A stretch of 64,000 nt of DNA from NCBI RefSeq assembly GCF_014206975.1, contig NZ_JACHOU010000005.1, positions 1 to 64,000 of the forward strand. The letters run 5' to 3'. The translations under genes and the position numbers were made by a program. The notes beneath the pieces are model-generated. The model saw only the letters and a program-made list of their open reading frames with translations. It had not been told where the DNA came from and made no database searches. The DNA is from Aminobacter aganoensis (GTDB lineage: Bacteria; Pseudomonadota; Alphaproteobacteria; Rhizobiales; Rhizobiaceae). This document shows, piece after piece, positions 1-64,000 of the stretch. Within the stretch, counting starts at the first letter, position 1, and each line of letters starts with the position of its first letter.

Positions 1-5
1 TCATC

Positions 6-34
6 AGATGCTGGCCTCCACCCAGCCAGCATCT
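6..34. terminator. Inverted repeat, possible terminator of a gene left of the window
   Basis: A perfect 10-bp inverted repeat (AGATGCTGGC / GCCAGCATCT) with a 9-nt loop. Only two T residues follow on the + strand, so it is a weak intrinsic terminator at best. The rest of 35-282 holds no gene; it is the upstream region of the sulfate transporter operon and I see no clear operator in it. Confidence 0.35.
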
Positions 35-282
35 TGAATCACAAACCACCTTCTTTGGGAATCCTACGATTCGCTCAAGATAGGAAACGCTCTAGCTGTC
101 ATCGCTTGTGGCGAACGTTCATATCGCCCGGGCCGTTCAGGACTTTTTGAGCGAGCAAAAAAATTTCGCGACCGGCCGCTGGATGGCCGAAATTTGCCCC
201 GACGCGCCGAAATTCGGAACATTCGCCGCATCTAATTTCTACCAGTTCGATAGAGTATGACCATATTCGAACGGAGGCGGAA

Positions 283-1311
283 ATGACCACTTCACGCAGG
301 AAATTGCTTCTCTCGGCGCTGCTGGCCGGCGCAGTCCAATTCGGCGGCCTGGGCCTTGCTTATGCAGACACCACGCTGCTCAACGTCTCCTACGACCCGA
401 CCCGCGAGCTCTACAAGGACTACAACGAGGCCTTCGCCAAGCACTGGAAGGCCGAGAGCGGCGAGACGGTGACGATCCAGCAGTCGCATGGCGGCTCCGG
501 CAAGCAGGCGCGTGCCGTGATCGACGGGCTCGACGCCGACGTCGTCACGCTGGCGCTGGAAAGCGACATCAACGCCATCGTCGAGAAGTCGAAGAAGATC
601 AATCCCGACTGGCGCTCGAAGCTACCCAACAACGCCTCGCCCTACACCTCGACGATCATCTTCCTGGTGCGCAAGGGTAATCCCAAGGGCATCAACGACT
701 GGGGCGACCTGGTCAAGGACGGCGTCCAGGTGATCACGCCGAACCCCAAGACCTCGGGCGGCGCGCGCTGGAACTACCTCGCCGCCTGGGCCTGGGCCAA
801 CGGCCAGTTCGCAGGCGACGAAGCCAAGATCAAGGAATTCGTCGGCAACCTCTATGCCCATGTGCCGATCCTCGACACCGGCGCCCGCGGCTCGACGGTG
901 ACCTTTGCCGAACGCGAACAGGGCGACGTGCTGCTCGCCTGGGAAAACGAGGCCTATCTCGCGCTCGACGAATTCGGCGCCGAGAAGTTCGACATCGTCT
1001 TCCCGCCGCAGTCGATCCTGGCCGAGCCGCCGGTCGCCGTGGTCGATGCCAATGTCGACGCCAAGGGCAGCCGCAAGGTTGCCGAGGCCTACCTCAACTA
1101 CCTCTACTCGGCAGAAGGCCAGACGATTGCCGCCAAGCATCACTACCGGCCGTCCAAGCCCGAGCTGGTGCCCGCAGCCGACCTGCAGAAGCAGGCCGAA
1201 CTGAAGCTCGTCTCCATCGACGATCCGATTTTCGGCGGCTGGGCAAAGGCGCAGCCCTATCACTTCGGCGATGGTGGTATATTCGACCAGATCTACAAGC
1301 CGGCCCAGTAG
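283..1311 (+). CDS. sbp: Sulfate ABC transporter, periplasmic sulfate-binding protein
   Basis: A 342-residue periplasmic receptor that binds sulfate and delivers it to the CysT/CysW permease. Residues 1-28 form a signal peptide (Arg-Arg-Lys, hydrophobic core, A-Y-A cleavage site). The mature part carries both family signatures: QSHGGSGKQ around residues 67-75 and [16 protein letters not shown] in the middle. Length fits Sbp/CysP. A GGAGG lies just ahead of the ATG. It is the first gene of a tight four-gene operon. Sbp and CysP cannot be told apart from sequence alone. Confidence 0.95.
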
Positions 1312-1329
1312 AGCGAAGACCACGACGAC

Positions 1330-2181
1330 ATGACATCAGCTCCCGCCAAGGCGGGGTGGCGGTTCAGACAGCCGAGCGTCATTCCGGGTTTCGGATTGAC
1401 GCTCGGCTTCTCGCTTGCCTACCTCACGCTCATCATCCTGATCCCGCTTTCAGGTCTCGTCTGGCGTTCGGCCTCGCTCGGCTGGACCGATTTCTGGGCC
1501 ATCGCCACCGACCGGCGCACCGTCAAGGCGCTGGAGATCAGCTTCGGCACGGCGTTCATCGCTGCCGCCGTCAACGTCGTCTTCGGCACCATCGTCGCCT
1601 GGGTGCTGGTGCGCTACCGCTTTCCCGGCCGCCGCGTCATCGACGCCATGGTCGACCTGCCCTTCGCCCTGCCGACGGCGGTGGCGGGCATCGCGCTGAC
1701 CACGCTCTATTCGCCGAAGGGCTGGATGGGGTCGCTGCTGGCGCCGCTCGGCATCAAGGTCGCCTACACCCCGCTCGGCATCGTCATCGCGCTGATCTTC
1801 ATCGGCCTGCCCTTTGTCGTGCGCACGGTGCAGCCGATCATCGAGGAGATCGACAAGGAGGTCGAGGAAGCTGCCGCCACCCTGGGCGCCAACCGCTTCC
1901 AGACCATTTTCCTGGTGCTGTTTCCCGGGCTGGCACCGGCCGTCATCACCGGCTTCGCGCTCGCCTTCGCCCGCGGCGTCGGCGAATACGGCTCGGTCAT
2001 CTTCATCGCCGGCAACCTGCCCTACATCTCCGAGATCGCGCCGCTTTTGATCGTCATCCGGCTCGAGGAGTACGACTATGCCGCAGCCACCGCGATCGCC
2101 ACGATCATGCTGGCGCTGTCGTTCCTGATGTTGCTCGTCATCAACCTCATCCAGTCGCGGACCCGCAAGCGCTATGGCTGA
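1330..2181 (+). CDS. cysT: Sulfate ABC transporter permease CysT
   Basis: A 283-residue inner-membrane permease with about six hydrophobic segments and the binding-protein-dependent transport signature ([10 protein letters not shown]...), the loop that contacts the ATPase. It forms the channel with CysW. It follows sbp by 18 nt and overlaps cysW by 8 nt, so the genes are co-transcribed and probably translationally coupled. CysT rather than CysW is chosen by gene order and by the [12 protein letters not shown] segment typical of CysT. Confidence 0.93.
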
Positions 2182-3058
2182 TCCAGAGCTTTACCCCGCA
2201 GACGCCCATCACGAGCACGCCTCGCTGGCGGTGACCGAACGGCCGCTGGCGCGCGCCGGGCTGATGTTCGTCGCCTTCGCCTTCCTCGCCGTCTTCCTGC
2301 TGCTGCCGCTGGTGGTGGTGTTCGAACAGGCGTTTTCGCGCGGCATCGGCGCCTTTGTCGAAGCCATCAACGAGCACGACACCATCGCCGCGATCAAGCT
2401 GACGCTGCTGGTCGCCGTCATCTCGGTGCCGCTCAACCTGGTGTTCGGCGTCGCCGCCGCCTGGGCCATCGCCAAGTTCGAATTCAAGGGCAAGGCCTTC
2501 CTGACCACCTTGATCGACCTGCCGTTCTCGGTCTCGCCCGTCATCTCGGGCCTGGTCTACGTGCTCTTGTTCGGCGCCTCGAGCCTGCTCGGGCCCTGGC
2601 TCAAGATGCACGGCATCGTCATCCTGTTCGCCGTGCCCGGCATCGTCTTGGCGACCGTCTTCGTCACCTTCCCCTTCGTCGCCCGCGAACTGATCCCGCT
2701 GATGCAGGAACAGGGCACCGGCGACGAGGAGGCGGCACTGTCGCTAGGCGCCAATGGCTGGCAGACCTTCTGGCATGTGACCCTGCCCAACATCAAATGG
2801 GGTCTGCTCTACGGCGTATTGCTGTGCAACGCCCGCGCCATGGGCGAATTCGGCGCCGTTTCGGTGGTGTCGGGCCACATCAGGGGCATGACCAACACCA
2901 TGCCGCTGCATGTCGAGATCCTCTACAACGAATACAATGCCGTCGGCGCCTTTGCCGTCGCGTCCGTGCTCGCCGGCCTGGCCCTGGTGACGCTTGTGCT
3001 CAAAACCCTTCTCGAGCTCCGCTACGGCGCCGAGATCGCCGCCACGCGCGGACACTGA
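2174..3058 (+). CDS. cysW: Sulfate ABC transporter permease CysW
   Basis: A 294-residue inner-membrane permease, partner of CysT. It has about six membrane segments, the [13 protein letters not shown] stretch typical of CysW and the coupling-helix signature [15 protein letters not shown]. Its ATG lies inside the last codons of cysT (8-nt overlap). The ATPase gene follows after 17 nt. Confidence 0.93.
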
Positions 3059-3075
3059 CAGAGGCAGACAGACTG

Positions 3076-4122
3076 ATGGAAGTTCGCGTTTCAAATGTGC
3101 GCAAGGAATTCGACCGGTTCCCGGCGCTCCGCGACGTCTCGCTCGACATCAGGTCGGGCGAGCTGATCGCGCTGCTCGGCCCATCCGGCTCGGGCAAGAC
3201 CACGCTTCTGCGCCTCATCGCCGGGCTCGAACGGCCGACGCGCGGCACGATCTTCTTCGGCGACGAGGATGCCTCGAACCGAACCATCCAGGAGCGTAAT
3301 GTCGGCTTCGTGTTCCAGCACTACGCCCTGTTCCGCCACATGACGGTGGCCGACAACATCGGATTCGGCCTCAAGGTGCGGCCCTCGGCCAAGCGGCCGA
3401 CCAAGGCGGAAATCCGCCGCCGCGCCTCCGAGCTGCTCGACCTCGTCCAGCTTTCAGGCCTGGAAAAGCGCTACCCCGCACAACTGTCGGGCGGCCAGCG
3501 CCAGCGCGTGGCACTGGCCCGCGCCATGGCCATCGAGCCGCGCGTGCTTCTGCTCGACGAGCCCTTCGGCGCCCTCGACGCCCAGGTTCGGCGCGAGCTG
3601 CGCCGCTGGCTGCGCGAAATCCACGACGCCACCGGCCATACCACGATCTTCGTCACCCACGACCAGGAGGAGGCGCTCGAACTCGCCGACCGCGTGGTGG
3701 TGATGAGCCAGGGCCGCATCGAACAGATCGGCACCGCCGACGAGGTCTACGACACGCCCAATTCGCCCTTCGTCTACGGCTTCATCGGCGAGTCGAGCTC
3801 GCTGCCGGTCAAGGTCGAGGACGGCCAGGTCTGGATATCGGACCGGCCGATCGGCCTGGCTGCCCCCGACCTGCCAGATGGCGAGGCGACGCTTTACTTC
3901 CGCCCGCATGACATCGAACTGCTCGACGAATGCAATGGCTGCATTGCCGGCACGGTCGCCGCCAGCCGCCGCGTCGCCGGCACGCGCCGCGTCGAGCTCG
4001 AAATCGGCGGCGGCCGCGAACGCGTCGAGATCGAACTGCCCGTCGGCCACCCCGCGGCACAGAAGAGCCGGGTCGCATTCCGGCCGAAGCGCTGGAAGGT
4101 GTTTCCGAAGATGGCGGAGTAG
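3076..4122 (+). CDS. cysA: Sulfate ABC transporter ATP-binding protein CysA
   Basis: A 348-residue cytoplasmic ATPase that powers sulfate uptake. Walker A GPSGSGKT is at residues 35-42, the LSGGQ signature at 137-141, Walker B RVLLLDEP at 156-163 and the H-loop His at 195. A C-terminal TOBE-like region (about 240-348) follows. The start used here, MEVRVSNV, gives the family's normal N-terminus; the frame stays open upstream inside cysW, but that part is not CysA-like. It closes the sbp-cysTWA operon. No clear terminator is seen after it. Confidence 0.95.
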   Translation: MEVRVSNVRKEFDRFPALRDVSLDIRSGELIALLGPSGSGKTTLLRLIAGLERPTRGTIFFGDEDASNRTIQERNVGFVFQHYALFRHMTVADNIGFGLKVRPSAKRPTKAEIRRRASELLDLVQLSGLEKRYPAQLSGGQRQRVALARAMAIEPRVLLLDEPFGALDAQVRRELRRWLREIHDATGHTTIFVTHDQEEALELADRVVVMSQGRIEQIGTADEVYDTPNSPFVYGFIGESSSLPVKVEDGQVWISDRPIGLAAPDLPDGEATLYFRPHDIELLDECNGCIAGTVAASRRVAGTRRVELEIGGGRERVEIELPVGHPAAQKSRVAFRPKRWKVFPKMAE

Positions 4123-4270
4123 GTGCGAGGGACAACGGCGTTGTTTCAGCCCAGGGTGGAGCGATCCGGCAGTTCGCCGGACGCGACACAGTCCTCATGT
4201 CGCAGGTGCGCGATATGGCATTTCAGTGGCGAGTGACTAGATTGCCGGGAAAGCAGAAGGATTGAGCCCG

Positions 4271-4444
4271 ATGATCCAAGTCGTCCGAAAGAGGCCCGTG
4301 CTGGCGTTGATAGCCACTGCAGCCTTAGTCGCAGTTGTGACGGCAGGTGCTACCCTCGGGGTACTTCAGACACTCACCATTCTCGCGTCCATCGGCACGG
4401 CGCTGGTTATGGGCGCCCTCGTCGTCGGGTCCTTCGCGAGATAG
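4271..4444 (+). CDS. Small hydrophobic protein, unknown
   Basis: A 57-residue protein with two hydrophobic stretches (about 11-35 and 36-54) and a basic N-terminus, so probably a small inner-membrane protein. The start is set by AGAAGGA at 4255-4261, 9 nt before the ATG; a TTG at 4262 abuts that site and is less likely. It lies 148 nt after cysA on the same strand and converges on the stress island. No family recognised. Confidence 0.5.
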   Translation: MIQVVRKRPVLALIATAALVAVVTAGATLGVLQTLTILASIGTALVMGALVVGSFAR

Positions 4445-4471
4445 GCCAGCGCTGCTGGCACCGTCCTCCGG

Positions 4472-4951
4472 TCACTTCAGGCTCACTCTGGCCACGCTGT
4501 CCGCATAGTCCTGCTTGGGGTCGCCCAGGCCGAGGAACATCTTGACGCCGGCGACAAGGCTCGAGGCGTCGAGCCAGATCTGGGCGTCGGCCGGCTCGAA
4601 GCGGAGCAGGCAGAGCTTGGGGTCGTCCTTGCCCTTCTCGAACCAGGCAGCCACGAAGCGGTTCCACAGCCGGTCGACCGTCTTGCGGTCGTTGTCGATC
4701 CTGAGCGTCCCATGGAGGGTCGCAAACAGGTCGTGCTTCCTGGCGGCGTAGACCAGGGTTGCCTTCTTGGCGCGCGTCAGGTTTTCGGCAATCTCAGTGT
4801 CCTTCGCGGTGAAGAAGTAGATGGTCTTGCGCTCGCCGTCGAACTGCGCCGTCATCGGGCGCGGGTCGACTCCAGCGGTGCCCACCATGACGGTCATGTC
4901 TGCGCGGATCGACTTCCAGAACTTCGCTTCGAACTCTTGCTTGTCGGTCAT
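4472..4951 (-). CDS. Pyridoxamine 5'-phosphate oxidase-like general stress protein
   Basis: A 159-residue split-barrel flavin-binding protein of the general stress protein 26 type (COG3871). Visible features are the MVGTAGVDPRPMTAQ strand and the IYFFTAKDTEI and ATLVYAARKHD segments of the fold. Such proteins bind FMN, FAD or F420; the substrate is unknown. The start MTDKQEF is internal to a longer open frame whose upstream part is unlike the family. It follows the 63-residue gene by 40 nt and is probably read from the same EcfG-like promoter at 5210-5234. Confidence 0.85.
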   Translation of the reverse strand: MTDKQEFEAKFWKSIRADMTVMVGTAGVDPRPMTAQFDGERKTIYFFTAKDTEIAENLTRAKKATLVYAARKHDLFATLHGTLRIDNDRKTVDRLWNRFVAAWFEKGKDDPKLCLLRFEPADAQIWLDASSLVAGVKMFLGLGDPKQDYADSVARVSLK

Positions 4952-4991
4952 CGGGTTGTCTCCGGTTGGCGGAATGGGTTGGCCAGGTTGC

Positions 4992-5183
4992 CTAGGCTGC
5001 CGAGCGCTTTCGGACCCGCCGGTCTCTCCGCGCCAGATGGGCGTCGTGTCGCTGGCGCTCCGGAGAAGGGAGCAGCGGCAGCGGTTCCACGAGATCGAAA
5101 TCGTCCGGCACGCTGTCGATGAACTCGCGGCCGATGCGATAGGTGCAATATCCGACGAACAGCAATGCAACGAGACGCAGCAT
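4992..5183 (-). CDS. Small membrane-anchored protein, stress-associated
   Basis: A 63-residue protein with a short N-terminal hydrophobic helix (MLRLVALLFVGY) and a charged Arg-rich tail. No family recognised. The start is well supported: AGGGGAAG lies 5-12 nt upstream, and a consensus EcfG promoter lies 27-51 nt upstream of the ATG. It is the first gene of a unit with the PNPOx-like gene and is divergent from the DUF892 gene. Confidence 0.6.
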   Translation of the reverse strand: MLRLVALLFVGYCTYRIGREFIDSVPDDFDLVEPLPLLPSPERQRHDAHLARRDRRVRKRSAA

Positions 5184-5209
5184 GAGACTTCCCCTTGTGT
5201 TGCCATCGC

Positions 5210-5234
5210 AACGCTGGAGGCAGGCCATCGTTCC
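5210..5234 (-). promoter_or_regulatory. EcfG (general stress sigma factor) promoter
   Basis: Read on the minus strand: GGAAC (5234-5230), a 16-bp spacer, then CGTT (5213-5210). This is an exact match to the alphaproteobacterial EcfG/RpoE2 consensus GGAAC-N16/17-CGTT. The start codon at 5183 would have a leader of about 20 nt containing a good ribosome binding site. It probably drives the 63-residue gene and the PNPOx-like gene. Confidence 0.8.
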
Positions 5235-5258
5235 CGAGAAAGAGCGCTGTTTTCGACG

Positions 5259-5283
5259 GGAACCTTCTGCCGCTTGATCCATT
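5259..5283 (+). promoter_or_regulatory. EcfG-like promoter of the DUF892 gene
   Basis: GGAAC (5259-5263), a 16-bp spacer, then CATT (5280-5283), one mismatch from the EcfG consensus. It is divergent from the consensus EcfG promoter 25 bp away. Transcription would begin near 5290, leaving room for the AAGGAG ribosome binding site and the ATG at 5319. Confidence 0.6.
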
Positions 5284-5318
5284 CCCTCCCTGCACTTTCC
5301 CGCAAGGAGCGACACCAG

Positions 5319-5813
5319 ATGAAAACGCTGAACGAGATTTTCGAGCACACGCTCGAGGACATGTACTTTGCCGAAAACGCCATCACCAAGGCACTTCCCA
5401 AGGTGGCCAAGGCGGCCAAGGACGCCAAGCTGAAGAAGGCCGCCGAGGATCACCTCGAGGAGACCAGGGGCCAGATCAAGAAGCTGGAGCAGGTCTTCAA
5501 GTCGATCGGCAAGAAGGCCGCAGGCGAGAAATGCGACGCGATCGAAGGCCTGATCAAGGAGGCCGACGGATTGATGGAAGAGGCATCGGGCACCGCTCTC
5601 GATGCCGGCCTGCTGGCGGCGTGCCAGGCGGTGGAGCACTACGAGATCGCCCGCTACGGCTCGCTTCGCGAGTGGGCCAAGGATCTCGGCCATGACGAGG
5701 CCCACACCCTGCTGAGCGAAATCCTCGACCAGGAAAAGGCGACCAACAACAAGCTGACGAACCTGGCGGTGACGGCAATCAACAAGACGTCGCCCTCGGC
5801 CAAGGCGGCTTAG
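5319..5813 (+). CDS. Ferritin-like DUF892 (YciE/YciF family) stress protein
   Basis: A 164-residue, mostly helical ferritin-like protein. The family start TLNEIFEHTLEDMYFAENAI is present, followed by acidic/His positions on four helices (ED at 12-13, HLEE and EHYE further on) that could bind a di-metal centre. The chosen ATG has AAGGAG at 5304-5309; the frame is open far upstream, but that part is not family-like. DUF892 genes are commonly stress-induced, which fits the EcfG-like promoter ahead of it. The biochemical role is unproven. Confidence 0.9.
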   Translation: MKTLNEIFEHTLEDMYFAENAITKALPKVAKAAKDAKLKKAAEDHLEETRGQIKKLEQVFKSIGKKAAGEKCDAIEGLIKEADGLMEEASGTALDAGLLAACQAVEHYEIARYGSLREWAKDLGHDEAHTLLSEILDQEKATNNKLTNLAVTAINKTSPSAKAA

Positions 5814-5831
5814 CGGCCCGCGCCGCGACCG

Positions 5832-5851
5832 ACCTCTCCCCTCGGGGAGAG
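5832..5851. terminator. GC-rich palindrome after the DUF892 gene
   Basis: CCTCTCCCC and GGGGAGAGG lie almost back to back around a TC. It sits 18 nt after the DUF892 stop and may end transcription or protect the 3' end, though there is no T tract. The same palindrome type is a frequent intergenic element in rhizobial genomes. Confidence 0.4.
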
Positions 5852-5994
5852 GCGGCTTGCCAGTTGAGAAGAGTTGTCATGCTGGGGATCGAGCTTGGCA
5901 GCGGCCACCCGCATTGCGATCGGCCAGCCCGCCGTTCAAGCCCAGGCGCTGCCTATTTCCGAAATCCCAGCCTCAAGAAGGCCTGCCCGCTAAA

Positions 5995-6029
5995 AGAGAG
6001 GTGTCACCGCCTGGCGGCAACACCTCTCT
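5995..6029. repeat. Long hairpin in the DUF892-DUF1236 gap
   Basis: AGAGAGGTGT and ACACCTCTCT form a perfect 10-bp outer stem around a second palindrome (CCGCC-T-GGCGG). It lies between the convergent DUF892 and DUF1236 genes, 53 nt beyond the end of the latter. It could end transcripts from either side, but there is no T tract. Apart from this and the palindrome at 5832-5851, I see nothing in 5814-6081. Confidence 0.55.
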
Positions 6030-6081
6030 GCGATGGCAAGGGGCACTGAAGGCGCCCCAATGCAACTTGTGCATCGAGCCG

Positions 6082-6375
6082 TCAGTCCATGATGTAGACC
6101 ACCTTGCGGGTCTGCGGGTCGATGAGAACGGTACGGCCGTCCATCACGACATACTGATACTTGTTGTCGGCAAGTGCGCCCGGCTTCAGAATGTCCGGAA
6201 TGATCGCGCCGACGACCAGTTCGAAGTTGGATGGGCGTTCGACGATCACCGGATTGGTCTTCACATATTCGCGGACGACCACTTGTTCTTCGGGTGTCAC
6301 GACCACGGTCTGGGCAGCGGCGAATGCCGTACCGGCGAGCAGGATGGTTACAGCAAGTGTGCTTCGGAAAGTCAT
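6082..6375 (-). CDS. DUF1236-type exported protein
   Basis: A 97-residue protein with a clear signal peptide (about 1-21, ending A-A-A-Q) and a single DUF1236-like domain, including the closing VVYIMD in the place of the usual VVYV(I/L) end. It is expected to be periplasmic; function unknown. The start has GAGGAGG ahead of it. An EcfG-like promoter lies just upstream, so it probably belongs to the general stress response like its neighbours. Confidence 0.8.
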   Translation of the reverse strand: MTFRSTLAVTILLAGTAFAAAQTVVVTPEEQVVVREYVKTNPVIVERPSNFELVVGAIIPDILKPGALADNKYQYVVMDGRTVLIDPQTRKVVYIMD

Positions 6376-6405
6376 ATCACTAACCTCCTCGGTTGATGGG
6401 TTAAC

Positions 6406-6430
6406 AACCGGTGGGGAGCGAAACGGTTCC
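6406..6430 (-). promoter_or_regulatory. EcfG-like promoter of the DUF1236 gene
   Basis: On the minus strand GGAAC (6430-6426), a 16-bp spacer, then GGTT (6409-6406), one mismatch from GGAAC-N16-CGTT. The ATG at 6375 is about 30 nt further on, with a strong GAGGAGG between. Confidence 0.6.
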
Positions 6431-6515
6431 GTGCCTTGTCGGATGGCTCGGCCTCATGTGGGGTTGCCCCAGCGGAGCGGACCAAGAGCGAAACGGATTT
6501 TCGCCGAACGCCCTC

Positions 6516-7610
6516 CTACCGATACGACGTATTGAAATGCCGCTCCAGAAACCGGCTGTACGCCCCCATCAGCGCGCTGAACAGGAAGTACACCGCGGCC
6601 GCGAAGACGTAGCCTTCGAGCACGGCGATGCCTTGCCAGTCGGGGTCGCGCAAGGCGGTGCGCACGGTATCGAGGAAATCGAGCAGGCCGATGATCGTCA
6701 CCAGCGTGGTGTCCTGGAAGAAGGCGATGAACAGCCCGACCAGCGCCGGGATGACCTTCTTCAGCGCCTGCGGCAGCACGATCTTGAACATCACCTGCCA
6801 GTAATGCAGCCCGAGCGCGCGGCCGGCCTCGAACTGGCCCGGCGGCACGTCCTGCAGGCCGCCGCGCACGATCTCGGCGATGTAGGCGGCGGCAAACAGG
6901 ATGATCGCCACCTGCGCGCGCAGCAACTTGTCGATGGTGACGCCGTCCGGCATGAACAGCGGCAGCATGACGGCGGCCATGAACAGGATGCTGATCAGCG
7001 GCACGCCGCGCACCAGCTCGATGAAGCCGACACCAAGGAGCCGGATCGCCGGCAGATGCGAGGCGCGCGCCAGCGCCAGGCCGATGCCGAGCGGCAGGGC
7101 GAAGGCCAGCCCGACGAAGGACAGCATGAACGACAGCGGCAGGCCGCCCCATTTCGACGTCGGCACCGCGGTCAGGCCGAAGATGCCGCCGGCCATCAGC
7201 ACGTAGAGCACGGGCAGGATGACCACCAGCCAGGCGACGACGAGGCCCCTGCCCCAGACGCGCGGGATCATCGAGACGCCGCAGGCGCCGAGGAACAGGC
7301 AAAGCGCCACCAGCGGGCGCCATTGCTCCTCGAACGGGTAGAAGCCGAACAGCATGTAGCGCAGCTTATCAGTGAGGAACGGCCAGCAGGCGCCGGAGCT
7401 TTGCTTGCAGGCGTCCGCCCCGCCGTCGAACACGGCGTTCACGAACAGCCAGCCAAGCGCCAGCTTGGCAAGCAGCAGGATGAGCGCGCCGCAGACCAGC
7501 GTGACCAGCGCATTGCCGGGCGTGCCGAAATAGGCCGCGCGCCACTTAGAGCGCCGCACCGGGCGGGCGACGGAATTGGCGGCTGCGGGAAGAACCTGGG
7601 TCTCGCTCAT
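6516..7610 (-). CDS. aapM: General L-amino-acid ABC transporter permease AapM
   Basis: A 364-residue inner-membrane permease of the His/Glu/Gln/Arg/opine family. It has an N-terminal extension with several membrane segments, then the permease domain with the coupling signature EAGRALGLHYWQVMFKIVLPQAL. Length and layout fit AapM. It starts 1 nt after aapQ ends and is the last gene of the aapJQM unit. No aapP ATPase gene follows; the next gene on this strand is the DUF1236 gene. Confidence 0.88.
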   Translation of the reverse strand: MSETQVLPAAANSVARPVRRSKWRAAYFGTPGNALVTLVCGALILLLAKLALGWLFVNAVFDGGADACKQSSGACWPFLTDKLRYMLFGFYPFEEQWRPLVALCLFLGACGVSMIPRVWGRGLVVAWLVVILPVLYVLMAGGIFGLTAVPTSKWGGLPLSFMLSFVGLAFALPLGIGLALARASHLPAIRLLGVGFIELVRGVPLISILFMAAVMLPLFMPDGVTIDKLLRAQVAIILFAAAYIAEIVRGGLQDVPPGQFEAGRALGLHYWQVMFKIVLPQALKKVIPALVGLFIAFFQDTTLVTIIGLLDFLDTVRTALRDPDWQGIAVLEGYVFAAAVYFLFSALMGAYSRFLERHFNTSYR

Positions 7611-7611
7611 G

Positions 7612-8760
7612 TCAGCGCGTCTTCAGCGCGACACGCGCATTGTACCAGTTCATGAACAGCGAGATCAGCACCGACAGGCCGAGATAGATGCCCATGAAGA
7701 TGGCGATGGTCTCCATCGCCTGGCCGGTCTGGTTCATGATGGTGTTCGACACCATCACCAGGTCGGGATAGCCGATGGCGATGGCGAGCGAGCTGTTCTT
7801 GAAAACGGTGAGGTAGGTATTGGTCAAGGGCGGGATGATGACCCGGAGCGCCTGCGGCAGCACCACGAGCCTGAGCGTGCGCGAGCGCGGCAGGCCGAGC
7901 GCCAGCGCTGCTTCCCACTGGCCCCGGCTGACCGCCTGGATGCCCGCACGCACGATCTCGGCGACACTGGCCGACAGGTTCAGCATCAGGCCGACCAGCA
8001 GCGCCACGAACTCCGGGCGGATCTGCAGCCCGCCGGTGAGGCGGAAGCGCCCGGCCTCCGGTGCGCTCCAGCTCAGCGAGACCGCGCCGCTGGCCCAGAC
8101 GGCCAGCACCGGCAGCACAAGCAGGGCGAGCGCAACGATCCAGCCGGCATTGGCCTTGCCGCTTGCGATGCGCCGGCGCTGGCCGATGCCACGCACGACG
8201 AGCGCGGCAACAGCACCGAACGCAAGCGCGCCGAGCGTCAGCCCGAACCCGCTCTGCCACTCGACCGCTGGCACCGCCAGGCCGCTGTTGGAAAGGAAGA
8301 AGCCGGGAAACAGCTGGATCGCCTGGCGGACGGGTGGAAACACCAGGATGATCAGGAAGTACCACAAGAACAGATAGAGCAGCAGCGGGACGTTGCGCAG
8401 CACCTCGACATAGGCAAGCATCAGCCGGCTGAGCAGCGGATTGGCCGACAGCCGGCCGATGCCGACGAAGACGCCGATGATGGTGCCGAAAAGCGCGGCG
8501 AGGAACGACACCTTGATGGTGTTGACGAGGCCGACGAGGATGGCGCGCGCGATTGTGTCGGTCGGTCCGTAGGCGATCGAGGTTTCGCTGATGGCGATGC
8601 CGGCCTGCCGCGACAGGAAGCCGAAACCGGTGGCGATGTCCTGCTTGGCAAGGTTCGCGCTGGCGGTGCGGTACATCACCCAGCCGGCGAGCAGCACCGC
8701 CGAGATGGCGACGACTTGATAGAAGACCGCGCGAAACCGCGTGTCGTTCAAAAACAGCAT
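7612..8760 (-). CDS. aapQ: General L-amino-acid ABC transporter permease AapQ
   Basis: A 382-residue permease that pairs with AapM. It has an N-terminal membrane anchor, the long insertion typical of AapQ and a C-terminal permease domain with EAALALGLPRSRTLRLVVLPQAL facing the ATPase. It lies between aapJ (69 nt upstream, separated by a hairpin) and aapM (adjacent). Confidence 0.88.
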   Translation of the reverse strand: MLFLNDTRFRAVFYQVVAISAVLLAGWVMYRTASANLAKQDIATGFGFLSRQAGIAISETSIAYGPTDTIARAILVGLVNTIKVSFLAALFGTIIGVFVGIGRLSANPLLSRLMLAYVEVLRNVPLLLYLFLWYFLIILVFPPVRQAIQLFPGFFLSNSGLAVPAVEWQSGFGLTLGALAFGAVAALVVRGIGQRRRIASGKANAGWIVALALLVLPVLAVWASGAVSLSWSAPEAGRFRLTGGLQIRPEFVALLVGLMLNLSASVAEIVRAGIQAVSRGQWEAALALGLPRSRTLRLVVLPQALRVIIPPLTNTYLTVFKNSSLAIAIGYPDLVMVSNTIMNQTGQAMETIAIFMGIYLGLSVLISLFMNWYNARVALKTR

Positions 8761-8790
8761 GAGCGCGCCGATGTCATGGAAACGGGGGAC

Positions 8791-8821
8791 AAGGTCCGCG
8801 CCCGATGGCGGCGCGGACCTT
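8791..8821 (-). terminator. Stem-loop between aapJ and aapQ
   Basis: A perfect 12-bp stem (AAGGTCCGCGCC / GGCGCGGACCTT) with a 7-nt loop just after the aapJ stop. Such hairpins behind binding-protein genes often stabilise the upstream message or partly stop transcription, giving more receptor than permease. There is no T tract, so partial attenuation is more likely than full termination. Confidence 0.65.
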
Positions 8822-8829
8822 GATGTTTG

Positions 8830-9849
8830 TCAGCGGACCGGCGGCGCGTAGAGCAGGCCCCCGGCATTCCACTGCGTGTTGGGCCCGCGCGTCATGCCGA
8901 GCTTGGTCTTTTCGCCCAGGTTGCGGTCGAAGACCTCGGCGTAGTTGCCGACGCTCTTGATCACGTTGTAGCCCCACTTGTTGTCGAGGCCGAGCATCTT
9001 GCCGAGTTCGTCGGCGCCGCCCAGCATGCGCTGGATCTCGGGGTCCTCGCTCTTCGTCATCTCGTCGACATTGGCCTGGGTGATGCCCTTTTCCTCGGCC
9101 GCCATCAGCATATAGACCGACCACGAGACGATGTCGCGCCAGTTGGAATCGTTCTGCCGCACGGCGGGCGCCAGAGGTTCCTTGGAGATGGTCTCGGGCA
9201 ACAGCACGTAGTCGTCGGGGTTGTTGGCGACCGCGCGGATCGAGGCCAGGTCCGAACGGTCCGACGAGATCGCCTCGCAGCGGCCGGAATAGAAGGCGGC
9301 GCGGTTCTCGTCGGGGCTTTCGAAGACCACGAGCTCGAACTTGCCGCCGATGCTGCGGAAGAAGTCGGTCAGGTTCTGCGAGGTCGTGGTGCCCGGCAAG
9401 GTGCAGATCGCGGCGTCGGTCAGTTCCTTGGCAGAGGCGACGCCGAGCGACTTTGGCACCAGAAGGCCCTGGCCGTCATAGAAAACGGTCGGTCCGAAAT
9501 CGATGCCGAGCGAGGTTTCGCGCGAGAAGGTCGCCGTCGTCTGGCGCGACAGCACGTCGATTTCGCCCGACTGCAGCGCCTGGAAACGCGTGTTGATGTT
9601 GGTCAGGACGAAATCGACCTTCTCGCCGTCGCCGAGCACCGCAGCGGCGATCGAGCGGCAGATGTCGGCGTCAAAACCCTGCATGCGGCCCTTGTCGTCA
9701 GCGGCGGCAAAGCCGGGCGTGCTGAGCGAGACGCCGCAGATCAGCTTGCCGCGCGCCTTGACTGTGTCGAGCGTCGCCGATTGCGCGGCGGTGGCACCGA
9801 CCATCAGTGCCGCGGTGGCGGCGCACAGCGCCAGGAACTTAGATTTCAT
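8830..9849 (-). CDS. aapJ: General L-amino-acid ABC transporter, periplasmic binding protein AapJ
   Basis: A 339-residue receptor with a signal peptide (1-24, A-Q-S-A cleavage region) and an SBP family 3 fold: LDTVKARGKLICGVS at the mature N-terminus, GFDADICRSIAAAV and QSGEIDVLSR further on. It captures L-amino acids for AapQM. The start MKSKFLALC is chosen because the open frame upstream has no signal-peptide character. It is the first gene of aapJQM; candidate operators lie upstream. Confidence 0.9.
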   Translation of the reverse strand: MKSKFLALCAATAALMVGATAAQSATLDTVKARGKLICGVSLSTPGFAAADDKGRMQGFDADICRSIAAAVLGDGEKVDFVLTNINTRFQALQSGEIDVLSRQTTATFSRETSLGIDFGPTVFYDGQGLLVPKSLGVASAKELTDAAICTLPGTTTSQNLTDFFRSIGGKFELVVFESPDENRAAFYSGRCEAISSDRSDLASIRAVANNPDDYVLLPETISKEPLAPAVRQNDSNWRDIVSWSVYMLMAAEEKGITQANVDEMTKSEDPEIQRMLGGADELGKMLGLDNKWGYNVIKSVGNYAEVFDRNLGEKTKLGMTRGPNTQWNAGGLLYAPPVR

Positions 9850-9947
9850 GTATCCCTCCCTCGATTGTCGACCGCAGGCCGCCGGCACCATTTCTCCCCC
9901 GGTGCGGACGTCGCCTCGATCTGTCGCGGAGCTATGTATGCATAGAT

Positions 9948-9992
9948 TGTGTACGATATGGAAGATGAATGTCGTGCAAAATGTATACGATA
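9948..9992. promoter_or_regulatory. Tandem TGTRTACGATA repeats upstream of aapJ
   Basis: TGTGTACGATA (9948-9958) and TGTATACGATA (9982-9992) are near-identical direct repeats 34 bp apart, about 100-140 bp upstream of the aapJ start and in a locally AT-richer patch. The GTATAC core resembles operators of FCD-domain GntR regulators. No such regulator is encoded next to it, so the link is inference. Confidence 0.4.
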
Positions 9993-10124
9993 ATCGACGG
10001 TGTGGATAAGATCGCAGGGATGGCGAGCGCGGGCACAGCACCGCTGGAGGGCCCGCCGACAGAGGCAGGTGCCCGCCGCCGCATTGTCGGGCTTCAGATC
10101 GTCAGACGAGGGGCTGCGAACGGG

Positions 10125-10592
10125 TCAGCCGGTACAGGCTTCGGCCAGTTTGCGCACATGGGCGCCATCGTGCTCGTTCGGCGTGTAGGTGCCCATGTCC
10201 TCGCCCCCGACGAGGATCGTGAAGCCGCCGACGAGCAGCTTTGCCAGTGCCGGTTCCATTGTCGTCAGTCCGTCGAAGACATAGCGGCCGTTGTAGGTCT
10301 TGCCGGTGGCCTCGATGGAGTGCGCTGCGTCGCCATTGCGCAGTTCGAGCCTGGCGCTGCGCCCTTCGCTCATGTCGCCGGACTTCGGATAGAACGCAAC
10401 GACGATGTCCGAGTACCCCGCAGTGCAGTTCAGCGAGACGTCGACATCGCCGGTGGCGGGATCGTAGTAGGCGAGCGTCAACGTGGGCGACAGGTCGTCA
10501 TGCAGGAACCATCCTTTCGGGATGACCGACTGGGCGGCTGCCGCAGAGCTTGCGAGCGCAAGCATCACAAGAGAAGAGAGTACCACCTTCAT
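10125..10592 (-). CDS. Exported protein, unknown
   Basis: A 155-residue protein with a signal peptide (MKVVLSSLVMLALASSAAAAQ) and a mature region rich in beta-strand-like segments. Two Cys (in CTAGY and near the C-terminus in EACTG) could form a disulfide in the periplasm. The start is set by the signal peptide; a longer frame exists upstream but is not signal-like. The gene is flanked by non-coding stretches on both sides. No family recognised. Confidence 0.7.
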   Translation of the reverse strand: MKVVLSSLVMLALASSAAAAQSVIPKGWFLHDDLSPTLTLAYYDPATGDVDVSLNCTAGYSDIVVAFYPKSGDMSEGRSARLELRNGDAAHSIEATGKTYNGRYVFDGLTTMEPALAKLLVGGFTILVGGEDMGTYTPNEHDGAHVRKLAEACTG

Positions 10593-10776
10593 GCCCACGC
10601 CCCCGTGTATCCGGCAAGGTAACCAGACGTAGTGCCGGCTGACAAGCACGAGCGTTTTTCAACCTGAACTTGTCGAACGGGAAACCGACATTGAAAGGCG
10701 GACATATCTCGCTGCGGCAACGGGCCGGCCGCGCATGATACGCCGAGTAAAGCGACGGGGCGCGACAGAAGGCGTG

Positions 10777-11289
10777 TCATCTGCCGAGCACGGTTTCCAC
10801 CACTTGCTCCACGTCCATGGCAGATGAATCGATCCATTGACCGATGCGAGGCGTCTCGCGGGCGAGTGCTTCTGCAAGGACGGAGGGAGGAAATGCCTCG
10901 GAATAGCCGGTCTTTGGCCGGTCTCTGTCGCGCTGGCCCAGTACTTCCGCCGAAGGGGCCAGCACCACCACACGGGGATCGAGGTCGCGAAGGCGCTCGA
11001 CAGCCGCGACAAGATCATGCCCGATGAGGATGTCCTGGTAGACCACCGTGAATCCTGCTTCGACGTAGCGGCGCACGGCATCTGTCGCGATCACCTGCCG
11101 GAGTGTCAGTTGCGCCCGGGCCTCCACATCGAGCGTGGGCCCCATCGCCGCAGCGCCGTTTACGATCATGCGACGAAAAACGTCGCCGCCGACCAGTGCC
11201 GAGCGCGGGAAGCGCCTTGCCAGCGCGTTGGCAACCGTGGTTTTGCCGGCAGCCATGGCGCCGGTGATGATGAAGAGAGACTGGGTCAT
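10777..11289 (-). CDS. P-loop AAA/kinase-like protein
   Basis: A 170-residue single-domain P-loop protein. The Walker A motif GAMAAGKTT is at residues 10-18, followed by GGDVFRRM and the RDRDRPKTGYSEAFP segment, a likely LID with Arg residues for phosphate. The layout is that of the AAA_33 / chloramphenicol-phosphotransferase-like small kinases; the substrate cannot be told. The next gene upstream on the same strand ends 39 nt before its start. Confidence 0.75.
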   Translation of the reverse strand: MTQSLFIITGAMAAGKTTVANALARRFPRSALVGGDVFRRMIVNGAAAMGPTLDVEARAQLTLRQVIATDAVRRYVEAGFTVVYQDILIGHDLVAAVERLRDLDPRVVVLAPSAEVLGQRDRDRPKTGYSEAFPPSVLAEALARETPRIGQWIDSSAMDVEQVVETVLGR

Positions 11290-11328
11290 GGATTACCTGA
11301 TGGTCGCCCGTCCTGACCTCGGACGGGG

Positions 11329-11520
11329 TCAATCGCGTGTCTGCGTCAGCACCACGAACAGGGTGGTCACTCCGCTGGTGAAAAGTGCGATGAACGCATA
11401 AAATAGCGCTCCGGCAAATTCCTTGTTTGCCGTGGCGGCCATGAATGTCATTGCGAAAGCGCCTGCACCGCAAAGAACCGTCAGCGCAAGCAAAAGATAG
11501 ATCGCCTTCTTTCCCATCAT
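11329..11520 (-). CDS. Small two-helix membrane protein, unknown
   Basis: A 63-residue protein with two hydrophobic segments (about 5-26 and 36-57) and a short charged tail. GGAAGG lies just ahead of the start. It precedes the P-loop gene on the same strand by 39 nt and may be co-transcribed with it. A palindrome carrying GGAAC at both ends lies 40-73 nt upstream. No family recognised. Confidence 0.5.
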   Translation of the reverse strand: MMGKKAIYLLLALTVLCGAGAFAMTFMAATANKEFAGALFYAFIALFTSGVTTLFVVLTQTRD

Positions 11521-11559
11521 CGCCTTCCTTTGTGGGAAGGCCCATGGGGTTCGCGCCCA

Positions 11560-11593
11560 GGAACCTTCCCGATCAGTTGATCGGTCAAGTTCC
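11560..11593. repeat. GGAAC-ended palindrome
   Basis: A 34-bp imperfect palindrome: GGAAC at the left end, CCGATCA and TGATCGG arms in the middle, GTTCC at the right end. It sits upstream of the 63-residue membrane protein gene. It could be an operator, or two opposed EcfG-type -35 elements, but neither side has a proper CGTT at the right distance. Confidence 0.45.
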
Positions 11594-11762
11594 TCGGGCC
11601 ACTGCGCTGGCGTCGAGAATCTGTCTAGTCCAAGGTCACTGCACAGATCGCGCAGAACGAAATGCCCCCAAGTGCCGTGACATCAAGATGAAGCCGGAAA
11701 TATTGCTTTGAGTCAAGCTGGCAGAACTTTCCCCATCGCGACGCCAGCCAGCCCGCATCCCC

Positions 11763-12935
11763 TCACAGCTTCGTCCACGCCGCATTCTTCTTCGAAGACC
11801 TGACGCAGGCCTCGATGAACGCCACGCCTTCCACGCCGTCCTGCACGGTCGGGTAGATCACGTCCTTGGCAGGCTTGCCGCCCTTCTTGCGCGCCGCGCG
11901 GATGGCCCGGGCGGCCTCCTGGTAGATGTTGGCGAAACCTTCGAGATAGCCTTCGGGGTGCCCCGAAGGCACGCGCGTCACGCGTGCGGCGGCAGGACCG
12001 GCGCCGACGCCGCCGCGGGTGATCAGCTGCTTGGGCTGGCCGAAGGGCGTGTACCAGAGATAGTTCGGGTCGGCCTGGACCCATTCGATGCCGCCCTTCG
12101 AGCCATAGACACGCAGCTTGAGCCCGTTCTCGTGGCCCGGCGCCACCTGGCTCGCCCAGATCATGCCCTTGGCGCCGCCCTTGAAGCGCAGCATGACGTT
12201 GACGTTGTCGTCGAGCAGCCGGCCCGGCACGAAGGCGTCGAGATCGGCCGACAGGCTGTCGAGTTCGAGGCCGGAAACGAAGCGCGCGAGATTGTAGGCA
12301 TGGGTGCCGATGTCGCCGGCAGCACCGCCCGCGCCCGACTGCTTCGGGTCGCCGCGCCACGACGCCTGCTTCTGGCCGGTGGCGGCGAGGTCCTCGGTCA
12401 GCCAGTCCTGCGGGTATTCCGCCTGGACGATCCTGATGTCGCCGAGCTGGCCCTTGGCGACCATTTCGCGCGCCTGCCGGATCATCGGATAGCCGGTGTA
12501 GTTGTGGGTGAGCACGAAGACCTTGCCGGTCTTCTCGACCAGTGCGGCGAGCTTCTTCGCCTCCGCCAGCGTCGCCGTCAGCGGCTTGTCGCAGATGACG
12601 TGGATGCCGGCTTCGAGGAAGGCCTTGGCGGCGGGAAAATGGACGTTGTTGGGCGTGACGATGGCCACCGCCTCGATGCCGTCGGGCCGCATCGCCTCGG
12701 CCTTGGCCATCTCGGCATAGGAGGCGTAGGAGCGCTCGGGATCAAGGCCGATCTCGGCAGCGGACGCCTTCGCGCGTTCCGGATTGGACGACAGCGCACC
12801 CGCGACGAGCTGGAAATCGCCGTCCATCCGCGCGGCGATGCGGTGCACGCCGCCAATGAAGGCGCCCTGCCCGCCGCCGACCATGCCGTAGCGGATCGGG
12901 CCGCTGCCGTTCCCGGATTTCGTTGCACCGACCAT
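11763..12935 (-). CDS. Gfo/Idh/MocA family NAD(P)-dependent oxidoreductase
   Basis: A 390-residue cytoplasmic dehydrogenase. It has an N-terminal Rossmann fold with GMVGGGQGAFIGGVHR, the family CDKP motif (EKP equivalent) near residue 110 and a C-terminal dimerisation/substrate domain containing GDIGTHAYNLA. These enzymes act on sugars, inositols and related polyols. The start MVGATKSG follows GGAGGACA; an upstream in-frame Met is less well placed. It pairs with the isomerase gene upstream, suggesting one sugar or cyclitol pathway. The substrate is not identifiable. Confidence 0.85.
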   Translation of the reverse strand: MVGATKSGNGSGPIRYGMVGGGQGAFIGGVHRIAARMDGDFQLVAGALSSNPERAKASAAEIGLDPERSYASYAEMAKAEAMRPDGIEAVAIVTPNNVHFPAAKAFLEAGIHVICDKPLTATLAEAKKLAALVEKTGKVFVLTHNYTGYPMIRQAREMVAKGQLGDIRIVQAEYPQDWLTEDLAATGQKQASWRGDPKQSGAGGAAGDIGTHAYNLARFVSGLELDSLSADLDAFVPGRLLDDNVNVMLRFKGGAKGMIWASQVAPGHENGLKLRVYGSKGGIEWVQADPNYLWYTPFGQPKQLITRGGVGAGPAAARVTRVPSGHPEGYLEGFANIYQEAARAIRAARKKGGKPAKDVIYPTVQDGVEGVAFIEACVRSSKKNAAWTKL

Positions 12936-12959
12936 GCTTGTGTCCTCCCTTGATATGTT

Positions 12960-13017
12960 GGCGCTGCCCCTCATCCCCTCCTGAGTTTATCGAAGGGCCG
13001 GGATGAGGGGCAGCGCC
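12960..13017. terminator. 18-bp perfect inverted repeat between isomerase and dehydrogenase genes
   Basis: GGCGCTGCCCCTCATCCC (12960-12977) and its exact complement (13000-13017) flank a 22-nt loop that includes GAGTTTATCGAAGG. It starts 4 nt after the isomerase stop. It could stabilise the message or attenuate the dehydrogenase gene. There is no T tract. It looks like a mobile intergenic palindrome of the kind scattered in rhizobial genomes. Confidence 0.6.
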
Positions 13018-13021
13018 GCGT

Positions 13022-14077
13022 TCAAATCCCCATCATCGTCCGCAGCATCGCCCGATCGCTCGCCCCGCCGGCAAAGTCGTCGAACGCCTTGTCGGTGACG
13101 CGGATGATGTGGCTTTCGATGAACGGCGCGCCTTCGGCGGCCCCGTCTTCCGGATGCTTGAGGCAGCATTCCCATTCGAGCACCGCCCAGCTGTCATAGC
13201 CGTACTGCGCGAGCCTGGAGAAGATGCCGGTGAAGTCGACCTGGCCGTCACCGAGCGAACGGAAGCGGCCGGCCCGATTGAGCCAGCCCTGGTAGCCGGA
13301 ATAGACGCCCTGGCGCCCGGTCGGGTTGAACTCCGCGTCCTTGACGTGAAACGCCTTGATGCGCTCGTGGTAGATGTCGATGAAGGCGAGATAATCGAGC
13401 TGCTGCAGCAGAAAGTGCGAGGGATCGTAATTGATGTTGCAGCGCTGGTGGCCGCCGACGGCGTCGAGGAACATCTCGAAGGTCGCGCCATCGAAGGCGT
13501 CCTCGCCCGGATGCAGCTCGAAGCACAGGTCGACGCCGGCCTCGTCGTAGGCGTCGAGGATAGGCCGCCAGCGCTTGCCGAGCTCGGCGAAGGCCTCCTC
13601 GATCAGGCCTGCCGGCCGCTGCGGCCACGGGTAGAGATAGGGGAAGGCGAGCGAGCCGGTGAAGGATACGCAAGCGGTGAGGCCGAGATTCTGCGACGCC
13701 CTGGCGCCGAGCTTCATCTGCTCGACCGCCCATTGCTGCCGCTCCTTCGGCTTGCCGTGGACCGCTTGTGGCGCAAAGCCGTCGAACTGCGCGTCATAGG
13801 CGGGATGCACCGCCACCAGCTGGCCCTGCAGGTGGGTGGACAGTTCGGTGATCTCGACGCCGGCATCCGTGCAGATGCCCTTGATCTCGTCGCAATAGGT
13901 TTTCGACGTCGCCGCCTTCTGGAGATCAAACAGCCTGCTATCCGGCGTCGGGATCTGCACGCCCTTGTAGCCGAGCCCGCCAGCCCACGATGTAATCGAT
14001 TTCAGTGAATTGAATGGCGCGGAATCGCCGGCGAACTGGGCGAGGAAGATCGCTGGTCCCTTCATTGTCGACGGCAT
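13022..14077 (-). CDS. Sugar phosphate isomerase/epimerase (xylose-isomerase-like TIM barrel)
   Basis: A 351-residue AP-endonuclease-2/xylose-isomerase-like barrel. Metal-ligand strands are visible: FELHPGED (Glu), NINYDPSHF (Asp/His), FHVKDAE (His/Asp) and LEWECC (Glu) in the expected order. GAGGAG lies 8 nt before the ATG. It is followed by the MocA-type dehydrogenase on the same strand, a pairing common in polyol and inositol catabolism. The substrate is unknown. Confidence 0.85.
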   Translation of the reverse strand: MPSTMKGPAIFLAQFAGDSAPFNSLKSITSWAGGLGYKGVQIPTPDSRLFDLQKAATSKTYCDEIKGICTDAGVEITELSTHLQGQLVAVHPAYDAQFDGFAPQAVHGKPKERQQWAVEQMKLGARASQNLGLTACVSFTGSLAFPYLYPWPQRPAGLIEEAFAELGKRWRPILDAYDEAGVDLCFELHPGEDAFDGATFEMFLDAVGGHQRCNINYDPSHFLLQQLDYLAFIDIYHERIKAFHVKDAEFNPTGRQGVYSGYQGWLNRAGRFRSLGDGQVDFTGIFSRLAQYGYDSWAVLEWECCLKHPEDGAAEGAPFIESHIIRVTDKAFDDFAGGASDRAMLRTMMGI

Positions 14078-14229
14078 CTCTCAAAACTCCTCGTCCGATT
14101 CCGGCACGCGCTGGTCCAGCGCTAAGATGACCACTATTTGAGCCGGCTCCGCAAGAGCCAGCGGCAGGCCGATTCACGGGTTCACCGAGGCGCGCGTGAT
14201 GCCGTCGCTGGTGACCGGCATCGTCAGAG

Positions 14230-15522
14230 CTATCCCTTCAACAGCGCCTCGACAGCCAGCCCCGCCGCAAGCACGCGCCGGTCGTGGCCGTGGCGGCCGA
14301 CCAGCATCAGGCCGGCAGGCAGAACGGTGCCAGGCATCGGCAGCGACAGCGCGCAGAGATCGAACTGGTTGGCGACCTGGGTGTTGCGCAGCAGGAGCCC
14401 CTCGATGCGATCGCCATGGCGCTCGTCATCCAGCATCTCGGCGATCGGCTGGGCCACGACCGGCGTGGTGGGCAAGACCATGAGATCGACCGACGACAGG
14501 CGCTCGTCCATGGCCGCCACCAGTTCGGCGCGGCGGCGCATGGTCCTGATATAGGCGATCGCCGGCACCTGCAGCGCCCGGCCGAGCCCGCCGCTGACAT
14601 GGCGGTCGACCGCAACCTTGGCGCCTGCCGACAGCCAGTCGGCATGGATTTCCGCGCCTTCGATGGCGGCGATGGACGCCACCCGCGTCGTCTCGCGCAG
14701 GGCCAGCAGCAAGTCGTCGATGGCGATATCCTCGACCCGCGCCCCCGATGCGGCGAGGCGCTTCAACGACTGTTCGAAGGCGGCGGAAACGGTGCCGTCG
14801 CAATGCTCCATCAGCCGCCCGCGCGGCACGCCGATGCGCAGGCCCGGCAGGGACAGCGGCACAAGCGCGGAAAACTCCTTGCCGGCCATGACGGCGTCGG
14901 TGGCGATGCAGGCCCCGACCGTCCGCGCCAGCGGCCCGAGCGAATCGAGCGACGGCGACAGCGGGAACGCGCCGTCGAGCGGCACGCGCCGCGCCGTGGG
15001 CTTGAAACCGACCACGCCGTTGAGAGCTGCCGGAATGCGCACCGAGCCGCCGGTATCCGAGCCGATGGAAATGTCCGAGGTGCCTTCGGCCGCCGAAACC
15101 CCGGCGCCCGACGACGAACCGCCGGGGATCAGCGTCGGATCGGCGGCATTGCCCGGCGTGCCGTAATGCGGGTTGATGCCGAGCGCGGTGAAAGCGAATT
15201 CGGTCATCGCCGTCTTGCCGATGATCGCCGCCCCTGCCCGGCGCAGGCGCCGGACCACCAGCGCGTCCCGCTCTGCGGGTGCCGTGTCCCGGCGCATCAG
15301 CGAGCCGGCCAGCGTCGGCTCGCCGGCGACGTCGAGCAGATCCTTGATCGAGACGATGGCGCCGTCGAGCGGCCCGAGCGACAGCCCTGCCTTGGCGCGC
15401 GCGTCGGCGGCATCGGCAGCACCACGCGCGGCCTCGGCATAGAGCTTCATGAACACGCGTTCGTCGCCGGCACGGACGGAAAGCCGCCCAAGGATCGCTT
15501 CGAGCCGGTCGCGCGTCGTCAT
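14230..15522 (-). CDS. Amidase (amidase signature family)
   Basis: A 430-residue hydrolase of the Ser-cisSer-Lys type. The catalytic Lys lies in SIKDLLDV, the cis-Ser and nucleophile region in the Gly/Ser-rich stretch GGSSSGAGVSAAEG...SDTGGSVRIPAA. It hydrolyses a carboxamide; the substrate cannot be read from sequence. The start MTTRDRLEA is preferred over an in-frame Met seven codons earlier; neither has a good ribosome binding site. The gene is divergent from the Old Yellow Enzyme gene, 122 nt away. I see nothing notable in 14078-14229. Confidence 0.88.
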   Translation of the reverse strand: MTTRDRLEAILGRLSVRAGDERVFMKLYAEAARGAADAADARAKAGLSLGPLDGAIVSIKDLLDVAGEPTLAGSLMRRDTAPAERDALVVRRLRRAGAAIIGKTAMTEFAFTALGINPHYGTPGNAADPTLIPGGSSSGAGVSAAEGTSDISIGSDTGGSVRIPAALNGVVGFKPTARRVPLDGAFPLSPSLDSLGPLARTVGACIATDAVMAGKEFSALVPLSLPGLRIGVPRGRLMEHCDGTVSAAFEQSLKRLAASGARVEDIAIDDLLLALRETTRVASIAAIEGAEIHADWLSAGAKVAVDRHVSGGLGRALQVPAIAYIRTMRRRAELVAAMDERLSSVDLMVLPTTPVVAQPIAEMLDDERHGDRIEGLLLRNTQVANQFDLCALSLPMPGTVLPAGLMLVGRHGHDRRVLAAGLAVEALLKG

Positions 15523-15644
15523 TCGGTCACCCGTTGCTGGCATGCAGTCATCGTGGCGACAGATAACACGCGCTGGCCCTATGCAATACGGTTGTCGCCA
15601 GTCGCCGACGCCTTACATTCGCACTGCCTGATATCGGAGCCGCC

Positions 15645-16745
15645 ATGACCGTCCGTCTGTTCTCGCCGATCACCCTCGGCAAGCTCGACTTGCCCAACCG
15701 CATCGCCGTTGCCCCGATGTGCCAGTATTCGGCCGACGACGGCTCGGCCACCGACTGGCATCTGCAGCACTGGATGAACCTCGCAATGTCGGGCGCCGGC
15801 ATGATCACCGTCGAGATGACCGACGTCGAGCGGCGCGGCCGCATCAGCCATGGCTGCATGGGTCTCTACTCCGATGCCAACGAAGCGGCGGCAAGACGCA
15901 CGCTCGATGCCGCCCGGCGGGTGGCGACGCCGGGAGCGAAATTCGGCGTGCAATTGGCCCATGCCGGCCGCAAGGCCTCCAACCACAGGCCGTGGGACGG
16001 CTCCGGCCCGCTGACGCCGGAGGAGGATGCGTGGCCCGTCGTGTCGGCCTCGGCGATCGCCTATGCCGACGGCTGGCAAGTGCCGCATGCGCTTGATGAA
16101 GCCGAGATCGATCGGACCATCGGCCACTTCGCCGAGGCGGCCAGGCGCGCCGAGCGCGCCGGCTTCGACTTCATCGAGTTGCATTCGGCCCATGGCTACC
16201 TGCTGCACCAGTTCCTGTCGCCGCTGTCCAACCACCGCACCGACAGATGGGGCGGTTCGCTGGAAAACCGCATGCGGTTCCCCCTCGAGGTCGCGCGCCG
16301 TGTCGCGGAAGCCGTCCCCAACCTCATGCTCGGCGCGCGCATGTCGCTGACCGACTGGGTCGATGGCGGCTTCACGCTGGAAGAGGCCATCGAGGTGGCC
16401 AAGGCCTATGGCAAGGCTGGCATCGGCTACATCTGCTGTTCGAGCGGCGGCAACTCGCCCCACCAGAGCCTGCGCACCGGCCCGGGTTATCAGGTCCATC
16501 TCGCCGAAGCGGTGAAAAAGGCGACGGGCATCCCGGTGCGCGCGGTCGGCATGATCGACCAGCCGGCCCAGGCCGATGCGATCGTGCGCGAAGGCCGCGC
16601 CGACATGGTGGCGCTTGGCCGTGCCCTGCTCGCCGATCCGCGCTGGCCGTGGCGGGCTGCGGCCACCCTCGGCCACGACTTCCACGCGGCACCGCAGCTG
16701 GCGCGCTCGGTTGCCCTGATGAAGCAATGGGGCGCTGCCACGTAA
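15645..16745 (+). CDS. NADH:flavin oxidoreductase, Old Yellow Enzyme family (YqjM-like)
   Basis: A 366-residue FMN-dependent ene-reductase. PMCQYSA near residue 24 carries the redox-modulating Cys of the thermophilic/YqjM subclass. Substrate-binding His appear in HSAHGYLLHQFLSP, followed by RWGGSLENRMRFPLEV and the phosphate-binding ADMVALGRALLADP. It reduces activated C=C bonds. It faces away from the amidase gene and is followed after 99 nt by the AstE-like gene on the same strand. Confidence 0.93.
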   Translation: MTVRLFSPITLGKLDLPNRIAVAPMCQYSADDGSATDWHLQHWMNLAMSGAGMITVEMTDVERRGRISHGCMGLYSDANEAAARRTLDAARRVATPGAKFGVQLAHAGRKASNHRPWDGSGPLTPEEDAWPVVSASAIAYADGWQVPHALDEAEIDRTIGHFAEAARRAERAGFDFIELHSAHGYLLHQFLSPLSNHRTDRWGGSLENRMRFPLEVARRVAEAVPNLMLGARMSLTDWVDGGFTLEEAIEVAKAYGKAGIGYICCSSGGNSPHQSLRTGPGYQVHLAEAVKKATGIPVRAVGMIDQPAQADAIVREGRADMVALGRALLADPRWPWRAAATLGHDFHAAPQLARSVALMKQWGAAT

Positions 16746-16844
16746 GCTTACCCAAGGTCTGGCGCGGCGGACGCCTCCTGCTGGATCAGGACGGCGTCGC
16801 CGCGCGATGATCTACCGTTCGGACCAAGATTCGGGGGGCAGCAA

Positions 16845-17903
16845 ATGAAGAAGAGCGTCGAGACGATCCGGGGCGACAGCGAGGGCATCGCCTACGAACT
16901 CCCGGTCTACCGCGTTTCGGGATCGTCCGCGTCGGCCCCGTCTGCCTATATCCAGGCCGCGCTCCATGGCGACGAACTGCCCGGCGTGGTGGCCATCGAC
17001 GCGCTGATGCCGCGCCTGCGCAAGGCAGCTGCCGAAGGGCGCATTCGCGGCAACCTGACCATCGTGCCGCGTGCCAACCCGATCGGCGCCAACCAGTTGC
17101 TGTTCCACGCCGCCCAGGGGCGCTTCGATCTCGGCACCCGCACCAACTACAACCGCGACTTCCCGCTGCTCGACAGGCCGGACGTGTCGCTTCTGCCCGG
17201 CGACGACGTGCCGATGTCGGCCGACAAGCGCCTCAAGGCACGGCTGCTCAAGCTTTCGGTCGGCCACGACATCGTGCTCGACCTGCACTGCGACGACGAA
17301 GGCGTCGCCTATCTCTACGTGCCCGACGAGCTCTGGCCGGCGATGGAAGATTGCGCCGCGAACATGGGCGTCGACGCCGTCATCCTGTGGAGCGGCCAGT
17401 CGGGCTCGTCCTTCGACGAGGCCTCGCTGCACCCCTATCTCAAGATGCCTCGCAAGGAAGCGCGGCTCGAAAGCCGCGTCGTCACGACAGTCGAATATCG
17501 CGGCGTTTCCGATGTCTACGCCACAGTTGCCGAAGCTGACGCCCAGGGCCTCTATCGCCTGCTTGTGGCGCGTGGCGTGATCGAGGACACCTGGATCGAG
17601 ACCCTAAAGACATTTGCGGGCGTGGTGGCGCCGATCGACCATGTCGAGATGGTGCCCGCCCCTTGCGCTGGGGCGATCCTCTACCACGTCAATCCCGGCG
17701 ATACGGTCAAGGCTGGCGCCCATATCGCCACCATCGTGCGCGCGCCCGGCGAGGACGGTGGCAGGGTCGAGGTACTGGCGCCGCAGGACGGCTACATCCT
17801 GACGCGCCGTTCGCACCGCGCCACCCGCGCCGGCGACGACCTGGTCAAGCTGGTCGGCACGCGTCCGAGCGACGACGCCCGGTCAGGCGCGCTGGAGGCG
17901 TAG
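16845..17903 (+). CDS. Succinylglutamate desuccinylase/aspartoacylase family deacylase
   Basis: A 352-residue zinc carboxypeptidase-like protein. The Zn ligands are visible as ALHGDELPG (His and Glu) and LDLHCDD (His); NRDFP supplies the substrate-binding Arg. The C-terminal part (about 260-345) is a beta-rich lipoyl-like domain seen in the AstE/AspA family. It would remove an acyl group from an N-acyl amino acid or related amide; the substrate is unknown. The gene may share a transcript with the upstream reductase. Confidence 0.85.
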   Translation: MKKSVETIRGDSEGIAYELPVYRVSGSSASAPSAYIQAALHGDELPGVVAIDALMPRLRKAAAEGRIRGNLTIVPRANPIGANQLLFHAAQGRFDLGTRTNYNRDFPLLDRPDVSLLPGDDVPMSADKRLKARLLKLSVGHDIVLDLHCDDEGVAYLYVPDELWPAMEDCAANMGVDAVILWSGQSGSSFDEASLHPYLKMPRKEARLESRVVTTVEYRGVSDVYATVAEADAQGLYRLLVARGVIEDTWIETLKTFAGVVAPIDHVEMVPAPCAGAILYHVNPGDTVKAGAHIATIVRAPGEDGGRVEVLAPQDGYILTRRSHRATRAGDDLVKLVGTRPSDDARSGALEA

Positions 17904-17991
17904 GCCGGCCGCCGCAACCATGAGCTGAATTCATCATTGGTTGCTCCGCGCCGCCGACCGCAACCAGGATCCTCCCGCTTGCCACTGAGGG

Positions 17992-18010
17992 GCCGCAGCC
18001 GTCCTGCGGC
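17992..18010. terminator. Hairpin between convergent genes
   Basis: GCCGCAG and CTGCGGC form a 7-bp stem (with an alternative GCAGCC/GGCTGC pairing) between the convergent deacylase and amidohydrolase genes. It may end transcripts on both sides. No T tract. Confidence 0.35.
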
Positions 18011-18031
18011 TGCGCCCTCCCCGGCAAACCG

Positions 18032-19429
18032 TCAGTTCGGCAGCGTATCCTTGAAGATGCGGCCATCCTTCATGATGACCAGGAAGCTCGTCTCGGGTTT
18101 GGCGACCAGCTGGAGATCCTCGAGCGGGTTGCCGTCGACCAGCAGCAGATCGGCCAGCGCGCCTTCCTCCACCACGCCCAGCTTTCCGGGATAAGGGTTA
18201 CGCTTCCCCGAAAGTGTCAGCAGTTCGGCATTGGTCCCGGTCGCCATCACGAGGGCTTCGGCAGGCGTGTACCAGCGGATGAGCGACGCAAGGATTGCGC
18301 CCTGCTGCCGCGCCAGATCGCGGGAGAACAACACGTCCGTTCCCCACGCCGTCTTGATCTTGTATTTCTTCGCCAGTTCGTATGTCCGGCCGATGCCCGG
18401 CCACACCTCTTCCGCCTTGGCCCGCTCGACCGAGCCCTCCCGAAGCCCCAGCCTCATCATCTCCGGAAGCGGCTGCAAGCTCAGCCAGATGTCCTTTTCA
18501 GCAATCAGCTTGGCGGTTTCCTCATCCATGAGGAATCCGTGTTCGATGCATTTCACGCCGGCCGCGATTGCCATTTTGATCGCATCCGTCGTGAAGGCGT
18601 GCGCAATCACGTAGGTGCCCCAATTCTCGGCGATCTCGACCGCGGCCCGCATTTCGGGTTCGGTGAAGGTGGTGACATCGAGCGGGCTGAAGGGGGAAGA
18701 CACCCCACCGCCGGCTGTCAGCTTGACATGGGCGGCCCCTTGCATGAACTGCTCGCGGACACGCAGGCGCACCTCATCCGGGCTGTCCACGACTATGCTG
18801 CCGCCGTTTCTCTCCATGGGCGTGAACGGGCCGCCGATCGTCCGCGGCAGGTCGCTGAATTGCCGGAAGTCGCCATGTCCGCTGGTCACCGTGATCATGG
18901 CGCCCGATGGATAGATGCGCGGCCCCACGACGATACCGCTGTCTATCGCGCGCTTGAGGCCGAACACCGGACCGCCCACGTCGCGCACAGTCGTGAAGCC
19001 ACGCATCAACGTATGCGTTGCCTCGTCGCCTGCGGCGAGATTGGCGAAGCCGATGTCGCCCATTGCCTCCGCCGGGGTCGACGCGATCAGCATCGCGTGC
19101 CAGTGCGCGTCGATCAGGCCCGGCATCAGCACGCGGCCACCGCCCGCAATGACCTTGGCACCGGCCGCCTCGATGGGAGCGGTCGAGATGCGCTCGATGA
19201 GGTTGCCGTTGACCAGCACGTTCGACGCCGGCGACAGCGTGCTTGCCTTGCCGTCGAATATCCTGACGTTTTCGAACAGGACGCTCCCTGTCGGCGCGAC
19301 GGGAGGCTCGGTCTCCACGCCCGACACTTCGATGGCGTAGTCATGCGCCAGGCCGACGCCGCTGTGGCCGACAAGGAGAGCGGGAACAAGGAAAAGCAAG
19401 CTCAGCAGGTAGGTTCGTAAACCGGTCAT
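18032..19429 (-). CDS. Exported amidohydrolase family protein
   Basis: A 465-residue metal-dependent hydrolase of the imidazolonepropionase/prolidase-like branch. A signal peptide occupies about 1-29. Metal-site elements are DAHWHAML (HxH), the carboxylated-Lys strand HVKLTAGGG, His in AHAFTTDA and IEHGF, and the catalytic Asp in AWGTDVLF. The start MTGLRTYLL is chosen for the signal peptide; the open frame extends 65 codons further but is not signal-like. It is expected in the periplasm; the substrate (dipeptide, lactam or amide) is unknown. A second amidohydrolase lies upstream on the same strand. Confidence 0.85.
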   Translation of the reverse strand: MTGLRTYLLSLLFLVPALLVGHSGVGLAHDYAIEVSGVETEPPVAPTGSVLFENVRIFDGKASTLSPASNVLVNGNLIERISTAPIEAAGAKVIAGGGRVLMPGLIDAHWHAMLIASTPAEAMGDIGFANLAAGDEATHTLMRGFTTVRDVGGPVFGLKRAIDSGIVVGPRIYPSGAMITVTSGHGDFRQFSDLPRTIGGPFTPMERNGGSIVVDSPDEVRLRVREQFMQGAAHVKLTAGGGVSSPFSPLDVTTFTEPEMRAAVEIAENWGTYVIAHAFTTDAIKMAIAAGVKCIEHGFLMDEETAKLIAEKDIWLSLQPLPEMMRLGLREGSVERAKAEEVWPGIGRTYELAKKYKIKTAWGTDVLFSRDLARQQGAILASLIRWYTPAEALVMATGTNAELLTLSGKRNPYPGKLGVVEEGALADLLLVDGNPLEDLQLVAKPETSFLVIMKDGRIFKDTLPN

Positions 19430-19626
19430 CTCGTGAACCCTCAACATCGGTTGTGGATGGGATGAAGGAAGCGACCTCGATATTTGAACTCTTGCCGACA
19501 CGACTTTGGCATTTTGGCGCTGAACTATCCACCCACGGCGGCGGCTGGCAGCAACGATGGCCGGCCTTGGCTCAGCCGCCGCGCGAGGGCAGCAGGTCAA
19601 TGCCGGCCGCTCCGTCCCGCACACGG

Positions 19627-21324
19627 CTACTGGTCGAATGCCGACAGCCAGCCCGCATCGATCTGGTGGTTCTGGCAGTAATCATGCAGGCGGGCGCGCG
19701 TCCTGTCGGTCTTGCCGAGCCCGAGATAACGCGCCGCGTTGCGCCAGTAGATGTTCTGCTGCTGCTCGGGCGTGTAGCCGGCAGCCGTCAGCTGCGCGCC
19801 GAGCCGCGCCATGTAGTTGTTGTTGTCCAGTTCCTTGGCGATCATCGTCCAGTCGGTGCCATAGAGCAGATGCCGGACATCGGGGTCGTAGCGGGACTGG
19901 AACTGCTGGAGATAGCCCCTGATCTCGGAGCGCGCCCGGTCATCGAACTCCGGACTGGTCAGCTCGTAGAGATAGCCAAGGTCGGCAAAAAGGTTGTCCC
20001 TGCCGTCGACCCTTATCGTCTCGCCGATGATGAACTCCCAGGCCTTCCCGCTGAAATCGTTCTCGCGGCATTCCTTCGCGGGCGGTTGCGGGCGCAGTTC
20101 GTCGAAGCCACCGAAATGCGCGAGATTGACGCGCAAATTCGGGAAACCGTCCAATGCCTTCCTCCACCAGGCGGGGCTTGCGCGGTGACCGTAGCCGCAG
20201 AGCGAGCCGAGGCTGTTTTCGGCGTGGGCCATGATCGGCACGTCGTTGTCCTCGCACCACGCATACAGGCCTCGAAGCGCGGCTTCGATGCCTTTCGGAG
20301 CGCCCTTGGGAAACTTGATCTTGTCGTTGCCGAACGCCTGGAAACCCATGGGCGGGTAGAGCTTGACCCCGACAAAGCCGCAATCGAGGACCGCCTGCTT
20401 GACCAGCGTCAGCGAGCCGCCACCCGCAGCCGCTCGCCACGGATCGAAGCCGACGAAACTGTGCATGTGCAGGTCTGTCGTGCGCGCGATCTGAAGCTGA
20501 AGCAGGTGCATCACCTCGATCTGCTGGGGCAAGCGTGATCGCGCGCTGCTGCTTCCGAGCCAGTTCTCCATGTCGAGGAAGCTCGGCGTCACCAGGGATA
20601 CACAGCCCTTGGGCGCGAAGACGCGCAGATATTCGCGCGCGATGGCTTCGCGGTCATCCAGCAGCAACAGCGCGAAAGAGATGTAGCGCTGCATTTCGCT
20701 CGGCTGGCCCTGCAGGTCGGTGGCCAGCCCCAGCGCGTCGACCCGCGACAGGCTGCGCGAACGGCTGAACGCCTGCGGCGTGCCGGCATCCCGGGCCAAC
20801 TGCTCCATCAGCGCCGGATAGTCGGGTTCAACATCGAAACCCTTGGCATTCCTGCCGAAGGTTTCGATCCCTCTGGCCCGCCGATCCATTTCCTGGATCG
20901 CGTCAGCCAGTATCGCGGTCTTGCGTTGTGCCGCGGTCGAAGCGGATTCGAGCGGTTGTCCCGACCGCAGCCGGCGGGCTTCGGTGGCAGCGTCCTTGGC
21001 GCCACGGCTGAGGATATCGACCAGAAACGCGATCAGGCCGTTGAACAGGCCTTTCGTCTGGACGTCGGTTGCCCTGGGGAAGAACTCCTCGCGCAACTCG
21101 CCGAGCGCGACATATTCGACGAAGCCTCGCACCGGCACGTCGGAAGCGTTGAAGAAGTGGCAGTGGACGTCGATGACCGGGTCGCGGTTTTCCAACGCGC
21201 AGCGGCCCGGTTCGGGGCGCCAGCGCGCGCAGCCCGGCGTCGCCGACACCGCCGCAGCCGCGCCGAGCAGCCACAGCAGATCCCGGCGTTTCACGACCCT
21301 CGACGCGCCAGTCCGTCCCTCCAT
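19627..21324 (-). CDS. Exported amidohydrolase-related protein with twin-arginine signal
   Basis: A 565-residue protein. The N-terminus has KRRDLLWLLGAAAAVSA, a twin-arginine-like signal, ending at a Cys (ATPGC) that could be lipidated. The metal site begins with DVHCHFFNA (HxH); further His/Asp appear in IMAHAEN and LLYGTDWTM. It resembles amidohydrolase_2 proteins (ACMS decarboxylase-like fold), but is longer because of a helical insert around 80-230. The substrate is unknown. It lies 198 nt upstream of the other exported amidohydrolase, so the two may act together. Confidence 0.75.
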   Translation of the reverse strand: MEGRTGASRVVKRRDLLWLLGAAAAVSATPGCARWRPEPGRCALENRDPVIDVHCHFFNASDVPVRGFVEYVALGELREEFFPRATDVQTKGLFNGLIAFLVDILSRGAKDAATEARRLRSGQPLESASTAAQRKTAILADAIQEMDRRARGIETFGRNAKGFDVEPDYPALMEQLARDAGTPQAFSRSRSLSRVDALGLATDLQGQPSEMQRYISFALLLLDDREAIAREYLRVFAPKGCVSLVTPSFLDMENWLGSSSARSRLPQQIEVMHLLQLQIARTTDLHMHSFVGFDPWRAAAGGGSLTLVKQAVLDCGFVGVKLYPPMGFQAFGNDKIKFPKGAPKGIEAALRGLYAWCEDNDVPIMAHAENSLGSLCGYGHRASPAWWRKALDGFPNLRVNLAHFGGFDELRPQPPAKECRENDFSGKAWEFIIGETIRVDGRDNLFADLGYLYELTSPEFDDRARSEIRGYLQQFQSRYDPDVRHLLYGTDWTMIAKELDNNNYMARLGAQLTAAGYTPEQQQNIYWRNAARYLGLGKTDRTRARLHDYCQNHQIDAGWLSAFDQ

Positions 21325-21439
21325 GCCGAACCCGTCCCCACAAGTTCACCAGGAAGACATCCTGCGGCGAGAACGGCAAAGAGTCGATACGTCGTGGAAC
21401 GGTAGCCAAGGGAGGCAGGCGCCGGCAAGGCGGCTGCGT

Positions 21440-22765
21440 CTAGCCCTCGGCCCCATACACCAGCCTGTCCTGCCTGGCCCTGAGTTCGGCGATCTTCGAG
21501 CCCGGCGCCACGGCGGCGTTGGCGGTGGTGATGAGTTCGCCCTTCCTGATCGGCGCCGTCACCGTACCGCCCTGCAGCAGGCCGCAGGGAATGGCTTTTG
21601 CCGCGCGGGCTTCCGGCGCGGTCATGATCCACGAGCGGTAGCAATATTCGCCGATGGCATCGAGCTTTTCGCCCGGCTGCATGTCCTTCTTGGCGACGGC
21701 GCAGACGTCGGCCACGGGCTTGGCCAGCGGCACCATGTCGGCCTTGCCGTGCAGCACGACGCGGGCACAGGTCAGCGGCACTTCGAGCGAGGTCAGGTGA
21801 TAGGGCCGGTGGAAGGTGAAATACGGTCCCTCGCCGACCTTGAGGTCTTCCATGCGCTCGCGGATGCGCGGATGCGACATCTCGGCGATGACGAAGACGC
21901 CGGGGGCGACGCCCTTGCCGATCGAATAGTCGACGACGCCGACCCTGGACAGCACGCCGCCGTCCTTCTGCGGCACCAGCACCTTGTTGAGTTCGGGCAG
22001 CGTGGCGGAGGGGCCATGCATGCCCGCCTTGTCGGGCACGAGCCCGGTGGCGTTGGCGATCGCCGCCATCTCGACCATCGTCTTCGAGCCGTCGACGAAC
22101 TCGACCAGCATGCGCACGTTCATGTTGCGGCGCCTGGCTTCCTCGGCATAGTCGTCGGGGATGGCGTCGATGTTGAGCGGGTTGTTCTTGCCCTTGCCGG
22201 CGGCGACGATGGTGTGGCCCATCGCCGAGACGAATTCGATCAGTTCCATGCACGACGACGGCTCGTCGCCGGCGCCGAGCGAATAGGTCACGCCAAGCCG
22301 GTCGGCCTCGCTCTTGAGATAGGCGCCGATGGTGACGTCCGCCTCGACATTCATCATGACGAGATGCTTGCCGTGCTCCATCGCGCGCAGGCCGATCTCG
22401 GCGCCGACGGCAGGAACGCCGGTGGCGTCGATGACGACGTCGATCAGGCCGCTGTTGAGGATCAGGTCGGCGTCGTTGGTGATGGCGATCTTGCCGCTTT
22501 CCATGGCGTCGGCGAGAGCCGAGGCGGTCGTCGCCTCGCGCGCATGGCCGCCTTCCCGGTAGGCGATCTCGGCCGCCTTGAGCGCGCGCTCGGGATGGAA
22601 CTCCGAAATGGCACCCACCGCGATGCCCGGCATGTGCGCCACCTGCGACACGATATCGGTGCCCATCTCGCCACAGCCGATCAGGCCGATGCGGATCGGC
22701 TTGCCTGATTTCTGGCGCTCGACGAGATCGCGCGTCAAGCCCACCGGAGCGACGTTGATGGTCAT
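21440..22765 (-). CDS. Predicted homoserine dehydrogenase-like oxidoreductase with SAF domain (COG4091)
   Basis: A 441-residue NAD(P)-dependent oxidoreductase. The Rossmann motif GLIGCGEMGTDIV lies near residue 25, a middle catalytic domain follows (GAGDEPSSCMELIEF, AAGKGKNNPLN), and a C-terminal SAF-like domain (about 345-440). This is the architecture of COG4091, often seen in sugar-acid and tetrose catabolic loci. The reaction is not established. 115 nt separate it from the amidohydrolase gene downstream. Confidence 0.8.
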   Translation of the reverse strand: MTINVAPVGLTRDLVERQKSGKPIRIGLIGCGEMGTDIVSQVAHMPGIAVGAISEFHPERALKAAEIAYREGGHAREATTASALADAMESGKIAITNDADLILNSGLIDVVIDATGVPAVGAEIGLRAMEHGKHLVMMNVEADVTIGAYLKSEADRLGVTYSLGAGDEPSSCMELIEFVSAMGHTIVAAGKGKNNPLNIDAIPDDYAEEARRRNMNVRMLVEFVDGSKTMVEMAAIANATGLVPDKAGMHGPSATLPELNKVLVPQKDGGVLSRVGVVDYSIGKGVAPGVFVIAEMSHPRIRERMEDLKVGEGPYFTFHRPYHLTSLEVPLTCARVVLHGKADMVPLAKPVADVCAVAKKDMQPGEKLDAIGEYCYRSWIMTAPEARAAKAIPCGLLQGGTVTAPIRKGELITTANAAVAPGSKIAELRARQDRLVYGAEG

Positions 22766-23084
22766 CTGAGTGATCTCCCGAAGAAGCGAAGCATATGTAT
22801 CTAACGACCGACCGGTATTGAATTATGGCCGGGTGTCAACCTGAATGTCCTTGCGGGTCGTGCACCGGCACGCCGCCATTTGTCAGTAGACCGGCAAAGG
22901 CAAGCTGTTCGGCCTGCGGCAATGCCGTTAAGCTCGCTGCATCCACCTGACGGACGGCAGCACCGGAGAGCAGCCGGGGCGCCAGCGAGCAAGCCGCGGG
23001 CGGATGGGAACGCCATATATTCGAATGCGATAGCCGCCGGTCCGGATTCAGTTTCTGAGGATGGCGCATCCGTGGGAGAGAACG
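22766..23084. other. Divergent intergenic region, no gene seen
   Basis: A 319-nt stretch between the divergent COG4091 and Asp-box genes. It must carry both promoters. I find no convincing ORF, RNA gene or strong palindrome in it. Confidence 0.5.
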
Positions 23085-24167
23085 ATGGCCGAGAAAGTCC
23101 TTGTCCTGCTGGGCACCAAGAAAGGCGCCTTCATCGCCGAGAGCAATGCGGAAAGGCGCTCGTGGAAGCTGCGCGGTCCGTTCTGCGAGACCTGGCCGAT
23201 GAACCATGTCGTCGCCGATCCGGCGACCGGCACCATCTGGGGCGCTGGCGGCAACGAATGGTTCGGCCCGGCGGTGTGGAAGTCGACCGACCTCGGCGAG
23301 ACCTGGACGCATTCCTCCGAAGGGCTCGCTTATGCCGAAGGCGAGGAGCCGATCAAGGCGGTGTGGAGCCTCGCCAAGGGCAATGGCAGCCTCTATGCCG
23401 GCGTCCAGCCGGCGGGACTGTTCCGCAGCGACGACGATGGCCGGAGCTGGAGCCACGTCGAGGGCCTGCAGAAGCACCCGTCGCGGCCGCACTGGAACCC
23501 CGGCGGCGCCGGCCTGATCCTGCATTCGCTGGTCATCGACCCCGCCGACCACGACCGCATCTGGATCGGCATATCGGCGGCCGGCGTCTTCTACACCGGC
23601 GACGGCGGCAAGAGCTGGGAGCCGCGCAACCTCGGCACCCGCGCCGACTTCATGCCCGAGGGCGAGAACTATCCCGAATTCGGCCAGTGCGTGCACAATC
23701 TGGTCATGGCGCCGGGCATGCCGAACCGGCTCTACCAGCAAAACCATTGCGGCATGTATCGCTCCGACGATGGCGGCAAGCGCTGGGTCAGCATCGAAAA
23801 GGGCCTGCCCTCGACCTTCGGCTTCCCGGCCGCCGCCCATCCGCGCGACCCTGAAACTCTGTACCTCGTGCCGCTCAACGGCGACAGCGCCGGCCGCTAC
23901 GTGCCCGACGCCAAGGCGGCGGTCTGGCGCACCCGAAGCGCCGGCAGCGAATGGCAGGCGATGCGCAACGGCCTGCCGCAGGAAAATGCCTATATCGGCG
24001 TGCTGCGCCAGGCGATGGCGACCGACAGGCTCGACCCGGCAGGCGTCTATTTCGGCACCAGTTCGGGTGCGCTGTTCGCCAGCGCCGACGAGGGCGAGAG
24101 CTGGATCGACGTCACCCAGCACCTGCCGTCGATCCTGTCGGTGGAAACCCTCGTCGTCGACGGCTGA
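23085..24167 (+). CDS. Asp-box (BNR) repeat beta-propeller protein
   Basis: A 360-residue protein with at least six Asp-box-like motifs spaced along it: DLGETWTHS, DDGRSWSHV, DGGKSWEPR, DGGKRWVSI, a degenerate AGSEWQAM and DEGESWIDV. This predicts a sialidase/VPS10-type propeller. There is no signal peptide, so it is probably cytoplasmic, and sialidase activity is not implied. The start MAEKVLVLL has GGGAGAGA ahead of it; an ATG 8 codons earlier lacks a spaced site. A MoaD/ThiS-like gene follows after 10 nt. Confidence 0.85.
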   Translation: MAEKVLVLLGTKKGAFIAESNAERRSWKLRGPFCETWPMNHVVADPATGTIWGAGGNEWFGPAVWKSTDLGETWTHSSEGLAYAEGEEPIKAVWSLAKGNGSLYAGVQPAGLFRSDDDGRSWSHVEGLQKHPSRPHWNPGGAGLILHSLVIDPADHDRIWIGISAAGVFYTGDGGKSWEPRNLGTRADFMPEGENYPEFGQCVHNLVMAPGMPNRLYQQNHCGMYRSDDGGKRWVSIEKGLPSTFGFPAAAHPRDPETLYLVPLNGDSAGRYVPDAKAAVWRTRSAGSEWQAMRNGLPQENAYIGVLRQAMATDRLDPAGVYFGTSSGALFASADEGESWIDVTQHLPSILSVETLVVDG

Positions 24168-24177
24168 GGCACGGCTC

Positions 24178-24486
24178 GTGGACAACACCCCTGCCCCCGA
24201 AGCCAGACCGGGCGCCGTTGCCGCCGTCGTGGTGCGCCTGCCCGGCGTTCTGGTCGACCTGTTTCCCGGCGCGCCGCGCCGGGTCGAGGTGCCCGCCGCG
24301 ACCGTCCGCGACATGGTCGACCAGCTCGACAAAAGCTGGCCCGGCATGCGCGACCGCATCTGCGACAGCCGCCCCGCCATCCGCAAGCACATCAACGTCT
24401 TCGTCGAGGGTGAACGCGCCACGCTGAAGACAAAGCTCAAGCCAGGCGTCGAAGTGTTCGTGCTGACTGCGATCAGCGGTGGGTGA
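24178..24486 (+). CDS. MoaD/ThiS-like ubiquitin-fold protein
   Basis: A 102-residue protein with a GTG start. The beta-grasp pattern is visible: VVVRLPGVLVDLFP, VEVPAATVRDMVDQLD, HINVFVEGE, LKPGVEVFVLTAISGG. It ends in Gly-Gly, the tail that is adenylated or thiocarboxylated in sulfur carriers and ubiquitin-like modifiers. It sits 10 nt after the Asp-box gene, so the two are almost certainly co-expressed. No E1-like, cysteine desulfurase or moa/thi gene lies nearby, so this is probably not classical molybdopterin or thiamin synthesis. Confidence 0.8.
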   Translation: MDNTPAPEARPGAVAAVVVRLPGVLVDLFPGAPRRVEVPAATVRDMVDQLDKSWPGMRDRICDSRPAIRKHINVFVEGERATLKTKLKPGVEVFVLTAISGG

Positions 24487-24576
24487 AGTATGCCCGCGGC
24501 AACGGTCTGCGCAGGCTTCCCTCCCGCAACCATTGCGCTAGGATCGCGACAGATTCTCTTCCAGGGAGCGGCAATC

Positions 24577-25230
24577 ATGCGACGCAGCAGTCTATTTCTG
24601 GCACTCATGCTGGCATTTGCGCCGGCCCTGCCGCAGGTCGCGGCGGCGCAGGAACGCGTGGAAACCCTGCGCATGCGCCCGGGCGCGACGCAGACGACGG
24701 TGCGCGGCATCGTCATCGGTCGCATCAGCGCATCCTACCGGCTCGAGGCGCGTGCCGGCCAGCGCATGAGCCTCGACCTCAATTCGCGCAACACCTTCCT
24801 CTATTTCAATGTACTCGATCCGCGCGGCCGCGCCATCGCCCGCGAGCAGACCCAATGGGATGGCCGCCTGCCGGCCTCCGGCCTCTACACCATCCAGATC
24901 TACCTCGTGCGCGCCGAAGCCCGGCGCAACCGGCCGGCGCCCTTCTCGCTCAACGTCTCGATCTTCGGCCGCGGCGGCGTGGAGCCCGGCCCTGCTCCAG
25001 GCCCCGACCCGATGCCGGGACCGCGCTCCTGGCGCGTCGTCGGCGTGACGCCCAACGACGTGCTCAACATGCGTTCGACGCCGTCGCCGCGCGGCTCCGT
25101 CCTCGCCGAGATCCCGTTCGACGCAGGTGGCCTGCGCAATCTCGGCTGCCAGGATGGACAGAGCTGGTGCAAGGTACGCTACCGCGGCCAGGAAGGCTGG
25201 GTCAACGGTCGCTTCCTGCGCCCGGAATGA
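24577..25230 (+). CDS. Exported SH3-domain protein
   Basis: A 217-residue protein. Residues 1-24 are a signal peptide ending A-A-A-Q. A beta-rich domain (about 25-125) resembles inhibitor-of-lysozyme-type modules, followed by a Pro-rich linker (PGPAPGPDPMPGP) and a bacterial SH3 domain (about 150-217) with LNMRSTPSPRGSVLAEI and WCKVRYRGQEGWVNGRFL. It likely binds peptidoglycan or a periplasmic partner. GGGAGCGG precedes the chosen ATG. Confidence 0.8.
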   Translation: MRRSSLFLALMLAFAPALPQVAAAQERVETLRMRPGATQTTVRGIVIGRISASYRLEARAGQRMSLDLNSRNTFLYFNVLDPRGRAIAREQTQWDGRLPASGLYTIQIYLVRAEARRNRPAPFSLNVSIFGRGGVEPGPAPGPDPMPGPRSWRVVGVTPNDVLNMRSTPSPRGSVLAEIPFDAGGLRNLGCQDGQSWCKVRYRGQEGWVNGRFLRPE

Positions 25231-25295
25231 CCGGCGCCGTCACCGGCGAGCACAGCCAGGGGCCAGGCGCCTGAACACGGCCGATCGTTGGGACA

Positions 25296-25661
25296 TCAAC
25301 GGTCGGTCGGGGACTTGTCCGTGTCGCCGGCATCGTCCGCTTCGCCGGCGCTGATCGATCCGATGACGATGGTCTCGCCGATCGGCTCGCGCCGCTGCCG
25401 TGTCTCGGCAACCACCCGGTCCATCTCCGCCTTGATTTCGGCCAGCAGCGCCAGCGCCTCGGCTTCGTTGCGCTTGAGCTCGGCGCTCGCCTCACCCGAA
25501 CCAGCCTCGCCGGCGGCGCGCGCATTGCGCGCGGACAGATAGTCCTTGTAGGCGGTGTCCCACTTTTTCATCAGGACAACCCAGGCATCGACGGCGTCGT
25601 GTTTTCCGGGTTTTTCAGGCTGGTGCGAACTAGGCAAATTGGACCCTCGAACAATCCGCAT
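25296..25661 (-). CDS. Hypothetical coiled-coil-like protein
   Basis: About 121 residues with a charged, Ala/Glu-rich helical middle (DYLSARNARAAGEAGS..., RNEAEALALLAEIKAEMDRVV) and an acidic tail. No signal peptide and no recognised family. The start is uncertain: in-frame ATGs exist at 25745, 25661 and 25571 and none has a clear ribosome binding site. It converges on the SH3 gene. Confidence 0.4.
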   Translation of the reverse strand: MRIVRGSNLPSSHQPEKPGKHDAVDAWVVLMKKWDTAYKDYLSARNARAAGEAGSGEASAELKRNEAEALALLAEIKAEMDRVVAETRQRREPIGETIVIGSISAGEADDAGDTDKSPTDR

Positions 25662-26388
25662 GGCGCGGAATGGAAAAGCGACACTGCAACTGCGTGCCGT
25701 TACTCGGACTGACCCCGCCGCATTGGTCAGGCTGCAATCTAACATGGAGAGGATCGAGCGTCATTCGCTAGCGCACGCTATATGCACCAGAGCTAACAAT
25801 CAGTTGTGGAAAGCAGCCAGCGCCCCTCCAGCGCTCGTGCCGGACGCCCGGCAGATGCCATGACCCGCCGCTTTGGCCGCCGATCACAATATTGCGACCG
25901 ACCGCGTGAACGTTCCCGAATATGCAACCAGCGCGCGCTTTTCGCCGCTCAATCAAGCTGCCGGAGCGCGCAATGCGAGGTAACCACCGAAGAATCGATA
26001 TTAAAGAGATGCATAATATACGAGTGTCAAATTGATACACCACCCCCAATAAGCGTAGATTCACAATTTCGACACTCTCCGGAAAATCTAAACAAAAGAT
26101 AATCTAGGCAAAGACAACAATCTAACACTTTCATACAAGTACGGTATTTCGTTATGTATACTGATTTTCATCATATAGATACGAATATTAACCATGGTTT
26201 ACAAAAGGTAAACAAATTGGTACAGTTCAGTTGGCGAGTGGGGCTTACAAACACTTGCGTCCAGATTTTCCACGGGAACAACCTGGTTGCGAAATTGTCA
26301 TTGTCACCAGGGTGCTATTCTGCGTCCGGTCTGTTTGGTTCGCGTAGTCGTCAGGTAATGCCGCCACCTTTGGGTTGGAGTAAGCGTT
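25662..26388. other. AT-rich gene-free region upstream of the glycosyltransferase genes
   Basis: About 730 nt without a convincing gene. From about 25980 to 26300 the composition is clearly more AT-rich than anything else in the window, with many A/T runs and TpA steps. It probably holds the promoter of the glycosyltransferase operon and may bind a nucleoid-type repressor. No terminator, RNA gene or repeat was recognised. Confidence 0.55.
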
Positions 26389-27192
26389 ATGACGGCGGTA
26401 GCATTCCCGCATCGACCTGCTATGGAAATCTTCAATGCGGCAGGAATGCCCCTCGGCGGCACTCCGCGGATCAGCGTCGTGGTTCCGGCCATGAACGAAG
26501 CCAAGAACTTGCCGCACGTTCTTCCTCACATTCCAGCCTGGGTCGATGAAGTCATCCTTGTGGATGGAAATTCCACTGACGACACCATTGCCGTTGCACG
26601 CGAACTGCTGCCCGACATCATTGTCCTGCAGCAGGAGAAGCGCGGCAAGGGTGCAGCGCTCTATACCGGCTTCAGCGCCGCCAAGGGCGACATCATCATC
26701 ACGCTGGACGCCGACGGCTCGGCCGACCCTGGCGAAATCCCCGCTTTCGTCGGCGCGCTCCTTGCCGGCGCCGACTTCGTCAAGGGCTCCCGCTTCATGC
26801 AGGGCGGCGACACCACCGACATGGAGTGGTACCGCAAGCTTGGCAACTGGGGCCTGCTCCGCCTCGTGCGCCTGCGCTTCGGCGGCAAGTTCACCGATCT
26901 CTGCTACGGCTACAACGCCTTCTGGCGCGACGTACTGCCTTGCCTCAACCTCGAGCAGGCGACGGGTTTCGAGATCGAGACCCAGATGAACGTGCAGGCG
27001 CTTCGCGCCGACCTCAACGTTTTCGAGGTTGCCAGCAAGGAGTTCCCGCGCATCCACGGCACCAGCAACCTGCGTACCTTCCCCGATGGCTGGCGCGTGC
27101 TCAAGACGATTGTCAGGCTGGGCATTTCACCATTGCCCAAGGTGCCGACGCGCCGCCGCACGACAGCCGGACTGCAACAACCCAGCATCTAG
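26389..27192 (+). CDS. Glycosyltransferase family 2 (dolichyl-phosphate-mannose-synthase-like)
   Basis: A 267-residue GT-A fold enzyme. It has the nucleotide-binding start ISVVVPAMNEAKNLP near residue 28, VDGNSTDDT, and the metal-binding LDADGSADP; FEIETQMNVQA and RIHGTSNLR follow, as in DPM1-like transferases. No membrane segments, so cytoplasmic or peripheral. GGAG lies 8 nt before the ATG. It is the first of three glycosyltransferase genes and probably builds part of a surface polysaccharide or glycolipid; donor and acceptor are unknown. Confidence 0.9.
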   Translation: MTAVAFPHRPAMEIFNAAGMPLGGTPRISVVVPAMNEAKNLPHVLPHIPAWVDEVILVDGNSTDDTIAVARELLPDIIVLQQEKRGKGAALYTGFSAAKGDIIITLDADGSADPGEIPAFVGALLAGADFVKGSRFMQGGDTTDMEWYRKLGNWGLLRLVRLRFGGKFTDLCYGYNAFWRDVLPCLNLEQATGFEIETQMNVQALRADLNVFEVASKEFPRIHGTSNLRTFPDGWRVLKTIVRLGISPLPKVPTRRRTTAGLQQPSI

Positions 27193-27202
27193 GCGGGCGG
27201 TC

Positions 27203-28147
27203 ATGGCGGCGTCGGGGGATACGGTATCAGTCATCATATGTGCCTATTCCGACGATCGCCGGGAGCAGCTTCACCGCGCCATCGCCTCCGTGCTTGCCCA
27301 ACGCAGCAAGCCGAAGGAGATCATCGTGGTCATCGACCACAACACGCCGCTGTGGCTCCATGTCTTCGCCGCCTATCCGGCCCTGACGGTGATCGTCAAT
27401 GAAGGCGCGCGCGGTCTTTCAGGCGCCCGCAACACCGGAATCCGGCGTGCCGGCGGCGACATCCTGGCCTTCCTCGACGACGACGCCATCGCCGATCCCT
27501 ACTGGCTGGCGCGCATGCTGCCGCACTACGGCAACCCCTCGGTCATCGGTGTCGGCGGCCGCGTGCTGCCGTTGTGGCAGGTCGACCGGCCGCGCTGGTT
27601 TCCCGAGGAATTCCAGTGGGTTGTCGGCTGCAGTTATCGCGGCCAGCCGGACCGGATCGAACCTGTGCGCAATCCCATCGGCTGCAACATGTCGTTCCGC
27701 CGGACCGTCTTCGAGCTGACCGGCGGGTTTCGCGAAGGCATCGGCCGCACCGCCGCCGATGCCGCCGGCTGCGAAGAGACCGAGCTATGCATCCGCGCCA
27801 CCCAGGCCATGCCCGGAGCCCTCATCCTCTACGACCCGCAGATGAGCGTGCATCACCAGGTCACCGCCGAGCGCGCGCGCTGGCGCTATTTCCGCAAGCG
27901 TTGCCTCGCGGAGGGTCGCTCCAAGACCCAGGTCGTCAAGGCGGTGGGCGCCCTGGACGGGCTCGCCAGCGAACAGCGCTACGTCATGCGCGTGCTGCCC
28001 GCCGGGGTCCTGCGCGCCCTCGGCGACAGCGTGCTCAAGCTCGACCCATGGGCGCTGGCGCGAGCCGGCGGCATCGTCTTCGGACTGGGCTACACGGCCT
28101 GGGGTTATTTCGGCGCGCGGCTGAACCGGGCATGGAGGCAGGCATGA
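27203..28147 (+). CDS. Glycosyltransferase family 2
   Basis: A 314-residue GT-A transferase. VSVIICAYSDDRREQL opens the nucleotide-binding domain, GARGLSGARNTGIRRAGGD and AFLDDDAIADPYW give the DxD region, and CEETELCIRA the putative catalytic acidic residues. A hydrophobic C-terminal stretch (GGIVFGLGYTAWGYF) could anchor it in the membrane. The start MAASGDTVS is 10 nt after the first glycosyltransferase; the stop overlaps the next start by 4 nt. Confidence 0.88.
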   Translation: MAASGDTVSVIICAYSDDRREQLHRAIASVLAQRSKPKEIIVVIDHNTPLWLHVFAAYPALTVIVNEGARGLSGARNTGIRRAGGDILAFLDDDAIADPYWLARMLPHYGNPSVIGVGGRVLPLWQVDRPRWFPEEFQWVVGCSYRGQPDRIEPVRNPIGCNMSFRRTVFELTGGFREGIGRTAADAAGCEETELCIRATQAMPGALILYDPQMSVHHQVTAERARWRYFRKRCLAEGRSKTQVVKAVGALDGLASEQRYVMRVLPAGVLRALGDSVLKLDPWALARAGGIVFGLGYTAWGYFGARLNRAWRQA

Positions 28148-30231
28148 GCGAAGCGCAGTTCCGCCCGATCAAGGTCCTCGATGTCGATGTCTGCCGGCCG
28201 ATGAACGACGTGCAGATGCGCGACCCCGTCAGCGGCGAGCGTTATGGCGGCGTGTTCTGCCTTGTCAGGCGGCTGGGCCGCCCGGTCTCGATCATGGAGT
28301 TTGCCTTCGACGGCGACGTGCTGACCACGTTCGACCTGCGCGCCAGGATCGCCGGGGACAAGGCGGTCCAGGACGGCGCCTTGCAGCACGACGCGCCGCT
28401 GCCGAAGAAGGAAGGCCCGTTCGCCAGCGTCGTCATCGCCACCCGCAACCGTGCCGAAAGCCTGGCCCGGTGCCTCGATTCGCTGCTTCTCCAGACCTAT
28501 GAGCCCTTCGATATCGTCGTCGTCGACAACGCGCCTTCGGATCGCCAGACCGCCGATCTGATCGCCGCGCGCTATGCCCGGGGCAAGGCCGTGCGTTATG
28601 TCAGGGAGGATGTCCCCGGTCTCGGCCGCGCCCACAATGCCGGCCTCGCCAACATCTCTTCCGAGCTTGCGCTGTTCACCGACGACGACGTCATCGTCGA
28701 TCCCAACTGGGTGGCCGCGATGGCGGCGAACTTCGACCGGGCCGGCCGGGTCGGCTGCGTCACCGGCCTGATCCTGCCCGCCGAGCTCGACACCCGTGCG
28801 CAGTTTTGGACCGAGCGCCACGGCGGCTTCGGCAAGGGATTTGCGCGCAAGGTCTTTGACCTTGCCGGCAACCGGCCGTCCGGGTCGCTGTTTCCCTTTA
28901 CCGCCGGCCAGTTCGGATCGGGCGCCAACATGGCGTTCCGGACCGACGCGCTGCGCCAGATCGGCGGCTTCGATTCCGCCCTTGGCGCCGGCACCGTTGC
29001 GCGCGGCGGCGACGACCTCGCCTCTTTCTACGCCGTCGTCCAGGCCGGCTTCCAGCTGGTCTACGAACCGCGCGCGCTCGTCTGGCATCACCATCGCCGC
29101 GGCGAGGACGGCATGCGCCGCCAGGCCTACGGCTACGGCATGGGCCTGGGCGCCTATCTGACCAAGGTCGTGGTCGACGATCCGCCTGCGGCCCTGCAGC
29201 TGGCACGCGCCATGCCGGCGGGCATCGCCCACATGGCCGGCCCGACCTCGCCCAAGAACCAGCGCCTTCCCGGCGACTATCCCGGCACCCTGATCTGGCG
29301 CGAGCGGCTGGGCATCGCGGCCGGCGTTCCCAACTACCTGCGCAGCCGCTATGCCGCCTCCCGACGCCCGGCACCCGGTGTCGCGCGGACGGAAAACGGA
29401 CAGGACACCTATGCCAAAGGAGGGTCGACCGCCATGCGTCCAACCGTGCCCATCCTGCTCTATCACAGCATCGACACCGACTGCGCCCCGGCCTACCGGC
29501 GCTGGATGATGACGCCGGACGAACTCGACCAGCACATGAAGGTTCTGGTCGAAGGCGGCTACCGCCCGGTGACGATGTCGGCGCTGGCGACCATCTTCCG
29601 CGAGCACCGACCCGTGCCGCCGCGCACGGTAGTCATCACCTTCGATGACGGATTGTGCGATTTTCTCACCGGTGCCATGCCGGTGCTGGAGCGCTACGGC
29701 TTCGCCGCCACGCTCTATGTCGTCTCCGGCTTCGTCGGAAAGACCAGCGAATGGCTCACCGCCTGCGGCGAAGGCGAACGCCGCATGCTCGACTGGAACG
29801 AGCTTCGCGGTCTTGCCTGCGAAGGCATCGAGATCGGCGCGCACACCGTCAGCCACCCGCAGCTCGACATCCTGTCGCCGACAGAGGCCGCGCGCGAAAT
29901 CCTCGACAGCAAGCTTGCCCTGGAACACGGGCTGAAGCGGCCGGTGCACAGCTTCGCCTATCCGCACGGCTATTCCAGCCGCACCACCCGCGCGCTCGTC
30001 CGCGGGGCCGGTTTCCAGTCGGCCTGCCGCGTGCGCCATGCCTTGACAACGACGACCGAGGATCCGTTCACGCTGTCGCGCATCGTCATGACCAGCGAGG
30101 TCGGGCCGGCCGAATTGCGCCGCCTGCTGACCCAGCCGGTCCTGCCGGTCGCCCCGCCCGCCGACAGGCTGGCGGCCACCGGCTGGCGCATGTTCCGCCG
30201 GTTCCAGCACATCGCCCATGCCGGCAGCTGA
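28144..30231 (+). CDS. Fusion: glycosyltransferase family 2 plus polysaccharide deacetylase
   Basis: A 695-residue two-domain protein. Residues 1-80 are a leader region without a recognised domain. A GT2 domain (about 92-350) carries ASVVIATRNRAESL, VVVDNAPSD and LFTDDDVIVDPNW. After a linker (about 400-430), residues 431-695 form a NodB-type carbohydrate esterase 4 domain with TFDDG at 499-503, HTVSHP at 567-572 and FAYPHGYS. No stop separates the two. AAAGGAGGG at 29416-29424 sits 9 nt before an in-frame ATG at 29434, exactly where the deacetylase begins, so a separate deacetylase may also be made. It would add and then deacetylate a sugar such as GlcNAc. Confidence 0.85.
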   Translation: MSEAQFRPIKVLDVDVCRPMNDVQMRDPVSGERYGGVFCLVRRLGRPVSIMEFAFDGDVLTTFDLRARIAGDKAVQDGALQHDAPLPKKEGPFASVVIATRNRAESLARCLDSLLLQTYEPFDIVVVDNAPSDRQTADLIAARYARGKAVRYVREDVPGLGRAHNAGLANISSELALFTDDDVIVDPNWVAAMAANFDRAGRVGCVTGLILPAELDTRAQFWTERHGGFGKGFARKVFDLAGNRPSGSLFPFTAGQFGSGANMAFRTDALRQIGGFDSALGAGTVARGGDDLASFYAVVQAGFQLVYEPRALVWHHHRRGEDGMRRQAYGYGMGLGAYLTKVVVDDPPAALQLARAMPAGIAHMAGPTSPKNQRLPGDYPGTLIWRERLGIAAGVPNYLRSRYAASRRPAPGVARTENGQDTYAKGGSTAMRPTVPILLYHSIDTDCAPAYRRWMMTPDELDQHMKVLVEGGYRPVTMSALATIFREHRPVPPRTVVITFDDGLCDFLTGAMPVLERYGFAATLYVVSGFVGKTSEWLTACGEGERRMLDWNELRGLACEGIEIGAHTVSHPQLDILSPTEAAREILDSKLALEHGLKRPVHSFAYPHGYSSRTTRALVRGAGFQSACRVRHALTTTTEDPFTLSRIVMTSEVGPAELRRLLTQPVLPVAPPADRLAATGWRMFRRFQHIAHAGS

Positions 30232-30237
30232 GGAACG

Positions 30238-32910
30238 TCACTCCGCTGCCTGAAGCTGCCCGGCATCGAGCATCGCCCTGATCTCCGACCGGCAGGAACC
30301 GCAATTGGTGCCGGCTTTCAGGACCTTGCCGATCTCGTCGAGGCTGTCGCTGCCGCCCGAGATTGCCGCCGCGAGCTGGTTCACCCCGACATTGAAACAC
30401 GAGCAGACGATGCGGCCGACCGCCGGCACCGGCACCGGCGCACGCCCCGACAAAAGCGCGCGCCGGTCGAGCGGCGACAGCGGCTCGCCCGAAGCAAGCA
30501 GCGACAGCAGCCAGTCGCGTTCGGGCAGATGCCCCTGCGGCGCCACCAGCAATGCTTCGGCAAGCCTGCCTTCGCCGTCGGTCGCCGCGGCGCGGAAGGT
30601 CGAGGTTCGCCGGTCGGTGTATTCGAGCAACTGGTCGGCCGGCACCACGTCGACCAGCCGCCGGGCGAGCAGGATGCCTTGCTCCGGCGGCTCGGTGCCG
30701 GACAATTCGTAGACCCATCCACCCGCCACCGCCGCCCGGCTCCAGTGGACCAACCCTGTCGGCCTGATGTCGCGTCGGGTCATCAGCACGCCGGCCCAGG
30801 CGACCGGCTCGCGCATGATGCGCACCGGAACGTGCTTGAGTTCCGGCTGGCCGGAGAACGGGTCCGTGACCGGCGCCGACAGCGATCCGGCCGCGGCGTT
30901 GGCGGCAAAGCGCCCGCTCCAGTGCATCGGCAAAAACGCCTCGCCCATGCGCTGGCCGATGCCAATCCGCGCCTTGGCCCGGACGCAGCCATAGCGGCTA
31001 TCGATGCGGACGAGGTCGCCGTCGGCGATCCCCTGCGCGGCCGCGTCGGAAGCGTTGAGTTCTACAGCCGGCTCCGGCGCATTGGCCATCAGGCGCGGCA
31101 CCCTGCCGGTGCGGGTCATGGTGTGCCACTGGTCGCGCAACCGGCCGGTGTTGAGAACGAGCGGAAACGCCGCGTCGACCGGCAGTGCCGCGCCTTCCTG
31201 GCGGACGGCCACGAAACGGGCGCGGCCGTCGGCAGTGGGAAACAGGCCATCGCCGAGCAACCGTTGCGCCCCAGCCGACGCGCCTATGGGAAACGGCCAA
31301 TGCAATGGCACAAGCGCGTCGTATTCGGCGTCGGTGAGACCGGCCAGGCCGCCAATGTCGAACAGGCGGGCGCCGTCATTCTCGAAGGCGGAAAGTGCGG
31401 CATGCTCGCGAAAAATCGCTGCCGGACCCGGATGGTCGAAGGCTTCGGCAAAACCCATGCGCCGGGCGACCTCCGAGACGATCCACCAGTCCGGACTGAC
31501 GTCGCCCGGCATCGGCAGGAACGATTTCTGGCGCGATATCAGGCGCTCGGAATTGGTCACCGTGCCGTCCTTCTCGCCCCAGGCGGCAGCAGGCAGGAGC
31601 ACGTCGGCGAAGTGGCTGGTGTCGGTGCGGGTGACATCCGAGACGACGACGAATTGGCACGTCTTCAGCGCCGCACGCACCTTGCCGGCATCCGGCATGC
31701 TGACGGCGGGGTTGGTGCCCATCACCCACAGCGCCTTGATGCGCCCGTCGCCAACCGCCTCGAACATGTCCACCGCCTTGAGCCCCGGCCTGCGGGCAAT
31801 GTCGGGCGCGTTCCAGAAGCGGCCGACGCGTTCCGGCGCCGACGGATCGTCGAATCCCATATGCGCGGCAAGCTGGTTGGCGAGGCCGCCGACCTCGCGG
31901 CCGCCCATGGCGTTGGGCTGGCCGGTGACCGAAAACGGCCCCATGCCCGGCCTGCCGATGCGCCCCGTCGCCAGGTGGCAGTTGAGGATCGCATTGACCT
32001 TGTCGGTGCCGTGCGCCGACTGGTTGACGCCCTGGCTGTAGACGGTGACGGTCCGCTCCGTCGAAGCGAACCAGCCGTAGAAAGTCGCCACATCGGCGGG
32101 ATCGAGATCGCAGCCGTCGGCGACACGCCTCACCGATGGCGCGTCGGCGACGGCAAGGCCGAGCGTCGCGTCGAAGCCCGACGTGTGGGCGGCGACATAG
32201 GCCTGGTCGACGGCGCCGCAGCCCGCGAGATGCGCCAGCAGGCCATTGAACAACAGCACGTCGGTGCCCGGCTTCAGCTGCAGGTGCAGGTCGCACTCCG
32301 CAGCGGTTGCCGTGCGGCGCGGATCGATGACGACGATCCTGGTGCCGCGCTCGGCCCACGCGGCAAGCAGGCGTTGGTAGAGGATCGGATGACACCAGGC
32401 GGTGTTGGACCCGACGAGCACGACGAGATCGGCCTCCTCGAAATCCGCGTAGACGCCGGGCACGATATCTTCGCCGAAGGCGCGTTTGTGGCCGGCGACG
32501 CTGGATGCCATGCACAGCCGCGAATTGGTGTCGATGTTGGCCGAGCCGATGAAACCCTTCATCAGCTTGTTGGCGACGTAATAGTCCTCGGTGAGCAATT
32601 GCCCCGAGACGTAGAAGGCGACCGAATCCGGCCCGTGCTGCGCAATGGTTTCGGAAAACCGCCTGGCCACCAAATCGAGCGCATCGTCCCAGGCGGCGCG
32701 GCGGCCGGCGATCTCGGGATGAAGCACCCGCCCGTCGAGACCGAGCGTTTCGCCGAGCGCCGAGCCCTTGGAACAGAGCTTGCCCGCATTGGCGGGATGG
32801 CCGGGGTCGCCACGCACGGACACCGTGCCGTCCGCGGCGACCCGTGCCTGCACGCCGCAACCCACCCCGCAATAGGGACAGGCGGTCCGCACCTCGCGTG
32901 CATCCGTCAC
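30238..32910 (-). CDS. nasA: Assimilatory nitrate reductase catalytic subunit NasA
   Basis: An 890-residue Mo-bis-MGD enzyme that reduces nitrate to nitrite in the cytoplasm. The [4Fe-4S] motif TACPYCGVGCGV opens the protein; SRLCMASSVAGHKRAFG carries the Mo-ligand Cys region; the molydopterin-binding C-terminal domain follows, then a BFD-like [2Fe-2S] domain with CSCFNVG and NCGSCR. The start is a GTG 2 nt after the nirD stop; the frame is open upstream, but only as a nirD shadow. Last gene of narK-nirBD-nasA; it converges on the GT-deacetylase gene with 6 nt between and no terminator. Confidence 0.93.
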   Translation of the reverse strand: MTDAREVRTACPYCGVGCGVQARVAADGTVSVRGDPGHPANAGKLCSKGSALGETLGLDGRVLHPEIAGRRAAWDDALDLVARRFSETIAQHGPDSVAFYVSGQLLTEDYYVANKLMKGFIGSANIDTNSRLCMASSVAGHKRAFGEDIVPGVYADFEEADLVVLVGSNTAWCHPILYQRLLAAWAERGTRIVVIDPRRTATAAECDLHLQLKPGTDVLLFNGLLAHLAGCGAVDQAYVAAHTSGFDATLGLAVADAPSVRRVADGCDLDPADVATFYGWFASTERTVTVYSQGVNQSAHGTDKVNAILNCHLATGRIGRPGMGPFSVTGQPNAMGGREVGGLANQLAAHMGFDDPSAPERVGRFWNAPDIARRPGLKAVDMFEAVGDGRIKALWVMGTNPAVSMPDAGKVRAALKTCQFVVVSDVTRTDTSHFADVLLPAAAWGEKDGTVTNSERLISRQKSFLPMPGDVSPDWWIVSEVARRMGFAEAFDHPGPAAIFREHAALSAFENDGARLFDIGGLAGLTDAEYDALVPLHWPFPIGASAGAQRLLGDGLFPTADGRARFVAVRQEGAALPVDAAFPLVLNTGRLRDQWHTMTRTGRVPRLMANAPEPAVELNASDAAAQGIADGDLVRIDSRYGCVRAKARIGIGQRMGEAFLPMHWSGRFAANAAAGSLSAPVTDPFSGQPELKHVPVRIMREPVAWAGVLMTRRDIRPTGLVHWSRAAVAGGWVYELSGTEPPEQGILLARRLVDVVPADQLLEYTDRRTSTFRAAATDGEGRLAEALLVAPQGHLPERDWLLSLLASGEPLSPLDRRALLSGRAPVPVPAVGRIVCSCFNVGVNQLAAAISGGSDSLDEIGKVLKAGTNCGSCRSEIRAMLDAGQLQAAE

Positions 32911-32912
32911 GG

Positions 32913-33251
32913 TCAGGCTGCCTTCGAAGCGAGGAGATCGAGGGCGATGAACAGCCGCCCGTCCTCGACCTTGAGCGGGATGGTCCTGACCGAACCTTCG
33001 TCGGCGCCGAGCGCCTTGCCGGTTTCCAGCGAAAACACCCAGTTGTGCAGCGGGCAGGTTACCGCAGCGCCATGCACGATGCCCTGGCTCAGCGGCCCGC
33101 CTCTGTGCGGGCAATGGTCCTCGATGGCGAAGACCTGATCCTCTGCGGTGCGAAACACGCCGATCTTGCCCTGGGGCGTGTCCACGCAGCGCGCCCCACG
33201 CAACGGTATGTCGGCGATCGTGCCGATCGCGATCCAGTCCATCTCGCTCAT
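32913..33251 (-). CDS. nirD: Nitrite reductase (NADH) small subunit NirD
   Basis: A 112-residue Rieske-fold protein, partner of NirB. The [2Fe-2S] ligand motifs are intact: CPHRGGPLS and CPLHNWVF, giving Cys-X-His and Cys-X2-His pairs. It overlaps the nirB stop by 4 nt (ATGA), so translation is coupled. Confidence 0.93.
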   Translation of the reverse strand: MSEMDWIAIGTIADIPLRGARCVDTPQGKIGVFRTAEDQVFAIEDHCPHRGGPLSQGIVHGAAVTCPLHNWVFSLETGKALGADEGSVRTIPLKVEDGRLFIALDLLASKAA

Positions 33252-35698
33252 TCCGCTGCCTCCGCAAAACCGACCGACGCCATCGGGCGGAACTCGTGCT
33301 TGTCCTTGCCGGAGACGCGCTCCGACCATGGGTCGACCTGGGCGAATTTCTGGCTGAAGACGAAGCGCTCGTAATAGGCCTGGCGCTTGCCGGCATCGTC
33401 GAGGATCTGGCGCCTGATCTCGGCCACGCCGACACGCTTGGCCCATTTGTAGATGCGTTCGAGATATCGGCCCTGCTCGCGATACATCTGCGTCAGTGCG
33501 ACGATGACTTCGAGCGCCTCGTCCTCGTCCCTGACCAGGCCGAGCACCTCGGTGCCCTTGATGTCGAGGCCGGCGGCACCGGCGAAGTGGATCTCGAAGC
33601 CGGAGTCCACGCAGATCACGCCGACATCCTTGCAGGTCGCCTCGGCACAGTTGCGCGGGCAACCGGACACCGCCATCTTGAGCTTGGCCGGGGTCCACGA
33701 GCCCCACATGAACTTTTCGATGCGGATGCCGAGCCCGGTCGAATCCTGGGTGCCGAAACGGCACCAGTCGGAGCCGACGCAGGTCTTCACCGTGCGAAGC
33801 CCCTTGGCATATGCGTGCCCCGAGACGAAGCCGGCCTTGCCGAGATCGGACCACACCGCCGGCAGGTCTTCCTTGCGGATGCCCAGCATGTCGATGCGCT
33901 GGCCGCCGGTCACCTTGACCAGCGGTATCTCGAACTTGTCGACGACATCGGCGATGGCGCGCAACTCGCTGGCATTCGTCACCCCGCCCCACATCCGCGG
34001 CACCACCGAATAGGTGCCGTCCTTCTGGATGTTGGCGTGCACGCGCTCGTTGATGAAGCGCGACTGGTAGTCGTCGGCATATTCATCCGGCCAGTCGCAG
34101 ACGAGGTAATAGTTGAGCGCTGGCCGGCACTTGGCACAGCCGCAGGAAGTCTTCCACTGCAGCTCCTGCATCATCTCGGGGATCGTCTTCAGCCCCTTGG
34201 CCTTGATCAGCCGGCGCACGTCGTCATGGCCGAGATCGGTGCATGTGCACATCGGCTGCACGGCGGCGGGGTTGTAGCTGTCGCCGAGGGTAAGCGACAT
34301 CAGCTGCTCGACCAGTCCAGTGCAGGAACCGCACGAGGCCGACGCCTTGGTATGCGCCCGCACGTCGTCGAGCGACGTCAGCCCCTTTTCGGTGATGGTG
34401 CCGGTGATCTTGCCCTTGCAGACGCCGTTGCAGCCGCAGATTTCCGCATCATCCGCCAGTGCCGCAACGGCCGCCATAGGGTCCAGCGGCGATCCTCCCT
34501 GATAGGCCTGGCCGAAGATCAGCGTCTCGCGCATCTCGGAGATGTCAGTCCGCTTCTTCTTGAGATCGTTGAACCAGGCGCCGTCGCCGGTATCGCCATA
34601 GAGCACGGTGCCGATGACACGGTTGTCCCTCAGCACCAGCCGCTTGTAGACGCCGGCAGCGGCGTCGCGAAGCACGATCTCCTCGCGGTCGTCGCCATCG
34701 GCGAAATCGCCGAGCGAATAGAGGTCGATGCCGGTGACCTTGAGCTTGGTCGGCGTGTCGGAGTGGACGAAGGCGGCCGCCTCGTCGCCGGCGAGATGGG
34801 CGGCAGCGACCCGCGCCATCTCGTAGAGCGGCGCGACGAGCCCGTAGACCTGGCCGCCAACCTCGGCGCACTCGCCGAGCGCCAGGATGTCGGGATCGGA
34901 GGTGCGCATGCCCTGGTCGACGACGATGCCGCGATTGGTCTCGATGCCGGCATCCCTGGCGATCGCCGCATTGGGCCGGATGCCGACCGCCATGACGACG
35001 AGCGTAGCCGGCACGATGGTGCCGCAGGCCAGTTCCACGCCCTCGACCCTGCCCTTGCCGACGATGGCCTTGGTGTTGGCCTTGGTCATGACCTTGATGC
35101 CGCGCGCCTCGACTGCCTTCTGCAGCAGGTAGCCGGCGGCCGGGTCGAGCTGGCGCTCCATCAGCGTCGGCATGACGTGCAGCACGGTCACGTCCATGCC
35201 GCGCGCCTGCAGGCCGGCTGCGGCCTCGAGGCCGAGCAGGCCACCGCCGATGACGATCGCCTTGGCCCGCGATTGGGCGGCAAGCAGCATGGCGTTGACG
35301 TCGTCGAGGTCGCGGTAGCTCAGCACCCCGGCCATGTCGTTGCCGGGCACAGGGATGACGAACGGCACCGAGCCGGTGGCGATGACCAGCCTGTCATAGG
35401 GCTCGGTCACGCCATGATCTGACGTGACGGTCTTGGCCGCGCGGTCGATGGCAACGATCCTGTGGCCCTTGTAGAGCGTGATGCCGTGCTTGATGTACCA
35501 GCCGTCGCCGTGGATGATGATCTCTTCATAGCCCTTCTCACCCGACAGGACCGGCGACAGCATGATGCGGTTGTAGTTCACGCGCGGCTCGGCGTTGAAG
35601 ATGGTGACCTGGTAGCGGCCGGGCGCCGCTTCCAACAGATGCTCCAGCATGCGCCCGGGGGCCATGCCGTTGCCGATGATGACAAGTCTCTCGGTCAT
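33248..35698 (-). CDS. nirB: Nitrite reductase (NADH) large subunit NirB
   Basis: An 816-residue siroheme enzyme that reduces nitrite to ammonium with NADH. Domains in order: FAD/NADH binding (LVIIGNGMAPGRMLEHLL at the start, AIVIGGGLLGLEAA near 150), two BFD-like [2Fe-2S] segments with CGCNGVCKG and CGSCTGLVEQL, then the ferredoxin-like and siroheme/[4Fe-4S] domain with CVGSDWCRFG and SGCPRNCAEA. The start MTERLVII has AAGGA ahead of it and lies 20 nt after the narK stop. Confidence 0.95.
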   Translation of the reverse strand: MTERLVIIGNGMAPGRMLEHLLEAAPGRYQVTIFNAEPRVNYNRIMLSPVLSGEKGYEEIIIHGDGWYIKHGITLYKGHRIVAIDRAAKTVTSDHGVTEPYDRLVIATGSVPFVIPVPGNDMAGVLSYRDLDDVNAMLLAAQSRAKAIVIGGGLLGLEAAAGLQARGMDVTVLHVMPTLMERQLDPAAGYLLQKAVEARGIKVMTKANTKAIVGKGRVEGVELACGTIVPATLVVMAVGIRPNAAIARDAGIETNRGIVVDQGMRTSDPDILALGECAEVGGQVYGLVAPLYEMARVAAAHLAGDEAAAFVHSDTPTKLKVTGIDLYSLGDFADGDDREEIVLRDAAAGVYKRLVLRDNRVIGTVLYGDTGDGAWFNDLKKKRTDISEMRETLIFGQAYQGGSPLDPMAAVAALADDAEICGCNGVCKGKITGTITEKGLTSLDDVRAHTKASASCGSCTGLVEQLMSLTLGDSYNPAAVQPMCTCTDLGHDDVRRLIKAKGLKTIPEMMQELQWKTSCGCAKCRPALNYYLVCDWPDEYADDYQSRFINERVHANIQKDGTYSVVPRMWGGVTNASELRAIADVVDKFEIPLVKVTGGQRIDMLGIRKEDLPAVWSDLGKAGFVSGHAYAKGLRTVKTCVGSDWCRFGTQDSTGLGIRIEKFMWGSWTPAKLKMAVSGCPRNCAEATCKDVGVICVDSGFEIHFAGAAGLDIKGTEVLGLVRDEDEALEVIVALTQMYREQGRYLERIYKWAKRVGVAEIRRQILDDAGKRQAYYERFVFSQKFAQVDPWSERVSGKDKHEFRPMASVGFAEAAE

Positions 35699-35718
35699 AA
35701 CGGTGTTCCTTGAGGGTA

Positions 35719-37011
35719 TCACTGGGCAGTGAGGGGAAGCGGCTCGCCGGCGCTGTCGCGCGACAGCCTGCGGATCGACAGGTGCATCCAGACGAGCGAG
35801 GCGACGACGATGGCGAACAGCAGCATGAAGCAGCTCGACCACAGGCCGGTGAGGTCGTTGAGCGCGCCGAAGGCGATGGGCAGGATGAAGCCGCCAAGGC
35901 CGCCGATCATGCCGACGACACCGCCGACGGCGCCGACATTGTCGGGGTAGTAGGCCGGAATGTGCTTGTAGACGGCGGCCTTGCCCAGGCTCATGAAGAA
36001 GCCGAGCACGAAGGCGACGACCATGAAGGCTGCCGGCCCGACCTCGAAATGGAACGACATCGGCCCGCTGATGCCGCGCACGACATAGTCGGCCGTCGGC
36101 AGCGACAGGATCAGCGTCGCGATGGCCGACATGCCGAAGGTCCAGTACATCACCGTCCGCGCGCCGACCCGGTCGGACAGCACGCCGCCATAGGCGCGGA
36201 AGATGCTGGCCGGGATCGAATAGGCGGCGCCGATCATGCCGGCGGTGACGATGTCGAAGCCGTAGACGCCGATCAGGTAGCGCGGCAGCCACAGCGCAAG
36301 TGCGACGAAGGCACCGAAGGAGAAGAAGTAATAGAGGCCGAAGCGCCAGACCTGGACGTTGCGGAGCGGCGCGAACTCGCTCCAGAAGCTCCTGGGCTGG
36401 GCGCCCTGGATGCGGCGCTGGCGGATGACGGGGTCGTCTTCGCTGCCGAACCAGAAGATGAAGGCCATGAAGCCGAGGCAAGCTGCCCAGATCACCGCCA
36501 CCTCCTGCCAACCGCCGGCGAGCAGCACGAAGGGCGCGAGGAACTTGGTGATGGCGGCACCGACATTGCCGACGCCGAAGATGCCGAGTGCGGTCCCCTG
36601 CCTGCCCGAGGGAAAGAAGCGCGAGACATAGGCGACCCCGACCGCAAACGAACCGCCGGCGAGGCCGACGCCCAGCGCGGCGACCAGCATCTGCGCATAG
36701 GTCTGGGCGAAGGCGAGCAGGAAGGTGGCGATGGCCGCAGCCAGCATGGTCGCGGTGTAGACGAGACGCCCGCCGAAACGGTCGGTCCACACGCCGAGCA
36801 CGATGCGCACCAGCGAGCCGGTCAGGATCGGGGTGCCGATCAGCAACCCGAATTGCGTCTCGGACAGGCCGAGCTCCTGCTTGATGCGCACGCCGATGAT
36901 CGAAAAGATCGTCCACACGGCAAAGCAGACGGTGAAAGCGAGGGTGGAGATGGCAAGCGCCCTGGCCGGAGCATTGTCCTGGCTCGGCGCGGCTTGGAAG
37001 GGTGCGGTCAT
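35719..37011 (-). CDS. narK: Nitrate/nitrite MFS transporter (NarK/NasA type)
   Basis: A 430-residue, 12-helix transporter of the nitrate/nitrite porter family. GTPILTGSLVRIVLGVWTDRFGGR and the Gly-rich segment GGLGGFILP, typical nitrate signature regions, are present. It imports nitrate for NirBD and NasA. The start MTAPFQAA lies after the leader terminator; the frame remains open into the leader, but that part is not membrane-like and is read only as RNA structure. First gene of the operon. Confidence 0.92.
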   Translation of the reverse strand: MTAPFQAAPSQDNAPARALAISTLAFTVCFAVWTIFSIIGVRIKQELGLSETQFGLLIGTPILTGSLVRIVLGVWTDRFGGRLVYTATMLAAAIATFLLAFAQTYAQMLVAALGVGLAGGSFAVGVAYVSRFFPSGRQGTALGIFGVGNVGAAITKFLAPFVLLAGGWQEVAVIWAACLGFMAFIFWFGSEDDPVIRQRRIQGAQPRSFWSEFAPLRNVQVWRFGLYYFFSFGAFVALALWLPRYLIGVYGFDIVTAGMIGAAYSIPASIFRAYGGVLSDRVGARTVMYWTFGMSAIATLILSLPTADYVVRGISGPMSFHFEVGPAAFMVVAFVLGFFMSLGKAAVYKHIPAYYPDNVGAVGGVVGMIGGLGGFILPIAFGALNDLTGLWSSCFMLLFAIVVASLVWMHLSIRRLSRDSAGEPLPLTAQ

Positions 37012-37066
37012 TGTCGGCTCCGTTGTGCGGCGTGGGAGGCGCCGCGCTGGTCTGGATCGCGAAAAC

Positions 37067-37133
37067 AAAAAAGCTGCCGGCCAGGGTCGCGCGTCCGTAC
37101 ATCCGGGATCGCGGTCGTCTGGTCGGCAGCTTT
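37067..37133 (-). terminator. Leader terminator of the narK-nirBD-nasA operon
   Basis: On the minus strand AAAGCTGCCG (37133-37124) pairs with CGGCAGCTTT (37079-37070) and runs into six T residues (37072-37067). The 44-nt loop is long. It lies ahead of narK, so full transcription needs read-through. The adjacent hexaloop hairpins suggest that NasT prevents its formation. Confidence 0.8.
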
Positions 37134-37139
37134 GCCTGG

Positions 37140-37178
37140 GGCGCCCGCCACTGGACGCCGATATGTCTGGCCTTTCAG
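37140..37178 (-). promoter_or_regulatory. Tandem ANTAR-type hexaloop hairpins (NasT antitermination target)
   Basis: Two hairpins in the nas leader RNA. P1: CTG (37178-37176), loop AAAGGC (37175-37170), CAG (37169-37167), extended by imperfect pairing. P2: GGCGTCC (37159-37153), loop AGTGGC (37152-37147), GGGCGCC (37146-37140), 7 bp with one G-U. Both six-base loops have A at position 1 and G at position 4, the signature recognised by ANTAR proteins. They stand directly before the terminator, as in known NasT-controlled leaders. Confidence 0.75.
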
Positions 37179-37192
37179 CCTCGTCTATCGCA

Positions 37193-37209
37193 ATGCACAA
37201 ACCATGCCA
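37193..37209 (-). promoter_or_regulatory. Sigma-54 promoter of the nitrate assimilation operon
   Basis: TGGCATGGTTTGTGCAT on the minus strand matches the -24/-12 consensus TGGCACGN4TTGCA at nearly all positions, with exactly 10 bp between GG and GC. The predicted start near 37183 is just upstream of the first hexaloop hairpin. Sigma-54 control implies NtrC activation under nitrogen limitation. Confidence 0.75.
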
Positions 37210-37252
37210 GCTCGGCGGGGCTGCGGCAATTCCGTTTACTTTCAGATAGTTA

Positions 37253-37344
37253 TGCACTAACGACGATGCAGACCGTCCAGGTGCCCGGCGCTCAAGGGAT
37301 GTACAGCCGGCAACGGTCCATGCCTATTTCATGTGCAGTGCACA
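37253..37344. promoter_or_regulatory. Possible NtrC-type sites upstream of the nas promoter
   Basis: TGCAC-N9-TGCA (37253-37270) and the perfect palindrome TGTGCAGTGCACA (37332-37344) contain GTGCA/TGCAC half-sites like NtrC targets, though spacing differs from TGCAC-N7-GTGCA. They lie roughly 70-160 bp upstream of the predicted start, a normal enhancer distance. Confidence 0.35.
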
Positions 37345-37359
37345 AAAATTGACGGCAAG

Positions 37360-38595
37360 TCAGCCGCCGAGAACCCGCTGGGCGGCGATGTAGCCGTCGA
37401 GATCGTCGGGATCGAACAGGCCGCCGTCGAAGAAGCCGTCCGGTCCGAGCACGAGGCTGGCTCCAGCCGACCCGACCGGCGTCGGCACGGGCAGCGCGCC
37501 CTCGACCTTGGCGTTCGCCCCCGGCAGGGCCGCACCCAGCGGCTTGAGCGCGGCCCGGTAGAGATCGGGCCGGTAGGTTTCGCGGGCAATCGCGGCATTC
37601 TCGGGCGAGTGCCCGGCCTGCCCCCAACGCACCATCTGGCTGTAGAACCACAGCGCGTGGCTCTTCCACGGAAAGGTTGCCGCCCTCGCCTGGGGCACGA
37701 AGAAGTCCTCGACCACGACGGAACTGTCCGTCGATGTCCCGAGATGCCCCGAAAGCGCCGGCGACATCCAGCCGGCCGGACGCCCGACATAGGCCGCAGC
37801 CGACATGATGCCTGCAAGCTCAGTGCGATTGGCTGGCGAGGCGCACCACTGCGCGGCGTGATGGATGGCGCGCAGCAATGCCGCCAGCGCATCGGGATTG
37901 GCTTCGGCCCAGCGCGCGTCGGCGCCCAGCACCTTTTCCGGGCTGGAGCGCCAGATCTTGGCCTTCACCGTGACGATGCGGCCATGGCCGAGCATGACGG
38001 CGGCGGTATTCCACGGCTCGCCGGCGCAAAAGCCGTCGAGGGCGCCCGAGCCCAGCGCATCGGCCATCAGCGGCGGCGGCAGGATGACGATCTCGATGTC
38101 GCGATCGGGATCGATGCCGCAGGCGGCGAGCCAGTAGCGCAGTTCGTAGTTGTGGCCCGAATAAGGGTGCACGACGGCAAAACGCAGCGGTGCCGCACCG
38201 GCACGGGCGCGGTCGGCAACGACGCCCCGAAGCGCGTTGCCAGCGGCGCCGGGCGAAAGATCCCCGCTCGCGCCATGCCCGACCATCTCGCGCCACAGCG
38301 CATTCGACACGGTGACGGCGTTGCCGCCGAGGCCCAGCGCCATCGGCACGACGGTGGTCGCGGCCAGCGGCGTCAGCCCGAGATTGCAGGCGATAGGCAT
38401 CGGCCCCAGCATGTGCGCCACCTGGAAATGCCCGACGGCGAGCCGGTCGCGGATGCTGGCCCACGACGTCTCACGCACAAGCGTGAGTTCGATGCCCTCG
38501 GCCGCGGCAAAGCCCTTCTCCCTGGCGGCGACCAGCAGCGCGCTGTCGAGCAGTGGCAGGAAACCGGCGGAGATCTCGAAGCGGGCGTCGGTCAT
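37360..38595 (-). CDS. nasS: NasS, cytoplasmic nitrate/nitrite sensor (NrtA/CmpA-like)
   Basis: A 411-residue protein of the nitrate-binding NrtA/CmpA fold. It has no signal peptide, unlike a transport receptor, which marks it as the cytoplasmic sensor NasS. In known systems NasS holds NasT inactive until nitrate or nitrite binds. Its start overlaps the nasT stop by 4 nt, so the two are made together. It lies directly upstream of the nas leader on the same strand. Confidence 0.9.
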   Translation of the reverse strand: MTDARFEISAGFLPLLDSALLVAAREKGFAAAEGIELTLVRETSWASIRDRLAVGHFQVAHMLGPMPIACNLGLTPLAATTVVPMALGLGGNAVTVSNALWREMVGHGASGDLSPGAAGNALRGVVADRARAGAAPLRFAVVHPYSGHNYELRYWLAACGIDPDRDIEIVILPPPLMADALGSGALDGFCAGEPWNTAAVMLGHGRIVTVKAKIWRSSPEKVLGADARWAEANPDALAALLRAIHHAAQWCASPANRTELAGIMSAAAYVGRPAGWMSPALSGHLGTSTDSSVVVEDFFVPQARAATFPWKSHALWFYSQMVRWGQAGHSPENAAIARETYRPDLYRAALKPLGAALPGANAKVEGALPVPTPVGSAGASLVLGPDGFFDGGLFDPDDLDGYIAAQRVLGG

Positions 38596-39188
38596 GCGTC
38601 GTCTCCCAGCAGTCCGGCGGCAGTCACGAGGCTCTGCGCGATCTCCGACAGCTTGCGGTTCTGGTTCATCGCCGCCTTGCGCAGAAGCGCATAAGCCTCC
38701 GTCTCGGACATACCGCGCGACTTCATCAGGATGCCCTTGGCCCGGTCGAGCAGCTTGCGGTCCTCGAGCTCGCTGCGCGCCTCCTCCAGTTCCCGCGACA
38801 GGCGCGAAAACGCATTGAAGCGGCTCACCGCCATGTCGAGGATCGGCTTGACCCGCTCGCGCTTCAGCCCGTCGACGACATAGGCCGACACACCGGCATC
38901 GACCGCCGCCTCGATCGAGGCGCTATCGGAGCGGTCGACGAACATGGCGATCGGCCGCTTCACCGCGCGCGACAGCTGAAACATGTCCTCCAGCATGTCG
39001 CGGTTGGGATTTTCCAGGTCGATGACGATGACGTCGGGATTGATCTCGGCGATACGCCGGGCGATGCCGGCAACGTCGTGGACGAGCGTCACATCGTCAT
39101 GGCCGGCCTCGCGCAGCCCCGCCTCGATAATCGAGGCGCGGATGCGGTTTTCGTCTATCACGAGCACGGCGAGAGGTTTGGCGACCAT
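38592..39188 (-). CDS. nasT: NasT, ANTAR-domain transcription antiterminator
   Basis: A 198-residue response-regulator-like protein. A receiver-like domain (about 5-120) has DVIVIDLEN with Asp57 at the phosphorylation position; a coiled linker follows; the ANTAR domain (about 135-190) shows the three-helix pattern AKGILMKSRGMSETEAYALL, then QNRKLSEIAQ. It binds hexaloop hairpins in RNA to prevent termination. Its target is very likely the leader of narK-nirBD-nasA in this window. Confidence 0.92.
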   Translation of the reverse strand: MVAKPLAVLVIDENRIRASIIEAGLREAGHDDVTLVHDVAGIARRIAEINPDVIVIDLENPNRDMLEDMFQLSRAVKRPIAMFVDRSDSASIEAAVDAGVSAYVVDGLKRERVKPILDMAVSRFNAFSRLSRELEEARSELEDRKLLDRAKGILMKSRGMSETEAYALLRKAAMNQNRKLSEIAQSLVTAAGLLGDDA

Positions 39189-39266
39189 GCCCTATCTTGC
39201 GCGCCTCGGTCGATTGTGCAATGCGGCAATCGACGTCGTGCACGCGTCGGCTGCGGATCTTGCGCC

Positions 39267-39959
39267 TCAGTGGGCCTGCGACCTCACATAACCGATATAG
39301 CCACGGACGTCGGCCGCAGGCTCGGCATAGGCCTGGCCGAGCGCATCCTCCATCGCCGCGACATAGTCCTTCGCCCAGCCCGGCAGCGGATAGTCGATCA
39401 CCGCCAGGAATTCCAGCGTCGCGGCGAACCGGATGTCGGCGATCGACGGCCTGTCGCCACCGATGAACCTCTTGTCCTTGATGTAGAAGCTGCGGAAGAC
39501 GTCGAGCGGTTCGGCCAGCGCCTCGACGGCCGCCTTGCGCGCTCTCTCCTTGCTGTCAGGATCGGCATCGCTGAAGCCGACCTCGCCCGGATATTGCGGA
39601 AAATTCAGGGCCGGATATGTCGCCCGCGCCAGATACGGATAGAACGTGCCGATCAGGTAGAACATGGCGCTGTCGATCATCGCTCGCTTTTCCGGGCTGC
39701 TCGGATAAAGCCCCTCCAGCCCGTGCTTGTTGCTGAGATACTGCATGATCGCGCAGCTCTCCCAGAGCGCGCCGTTCGGAAGCTCCGCCGTCTCGATCAT
39801 CGGCGTCAGATGCGCGGGGCAAATGGCCAGGTATTCCGGCGACCTGGTCTGGCCGAACACGTCGTTCTCGGCGAAGTCGAGACCGGCGGCACGGACGAAC
39901 ACGCGCGCGGCCATGTTGTTGACGCTGGGCTTGATCACGTTGAGCTTGATGTCGGGCAT
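39267..39959 (-). CDS. Glutathione S-transferase family protein
   Basis: A 230-residue protein with a thioredoxin-fold N-terminal domain (LNVIKPSVNNMAARVF, SPEYLAICPAHLTPMIE with the cis-Pro region, LWESCAIMQYLSNKHG for glutathione binding) and an all-helical C-terminal domain (GGDRPSIADIRFAATLEFL). It may detoxify electrophiles; the substrate is unknown. It follows the VOC-family gene by 20 nt, so both may serve one detoxification route. Confidence 0.9.
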   Translation of the reverse strand: MPDIKLNVIKPSVNNMAARVFVRAAGLDFAENDVFGQTRSPEYLAICPAHLTPMIETAELPNGALWESCAIMQYLSNKHGLEGLYPSSPEKRAMIDSAMFYLIGTFYPYLARATYPALNFPQYPGEVGFSDADPDSKERARKAAVEALAEPLDVFRSFYIKDKRFIGGDRPSIADIRFAATLEFLAVIDYPLPGWAKDYVAAMEDALGQAYAEPAADVRGYIGYVRSQAH

Positions 39960-39979
39960 GTCATCGCTCCCTGCTTGTG

Positions 39980-40570
39980 TCAGCTCTTGGTGTAGGGATC
40001 CTTCGGCGTCCGGTCGGACGAGAGCGTCGCGCGGCTCCTCTCGGCCAGCGCTTCGATGGCGTCGGCCAGGTGGATCTCGGCGATGTTGTAGTCGCCGCGC
40101 GCCACCCTCACCTTGTGCGCTTCCATCAGCACGTCGGCGTGCGTATGGCCGTGCGGCGGCTCGAAGCGATAGGAGGCGAGTTCGATCAGCAGGCCGAGCG
40201 GATCCTCGAAATAGATCGAATCCATGAAGCCGCGGTCCTTGACCCCGCTATGCCTGATGCCGCGCTCGTCGAGCCGGGCGACGGCCTGGAGGAAGGTCAC
40301 GCGCGAGACGGCGAAAGCGATGTGGTGGACGCAGCCGATGTCCGTCGGGGTCCGCTCGGGTGCCGGCTTGCGGTTCTCGTCGGTGAAGATGGTGATCAGG
40401 CGTCCATCGCCGGGATCGAAATAGAGATGGCTCTCGCTGGCCCTGTCGAGATTGGGCTGTTCGAAGATGAAAGGCATGCCGAGCACGCCCTCCCAGAAAT
40501 CGATCGACGTCCTCCTGTCGGCGCCGACCAGCGTGATGTGGTGAACGCCTTGAGACTGGAGCTTCCGCAT
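39980..40570 (-). CDS. VOC family (glyoxalase/ring-cleaving dioxygenase-like) protein
   Basis: A 196-residue protein with paired VOC modules: GVHHITLVGADRRTSIDFWEGVLGM and GCVHHIAFAVSRVTFLQAVARL, with metal-site candidates HHI (His), HLYFDPGDG and LLIELASY (Glu). The start MRKLQSQG is set by GGAGG 6 nt upstream; another Met two codons earlier is too close to that site. It is the first gene of a pair with the glutathione S-transferase. The substrate is unknown. Confidence 0.85.
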   Translation of the reverse strand: MRKLQSQGVHHITLVGADRRTSIDFWEGVLGMPFIFEQPNLDRASESHLYFDPGDGRLITIFTDENRKPAPERTPTDIGCVHHIAFAVSRVTFLQAVARLDERGIRHSGVKDRGFMDSIYFEDPLGLLIELASYRFEPPHGHTHADVLMEAHKVRVARGDYNIAEIHLADAIEALAERSRATLSSDRTPKDPYTKS

Positions 40571-40807
40571 CGCCATCCTCCGTCGACACACGTGCTGGGC
40601 GAATAGAGCAAATACCGGTGGACACCGACCGGACACCGCGCTGCCACTTTCGGCCGCGGCACGCGCCGGCACCTGGCGCGGATATTAGATCAAATCCCAT
40701 CCCTGCGCCAGAAAGCGCCGGCATCTGCGACTGTTTCCGTCGGAACGATGAGAGGGCGGCACTGCCGGCCGGTCGCCTGGGCGCTGGGGCCGTCGGCCGC
40801 CACCTCG

Positions 40808-41092
40808 TCAGTGGCCGCTGCCGCAGCAGCAGTCGCAGCCCGAGCCGTCCTTGCGGCCGATCTCGACGCGCCAGACCTCCGGCCCCTGCTCCAGATATTC
40901 CCACGTGAGTTCCGTCGGGAACGCCATTTCGAGCTGGTAATGCAGCGGGCGCGGGTCATGGTCGCTGGTCAGGATCAAGGTCCCGCCGAGCGACAGCCCG
41001 TCGACCATGGCGAAAATCCGGGGATGGCGTTCCATCCTGGGGATGGTCCTGACATCGATGACCGGGTTGGTTCCAACTTCGGCATTTGCCAT
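40808..41092 (-). CDS. DUF2249 domain protein with Cys-rich tail
   Basis: A 94-residue cytoplasmic protein. The DUF2249 core reads IDVRTIPRMERHPRIFAMVDGL, LILTSDHDPRPLHYQLEM and WEYLEQGPEVWRVEIGRK. It ends in CDCCCGSGH, which could bind a metal. Such proteins often sit in denitrification and anaerobic clusters with no assigned role. The start MANAEVGTN is preferred over open frame further upstream. It is divergent from hemN, with NnrR-type boxes between. Confidence 0.8.
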   Translation of the reverse strand: MANAEVGTNPVIDVRTIPRMERHPRIFAMVDGLSLGGTLILTSDHDPRPLHYQLEMAFPTELTWEYLEQGPEVWRVEIGRKDGSGCDCCCGSGH

Positions 41093-41187
41093 GTCGTTCT
41101 GTCCTTCGGCCCGCAACGGAAAATGCCGGGGGAGCGGCCGCCTGCCCCCGGATGCGGCAACCCTAAAGCGACGGGCGAAGACCGAGA

Positions 41188-41201
41188 TTGCCGAAACGCA
41201 A
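41188..41201. promoter_or_regulatory. NnrR/FNR-type box before the DUF2249 gene
   Basis: TTGCC-GAAA-CGCAA, an inverted repeat of the TTGCG-N4-CGCAA type with one mismatch. It is centred about 102 bp upstream of the DUF2249 start on the minus strand, leaving about 60 nt of leader for a class II arrangement. Confidence 0.55.
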
Positions 41202-41225
41202 ACAATTCGGGGAAATGGCCCCAGC

Positions 41226-41239
41226 TTGGCATTTCGCAA
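41226..41239. promoter_or_regulatory. NnrR/FNR-type box before hemN
   Basis: TTGGC-ATTT-CGCAA, one mismatch from TTGCG-N4-CGCAA. Centred 69.5 bp before the hemN ATG, so a start 41 bp downstream would leave a leader of about 28 nt. It lies 38 bp from the other box in the same divergent gap. Confidence 0.6.
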
Positions 41240-41301
41240 AGAGACCTCGCGCCCGAGGGCCTAGATCGGTCGCAAGTCACAGCGACAGAACTGGAAAAGC
41301 C

Positions 41302-42654
41302 ATGCCCCCGACCATCCTGGAGAAATATGGCGAGGCGCGCCTGCCCCGCTACACAAGCTACCCCACCGCGCCGCGCTTCTCGCCGGCCATCGGCACGGGC
41401 GCCTATGGCGACTGGCTGCAGCAGCTGGCATGCAACGAACCGGTGTCGCTGTACCTGCACATCCCGTTCTGCCGCTCAATGTGCTGGTACTGCGGCTGCC
41501 ACACCAGCATAACCAGGCAGGACCGCCCGATCCTCGACTATCTCAACGTCCTGCACGACGAGATCCGCATGGTCGCCCAACGCATCCCGCAGCGCCTGCC
41601 GGTTGGCGAGGTGCATTTCGGCGGCGGCACGCCGACCATCGTCTCGCCGGCCGAATTCCTGGCGCTGACAGCCCTGCTGCGCGACCATTACGACTTCTCC
41701 GACAGAACCGGCATCGCCGTCGAGATCGACCCGCGGCGGCTGACGGCCGAGATGGCGCTGGCGCTGGGGGCGGCGGGCGTCACCCGCGCCAGCCTTGGCG
41801 TCCAGAGCTTCGATCCGGTGGTGCAGAAGGCGATCAACCGCATCCAGACCGAAAAGCAGACGGCGGAGGCCACCGACAACCTGCGCCGCGCCGGCGTCGG
41901 CGGCATCAATTTCGACCTGATCTACGGCCTGCCGCACCAGACGGTGCAATCCTGCATCGACACCGCCAATGCTGCCATCGCCATGCTGCCCGATCGCTTC
42001 GCAGTGTTCGGCTATGCCCACATCCCTTCGTTCAAGAAGCACCAGCGCATGATCGACGAGGCCGCCCTGCCCGACGGCGCCGCGCGCAATGCCCAAGCGG
42101 AAGCTATCGCCGAGACCCTGACCGCCGCCGGCTACAGGCAGATCGGCCTCGACCATTTCGCACTGCCCGGCGACGACCTCGTCAAGGTCCAGGAAGCAGG
42201 CAGGCTGCGGCGCAACTTCCAGGGCTACACCACCGACAATTGCGAGACCCTGATCGGCTTCGGCGCATCGGCCATCGGCCGCATGAAGGGCGGTTATGTG
42301 CAGAACGAGGTCGCGCCCGGCCTTTATGCCCAGCACATCGCCTCGGGAAAGCTGGCGACCGCCAAGGGCTACCGCCTGACAGCGGAAGACCGGCTGCGGG
42401 CCGACATCATCGAACGCCTGATGTGCGATTTCAGCGCCGATGTCGGCGCGATCTGCAAGGCGCACGGCGTCGACCCATCGGCGCTGCTGGCCGGCAATGG
42501 CAGGCTGAAGCAACTGGCCAACGACGGCGTGGTGACGATTGCCGACGGCGTGGTCCATGTCAGCCGGGAGCACCGCTTCGTCATCCGTGCGGTCGCCGCA
42601 GCCTTCGACGCCTACATCGACCAGTCGGCGCGTACGCACAGCAAGGCGGCTTAG
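41302..42654 (+). CDS. hemN: Oxygen-independent coproporphyrinogen III oxidase HemN
   Basis: A 450-residue radical SAM enzyme that makes protoporphyrinogen without oxygen, as needed for haem synthesis during denitrification. The [4Fe-4S] motif is C57-X3-C61-X2-C64, followed by Cys66 typical of true HemN; FGGGTPTIV and the HemN C-terminal domain follow. The start MPPTILEKYGE gives the normal N-terminus. It sits between the DUF2249 gene and the nor cluster, under an apparent NnrR/FNR box. Confidence 0.93.
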   Translation: MPPTILEKYGEARLPRYTSYPTAPRFSPAIGTGAYGDWLQQLACNEPVSLYLHIPFCRSMCWYCGCHTSITRQDRPILDYLNVLHDEIRMVAQRIPQRLPVGEVHFGGGTPTIVSPAEFLALTALLRDHYDFSDRTGIAVEIDPRRLTAEMALALGAAGVTRASLGVQSFDPVVQKAINRIQTEKQTAEATDNLRRAGVGGINFDLIYGLPHQTVQSCIDTANAAIAMLPDRFAVFGYAHIPSFKKHQRMIDEAALPDGAARNAQAEAIAETLTAAGYRQIGLDHFALPGDDLVKVQEAGRLRRNFQGYTTDNCETLIGFGASAIGRMKGGYVQNEVAPGLYAQHIASGKLATAKGYRLTAEDRLRADIIERLMCDFSADVGAICKAHGVDPSALLAGNGRLKQLANDGVVTIADGVVHVSREHRFVIRAVAAAFDAYIDQSARTHSKAA

Positions 42655-42760
42655 GCCGAGCGTCCCCTGAAAAGGTCGCGTTCCTTCGCGTCCCCCTGTC
42701 CTGCCGGACGGAGGGCGCGCGCGACGGAACTCGGCGCCTAACATTTCATCAACAAAAGCA

Positions 42761-42792
42761 AAAAGGCCCGGCTCTGGCGCGCCGGGCCTTTC
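42761..42792. terminator. Bidirectional terminator between hemN and norD
   Basis: AAAAGGCCCGGC and GCCGGGCCTTT form an 11-bp stem with an 8-nt loop, with A residues before and T residues after, so it can act on both strands between the convergent hemN and norD genes. Confidence 0.85.
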
Positions 42793-42812
42793 GCCATCGC
42801 GACCTTGTCCCC

Positions 42813-44711
42813 CTATCCTGCAAGGCTGCGATAGATGGCGGGAAGGGCTGCCGGCAGCTTCGAGATGTTACCGACCACGGCATAGCCGTTCTGGCCGAAC
42901 AGCATCGGTATGTAGGACTTCGCCTCGCGGTCGACCGTCACGCCGAAGACGCCAAGGCCGCTGCGCCGCGCCTCCACCACCGCGCGCCGGCTGTCCTCCA
43001 GCGCGAAGCGGCCCTCATAGTGGTCGAGGTCGTTGGGCTTGCCGTCGGTCAGCACCAGAAGCAGCTTCTTGCGGTTGGGCTGCCGGGCCAGCTCCGAGCT
43101 GGCGTGGCGGACGGCCGCCCCGATCCGGGTGTAGTAGCCCGGCTTCAGCGCGGCGATACGGGCCTCGACCGCAGCGCTCATCGGTTCGTCGAAGGCCTTG
43201 ACGGTCTCGACGCGCACCCAGTCGCGCCGCCGCGAGGTGAAGGTCAGGATCGAGTGGTTGTCGCCGCAGGCGGCGAGCCCGTTGGCCAGGATCAGCAACG
43301 CCTCCTTCTCGACGTCGAGCACCCGGCGGTTGTCGAACCAGGCATCGGTCGAGAGCGACACGTCGACCAGGATGGTGACGGCGAGGTCGTGCGCCTGCGG
43401 CCGGCTCATCAGGTGGATGCGGTCGCTGCCCTGGCCGCCGGCGGCAAGGTCGCAACGCCCGCGCACCACCGCATCGAGGTCGAGCTCGGCACCGTCGAAC
43501 TGGGCGCGCAGCATCTCGCGCCGCGGCCTCAAGACCTCGAACTGGCGGCGCACCCGGCGAATGAGGCGCCGGGTCTCCAGATCCGGCTCCCCGGCTGTCC
43601 CGGCTTCCGCGGCAGGCGCCGCCAGCACGCGGCAATGATCGGCAAGATAGCTGCCGCTCCGGAAATCCCATTCGGGATAGGTCAGTTCCGCCGTCAGCGG
43701 CGTTCGATCCAGTGCTTCCGGCGGCAGGTCGAGGTCGAAGCGGAAGCGCGAGGCCGGGCGCCCCTTGCGCTCGCCGAGCGTCATGTCGTCGAGGTCTTCG
43801 GCGGCCTTGGCATCGTCGTCGCTGTCGTCCGAGGGACGGTCGACATTGACCATCTCGGCCATCGCCAGGATCTTCTCGAAGCGGTTAAGGATGAACGGGC
43901 TGCGGTCGTCCTTGCGCCCCTCCTGGTTCTCGCGCACGGCAACCTGGCGCTCGATCTCGACGCCACCGGCATCGCGGCCGCCGGTCACCGGTTCGTCCTC
44001 GTCGCGGCGGGGTGCCGTCTCCGGCCGCAGCAGCGCGTCGGGCCACAGGGGGACGGGCAGCATCCGCAGGTACCCCGCCGGAGCGCGGTGCGGAAAGATT
44101 GCAGGCAGCGTATCGTCAGGCAGGCCGGCCTGCTGCCTGAGCAGGCTGGTCACGCGCCGCTCGACATGCGCCTCGACCGAGGGCAGCGGTGCACGATGGC
44201 GCGCAGAAAGCGTTGCCGCCGCCAGCCGCCGATAGCGGCGGCCGAGCCCCGGAAAGGTTTCCGTCACCCTGGCAACCGTCGCCTCCGCCCTCAGCAAGGC
44301 TTCGAGGTCGCGCAGCAGCGGGTCGCTCTCGACGATGGGATCGAGCGGCATCAAGGCCATGTAGGCCGCAAGCCAGATGTAGAGATCGCGGTTGAGCCCC
44401 TTGTCGGGAAACAGGTCGATCACCGACGGCAGCATCAGCGACGAGCCGTCGCGCGCCGGCTGGGCGAGCTTCTCCTCCCCGAGGCCCATGCGCTGGCGCC
44501 AGCCGAGGCGATGGCCCGATGTCTTGCCGCGCACGGTGGCGATCTGGACCGCACCCTCGCCGCCGAAACCGCGGAAGCAGACCGCCAGCACCGGCTGCAC
44601 CGCGGCCAGATGCACCGCATGCTCGGGGTGGCGCGGCCAGGTCTGGACATGGCCGATCAGGCGATGCCAGGCGCGGCCGACCGTTTCTTCCAGCTCGAGG
44701 AAATCAAGCAT
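42813..44711 (-). CDS. norD: NorD, nitric oxide reductase activation protein
   Basis: A 632-residue protein. The C-terminal von Willebrand A domain has the MIDAS motif LVDVSLSTD (DxSxS) and an acidic, Asp-rich central region (DDSDDDAKAAEDLDD). NorD works with the AAA+ protein NorQ to mature or insert the non-haem iron of NorB. The start MLDFLELEE is 9 nt after the norQ stop. Confidence 0.92.
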   Translation of the reverse strand: MLDFLELEETVGRAWHRLIGHVQTWPRHPEHAVHLAAVQPVLAVCFRGFGGEGAVQIATVRGKTSGHRLGWRQRMGLGEEKLAQPARDGSSLMLPSVIDLFPDKGLNRDLYIWLAAYMALMPLDPIVESDPLLRDLEALLRAEATVARVTETFPGLGRRYRRLAAATLSARHRAPLPSVEAHVERRVTSLLRQQAGLPDDTLPAIFPHRAPAGYLRMLPVPLWPDALLRPETAPRRDEDEPVTGGRDAGGVEIERQVAVRENQEGRKDDRSPFILNRFEKILAMAEMVNVDRPSDDSDDDAKAAEDLDDMTLGERKGRPASRFRFDLDLPPEALDRTPLTAELTYPEWDFRSGSYLADHCRVLAAPAAEAGTAGEPDLETRRLIRRVRRQFEVLRPRREMLRAQFDGAELDLDAVVRGRCDLAAGGQGSDRIHLMSRPQAHDLAVTILVDVSLSTDAWFDNRRVLDVEKEALLILANGLAACGDNHSILTFTSRRRDWVRVETVKAFDEPMSAAVEARIAALKPGYYTRIGAAVRHASSELARQPNRKKLLLVLTDGKPNDLDHYEGRFALEDSRRAVVEARRSGLGVFGVTVDREAKSYIPMLFGQNGYAVVGNISKLPAALPAIYRSLAG

Positions 44712-44719
44712 GGCCGGCC

Positions 44720-45532
44720 TCAGCGGATCAGGGAATCGGCAAGCTCGACCAGCGCCGCCTTGACATCGGGCTCGTCGGTCAGCGGCTCGATCATCGCGGC
44801 AAGCACGGCTTCGCGCGCCGGCACGCCGGCATCGATGAGCGTGGCACAATAGACGAGCAGGCGGGTCGAAGCGCCCTCCTCCAGGTCGTGGCCCTTGAGC
44901 GCGCGGATGCGCCGGGCGAGTTCGACCAGCGGCGCGACCTGGCCTTCGGCCAGCCCGCTTTCCGCCGACACCACCGCGACCTCCTCCGCCTTGGGCAGGA
45001 AATCGAACTCGATGGCGACGAAGCGCTGGCGCGTGCTCGGCTTCAGGCTTTTCAGCAGGTTCTGGTAGCCGGGATTGTAGGACACCACGAGCATGAAGCT
45101 CGCTGGCGCCATCAGCTCTTCGCCGGTGCGCTCGAGCGGCAGGATGCGGCGGTCGTCGGTCAGGGGATGCAGCACCACGGCAACGTCCTTCCGCGCCTCG
45201 ACGATCTCGTCGAGATAGCAGATGCCGCCGTCGCGCACGGCGCGCGTCAGCGGCCCGTCGACCCAGACGGTATCGCCACCCATCAGCAGGTAACGGCCGG
45301 TGAGATCGGCGGCGGCAAGATCGTCATGGCACGAGACGGTGGACAGCGGCAGGCCGAGCTTCGCCGCCATGTGGCTGACGAAGCGGGTCTTGCCGCATCC
45401 GGTGGGGCCCTTGAGCAGCAGCGGCAGCCGCCGCGCCCAGGCGCGCTCGAACAGACTGCATTCATTGCCGGAGGGGCTGTAAAAGGCGGGGCTGTCGGCG
45501 GCGGGGCGGACATTCGGCAAGGCAATGGTCAT
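44720..45532 (-). CDS. norQ: NorQ, MoxR-type AAA+ ATPase
   Basis: A 270-residue AAA+ protein of the CbbQ/NirQ/NorQ family. Walker A is GPTGCGKT near residue 42, Walker B GGICYLDEI, with sensor and Arg-finger regions following (VSYNPGYQNLLKSLKPSTRQRF). It activates nitric oxide reductase together with NorD, whose gene follows. It lies 72 nt after norB, behind a strong hairpin. Confidence 0.92.
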   Translation of the reverse strand: MTIALPNVRPAADSPAFYSPSGNECSLFERAWARRLPLLLKGPTGCGKTRFVSHMAAKLGLPLSTVSCHDDLAAADLTGRYLLMGGDTVWVDGPLTRAVRDGGICYLDEIVEARKDVAVVLHPLTDDRRILPLERTGEELMAPASFMLVVSYNPGYQNLLKSLKPSTRQRFVAIEFDFLPKAEEVAVVSAESGLAEGQVAPLVELARRIRALKGHDLEEGASTRLLVYCATLIDAGVPAREAVLAAMIEPLTDEPDVKAALVELADSLIR

Positions 45533-45570
45533 CGGGGGAACTCCGTGGGGAAGCGTCGCAGGTGCGGGAT

Positions 45571-45595
45571 CCGGCCCCGGACGAACCGGGGCCGG
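45571..45595 (-). terminator. Stem-loop between norB and norQ
   Basis: CCGGCCCCGG and CCGGGGCCGG form a perfect 10-bp GC stem with a 5-nt loop, 9 nt after norB. With no T tract it is more likely an mRNA stabiliser or partial attenuator that sets norCB above norQD. Confidence 0.65.
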
Positions 45596-45604
45596 AAAAC
45601 GGTG

Positions 45605-46951
45605 TCATTCGGCAGGCTGCAGGGCGCGGACCGGCTTCTCGCTGCGCTCACGGCCGGGCACCAGCACGGCCCACATGAACATCAGCGCCGAGATCACCAC
45701 GATGACGCCGGAGCCGAGGCGCACCCAGTAGAACAGGGCCAGCTGGTCCTGCACGTCCATGAAGCTCTCGCCCAGCACGCGCTGGAGATGCACCTGAACG
45801 ACACCGGCGAAGGTCAGCGCGAAGGTCATCACCGACATCGCCGTGACCATCATCCAGAAGCTGGTGATGTTGAGCCACTGGTTATAGGGCGCGCGGCCTT
45901 TGATCTCGGGAATGGCATAGGCCATCATGGCGAGATTGAGCATCACATAGGCGCCGAAGAAGGCGAGATGCCCGTGCGCCGCCGTCACCTGCGTGCCGTG
46001 GGTGTAGTAGTTGACCGACGACAGTGTGTGCAAAAAGCCCCAGACGCCGGCACCGAAGAAGGCCATGACCGAGCAGCCGATGGACCACAGCAGCGCTGCC
46101 TTGTTGGGGTGATTGCGGCCGGCCTTCCAGGTCATGTGGAAGGTGAACAGCACCATGGAGAAGAACGGCGCCACTTCGAGCGTCGAAAACAGCGAACCGA
46201 TCCATTGCCAGTAGCCCGGCGCGCCGATCCAGTAATAGTGGTGGCCGGTGCCGAGGATGCCCGAAAACAGGGCGAGGCCGACGATGACGTAGAGCCACTT
46301 CTCCACCACCTCGCGATCGACGCCGTTGAGCTTGATCATCAGGAAGGCGAGCACCGACGCCATGATCAGTTCCCACACGCCCTCGACCCAGAGATGGATG
46401 ACGTACCACCAGTACATCTTGTCGAGCGCCAGGTTTGACGGATTGTAGAACGAGAACAGGAAGAAGATCGCCAGCGCCCAGAGCCCGAACAGCAGGATGT
46501 TGGTGACGGCGGTCTTGCGTCCCTTCAGTGCCGTCATGGTGATGTTGAACAGGAACATCAGCACGACCACGACGATGCCCACCTTGATGACGAAGGGCTG
46601 CTCGAGGAACTCGCGGCCCTCGTGGATGCGGAACAGGTAGCCGACCACGGCGATACCGGCCGCGATGAAGAACATCCAGAACTGGAGGATCGCCAGCTTC
46701 GGGCTGTAGAGTTCGGTCTCGGTCTCCTCGGGCAGCAGGTAGTAGGTTGCGCCCATGAAGCCCATCAACAGCCAGACCACCAGCGCGTTGGTATGGATCA
46801 TGCGGATGATGTTGAACGGCAGCAGCTCCGACAGCGTGTTGGGCACGACATAGACGAGGCCGGCGAGCACGCCGAAGGCGACCTGGGCCAAAAACAGGAC
46901 CAGGGCGCCGTAGAAATAGGTCATCGCGACCTTTTGCGTTTCGTATTTCAT
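45605..46951 (-). CDS. norB: Nitric oxide reductase catalytic subunit NorB
   Basis: A 448-residue, 12-helix haem-copper-oxidase-like protein that reduces NO to N2O in the inner membrane using haem b, haem b3 and a non-haem iron. His and Glu ligand regions are visible, e.g. IHLWVEGVWELI, GTGHHYYWIG and AHGHLAFFGAYVML. Length fits cytochrome c-dependent NorB. It is 10 nt downstream of norC, with which it forms the enzyme. Confidence 0.95.
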   Translation of the reverse strand: MKYETQKVAMTYFYGALVLFLAQVAFGVLAGLVYVVPNTLSELLPFNIIRMIHTNALVVWLLMGFMGATYYLLPEETETELYSPKLAILQFWMFFIAAGIAVVGYLFRIHEGREFLEQPFVIKVGIVVVVLMFLFNITMTALKGRKTAVTNILLFGLWALAIFFLFSFYNPSNLALDKMYWWYVIHLWVEGVWELIMASVLAFLMIKLNGVDREVVEKWLYVIVGLALFSGILGTGHHYYWIGAPGYWQWIGSLFSTLEVAPFFSMVLFTFHMTWKAGRNHPNKAALLWSIGCSVMAFFGAGVWGFLHTLSSVNYYTHGTQVTAAHGHLAFFGAYVMLNLAMMAYAIPEIKGRAPYNQWLNITSFWMMVTAMSVMTFALTFAGVVQVHLQRVLGESFMDVQDQLALFYWVRLGSGVIVVISALMFMWAVLVPGRERSEKPVRALQPAE

Positions 46952-46961
46952 GTCTGTCTCC

Positions 46962-47414
46962 TCAGCCTGCCTCGTTCGGGGGCCACTTCTGGGTGTTGAT
47001 GCGGCTGGTCCATTCGAGGAAGTCGGCCAGGTCGTTCAGTTCCTCGTCGTTCAGGTTGAACTGCGGCATCTGGCGCCGGCCCTCGATCCCCGACGGCTGC
47101 GCCGCCATCCAGGCCTTCAGCGTTTCGCGCGCACCCTCGGGGTCGCTCTCGCCGCCGTAGCGCTTCCAGACATTGCCGAGTTCGGGCGCGAAATAGGCGC
47201 CCTCGCCCAAGATGGTGTGGCAGTTTATGCAGGAATTCTTTTCCCAGACGTGCTTGCCGCGCGCGACAGAGTCCGTCAGCGTCGTCTCGTCCGTGGAGGT
47301 CGTGCGGATGTAGAAATGGCTGTGGGCCGTCAGCCCGACGAAGATTGCGAAGAAGAAGATCGAACCGCCGTAGAAGACGTTTCGAGCCCCCGTTTTTGTG
47401 AGGCGTTCTGCCAT
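46962..47414 (-). CDS. norC: Nitric oxide reductase cytochrome c subunit NorC
   Basis: A 150-residue membrane-anchored cytochrome c that passes electrons to NorB. An N-terminal anchor helix (about 13-30) is followed by one haem c site, CINCH at 62-66; the likely axial Met is in QMPQF. The ATG at 47414 has AAGGA 8 nt upstream, better than the adjacent GTG. An NnrR-type box lies at 47544-47559. Confidence 0.95.
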   Translation of the reverse strand: MAERLTKTGARNVFYGGSIFFFAIFVGLTAHSHFYIRTTSTDETTLTDSVARGKHVWEKNSCINCHTILGEGAYFAPELGNVWKRYGGESDPEGARETLKAWMAAQPSGIEGRRQMPQFNLNDEELNDLADFLEWTSRINTQKWPPNEAG

Positions 47415-47543
47415 CACGTGATCCTTTCCAGTCAGGTGGCCGCGCCAGCGGATCGGCCCGATCGTTTTCCCTCCCGACAGGCACAGCCCGGCGGTCTCCG
47501 GTTACCCGGACGGGAACCTTCTATGGGTTTGGGGAAGAGCTTC

Positions 47544-47559
47544 TTTGCGTTTTGGCAAA
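47544..47559. promoter_or_regulatory. NnrR/FNR-type box before norC
   Basis: TTTGCG-TTTT-GGCAAA, an inverted repeat matching TTGCG-N4-CGCAA with one mismatch. It is centred 137 bp upstream of the norC ATG on the minus strand and overlaps the gap after norF. Confidence 0.65.
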
Positions 47560-47574
47560 CAAGTCGCCCGCGGC

Positions 47575-47847
47575 TCAGCCAACCGCCATCGCAACAGCGA
47601 TCGTCTTTGCCGCGCCGCCCAGCGCAAGCACCAGGCACCAGCCCAGCAACGCGCGCGACATCGCCGCCTGGCCGCGCAGGCCCATGAAATCCAGGATGAC
47701 GAGGCGGGCCTTGAGCATGGCGAGGCCGAGAACGAGCGAGGCTCCGGCCGCAGCGCCGCCAAAGCGCACGGCCACAACGCTTGCCCCGGTCAAAGCGAGG
47801 AGGAAGAGCCAGGAGCGGGCAAGCCGCCGGAGGGAGCCGTCCGTCAT
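47575..47847 (-). CDS. norF: NorF-like small membrane protein
   Basis: A 90-residue protein with three hydrophobic segments, resembling cytochrome c oxidase subunit IV-type NorF (KARLVILDFMGLRG in the middle). It accompanies NorE and is thought to support full NO reductase activity. It starts 5 nt after norE. Confidence 0.75.
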   Translation of the reverse strand: MTDGSLRRLARSWLFLLALTGASVVAVRFGGAAAGASLVLGLAMLKARLVILDFMGLRGQAAMSRALLGWCLVLALGGAAKTIAVAMAVG

Positions 47848-47852
47848 GCCGC

Positions 47853-48410
47853 TCACGCCAGGTAGACCAGCGGGAACATGACGATCCAGATCAGGTCGAA
47901 GACATGCCACAGCGTGGTGATGAGGACGACGTTGGCACGTCCGACGCGCCAGCTGACCAGCAGCAGCACCAGCGCGCCGAAGGCGACGTGCAGCAGGTGG
48001 AAACCGGTCAGCAGGAAATAGAGTTCGAAGAACACGCCATAGGCTTCATCGCCGGTATGTCCGATCTCGCCGCGGTATTCGAACAGCTTGATGGCGACGA
48101 ACAGCAGGCCGAAAAGGGCAGCCACGATGAGCGCGCCCCTGGCCTCGCCGCGTGTCGCCCCGGGCCGTGCCGCGCGCGCCGCCTGCCAGCCGCTGGTCAG
48201 CAGCACGGCGGTGTTCAACGCGGCGAGCGGCGCGTTCAGGTGGAGCCGCGCAGCGGCGAACTGGTCCGCCTGCACGACGCCGGCAACCATGAAGGCGACA
48301 AGCAGGATGCCGAAGGCGGCGAGTTCGCTCCACACCAGGATCCAGAGCAGGAAATCGCCGGCGTCCGGCGCCTCGTCTTCCTGCGCGCGCGTCGAAACAG
48401 TCATGTCCAT
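47853..48410 (-). CDS. norE: NorE, cytochrome c oxidase subunit III-like protein
   Basis: A 185-residue membrane protein with about five helices and the subunit III pattern (FLLWILVWSELAAFG, FYLTGFHLLHV-like FELYFLLTGFHLLHVAFG, HVFDLIWIVMFPLVYL). It is accessory to NO reductase rather than part of the purified NorCB enzyme. Its start is 34 nt from a perfect NnrR-type box, and norF follows directly. Confidence 0.88.
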   Translation of the reverse strand: MDMTVSTRAQEDEAPDAGDFLLWILVWSELAAFGILLVAFMVAGVVQADQFAAARLHLNAPLAALNTAVLLTSGWQAARAARPGATRGEARGALIVAALFGLLFVAIKLFEYRGEIGHTGDEAYGVFFELYFLLTGFHLLHVAFGALVLLLVSWRVGRANVVLITTLWHVFDLIWIVMFPLVYLA

Positions 48411-48443
48411 GCTGCTTCTTAGGCAGGCGGCGGCAAGGCTTCT

Positions 48444-48457
48444 TTGCGTTTGCGCAA
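48444..48457. promoter_or_regulatory. Perfect NnrR-type box between norE and the 51-residue gene
   Basis: TTGCG-TTTG-CGCAA, an exact inverted repeat of the NnrR consensus. For the rightward gene a start 41 bp downstream would be near 48492, 24 nt before its ATG; for norE it would fall at the start codon itself. It therefore fits best as the promoter element of the rightward pair, and possibly of both. Confidence 0.75.
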
Positions 48458-48515
48458 GGTGGCGGGCGCGAAAATCTGCGACATCGCGACATCGGATCAG
48501 TCAACGGAGCCCGCG

Positions 48516-48671
48516 ATGAGCAACGCCCAATTCGGCCTTTCGGTCGCCACGCCGATCATCGTCGGCTTCGCGCTGCTGCTCTATCGCATGGGTGTGCTGC
48601 AGCGCACGGGGGCAGCTTCCGCGGTGCTCGCCTCGATCGCCATTGCCGCAGTGCTGTTCTTCAACCAGTAG
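48516..48671 (+). CDS. Small two-helix membrane protein in the nor-nir cluster
   Basis: A 51-residue protein with two hydrophobic helices (about 8-25 and 31-49) joined by a short basic turn (YRMGVLQR). CGGAGC precedes the ATG. A perfect NnrR box lies 59 nt upstream and a hemerythrin-like gene follows after 16 nt, so it is probably induced by NO during denitrification. No family recognised. Confidence 0.6.
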   Translation: MSNAQFGLSVATPIIVGFALLLYRMGVLQRTGAASAVLASIAIAAVLFFNQ

Positions 48672-48687
48672 ACGTTGCAGCGCCGCG

Positions 48688-49137
48688 ATGAGCGATCCCA
48701 ATTCGACGGCTGGTTTCACCGAACTGCACAGGCTTTATCGCGCGACGCTGCAGATCTGCGACAGCCTGGAGGCCGTCGCCGATTCCCTTCCTCGTCCCGA
48801 CCGCAGGCTCTGCCGGCAAATCGCCGCCGAGCTCAAGCCGGCCATCGAAGCCGCAAACAGGCTGGAGGAGGAAATCCTCTTTCCCGCCGCCCTTGGTCGC
48901 CTGCCCGCTGCCGGCACCGGGGCGACGATCGACCGGCTGCGACTGGAACATGCGCAGGACAATGCTGCCGCCGACGAAATAGTCCGCATCCTCGTTGGCC
49001 TGTCGCGCGGTGGCGGCAAGCGCTCCTGGGATGCGATAGGCTACATGCTGCGCGCCTATTTCCTGGCTGTTCGCCGCCATGTGGCATGCGAGCAGAACCT
49101 GCTCGCCGCACTGCGGACGACCTCCTGCCCCGACTGA
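48688..49137 (+). CDS. Hemerythrin-like protein
   Basis: A 149-residue helical protein with the spacing of a hemerythrin HHE domain: His in ELHRLYRA, Glu in EEEILFP, His in RLEHAQDN, and His plus Glu in [12 protein letters not shown] di-iron site is plausible but not every canonical ligand can be assigned. It could bind NO or oxygen or carry iron. It follows the 51-residue membrane protein gene and precedes nirK. Confidence 0.65.
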
Positions 49138-49231
49138 CAGGGCATCCCGCGCGGGACGCTGTCCTGGCCGCCCGGCCAAGCATTGCGGCGCTGTACTGCC
49201 GACCCGCCATTTTCCGCAAGAGCAGACCAAG

Positions 49232-49245
49232 TTGCGGCACTGCAA
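49232..49245. promoter_or_regulatory. NnrR-type box before nirK
   Basis: TTGCG-GCAC-TGCAA, one mismatch from the consensus, centred 101 bp before the nirK ATG. A start 41 bp downstream leaves about 60 nt of leader. A second imperfect palindrome (TTGTTTGCG...CAACAA) lies just after it. Confidence 0.65.
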
Positions 49246-49339
49246 CAATTGTTTGCGCTGCAACAAAGATCACTTGCCGCAAGCCGCCTATCCTCCTGAC
49301 CGTAATAACAGGCAACGCCAATCACGAAGGAGAACTGAA

Positions 49340-50458
49340 ATGTTGACGCGACGCGAAGCACTCTTGGGTACGGCCACAGGTGCGGCAGCGGCCGCGCTCC
49401 TGGGCTCGGTCATCGCAACTCCGGCGCTGGCGCAGGCCAAGGTGGCCGACATCGCCGGCCTGCCGCGGGTCAAGGTCGACCTTGTCGCCCCGCCCTTCGC
49501 CCACCCTCACGACCAGATCGCCAAGGGCGGCCCCAAGGTCATCGAATACCGGATGACCATCAAGGAACTGCCTATGGTGATCGACGACGAAGGCACGACG
49601 CTCCAGGCGATGACCTATGAAGGCTCCATGCCCGGCCCGTTGATGATCGTCCACGAAGGCGACTATGTCGAACTGACGCTGGTCAATCCCGAGAGCAACG
49701 AGATGCCGCACAACATCGACTTCCATGCCGCCACCGGCGCGCTGGGCGGTGGTGCGCTGACCCACGTCAACCCGGGCGAACAGGCGGTGCTGCGCTGGAA
49801 GGCGACCCGCACCGGCACCTTCGTCTACCACTGCGCGCCGACCGGCATGATCCCCTGGCACGTCGTCTCCGGCATGAGCGGCGCCGTCATGGTCCTGCCT
49901 CGCGACGGGCTGAAGGACGGCGCCGGCAAGCCGCTGAAATACGACCGCATCTTCTACATCGGCGAGCATGACCTCTATGTGCCGCGCGACGAGAACGGCA
50001 AGTACAAGAAGTACGAGAGCCTCGGCGACAGCTATGACGAGACGCTCAAGGTGATGCGCGGCCTGATACCGACCCACGTCGTCTTCAACGGCAAGGTCGG
50101 TTCGCTCACGGGTGACAACGCGCTGAAGGCCAAGGTCGGCGAAACGGTGCTGTTCGTCCACGCCCAAGCCAACCGCGACAGCCGGCCTCACCTGATCGGC
50201 GGCCATGGCGACCATGTCTGGGAAGAAGGCAAGTTCGTCAACGCCCCGGCCAAGGACCTGGAGACCTGGTTCATCCGCGGCGGATCTGCGGGGGCGGCGC
50301 TCTACACCTTCCTGCAGCCGGGTGTCTACGCCTACGTCAACCACAACCTGATCGAGGCAGCCGAACTCGGTGCAACCGCCCACGTGATGGTCGAGGGTGA
50401 ATGGGACGACGACCTGATGAAGCAGGTCCAGGCACCCGGCCCGATCCCGACCAACTGA
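49340..50458 (+). CDS. nirK: Copper-containing nitrite reductase NirK
   Basis: A 372-residue periplasmic enzyme that reduces nitrite to NO. Residues 1-33 are a twin-arginine signal (TRREALLG...). Type 1 Cu ligands are His124, Cys165, His174 and Met179; type 2 Cu ligands are His129, His164 and a His near 335 in GGHGDHVW; catalytic Asp127 is present. Spacing equals that of characterised NirK. GAAGGAGA precedes the ATG. Pseudoazurin, encoded nearby, is the likely electron donor. Confidence 0.97.
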
Positions 50459-50486
50459 CCGGCGGGCTCCTTTCACTGTCCAACTC

Positions 50487-50518
50487 GGCCCGCCGGCATG
50501 CCTGCGGGCCGTTTTTTT
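50487..50518 (+). terminator. Intrinsic terminator between nirK and nirV
   Basis: GGCCCGC and GCGGGCC form the stem, with a further partial pairing in the loop, followed by seven T residues. It ends 6 nt before the nirV start codon. Confidence 0.85.
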
Positions 50519-50523
50519 GAAGG

Positions 50524-51405
50524 ATGAAATCGATGAAACCCGGCTTACTCCTGACCACCGCGCTCGTGGTTCCCGCCATCGCGCTGGCCGTTTACCTGAC
50601 CCGTGATCCGGCCGGGCCGACCGCCCAGCCGGCAATGGCCTCGCCGCAGACGGTTGCCATTGCCCCGGGCCGGCTGGCCTACAGGCTGCCCGGCGAGTTC
50701 CAGACCGCCGAGCGCCCGGTCGATGCGCCGGAGGATCGCGTCCGCTTCCGCCGCTCCTTCGACATCATGGCCTATCAGGTCGGCGCCGCCGACTATGCCC
50801 TCTGCGTCGCAGATGGAGCATGCGCTCCGGCGGATGGCGCGGTCCAGCGCGCGGCTAACCTGCCCGCGACGGGCGTCAGCTTCCGCGATGCCAACGCCTA
50901 TGCCCAGTGGCTGTCGGACAAGACGGGAGAAGGCTGGCGGCTGCCGACCGACGAGGAATGGGCTTTCGCCGCGGCCGAGCGTTTCAGCGACCATGGCATC
51001 GACCCCGACGGCGGCAGCGACGCCATCGCCCGCTGGCTGGCGCGCTACCGCGGCGAGGCCGAGGCAGCGAAAGGCCGCGACCCCGAGCCCAAGCCGCAGG
51101 GACATTTCGGCGCCAATTCCAACGGCCTCCACGATGTCGGCGGCAATGTCTGGGAGTGGACGACGACCTGCTACCGCAGGGTGGCGCTCGACGGGAACGG
51201 GCGCGTCGACACCAGCACCGACAATTGCGGCGTGCGCGTCGTCGCCGGCAAGCATCGCGGCTACATGTCGTTCTTCATTCGCGACGGCAAGAGCGGCGGC
51301 TGCGCGGCAGGCCTGCCACCCGACAATCTCGGCATCCGCCTCGTCAGGGAGCGCCCGTCGATGCTGTCGGCCTTCAGGGCGCTCTGGCGCGGCGCCACCG
51401 GCTAG
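50524..51405 (+). CDS. nirV: NirV, formylglycine-generating-enzyme-like protein
   Basis: A 293-residue protein with an N-terminal signal anchor (about 5-25) and a SUMF1/FGE-sulfatase domain: DIMAYQVGAADYALCV, GVSFRDANAYAQWLSDKTGEGWRLPTDEEWAFAA and GLHDVGGNVWEWTTTCY. NirV commonly follows nirK; its role in nitrite reductase is unproven. Cys is present in the C-terminal part (DNCGVRV, GGCAAGL). It begins 6 nt after a strong terminator, so it is expressed by read-through or weakly. Confidence 0.9.
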   Translation: MKSMKPGLLLTTALVVPAIALAVYLTRDPAGPTAQPAMASPQTVAIAPGRLAYRLPGEFQTAERPVDAPEDRVRFRRSFDIMAYQVGAADYALCVADGACAPADGAVQRAANLPATGVSFRDANAYAQWLSDKTGEGWRLPTDEEWAFAAAERFSDHGIDPDGGSDAIARWLARYRGEAEAAKGRDPEPKPQGHFGANSNGLHDVGGNVWEWTTTCYRRVALDGNGRVDTSTDNCGVRVVAGKHRGYMSFFIRDGKSGGCAAGLPPDNLGIRLVRERPSMLSAFRALWRGATG

Positions 51406-51418
51406 GCGTTCCAACGGC

Positions 51419-51455
51419 AAAAGGCCCGGACCTCCGATGGAGATCCGGGCCTTTC
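51419..51455. terminator. Bidirectional terminator between nirV and nnrS
   Basis: AAAAGGCCCGGA and TCCGGGCCTTT form an 11-bp stem with a 13-nt loop, between the convergent nirV and nnrS genes. A residues precede and T residues follow the stem. Confidence 0.85.
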
Positions 51456-51484
51456 TCGTTTCCGCGGAGTTCAGGCCAGCCTTG

Positions 51485-52690
51485 TCACGACGGCGCCGCG
51501 TTGGCCTGCCGCGCGCGCAGCTTGGGCCGCAGCAGCATGCCGCCATAGACTGCCGCATAGCCCAGGAAAGCGAGTGTCCATGCGGCAGCCGACGCGTGCA
51601 GCAGCGATGTCGTGCCGGGCAGGAAAGCGTAGGCGATCCTGAGTATTGCCGACGCGACGACCGCAACGAAGACCATGCAGGTGGCGTTGCCGGCATGCAG
51701 CGCGCGTCCGGTGTGCCCCAGCGTGGCCCGCGACATCACTGCAAGCGTCATCGCCCCGATGGCGCCGGTGCCGAAGGCATGCAGGCCGGCGGCCGGCGCC
51801 ACGGCATCGGGCAGGAGAACCGCAAGTGCCGCCAGCAAGAAGCCCACCGGCACGAAGGCATAGGCAACATGCAGGATGACCACCAGCGGATCGCGCCAGG
51901 TGCGGTCGCCGGCCCAGCGGCCGAGCCTTGCCACGTTGAGTGCTCCTGCCGCGAGCAATGCCGCGCCGCTCGCCACATGATCCGGGAAGCAGGTCCAGGC
52001 CAGAAGGGCGACTGCCGAGCCCAGAATCGTGACGGCGTCGAAGCGATTGAACGGCACCGGCAACCGTCCCGGCGTCTGGCGCGCCAGCCAGTTACGGGTA
52101 AAGCTCGGGATGATGCGGCCGCCGATGATCATGATCAGGATCACGGTGGCGCCGATCCCGAGCCGGCGGGCGATGTCGGCCTCGCCATTGACATGCACCT
52201 CGAGATGATAGGCGACATTGGCGGCGAACAGGATGCTGACCGGCACGAGCACTTTGAGGTTACGCCAGTTGCGGCCGGCGATGATCTCGACGGCGGCTGC
52301 GACGGCGACCGCCAGCAGGAACGAGCTGTCGATTAGGGCGGCGACGAGCCAGCCGATGTCGACCGAGAAGAATACCGCCAGGCGGCCGGCCAGCCAGATC
52401 GCCACCAGTGCCGCCAGCGGCAGCCCCTGCACCGGCAACCGGCCCGTCCAGTTGGGAATGGCGGTCAGCAGGAACCCGGTGACGATGGCCGCGACGTAGC
52501 CGAAGATCAACTCGTGGATATGCCAGTCGACCGGCGCAAACACGCTCGCGGTCTCGAGCCGTCCGGAGAGCATCGGCAGCCATGCCAGGATGGTCAGGCC
52601 GGCATAGAGCGAGCCGAGCAGGAAAAACGGCCTAAAGCCGTAGGAAAGCACGGCGGGATAGTTTCCCGGCCGAACGCGTGGAATAGCCAT
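51485..52690 (-). CDS. nnrS: NnrS family haem-copper membrane protein
   Basis: A 401-residue, 12-helix membrane protein. Early family markers are YGFRPFFLLGSLYAGL and DWHIHELIFGYVAAIVTGFLLTAIPNWTGR, and later GGRIIPSFTRNW and MTLAVMSRATLGHTGR, with conserved His. NnrS binds haem and copper and protects cells under nitrosative stress. The start MAIPRVRPG has GGAGGGG ahead of it. It follows the pseudoazurin gene, separated by a hairpin. Confidence 0.93.
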   Translation of the reverse strand: MAIPRVRPGNYPAVLSYGFRPFFLLGSLYAGLTILAWLPMLSGRLETASVFAPVDWHIHELIFGYVAAIVTGFLLTAIPNWTGRLPVQGLPLAALVAIWLAGRLAVFFSVDIGWLVAALIDSSFLLAVAVAAAVEIIAGRNWRNLKVLVPVSILFAANVAYHLEVHVNGEADIARRLGIGATVILIMIIGGRIIPSFTRNWLARQTPGRLPVPFNRFDAVTILGSAVALLAWTCFPDHVASGAALLAAGALNVARLGRWAGDRTWRDPLVVILHVAYAFVPVGFLLAALAVLLPDAVAPAAGLHAFGTGAIGAMTLAVMSRATLGHTGRALHAGNATCMVFVAVVASAILRIAYAFLPGTTSLLHASAAAWTLAFLGYAAVYGGMLLRPKLRARQANAAPS

Positions 52691-52712
52691 GACAGCCCCT
52701 CCAACGGGAAAT

Positions 52713-52737
52713 GCCGGGCGGAACCGTTCCACCCGGC
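52713..52737 (-). terminator. Hairpin between pseudoazurin gene and nnrS
   Basis: GCCGGG and CCCGGC enclose an inner GGAAC/GTTCC palindrome with one mismatch. It lies about 31 nt after the pseudoazurin stop. Likely partial attenuation between an abundant cupredoxin and nnrS. Confidence 0.5.
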
Positions 52738-52768
52738 TGGCTTAGAGACAGATATGGATACGCCGCAC

Positions 52769-53209
52769 TCAGTTGGCGGGAACCTGGGCCAGAAGCGCCT
52801 CGAAAGTCTTCTTGGCCTTGCCGGTCTGCTTGACCACCTTGGCCGCCTCGAGATTGGTCGGCTTGCCGACCACGATCAGCGCCACCATGCCCATGCCGTA
52901 ATGCGGCGTGCACTTGACGCCGTAGACGCCTTCCTTGTCGACCGTGATGGTGATCTGCTCGTTCATCTTGCCCTTGAACGGCGTCGCCCCCTCGGGGATC
53001 ATGCCCTTGATGCTCTCTGCGTCATGCGACTTGTCGGTCGGCACGAACGTGATGGTGTCGCCGGGTGCAGCGACGATGTAGTCGGGCTGGAACACCATGG
53101 AGCCCTTTTCGCCCTTGTTCAGCATCTGAACCTGGTAATCGGCGGCCTGCGCGGCACCGGCCAGAAGCATGGCTGCGAACGCGGCTGCGGTAGCAATGGC
53201 GTATTTCAT
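52769..53209 (-). CDS. Pseudoazurin
   Basis: A 146-residue periplasmic blue-copper protein with a signal peptide (1-22, A-Q-A). The type 1 Cu ligands are His62, Cys100, His103 and Met108, with the exact spacing of pseudoazurins (40/78/81/86 in mature numbering). It carries electrons to NirK and possibly NorC. A TTGAT-N4-CGCAA box at 53280-53293 would give a leader of about 36 nt. Confidence 0.95.
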   Translation of the reverse strand: MKYAIATAAAFAAMLLAGAAQAADYQVQMLNKGEKGSMVFQPDYIVAAPGDTITFVPTDKSHDAESIKGMIPEGATPFKGKMNEQITITVDKEGVYGVKCTPHYGMGMVALIVVGKPTNLEAAKVVKQTGKAKKTFEALLAQVPAN

Positions 53210-53279
53210 GATCTTTCTTTCCTTTCACGACGGCTCCAGCCGTTGGGCCCTTGCCTATGTCGTTTTTGCCGGAGACACT

Positions 53280-53293
53280 TTGATCCAGCGCAA
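53280..53293. promoter_or_regulatory. FNR/NnrR-type box between pseudoazurin and nnrR
   Basis: TTGAT-CCAG-CGCAA: one FNR-like and one NnrR-like half-site. It is centred about 77 bp from the pseudoazurin start and 69 bp from the nnrR start, so it can serve both divergent genes and may give autoregulation of nnrR. Confidence 0.65.
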
Positions 53294-53355
53294 ACCGCGG
53301 CGAGATGATCTGTGGTTTCGGAGAGCAGGATCGGGAACGCGCAGGAGCAACTGAA

Positions 53356-54060
53356 ATGAGCCGTCTTGACCGCTCGCTAATCACCGGCTTGCCCCCTTTC
53401 CAGGGCATGACCCCGGCGGATCTCGACCGCGTTCTCCAGCAGGCGCGTTCGCTGCGCATCGCCAAGGACCAGACGGTCTTCGAACAGGAGGGCGAGGCGC
53501 ACTCGTTCTTCCTCCTGCTCGACGGCCATGTCCGCGTCGTCAAGACCACGCCGGACGGCCAGCAGGTCATCGTGCGCTACATCAGCCCGGGTGAACTGAT
53601 GGGCATCGCCCATGCGCTCGGACGCACCACCTACCCGGCCAGTGCGGTCGCGGCCGTCGACTGCGTCGTGCTCGCCTGGCCCGGCAATCTGTGGCCGGAC
53701 CTGGCGGGGTCCTTTCCGAGCTTCGCCACCGGCACCTACAAGACCGTCGGCGCCCGGCTCCAGGAGGCCCAGGCCCGCGTCGTCGAACTGGCCACCGAGC
53801 AGGTCGAGCAGCGCGTCGCCCATGCCCTGCTGCGGTTGGTCAAGCAGACGGGGCGCAAGACCGAGGAAGGCATCCTCATCGACTTCCCGATCTCACGCCA
53901 GGACATCGCCGAGATGACGGGCACGACGCTGCACACCGTCAGCCGCCTGCTCACCGCCTGGGAGGAAAGGGGGCTGGTCAAGAGCGGTCGCCAGAAGGTG
54001 ACCGTGGTCGAGCCGCACCGGCTGTTCGCGCTGGCCGAGGGCCGCGCTGAAAAAGGCTGA
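53356..54060 (+). CDS. nnrR: Crp/Fnr family NO-responsive regulator NnrR
   Basis: A 234-residue regulator. An N-terminal cyclic-nucleotide-type sensor domain (about 10-130) lacks the Cys cluster of FNR, fitting the haem/NO-sensing NnrR/DNR branch. The C-terminal helix-turn-helix has SRQDIAEMTGTTLHTVSRLLTAW; the H-x2-SR pattern differs from the E-x2-SR of FNR. The start MSRLDRSL has AGGAG ahead. It likely activates nor, nir, pseudoazurin, hemN and DUF2249 units through the boxes listed here. Confidence 0.9.
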   Translation: MSRLDRSLITGLPPFQGMTPADLDRVLQQARSLRIAKDQTVFEQEGEAHSFFLLLDGHVRVVKTTPDGQQVIVRYISPGELMGIAHALGRTTYPASAVAAVDCVVLAWPGNLWPDLAGSFPSFATGTYKTVGARLQEAQARVVELATEQVEQRVAHALLRLVKQTGRKTEEGILIDFPISRQDIAEMTGTTLHTVSRLLTAWEERGLVKSGRQKVTVVEPHRLFALAEGRAEKG

Positions 54061-54077
54061 CGGACGGCCCGCCATCC

Positions 54078-54284
54078 TCACTTCATCGCGCTCGTCAGGT
54101 CGCGAACCAGCATGTCCTCGTCAAGGTGATGCTCCCGCGCGGCATCCGCAACCGTGTGGAACGAGGCGATCGGGCAGCCGATGCAGATCAGGCCGTGGCC
54201 GAGCATGACGCGTATGGTGCCCGGCCATTGGCGCATGATCGCGTCCATGCTCATGTCGTCGTTGAAACGTGGCTTCATCGTCAC
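54078..54284 (-). CDS. DUF1858 domain protein
   Basis: A 68-residue protein with the DUF1858 pattern: MSMDAIMRQWPGTIRVMLGHGLICIGCPIASFHTVADAA. The CIGC pair could bind a metal or form a disulfide. Such genes often neighbour NnrR-type regulators and denitrification genes; function unknown. It converges on nnrR (17 nt) and follows napC on the same strand by 87 nt. Confidence 0.85.
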   Translation of the reverse strand: MTMKPRFNDDMSMDAIMRQWPGTIRVMLGHGLICIGCPIASFHTVADAAREHHLDEDMLVRDLTSAMK

Positions 54285-54371
54285 TCACCGCTGTGTGAAG
54301 CCCCGAGGATGGACGTTTGCGCCTTAGCCTTCCTTGCGCGCGGACAAACAAGCGCGCGATTGCGCGGCGCC

Positions 54372-55088
54372 TCAATCCAGCGCCATCACCTCCATCGGAA
54401 GGCCGGCATGCGACGCCTTGACGTAGCGGTCGAGGGCATCGACCGCCGAGGATTGCGGCAGCGTTTCGCCCTGCAGTTCCGGCGGCACCTGCCAGCCGGG
54501 CGCGATGCCCTTCATGTCGGGCAGCTCGTGGGCGATGCCCTTGTGGCAGTCGATGCAGGTCGCCTTGCCGGACAGCAGGTAGCGGGTATGAATTTCAGCC
54601 GCGCGTTGGGTCTGGCGCGTCAGGTCCATCGCCACCGACGAGTGGCAGTTGCGGCATTCGAGGCTGTCGTTGGCCTTGAGCCGCGCCCATTCGTGCTGGG
54701 CAAGCTCCAGCCGCTTGTCGAGGAACTTGCGCCGGGTGTCGATGGTGCCGAAGATCTTGCCCCAGACTTCCTTCGAGGCCTGCATCTTGCGGGCGATCTT
54801 GTCGGTCCAGTTGTGCGGCACGTGGCAATCCGGACAGGATGCCCGCACGCCCGAGCGGTTGGCGAAATGGATCGTATGGGTCAGCTCCTGGTAGACGTTG
54901 TCGCGCATCTCGTGGCACGAGGTGCAGAACTTCTCGGTGTTGGTCACCTCCAGCGCCGTGTTGAACGCACCCCAGAACATCACGCCGCCGACAAAGCCGC
55001 CCAGCGTCAGGAAGCCGAGGCTCAGCGTGCCGGCCGGTGTGCTGACGATGTGCCACGCCCACAGCAGCCATTCCTTCAATCGTTGCAT
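54372..55088 (-). CDS. napC: NapC, tetrahaem cytochrome c quinol dehydrogenase
   Basis: A 238-residue NapC/NirT-family protein. One N-terminal anchor helix (about 18-40) is followed by four CxxCH haem sites: CTSCH, CPDCH, CRNCH and CIDCH. It moves electrons from quinol in the inner membrane to NapAB. Starts 4 nt after napB; last gene of napEFDABC. Confidence 0.95.
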
Positions 55089-55092
55089 GGGC

Positions 55093-55569
55093 CTACTCGC
55101 TGCCGGCGGGCTTGAAGCCCAGTTCGCTCATGTCCTTGAAACGGTTCTCGACCAAGGGCCGCACGTCCGCCTGCGGCACGTGGCACTCGGTGCAGAAGTA
55201 GCGCCGCGGCGACACGTCGGCCAGCATCTGGCCCTCGCGCGTCATGTAGTGGGTGACGCTGATCATCGGCGCGCCCGAGCTCTGGGTGAACTCGCGCTTG
55301 TGGCAGGACAGGCAGCGGTTGGTGTTGACCGACAGCTGGTAGCCCTCGATCGAATGCGGGATGACCGGCGGCTGCTCGGGATATGCGCGCATCTTGCGCA
55401 CGTCGTCGGTCACCCATTTGGGAACCGGCGCCGCCGGGATCGTCTCCATCGGCGACGGTGGACCCGTCAGCTCGGGAGACCTGTCGGAGGCCATCTGGGC
55501 CAGGGCCGCCGTGCCCGCACAGAACAGGGTGGCAAAGACAAGCGCGGGGACGCTGCGCCGCATGTTCAT
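55093..55569 (-). CDS. napB: NapB, dihaem cytochrome c subunit of periplasmic nitrate reductase
   Basis: A 158-residue protein with a signal peptide (about 1-25, A-L-A) and two haem c sites, CLSCH and CTECH. It passes electrons from NapC to NapA. Its start overlaps the napA stop by 4 nt (ATGA). Confidence 0.95.
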
Positions 55570-58070
55570 GCGACCGGAACGATCTTGACTGCGCATTTCT
55601 TGTAATCCGTCTGCTTGGAGATGGGATCGGTGGCGTCGAGCGTGACCTTGTTGATGAGCTGGCTGGCGTCGAACCAGGGCACGAAGATCACCCCTGACGG
55701 CATCCGGTTGCGCCCGCGCGTCTCGATGCGCGAGCGGATTTCGCCACGCCGTGAGATCACCCGCACCTCGGCGCCCTGGTTGATGCCGCGCTTGCGGGCG
55801 TCGTCGGCATTCATGAAGCAGCGCGCGCCGGGAAACGCCTTGTAGAGCTCGGGCACGCGCAGCGTCATCGAGCCGGAGTGCCAGTGCTCGAGCACGCGCC
55901 CGGTGACCAGCCATATGTCGAACTCGTCATCGGGCGATTCCGCTGGCGGCTCGTAGGGCACGCCGAGGATGACCGCCTTGCCGTCCGGGCGGCCGTAGAA
56001 CTTGACCCCCTCGCCCGGCTTCACATAGGGATCGAGGCCTTCGCGGTAGCGCCAGCGCGTTTCCTTGCCGTCGACCACCGGCCAGCGCAGCCCGCGCACC
56101 TCGTGGTAGGTGTCGTAGGGCGCCAGGTCGTGGCCGTGGCCGCGGCCGAAGGTGGCATATTCCTCGAACAGGCCCTTCTGGATGTAGAAGCCGAATTCGG
56201 TGGCCTCGTTGTTGGCATAATCCGGGTTGATCTCGCTGCGCGGGAACTTGTCGACATTGCCGTTGCCGTAAAGCACGTCGAACAGCGTCTTGCCGCGATA
56301 GGCAGGATTGGCGTCGAGGATTTCCTGCGGCCACACCTCGTCGGTGGTGAAACGCTTCGAGAATTCAGCAAGCTGCCAGAGGTCCGAACGCGCCTCGCCC
56401 GGGGCTTGCACCAGCTGGTGCCAGACATGGGTGCGGCGCTCGGCATTGCCGTAGGCACCTTCTTTCTCGACCCACATCGCGGCGGGCAGGATGATGTCGG
56501 CCGACATCGCCGTCACCGTCGGGTAGGCGTCGGAGACGACGATGAAATTGTCCGGGTTGCGATAGCCTGGATAGGCTTCGTTGCTGCTGTTGGGCGAGGC
56601 CTGGATGTTGTTGTTGACCTGCACCCAGTAGAAATTGAGCTTGCCGTCCTTCAGCATCCGGTCCTGCTCGACCGCATGGAAGCCCGGCTTGTCGGGCAGC
56701 AGCCCGGCCGGCAGCTTCCATATCTCTTCCGCGTGCTTTCGGTGCTCGGGATTGGTGACCACCAGGTCGGCCGGCAGGCGGTGGGCGAAGGTGCCGACCT
56801 CGCGCGCCGTGCCGCAGGCCGACGGCTGGCCGGTCAGCGAGAACGGGCTGTTGCCCGGTTCGGAGATTTTGCCGGTCAGCAGGTGGATGTTGTAAACCAT
56901 CTGGTTGGCCCAGACCCCGCGGACATGCTGGTTGAAGCCCATGGTCCACAGCGACATCACTTTGCGCGACGGGTCGGCATAGAGCTCTGCCAGCTCCTCG
57001 AGGAAGCTTTTCTCGACGCCGCTGAGCTCGGCCACTTTCTCCAGCGTGTATTCCGAGACCAGCTTCTTGTAGGCCTCGAAGTCCATCGGCTCCATGTTTG
57101 CGGCATTGGCCGCGCCCTTGGCCGAGGTTTCGCGCGGATCTTCCGGCCTCAGCCCGTAGCCGATGTCGGTCTCGCCGCGCATGAACACGGTGTGCTTGTT
57201 GACGAAGTCCTCGTTGACCCGGCCGGTCGTGATGATGTGATTGGCGATGTAGTTGAGGATGGCGAGGTCGGTTCCCGGCTTGAACACCACGGGAATGTCG
57301 GCGAGGTCCATGCTGCGGTGAGTGAAGGTCGACAGCACCGCCACCTTGACGTGCTCGTGGCCGAGCCGCCGGTCGGCCAGCCGCGTCCACAGGATCGGAT
57401 GCATCTCGGCCATGTTCGAGCCCCACAGCACGAAGGCGTCGGCGGCCTCGAAATCGTCGTAGCAGCCCATCGGCTCGTCCATGCCGAAGGTGCGCATGAA
57501 GGCATAGGCGGCCGAAGCCATGCAGTGGCGGGCATTGGGATCGAGATTGTTGGAGCGGAAGCCCGCGCGCATCAGCTTGGTCGCGGCATACCCCTCGAAG
57601 ATGGTCCACTGGCCGGAACCGAACATGCCGATCGCCGTCGGCCCCTTCTCCTTCAGCACCTTCTTCGCCCGCTCGGCCATCAGGCCGAAGGCTTCGTCCC
57701 AGCTTACCGGCTCGAACTCGCCGTCCTTGTCGTAGACGCCGTTGCGCTTGCGCATCAGCGGCGTCGTCAGCCGGTCGGCGCCATACATGATCTTGGACAG
57801 GAAGTAGCCCTTGACGCAGTTGAGGCCGCGATTGACCTCGGCCTGGGTGTCGCCGTGGCTGGCGACCACCTGGCCGTCCTTGACGCCGACCATGACGCCG
57901 CAGCCGGTGCCGCAGAAGCGGCATGGCGCCTTCGACCACTTGATCTCCAGCGCGCCCACGCCGCCGGGGATCGGCTGGGCCGATGCCGGCAGGGCGATGC
58001 CTGCCGTTGCGGCCGCAACGGCCGCCGCCTGTGCCTTCAGGAGCTCGCGTCGGTTCAGTTCTGCCGTCAT
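55566..58070 (-). CDS. napA: NapA, periplasmic nitrate reductase catalytic subunit
   Basis: An 834-residue Mo-bis-MGD enzyme that reduces nitrate to nitrite in the periplasm. A twin-arginine signal (NRRELLKAQ...) occupies about 1-31. The [4Fe-4S] cluster motif is [13 protein letters not shown], and the Mo-ligand Cys lies in [12 protein letters not shown]. The closing MoCo-binding domain runs from about 700. The start overlaps napD by 4 nt. It supplies nitrite for NirK under low oxygen. Confidence 0.97.
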
Positions 58071-58333
58071 GGTGCAGAGCCCTCCAGTTCCTCGATGTGT
58101 TCAAAGACCATGTTAGCCGCGACGACGCCGTCGAGGGCGCCGAGCGCGGTGAGCTGGGCCCCCAGTTCGCCGGCGCTGTCGCCTTCCATCACGACCACGA
58201 TGCGGTTGTTTTCCTGCGCCCGGATTTCCGGGCCGCCCATGCCGGCGATCGCTTCGGCCACTTCGGCCAGCCGCCCGGGCATGACGGCAACGACCGCGCT
58301 GGAAATGTGGTGATAGCGGCGCTGGTCAGGCAT
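58067..58333 (-). CDS. napD: NapD, NapA maturation chaperone
   Basis: An 88-residue cytoplasmic protein of the NapD fold ([22 protein letters not shown] at the start). It binds the twin-arginine signal of NapA and delays export until the cofactor is inserted. It overlaps napF by 8 nt and napA by 4 nt. Confidence 0.93.
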
Positions 58334-58829
58334 GTGCCGGCTCCATGCTTATGGGGGTGACCGCGATCGCCTGCGCGGGGCATGGCGCGATGCAGGCGCC
58401 GCAGCCGGTGCAGGCGGCCTCGTCCAGCTGCGGCAGGAACGGTCCGCCGATCCGCGGCTTGAAGGCGATCGCCATGGGCGGACAGGCGTCGCGGCAGCTC
58501 ATGCAGGACACGCCGTTGCGCGCCAGGCAGGCGTCCGAAATGGCAACGACATGGGCAAACGCCGGTGGCACGGCCCGGTCGAAGACGGGTTCGGGGCAAA
58601 CCGTGGCGCAGTCGCCGCACAGCAGGCATTCGCCAGCCAGGAAGTCCAGCGATGGCTTGCCTGCGACAAGCGCGATGATGGCGGTGGGGCAAGCATCGAC
58701 GCAGGAGCCGCAGCCGGTGCAGGCGGCCAGTCCGTCCTCTGCCACTCCGGGCGGCAGGAGTCGTCGCACCGGCTGATCGTCGCGGCCGGTCAGGAACGAC
58801 CTGCGGCTGATGCTGCCCAGCGCTGCCAT
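58326..58829 (-). CDS. napF: NapF, ferredoxin-type protein
   Basis: A 167-residue cytoplasmic iron-sulfur protein with Cys clusters CTGCGSCVDACP, CLLCGDCATVCP, CMSCRDACP and CTGCGACIAPCP, enough for three to four [4Fe-4S] centres. It assists NapA maturation. The N-terminal SRRSFLTGR resembles a twin-arginine motif but is usual in NapF and not followed by a long hydrophobic core. Starts 4 nt after napE. Confidence 0.92.
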   Translation of the reverse strand: MAALGSISRRSFLTGRDDQPVRRLLPPGVAEDGLAACTGCGSCVDACPTAIIALVAGKPSLDFLAGECLLCGDCATVCPEPVFDRAVPPAFAHVVAISDACLARNGVSCMSCRDACPPMAIAFKPRIGGPFLPQLDEAACTGCGACIAPCPAQAIAVTPISMEPAHA

Positions 58830-58833
58830 CGGC

Positions 58834-59025
58834 TCAACCTCCCGGAGGTCCAGGCGGCCCGAAGATGATCTGCCACATCCAGACCATGAAGCCGTATCCG
58901 CCGACGACACCGACCGCGACGACGGGCCAGATTCCGAAGGCCAGCACGAGAAATGCGAGGAGTTCCTTGCGGCGCGTGGAAACATCGGGCCGAACGGTGC
59001 CGGAGTTTCCCTGGTCCTGGGTCAT
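58834..59025 (-). CDS. napE: NapE, small membrane protein of the nap operon
   Basis: A 63-residue protein with one or two close hydrophobic helices (about 22-55) and a Pro/Gly tail. Size, position and the ELLAFLVLAFGIWP segment match NapE. Role unclear. It is the first gene of napEFDABC. Confidence 0.88.
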   Translation of the reverse strand: MTQDQGNSGTVRPDVSTRRKELLAFLVLAFGIWPVVAVGVVGGYGFMVWMWQIIFGPPGPPGG

Positions 59026-59108
59026 GATCCCCTCATGTGCCTTGGACGAAAGGACCCAAGCAATTCAATCGGGTCCCTGTCGAGGAGACTACTCTCTCAG
59101 GTGATCAT

Positions 59109-59128
59109 TGCAATACTATAACGTTGCA
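59109..59128. promoter_or_regulatory. TGCAA-N10-TTGCA inverted repeat between napE and the AcoR-type gene
   Basis: TGCAA (59109-59113) and TTGCA (59124-59128) in the divergent nap/regulator gap. It resembles the core of the TGTTGCA/TGCAACA sites upstream of the monooxygenase, with a different spacer, so the adjacent regulator could bind here; alternatively it belongs to nap control. No proper FNR or NnrR box was found before napE. Confidence 0.35.
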
Positions 59129-59320
59129 GAATTTCCCCAAATGTTTCGCAACCCGTTGTCGTCCGGATATACTTCGGGGCGTTTGAAGCATTGCCGCTCG
59201 CCGCCACCACCACCGACACCTCTGCCTTAGTCTCCTTTACAATGCCCCAAGGCCATGCAGTCATGGGACATCCGGAGGAAATGGGAGGGCGGTGCGTTGG
59301 GAGGCGCGCTGCAATTGCCG

Positions 59321-61215
<1,895 letters not shown>

Positions 61216-61216
<1 letters not shown>

Positions 61217-61277
61217 GCTGTTGCAGCGCCTGCTGCAACAGCTGTGGCATGCGCCAGGCGCGCTGCAACAGCTGTGG
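61216..61277. promoter_or_regulatory. Upstream activator sites for the monooxygenase promoter
   Basis: A perfect 12-bp inverted repeat, AGCTGTTGCAGC / GCTGCAACAGCT, with a 4-bp spacer (61216-61243), overlaps the regulator stop codon. GCTGCAACAGCTGTGG occurs twice as a direct repeat (61232-61247 and 61262-61277), 30 bp apart. These lie about 70-135 bp before the predicted start, the usual place for enhancer sites of a sigma-54 activator. Confidence 0.75.
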
Positions 61278-61322
61278 TCACACCTCCTCCCGGAATCCCT
61301 GTCTTTCCCGCCATCGGCGACT

Positions 61323-61338
61323 TGGCACGGCACTTGCT
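61323..61338 (+). promoter_or_regulatory. Sigma-54 (-24/-12) promoter of the monooxygenase gene
   Basis: TGGCACGGCACTTGCT equals the consensus TGGCACGN4TTGCW at every fixed position. Predicted start near 61349, giving a leader of about 160 nt before the ATG at 61508. Confidence 0.85.
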
Positions 61339-61507
61339 GTGCATGGAGCGACTGGAATCGGAGGAAAGCCACGTCGAACAGTTCGGGCATCGACGCCCGG
61401 CTGAACCCTGCGGGACGACCGGGATGACCCACCGGCAAGTCCCCGCCGCGGACGGCCACAGGCCGGTCCCGAAGCAAACAATCATCGGCAATTCGGAGGA
61501 AGACAAA

Positions 61508-63310
61508 ATGCTCGACGACAGCCCACAGACCAAGATCGACAGCATTCTCGGCAAGCTGGAGAAGACGCTTGCCAGCGGCGACATCGACGCCGCCGTGAAC
61601 CTGTTCCAGGCGGACTGCTACTGGCGCGACCTCGTGACCTTCACCTGGAATCTCAAGACCATGGAAGGCCACGACCAGATCCGCGACATGTTGAAAAACC
61701 AGCTCGCGTCGATCAAGCCGGGCCGCTTCCGCCAGGACGGCAAGGAACTGGCCAGCCAGAGCGGCAGCATCACCGATGGTTGGTTCGAGTTCGAGACGGC
61801 AGTGGCGCGCGGTTATGGCCACGTCAGGCTGAAGAACGGCCTGATCTGGACGCTGCTCACCACCATGAGCGAGTTGAAGGGCCACGAGGAACCCAAGGGC
61901 CTGCTGCGGCCGATGGGAGCCGAGCACGGCAGCGACGCCGGCCGCCGGACGTGGAAGGAAAAGCGCGAGGCCGAAGCCGCCGAGCTCGGCTTCACCACCC
62001 AGCCCTACACCGTCATCATCGGCGGCGGCCAGGGCGGCATAGCGCTCGGCGCCCGGCTGCGGCAGCTCGGCGTGCCGACCATCATCATCGAGAGGAACGA
62101 GCGGCCCGGCGACAGCTGGCGCAAGCGCTACAAGTCGCTCTGCCTGCACGACCCCGTCTGGTACGACCACCTGCCCTACATCCCGTTCCCCGAGAACTGG
62201 CCGGTTTTTGCGCACAAGGACAAGATCGGCGACTGGCTGGAGATGTACACCAAGGTCATGGAGCTGAATTACTGGACCTCCACCACCTGCAAGTCCGCCA
62301 GCTATGACGAGGCTGCCGGGGAATGGACCGTCGCGGTCGAGCGCGATGGCCAAGAGATCGTGCTGAAGCCGAAACAGCTCGTGCTGGCCACCGGCATGTC
62401 GGGCAAGGCCAACGTCCCGAAATTCAAGGGCCAGGACATCTTCAAGGGCGAGCAGCAGCACTCCTCCCAGCACCCCGGACCCGATGCCTACAAGGACAAG
62501 AAGGTGGTGGTCGTCGGCTCCAACAATTCCGCGCATGACATCTGCGCGGCCCTTTGGGAAGGCGGCGCCGACGTCACCATGCTGCAGCGCTCCTCCACCC
62601 ACATCGTCAAGTCCGACTCGCTGATGGAGATCGGGCTCGGCGACCTCTATTCGGAGCGCGCCGTCGCTTCCGGCATGACCACGCGCAAGGCCGACCTGAT
62701 CTTCGCCTCGCTGCCCTATCGCATCATGCACGAATTCCAGGTGCCGATTTACAACAAGATCCGCGACAAGGACGCGGCATTCTACCAGCGTCTCGAAGAT
62801 GCCGGCTTCATGCTCGACTTCGGCGACGACGAGTCCGGCCTGTTCATGAAATACCTTCGGCGCGGCTCCGGCTACTACATCGACGTCGGGGCTTGCGAGC
62901 TGGTCGCCGACGGCCGCATCAAGCTGGTCAGCGGCACAGGCGTCGAAAAACTGACCGAAACCTCGATCGTGCTCGAAGACGGGCGCCAGTTGGAGGCCGA
63001 CCTCATCGTCTACGCCACCGGCTATGGCTCGATGAATGGCTGGGCCGCCGACCTGATCAGCCAGGATGTCGCCGACAAGGTCGGCAAGTGCTGGGGACTT
63101 GGCTCCAGCACGACCAAGGATCCCGGCCCCTGGGAAGGCGAGCAGCGCAACATGTGGAAGCCGACCCAGCAGGAAGCGCTGTGGTTCCACGGCGGCAACC
63201 TGCACCAGTCCAGGCATTACTCGCAATATCTCTCCCTGCAGATCAAGGCGCGCAAGGAAGGGCTCGCCACCCAGGTCTACGGGCTGCAGGACGTCCATCA
63301 CAAGTCCTGA
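61508..63310 (+). CDS. FAD-dependent monooxygenase (FMO-like) with N-terminal SnoaL/NTF2-like domain
   Basis: A 600-residue protein. Residues 1-135 resemble an NTF2/SnoaL-like domain (IDAAVNLFQADCYWRDLVTFTWNLKTMEG). From about 165 an FMO-type core follows: FAD motif IIGGGQGG (171-177), PGDSWRKRYKSLCLH, an FMO fingerprint-like FKGEQQHSSQ, NADPH motif VVVGSNNSAHDI and the closing DLIVYATGY. It would hydroxylate or Baeyer-Villiger-oxidise an unknown organic substrate. GGAGGA lies ahead of the ATG; the longer open frame upstream is not domain-like. Control by the adjacent sigma-54 activator is strongly suggested. Confidence 0.88.
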   Translation: MLDDSPQTKIDSILGKLEKTLASGDIDAAVNLFQADCYWRDLVTFTWNLKTMEGHDQIRDMLKNQLASIKPGRFRQDGKELASQSGSITDGWFEFETAVARGYGHVRLKNGLIWTLLTTMSELKGHEEPKGLLRPMGAEHGSDAGRRTWKEKREAEAAELGFTTQPYTVIIGGGQGGIALGARLRQLGVPTIIIERNERPGDSWRKRYKSLCLHDPVWYDHLPYIPFPENWPVFAHKDKIGDWLEMYTKVMELNYWTSTTCKSASYDEAAGEWTVAVERDGQEIVLKPKQLVLATGMSGKANVPKFKGQDIFKGEQQHSSQHPGPDAYKDKKVVVVGSNNSAHDICAALWEGGADVTMLQRSSTHIVKSDSLMEIGLGDLYSERAVASGMTTRKADLIFASLPYRIMHEFQVPIYNKIRDKDAAFYQRLEDAGFMLDFGDDESGLFMKYLRRGSGYYIDVGACELVADGRIKLVSGTGVEKLTETSIVLEDGRQLEADLIVYATGYGSMNGWAADLISQDVADKVGKCWGLGSSTTKDPGPWEGEQRNMWKPTQQEALWFHGGNLHQSRHYSQYLSLQIKARKEGLATQVYGLQDVHHKS

Positions 63311-63452
63311 CGTCGAGAACGCTGCAGGCCGGCGAGCTCGTCGCTCCCGGCCTGCATGCCTGTCTGGGTCTAACGGCTAATTGACCGGCGCGCGGAAGCG
63401 GGCGACGACTGTACGCGACAAGGAAGAGTGCAGACCACCGTCGGAGGAGAGG

Positions 63453-64000
63453 ATGAGAGGCCCCGCAATCGTCGAGCATGCCGACAGGGTCCAGGCGGCC
63501 CTGAAGTCGAGCGACGCTGCGCGCTCGGCGCTTGTCGCGTCCTGGCGGCGTTCGTCGCAGCACCGTCTCGACCCGACGCACCGGAGCCCGCCCGAGCGGC
63601 TGACCGAAGCCGAGCTGTCGCTCGCCCGGCAGCGCATCGAGCCCCTGATTGCAGTGGCCCAGGCCAGCCTCGACCGGCTTTACCTCGCCGTCGGCGGAGT
63701 CGGCTGCTGCGTGCTGCTGGCCGACCGCGACGGCGTGCCCGTCGAGCGCCGCGGCGCCGTCGCCGACGACGAGACCTTCCACGACTGGGGCCTGTGGACG
63801 GGCACCGTCTGGAGCGAGGAAAGCGAAGGCACCAACGCCATAGGCACCAGCCTGGTCGAGCAGCGGCCGCTGACCATCCATCGCGGCCAGCACTTCCTGT
63901 CGCGCAACACCGCACTGTCCTGCACCACCGCCCCGATCTACGACCACCACGGCAATGTCGCGGCCGCCCTCGACGTGTCGTCCTGCCGGGCCGACCTGAC
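63453..64000 (+). CDS. Second AcoR-type sigma-54 activator (N-terminal part, cut by the window edge)
   Basis: The first 182 residues of a regulator resembling the one at 59321. It has SWRRSSQHRLDP near residue 30 and a GAF-like sensor with VGCCVLLADRDGVPV, GTNAIGTSLVEQRPLTIH and LSCTTAPIYDHHGNVAAALDVSS. The AAA+ domain would lie beyond the edge. GGAGGAGAGG precedes the ATG. It probably controls genes further right. Confidence 0.85.
   Translation, partial: MRGPAIVEHADRVQAALKSSDAARSALVASWRRSSQHRLDPTHRSPPERLTEAELSLARQRIEPLIAVAQASLDRLYLAVGGVGCCVLLADRDGVPVERRGAVADDETFHDWGLWTGTVWSEESEGTNAIGTSLVEQRPLTIHRGQHFLSRNTALSCTTAPIYDHHGNVAAALDVSSCRADL

Follow-up and report, generated by a model that had tools for sequence, protein, structure and literature searches.

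A probable NasS-NasT antitermination leader behind a sigma-54-type promoter before the narK-nirB-nirD-nasA genes of Aminobacter

Results

Gene order around the leader

In the 64,000-nucleotide stretch of Aminobacter aganoensis DNA analyzed here (the window), the gap between nasS and narK very probably carries a NasS-NasT antitermination leader, placed behind a sigma-54/NtrC promoter and before narK-nirB-nirD-nasA; we put the probability of this reading at about 0.88. An earlier note, made from the letters alone, had proposed a sigma-54 promoter, a NasT/ANTAR leader and a terminator before narK, and this overall reading was well supported by conservation, covariation and an independent covariance model. 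The evidence observed comprises the anatomy of the region, its conservation and covariation, the overlap between the second hairpin and the terminator, and the co-occurrence of the motif with nasS.

The source genome is ~5.8 Mb in size, and the genes concerned follow one another on its minus strand in the order nasT, nasS, gap, narK, nirB, nirD and a nasA-like nitrate reductase gene:

39188-38592, minus strand: nasT, receiver domain plus ANTAR domain (Pfam; ANTAR match in own genome)
38595-37360, minus strand: nasS, nitrate/nitrite sensor partner of the NMT1_2 family (Pfam; relatives)
37011-35719, minus strand: narK, MFS nitrate/nitrite transporter (Pfam MFS_1; top NCBIfam model TIGR00886, under its cut-off)
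33248-35698 (start approximate), minus strand: nirB, large subunit of nitrite reductase (in the frame 33248-37102, residues 473-1262 match TIGR02374 above cut-off)
32913-33251 (start approximate), minus strand: nirD, nitrite reductase small subunit (TIGR02378 above cut-off)
30238-32916 (start approximate), minus strand: nasA-like assimilatory nitrate reductase (named by position and family)

A receiver-ANTAR protein and an NMT1/NrtA-like sensor, adjoining nitrate assimilation genes, make up the composition of a NasS-NasT system, and both genes were found immediately upstream of the leader, where the earlier note had placed them. The nasA-like open reading frame (ORF) was matched by models for formate dehydrogenase alpha, NasA, NasC and other molybdopterin enzymes, all below their cut-offs. 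Judged by NasS, Aminobacter spp. are the nearest named relatives, the protein of A. niigataensis being 92% identical to that of the window.

Beside the nas cluster, at 41188-45532 of the window, lie hemN (plus strand), a VWA-type-looking ORF (minus strand) and an ATPase gene (minus strand) with a sub-threshold GvpN match, whose product may be NorQ-like. These genes are perhaps a neighboring nitrogen-oxide gene set.

Tandem hexaloop hairpins, with P2 reaching into the terminator

The RNA elements between nasS and narK were located as follows (loops in brackets):

37159-37140, minus strand: P1, GGCGTCC[AGTGGC]GGGCGCC, hexaloop with A at position 1 (A1) and G at position 4 (G4) (sequence, covariation, model)
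37136-37125, minus strand: P2, GGC[AAAGCT]GCC, A1/G4 hexaloop; overlaps the 5' arm of the terminator
37132-37067, minus strand: intrinsic terminator, with the 5' arm at 37132-37119 and the 3' arm plus a T-run of six T at 37084-37067

Both the 7-bp hairpin with the loop AGTGGC and the intrinsic terminator ending in six T had been described in the earlier note and were recovered at these positions. The AGTGGC hairpin, which the note had named P2, is in fact P1, since a second hexaloop hairpin follows at 37136-37125. This true P2 had been missed, and its 3' side is the start of the terminator 5' arm. Measured against the membership criteria for ANTAR dual-hexaloop leaders of Ramesh et al. 2012, P1 has 7 bp and P2 3 bp (at least 3 bp being required), both with hexanucleotide loops closed by a C:G pair, and P2 (37136-37125) overlaps the terminator 5' arm (37132-37119). 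The linker between P1 and P2 is 3 nt, or 4 nt if P1 is counted as 6 bp, compared with 5-12 nt in eut leaders, and the distance of 13 nt from loop to loop is the commonest value among the relatives described below (61 of 89).

The apical region of the terminator is long and holds a small hairpin of its own. The leader terminator was not reported by a simple promoter/terminator scan, which accepts loops of up to 8 nt and presumably passed over the much longer loop here. Rfam gave no match at the gathering threshold in the whole window; relaxing the limit to E 10 over 36900-37400 brought up only three sub-threshold matches, to unrelated eukaryotic families.

The predicted fold that holds P2 (-33.3 kcal/mol) falls short of the terminator fold (-47.3 kcal/mol) by 14 kcal/mol, so that NasT would have to act during transcription. 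When folded alone, P2 was predicted to form a 4-bp tetraloop hairpin (A1 paired with U6), not a hexaloop. RNA folded up to the end of P2 was predicted to contain P1 and a small P2 hairpin, the terminator winning once the T-run has been made. The stretch from P2 to the T-run is 52 nt in the window, and the median of 88 relatives is ~53 nt, a length that would give NasT time to capture P2.

Conservation and covariation of the P1/P2 pair

Relatives were collected by means of NasS from two sources: a set of 101 genomes, 58 of which gave a match and from which the best 30 loci were taken, and a species-level collection with 328 relatives, of which the best 80 were kept. Removal of seven duplicate leaders from these 110 loci left 103, of which L008 and L079 come from one genome, giving 102 distinct leaders; counts based on the 103 (unconstrained search, promoter, NtrC and fold-pairing) keep that genome twice. 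The P1/P2 pair was present in 92 of the 102 distinct nasS-adjacent leaders (93 of 103 before merging, 89 detected automatically and four by eye: L051, L086, L087 and L094). A variant pair in L064, with U-G instead of C:G closing P1, stands outside the 93, and the pair was not seen in nine of the 103 leaders (L026, L028, L029, L030, L054, L067, L092, L093 and L099).

In the automatic set, loop position 1 was A in 88 of 89 P1 and 84 of 89 P2 loops; G4 is uninformative there because the search demanded it, and C:G closing was also part of this first search. In a further search that specified no loop letter and required only that the second stem lead into a terminator, 87 of 103 leaders had tandem hexaloops, with A1 in 85 and G4 in 85 of the 87 P1 loops. 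The register of P2 was ambiguous in this letter-free search, as the shifted form CAG[GCAAAG]CTG, also of 3 bp, ties in many leaders. The register was settled in favor of AAAGCT by lineages in which only AAAGCY works, by the A-U outer pair of L044 and L048, and by the C:G closing rule.

The closing pair was C:G in both hairpins of all 47 aligned distinct motifs, in which 95.5% of the cells pair and five pairs have changed on both sides, accounting for 16 cells. None of 500 shuffles reached the observed values, and slid partners gave at most two such pairs. Most of the covariation lies in P1. The share of P2 is a single pair, in which A-U stands as a replacement twice (L044 and L048) and G-U twice, with one break, at the outer pair of L086. 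The P2 5' arm GGC was kept in 87 of 89 leaders, and was unpaired, with the 3' arm in the terminator, in 84 of 88 folds. Conservation of an arm that is left unpaired in the terminator fold is not explained by the terminator; it is explained by P2.

A covariance model finds one site per genome, together with nasS

Two covariance models were built: R2, based on 22 motifs from outside Aminobacter, and R1, which is fuller and includes the window. With R2, the leader scored 50.2 bits (E 1.3e-8), and the next among matches lacking the motif 15.3 bits. In a search of the whole genome with R1, the site scored 54.6 bits and the next match 20.9 bits. Of the 6107 first-look candidates 150 were scored, and no second NasT target appeared among them above 20.9 bits. 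As far as this motif reaches, the NasT regulon is therefore one operon.

The covariance search of related genomes called for in the earlier note, performed with a model built here, returned one site each at E <=0.1 in seven of ten genus genomes. The same seven carry nasS and exactly one motif site, and the other three have neither; one of these three genomes is only 81% complete. Across the family, a site at E <=0.01 was found in 46 of 151 sampled genomes under stricter filters.

Two further ANTAR proteins are encoded in the same genome, at L135:3783-5559 (minus strand) and L136:1554-3451 (plus strand). Judging from the translations, both adjoin AmiC-like-looking binding proteins, near transport or hydantoinase-like genes. 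At these two AmiC-AmiR-like loci, R2 found nothing above 15.3 bits (the top score being in L136).

A conserved sigma-54-type promoter with NtrC-like sites

Upstream of the hairpins, the following elements were located:

37209-37194, minus strand: sigma-54-type promoter TGGCATGGTTTGTGCA, GG-N10-GC (sequence, conservation, rpoN in genome)
37184-37182, minus strand: predicted transcription start, ~12 nt after the -12 C, from the spacing rule
37321-37337, minus strand: NtrC-like site TGCACATGAAATAGGCA, 8/10 against the consensus TGCAC-N7-GTGCA
37344-37332, minus strand: palindrome TGTGCACTGCACA, overlapping the NtrC-like site TGCACATGAAATAGGCA

The promoter string and its GG-N10-GC spacing, reported in the earlier note, were located at 37209-37194, a position that is conserved in relatives. 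The element is an imperfect match, agreeing at 10 of 12 positions with the sigma-54 consensus. By itself such a string is common: the 64 kb contain 25 sites with at most two mismatches, against 25.2 expected from shuffles, and only four with 0 or 1 mismatch. Its weight therefore comes from position and conservation rather than from the rarity of the string. A sigma-54-type score of at least 9/12 was obtained for 76 of 92 distinct motif-bearing leaders (77 of 93 before one genome, counted twice, was merged), including all seven from Aminobacter, compared with 44 of 465 shuffles (9.5%). The -12 C was located 42-46 nt before the P1 loop in 64 of the 77 leaders scoring at least 9 (one genome twice). 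In sigma-54 promoters, transcription starts ~12 nt after the -12 C of the GC element, which in the window predicts a start at 37184-37182.

NtrC-like sites scoring at least 8/10 were present in 74 of these 77 leaders, compared with 107 of 770 shuffles, and were situated 115-135 bp upstream of the promoter in 58 of the 74. The genome also encodes rpoN and ntrC (702.5 bits, above cut-off). The element combines GG/GC spacing, a near-consensus match, retention in relatives and activator sites with the presence of both genes. Transcription of nasS, nasT and nasA is lowered in an ntrC mutant of Pseudomonas stutzeri (PMC8443478).

These data bear on the alternative that the sigma-54 element is not a promoter, and that narK transcripts arise by read-through from nasTS or from another promoter, with the leader acting as an attenuator only. 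The imperfect match leaves some room for it, as do the 16 of 93 motif-bearing leaders that score below 9; twelve of these low scorers are six Hyphomicrobium, three Rubellimicrobium and three Proteobacteria MAGs, indicating that the RNA motif occurs without a sigma-54 promoter too. Nevertheless, we consider this alternative unlikely, given how widely the element is retained at a similar distance from P1, its presence in every Aminobacter leader, the NtrC-like sites at enhancer distance, and a promoter scan that found no sigma-70-type match in 36900-37450.

Among the leaders that keep P1/P2 without a good sigma-54 match, L041-L043, L045-L047 and L050 (several from Hyphomicrobium) contain, by eye, a palindrome-like string, e.g., GAGTTGAA...TTTCAACTC, at about the place of the promoter. 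This string may mark another kind of promoter or operator in front of the same RNA switch. Elsewhere in the window, a perfect sigma-54-type string, TGGCACGGCACTTGCT (61323-61338, plus strand), was noticed close to where a flavin monooxygenase-like ORF begins; it adjoins, on the downstream side, a sigma-54 activator-like gene at 59255-61216.

A separate hairpin at the 5' end of the leader

Between the predicted start and P1, a further hairpin is predicted:

37180-37169, minus strand: H0, GGCU[GAAA]GGCC, tetraloop (predicted fold; called P1 in the earlier note)

The earlier note had described this hairpin as having the loop AAAGGC. Those letters are present at 37175-37170, but such a loop would be closed by no more than three contiguous pairs, and the predicted fold has a GAAA tetraloop instead. 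The statement that both hexaloops of the note obey the A1/G4 rule consequently holds for AGTGGC, and for AAAGGC only as regards the letters. Loss of the A1/G4 positions in close relatives had been named as a test: the letters were kept in four of six Aminobacter relatives, in all four of which the closing stem is broken, and the other two (L003 and L007) have a palindromic repeat inserted into H0. The three contiguous pairs were thus found only in the window among the seven Aminobacter leaders. In L003 and L007, the promoter, P1, P2 and terminator are intact despite the palindromic repeats inside H0.

The segment from the start to P1 folds as a hairpin in 73 of the 77 leaders with a promoter score of at least 9 (one genome twice), with loops of 4 nt in 43, 5 nt in 21, 6 nt in four, 3 nt in four and 7 nt in one. 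Four leaders (L049, L058, L070 and L075) have no room for H0 and keep P1/P2. Over 63 distinct regions, obtained by leaving out repeats, leaders with insertions and leaders without room for H0, the folds were more stable than those of shuffled sequences (mean -7.57 vs. -4.03 kcal/mol; mean z -1.92; 51 of 63 below -1). The stems take many different complementary forms, so that the form is conserved and the letters are not. H0 is therefore real but is not P1; it is a separate 5'-end hairpin and, in Aminobacter, not one of the two NasT hairpins.

A qualifying A1/G4 hexaloop with C:G closing was detected in five of the 63 H0 regions (L012, L013, L053, L082 and L100), each 19-20 nt before the P1 loop. 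These five are possible triple-hexaloop leaders. They lend something to the idea of a three-hexaloop leader, in which NasT contacts H0, P1 and P2 and H0 is weak in Aminobacter; however, the remaining 58 H0 regions, that of the window included, have no qualifying hexaloop, and P1/P2 persist in the four leaders lacking H0. This makes such a reading quite unlikely for the window.

The original assignment, in which NasT binds H0 through AAAGGC together with the AGTGGC hairpin, both upstream of the terminator, is very unlikely. AAAGGC does fit the A1/G4 rule, and three contiguous pairs can close it in the window, yet the stem is broken in six of six Aminobacter relatives (two by inserted repeats), a 6-nt loop was predicted in only four of 73 H0 hairpins, four leaders leave no room for H0, and neither hexaloop overlaps the terminator. 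Without overlap, a pair of hexaloops upstream of the terminator would not alone explain how NasT blocks it. Finally, a plain terminator after nasS, with no ANTAR control and with hexaloops present by chance, would by itself insulate narK from nasTS, but is left with next to no probability by the motif conservation, the covariation and the co-occurrence with nasS within the genus.

More broadly, H0 may be a third module of rhizobial nas leaders, located at the extreme 5' end of the sigma-54 transcript. It might help to stabilize this RNA or to tune early elongation, and a few lineages may have turned it into part of a triple-hexaloop NasT target; this proposal is tentative, and we hold it to be doubtful at present.

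Discussion

The NasS-NasT leader favored here suggests the following course of events. When nitrogen is short, NtrC bound ~125 bp upstream would activate sigma-54 RNA polymerase at 37209-37194, and transcription would begin near 37183. In the absence of nitrate, NasS would hold NasT, the nascent RNA would fold into the terminator at 37132-37067, and transcription would stop before narK. When nitrate or nitrite is present, NasS would let NasT go, and free NasT would bind the two hexaloops as each emerges, first that of P1 (37159-37140) and next that of P2 (37136-37125). Capture of P2 would take away the terminator 5' arm, allowing the polymerase to enter narK-nirB-nirD-nasA.

The layout found here, two hexaloop hairpins of which the second overlaps the terminator, is that described for ANTAR targets in general (PMC3369931, PMC8934654, PMC7496416), and a dual hairpin has already been recognized in NasT systems (PMC7496416). 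The closest systems are the NasS-NasT leaders of Paracoccus denitrificans (nasA), Bradyrhizobium (narK, nirA and nosR) and Azotobacter vinelandii, where nasT-nasS likewise lie beside or control the operon and hairpins precede the first structural gene. In this group, NasT binds the nasA leader and is freed from NasS by nitrate or nitrite (PMC3795266, PMC5424462, PMC6759348, PMC4724949). Binding of P. denitrificans NasT to the nasA leader with nitrate (PMC3795266) and the loss of growth on nitrate upon mutation of hairpin HI of that leader (PMC5424462) are in line with the present model, as is the behavior of a narK-lacZ fusion in B. japonicum, which was induced by nitrate, became undetectable when nasT was mutated and was derepressed when nasS was (PMC4724949). 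Two reports sit uneasily with it: mutation of another P. denitrificans hairpin, HII, hardly lowered expression (PMC5424462), and in B. diazoefficiens under denitrifying conditions narK rises, rather than falls, in a nasT mutant (PMC6759348).

The Aminobacter locus differs from the Paracoccus, Bradyrhizobium and Azotobacter NasS-NasT operons in its gene content, narK-nirBD-nasA. It also differs in its promoter region: in P. denitrificans, NtrC control was shown at nasT, and the site at the nasA leader is called 'as-yet-unidentified' (PMC5424462), whereas in Aminobacter a promoter and NtrC-like sites stand directly before the leader. Ntr control together with nitrate antitermination has been described for Klebsiella (PMC5424462), and the K. 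oxytoca nasF/NasR system shares with Aminobacter this combination, two A1/G4 hairpins and C:G closing (PMC7496416, PMC5424462). NasR, however, is one protein with its own nitrate-sensing domain, while in Aminobacter sensing and RNA binding would be divided between two separate proteins, NasS and NasT. The eut leaders bound by Enterococcus faecalis EutV likewise have two A1/G4 hexaloops, each on a stem of at least 3 bp, and there too the second one overlaps the terminator (PMC3369931, PMC8934654). They differ in responding to ethanolamine through a kinase and in having linkers of 5-12 nt, where a 3-nt construct worked poorly (PMC3369931), compared with the 3-4 nt of Aminobacter.

A literature search for NasT/NasS, to which most subscription journals were outside scope, returned no Aminobacter among the matches listed. 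With the same scope, no three-hairpin ANTAR target serving as a nas leader was among the matches listed, the one three-hairpin case being the RNA with three predicted hairpins that is bound by the mycobacterial ANTAR protein PdtaR (PMC8131098).

The probable NasT switch is now mapped for Aminobacter, where the leader belongs to an already known kind. The corrected anatomy changes which hairpins mutagenesis should target, and the shared core of P1, P2 and terminator provides a model of 36 positions with which NasT targets can be sought in alphaproteobacteria. Since this core persists where a good sigma-54 match is missing from the leader (several from Hyphomicrobium and three from Rubellimicrobium), control of initiation appears to evolve separately from the RNA switch, each as a module of its own.
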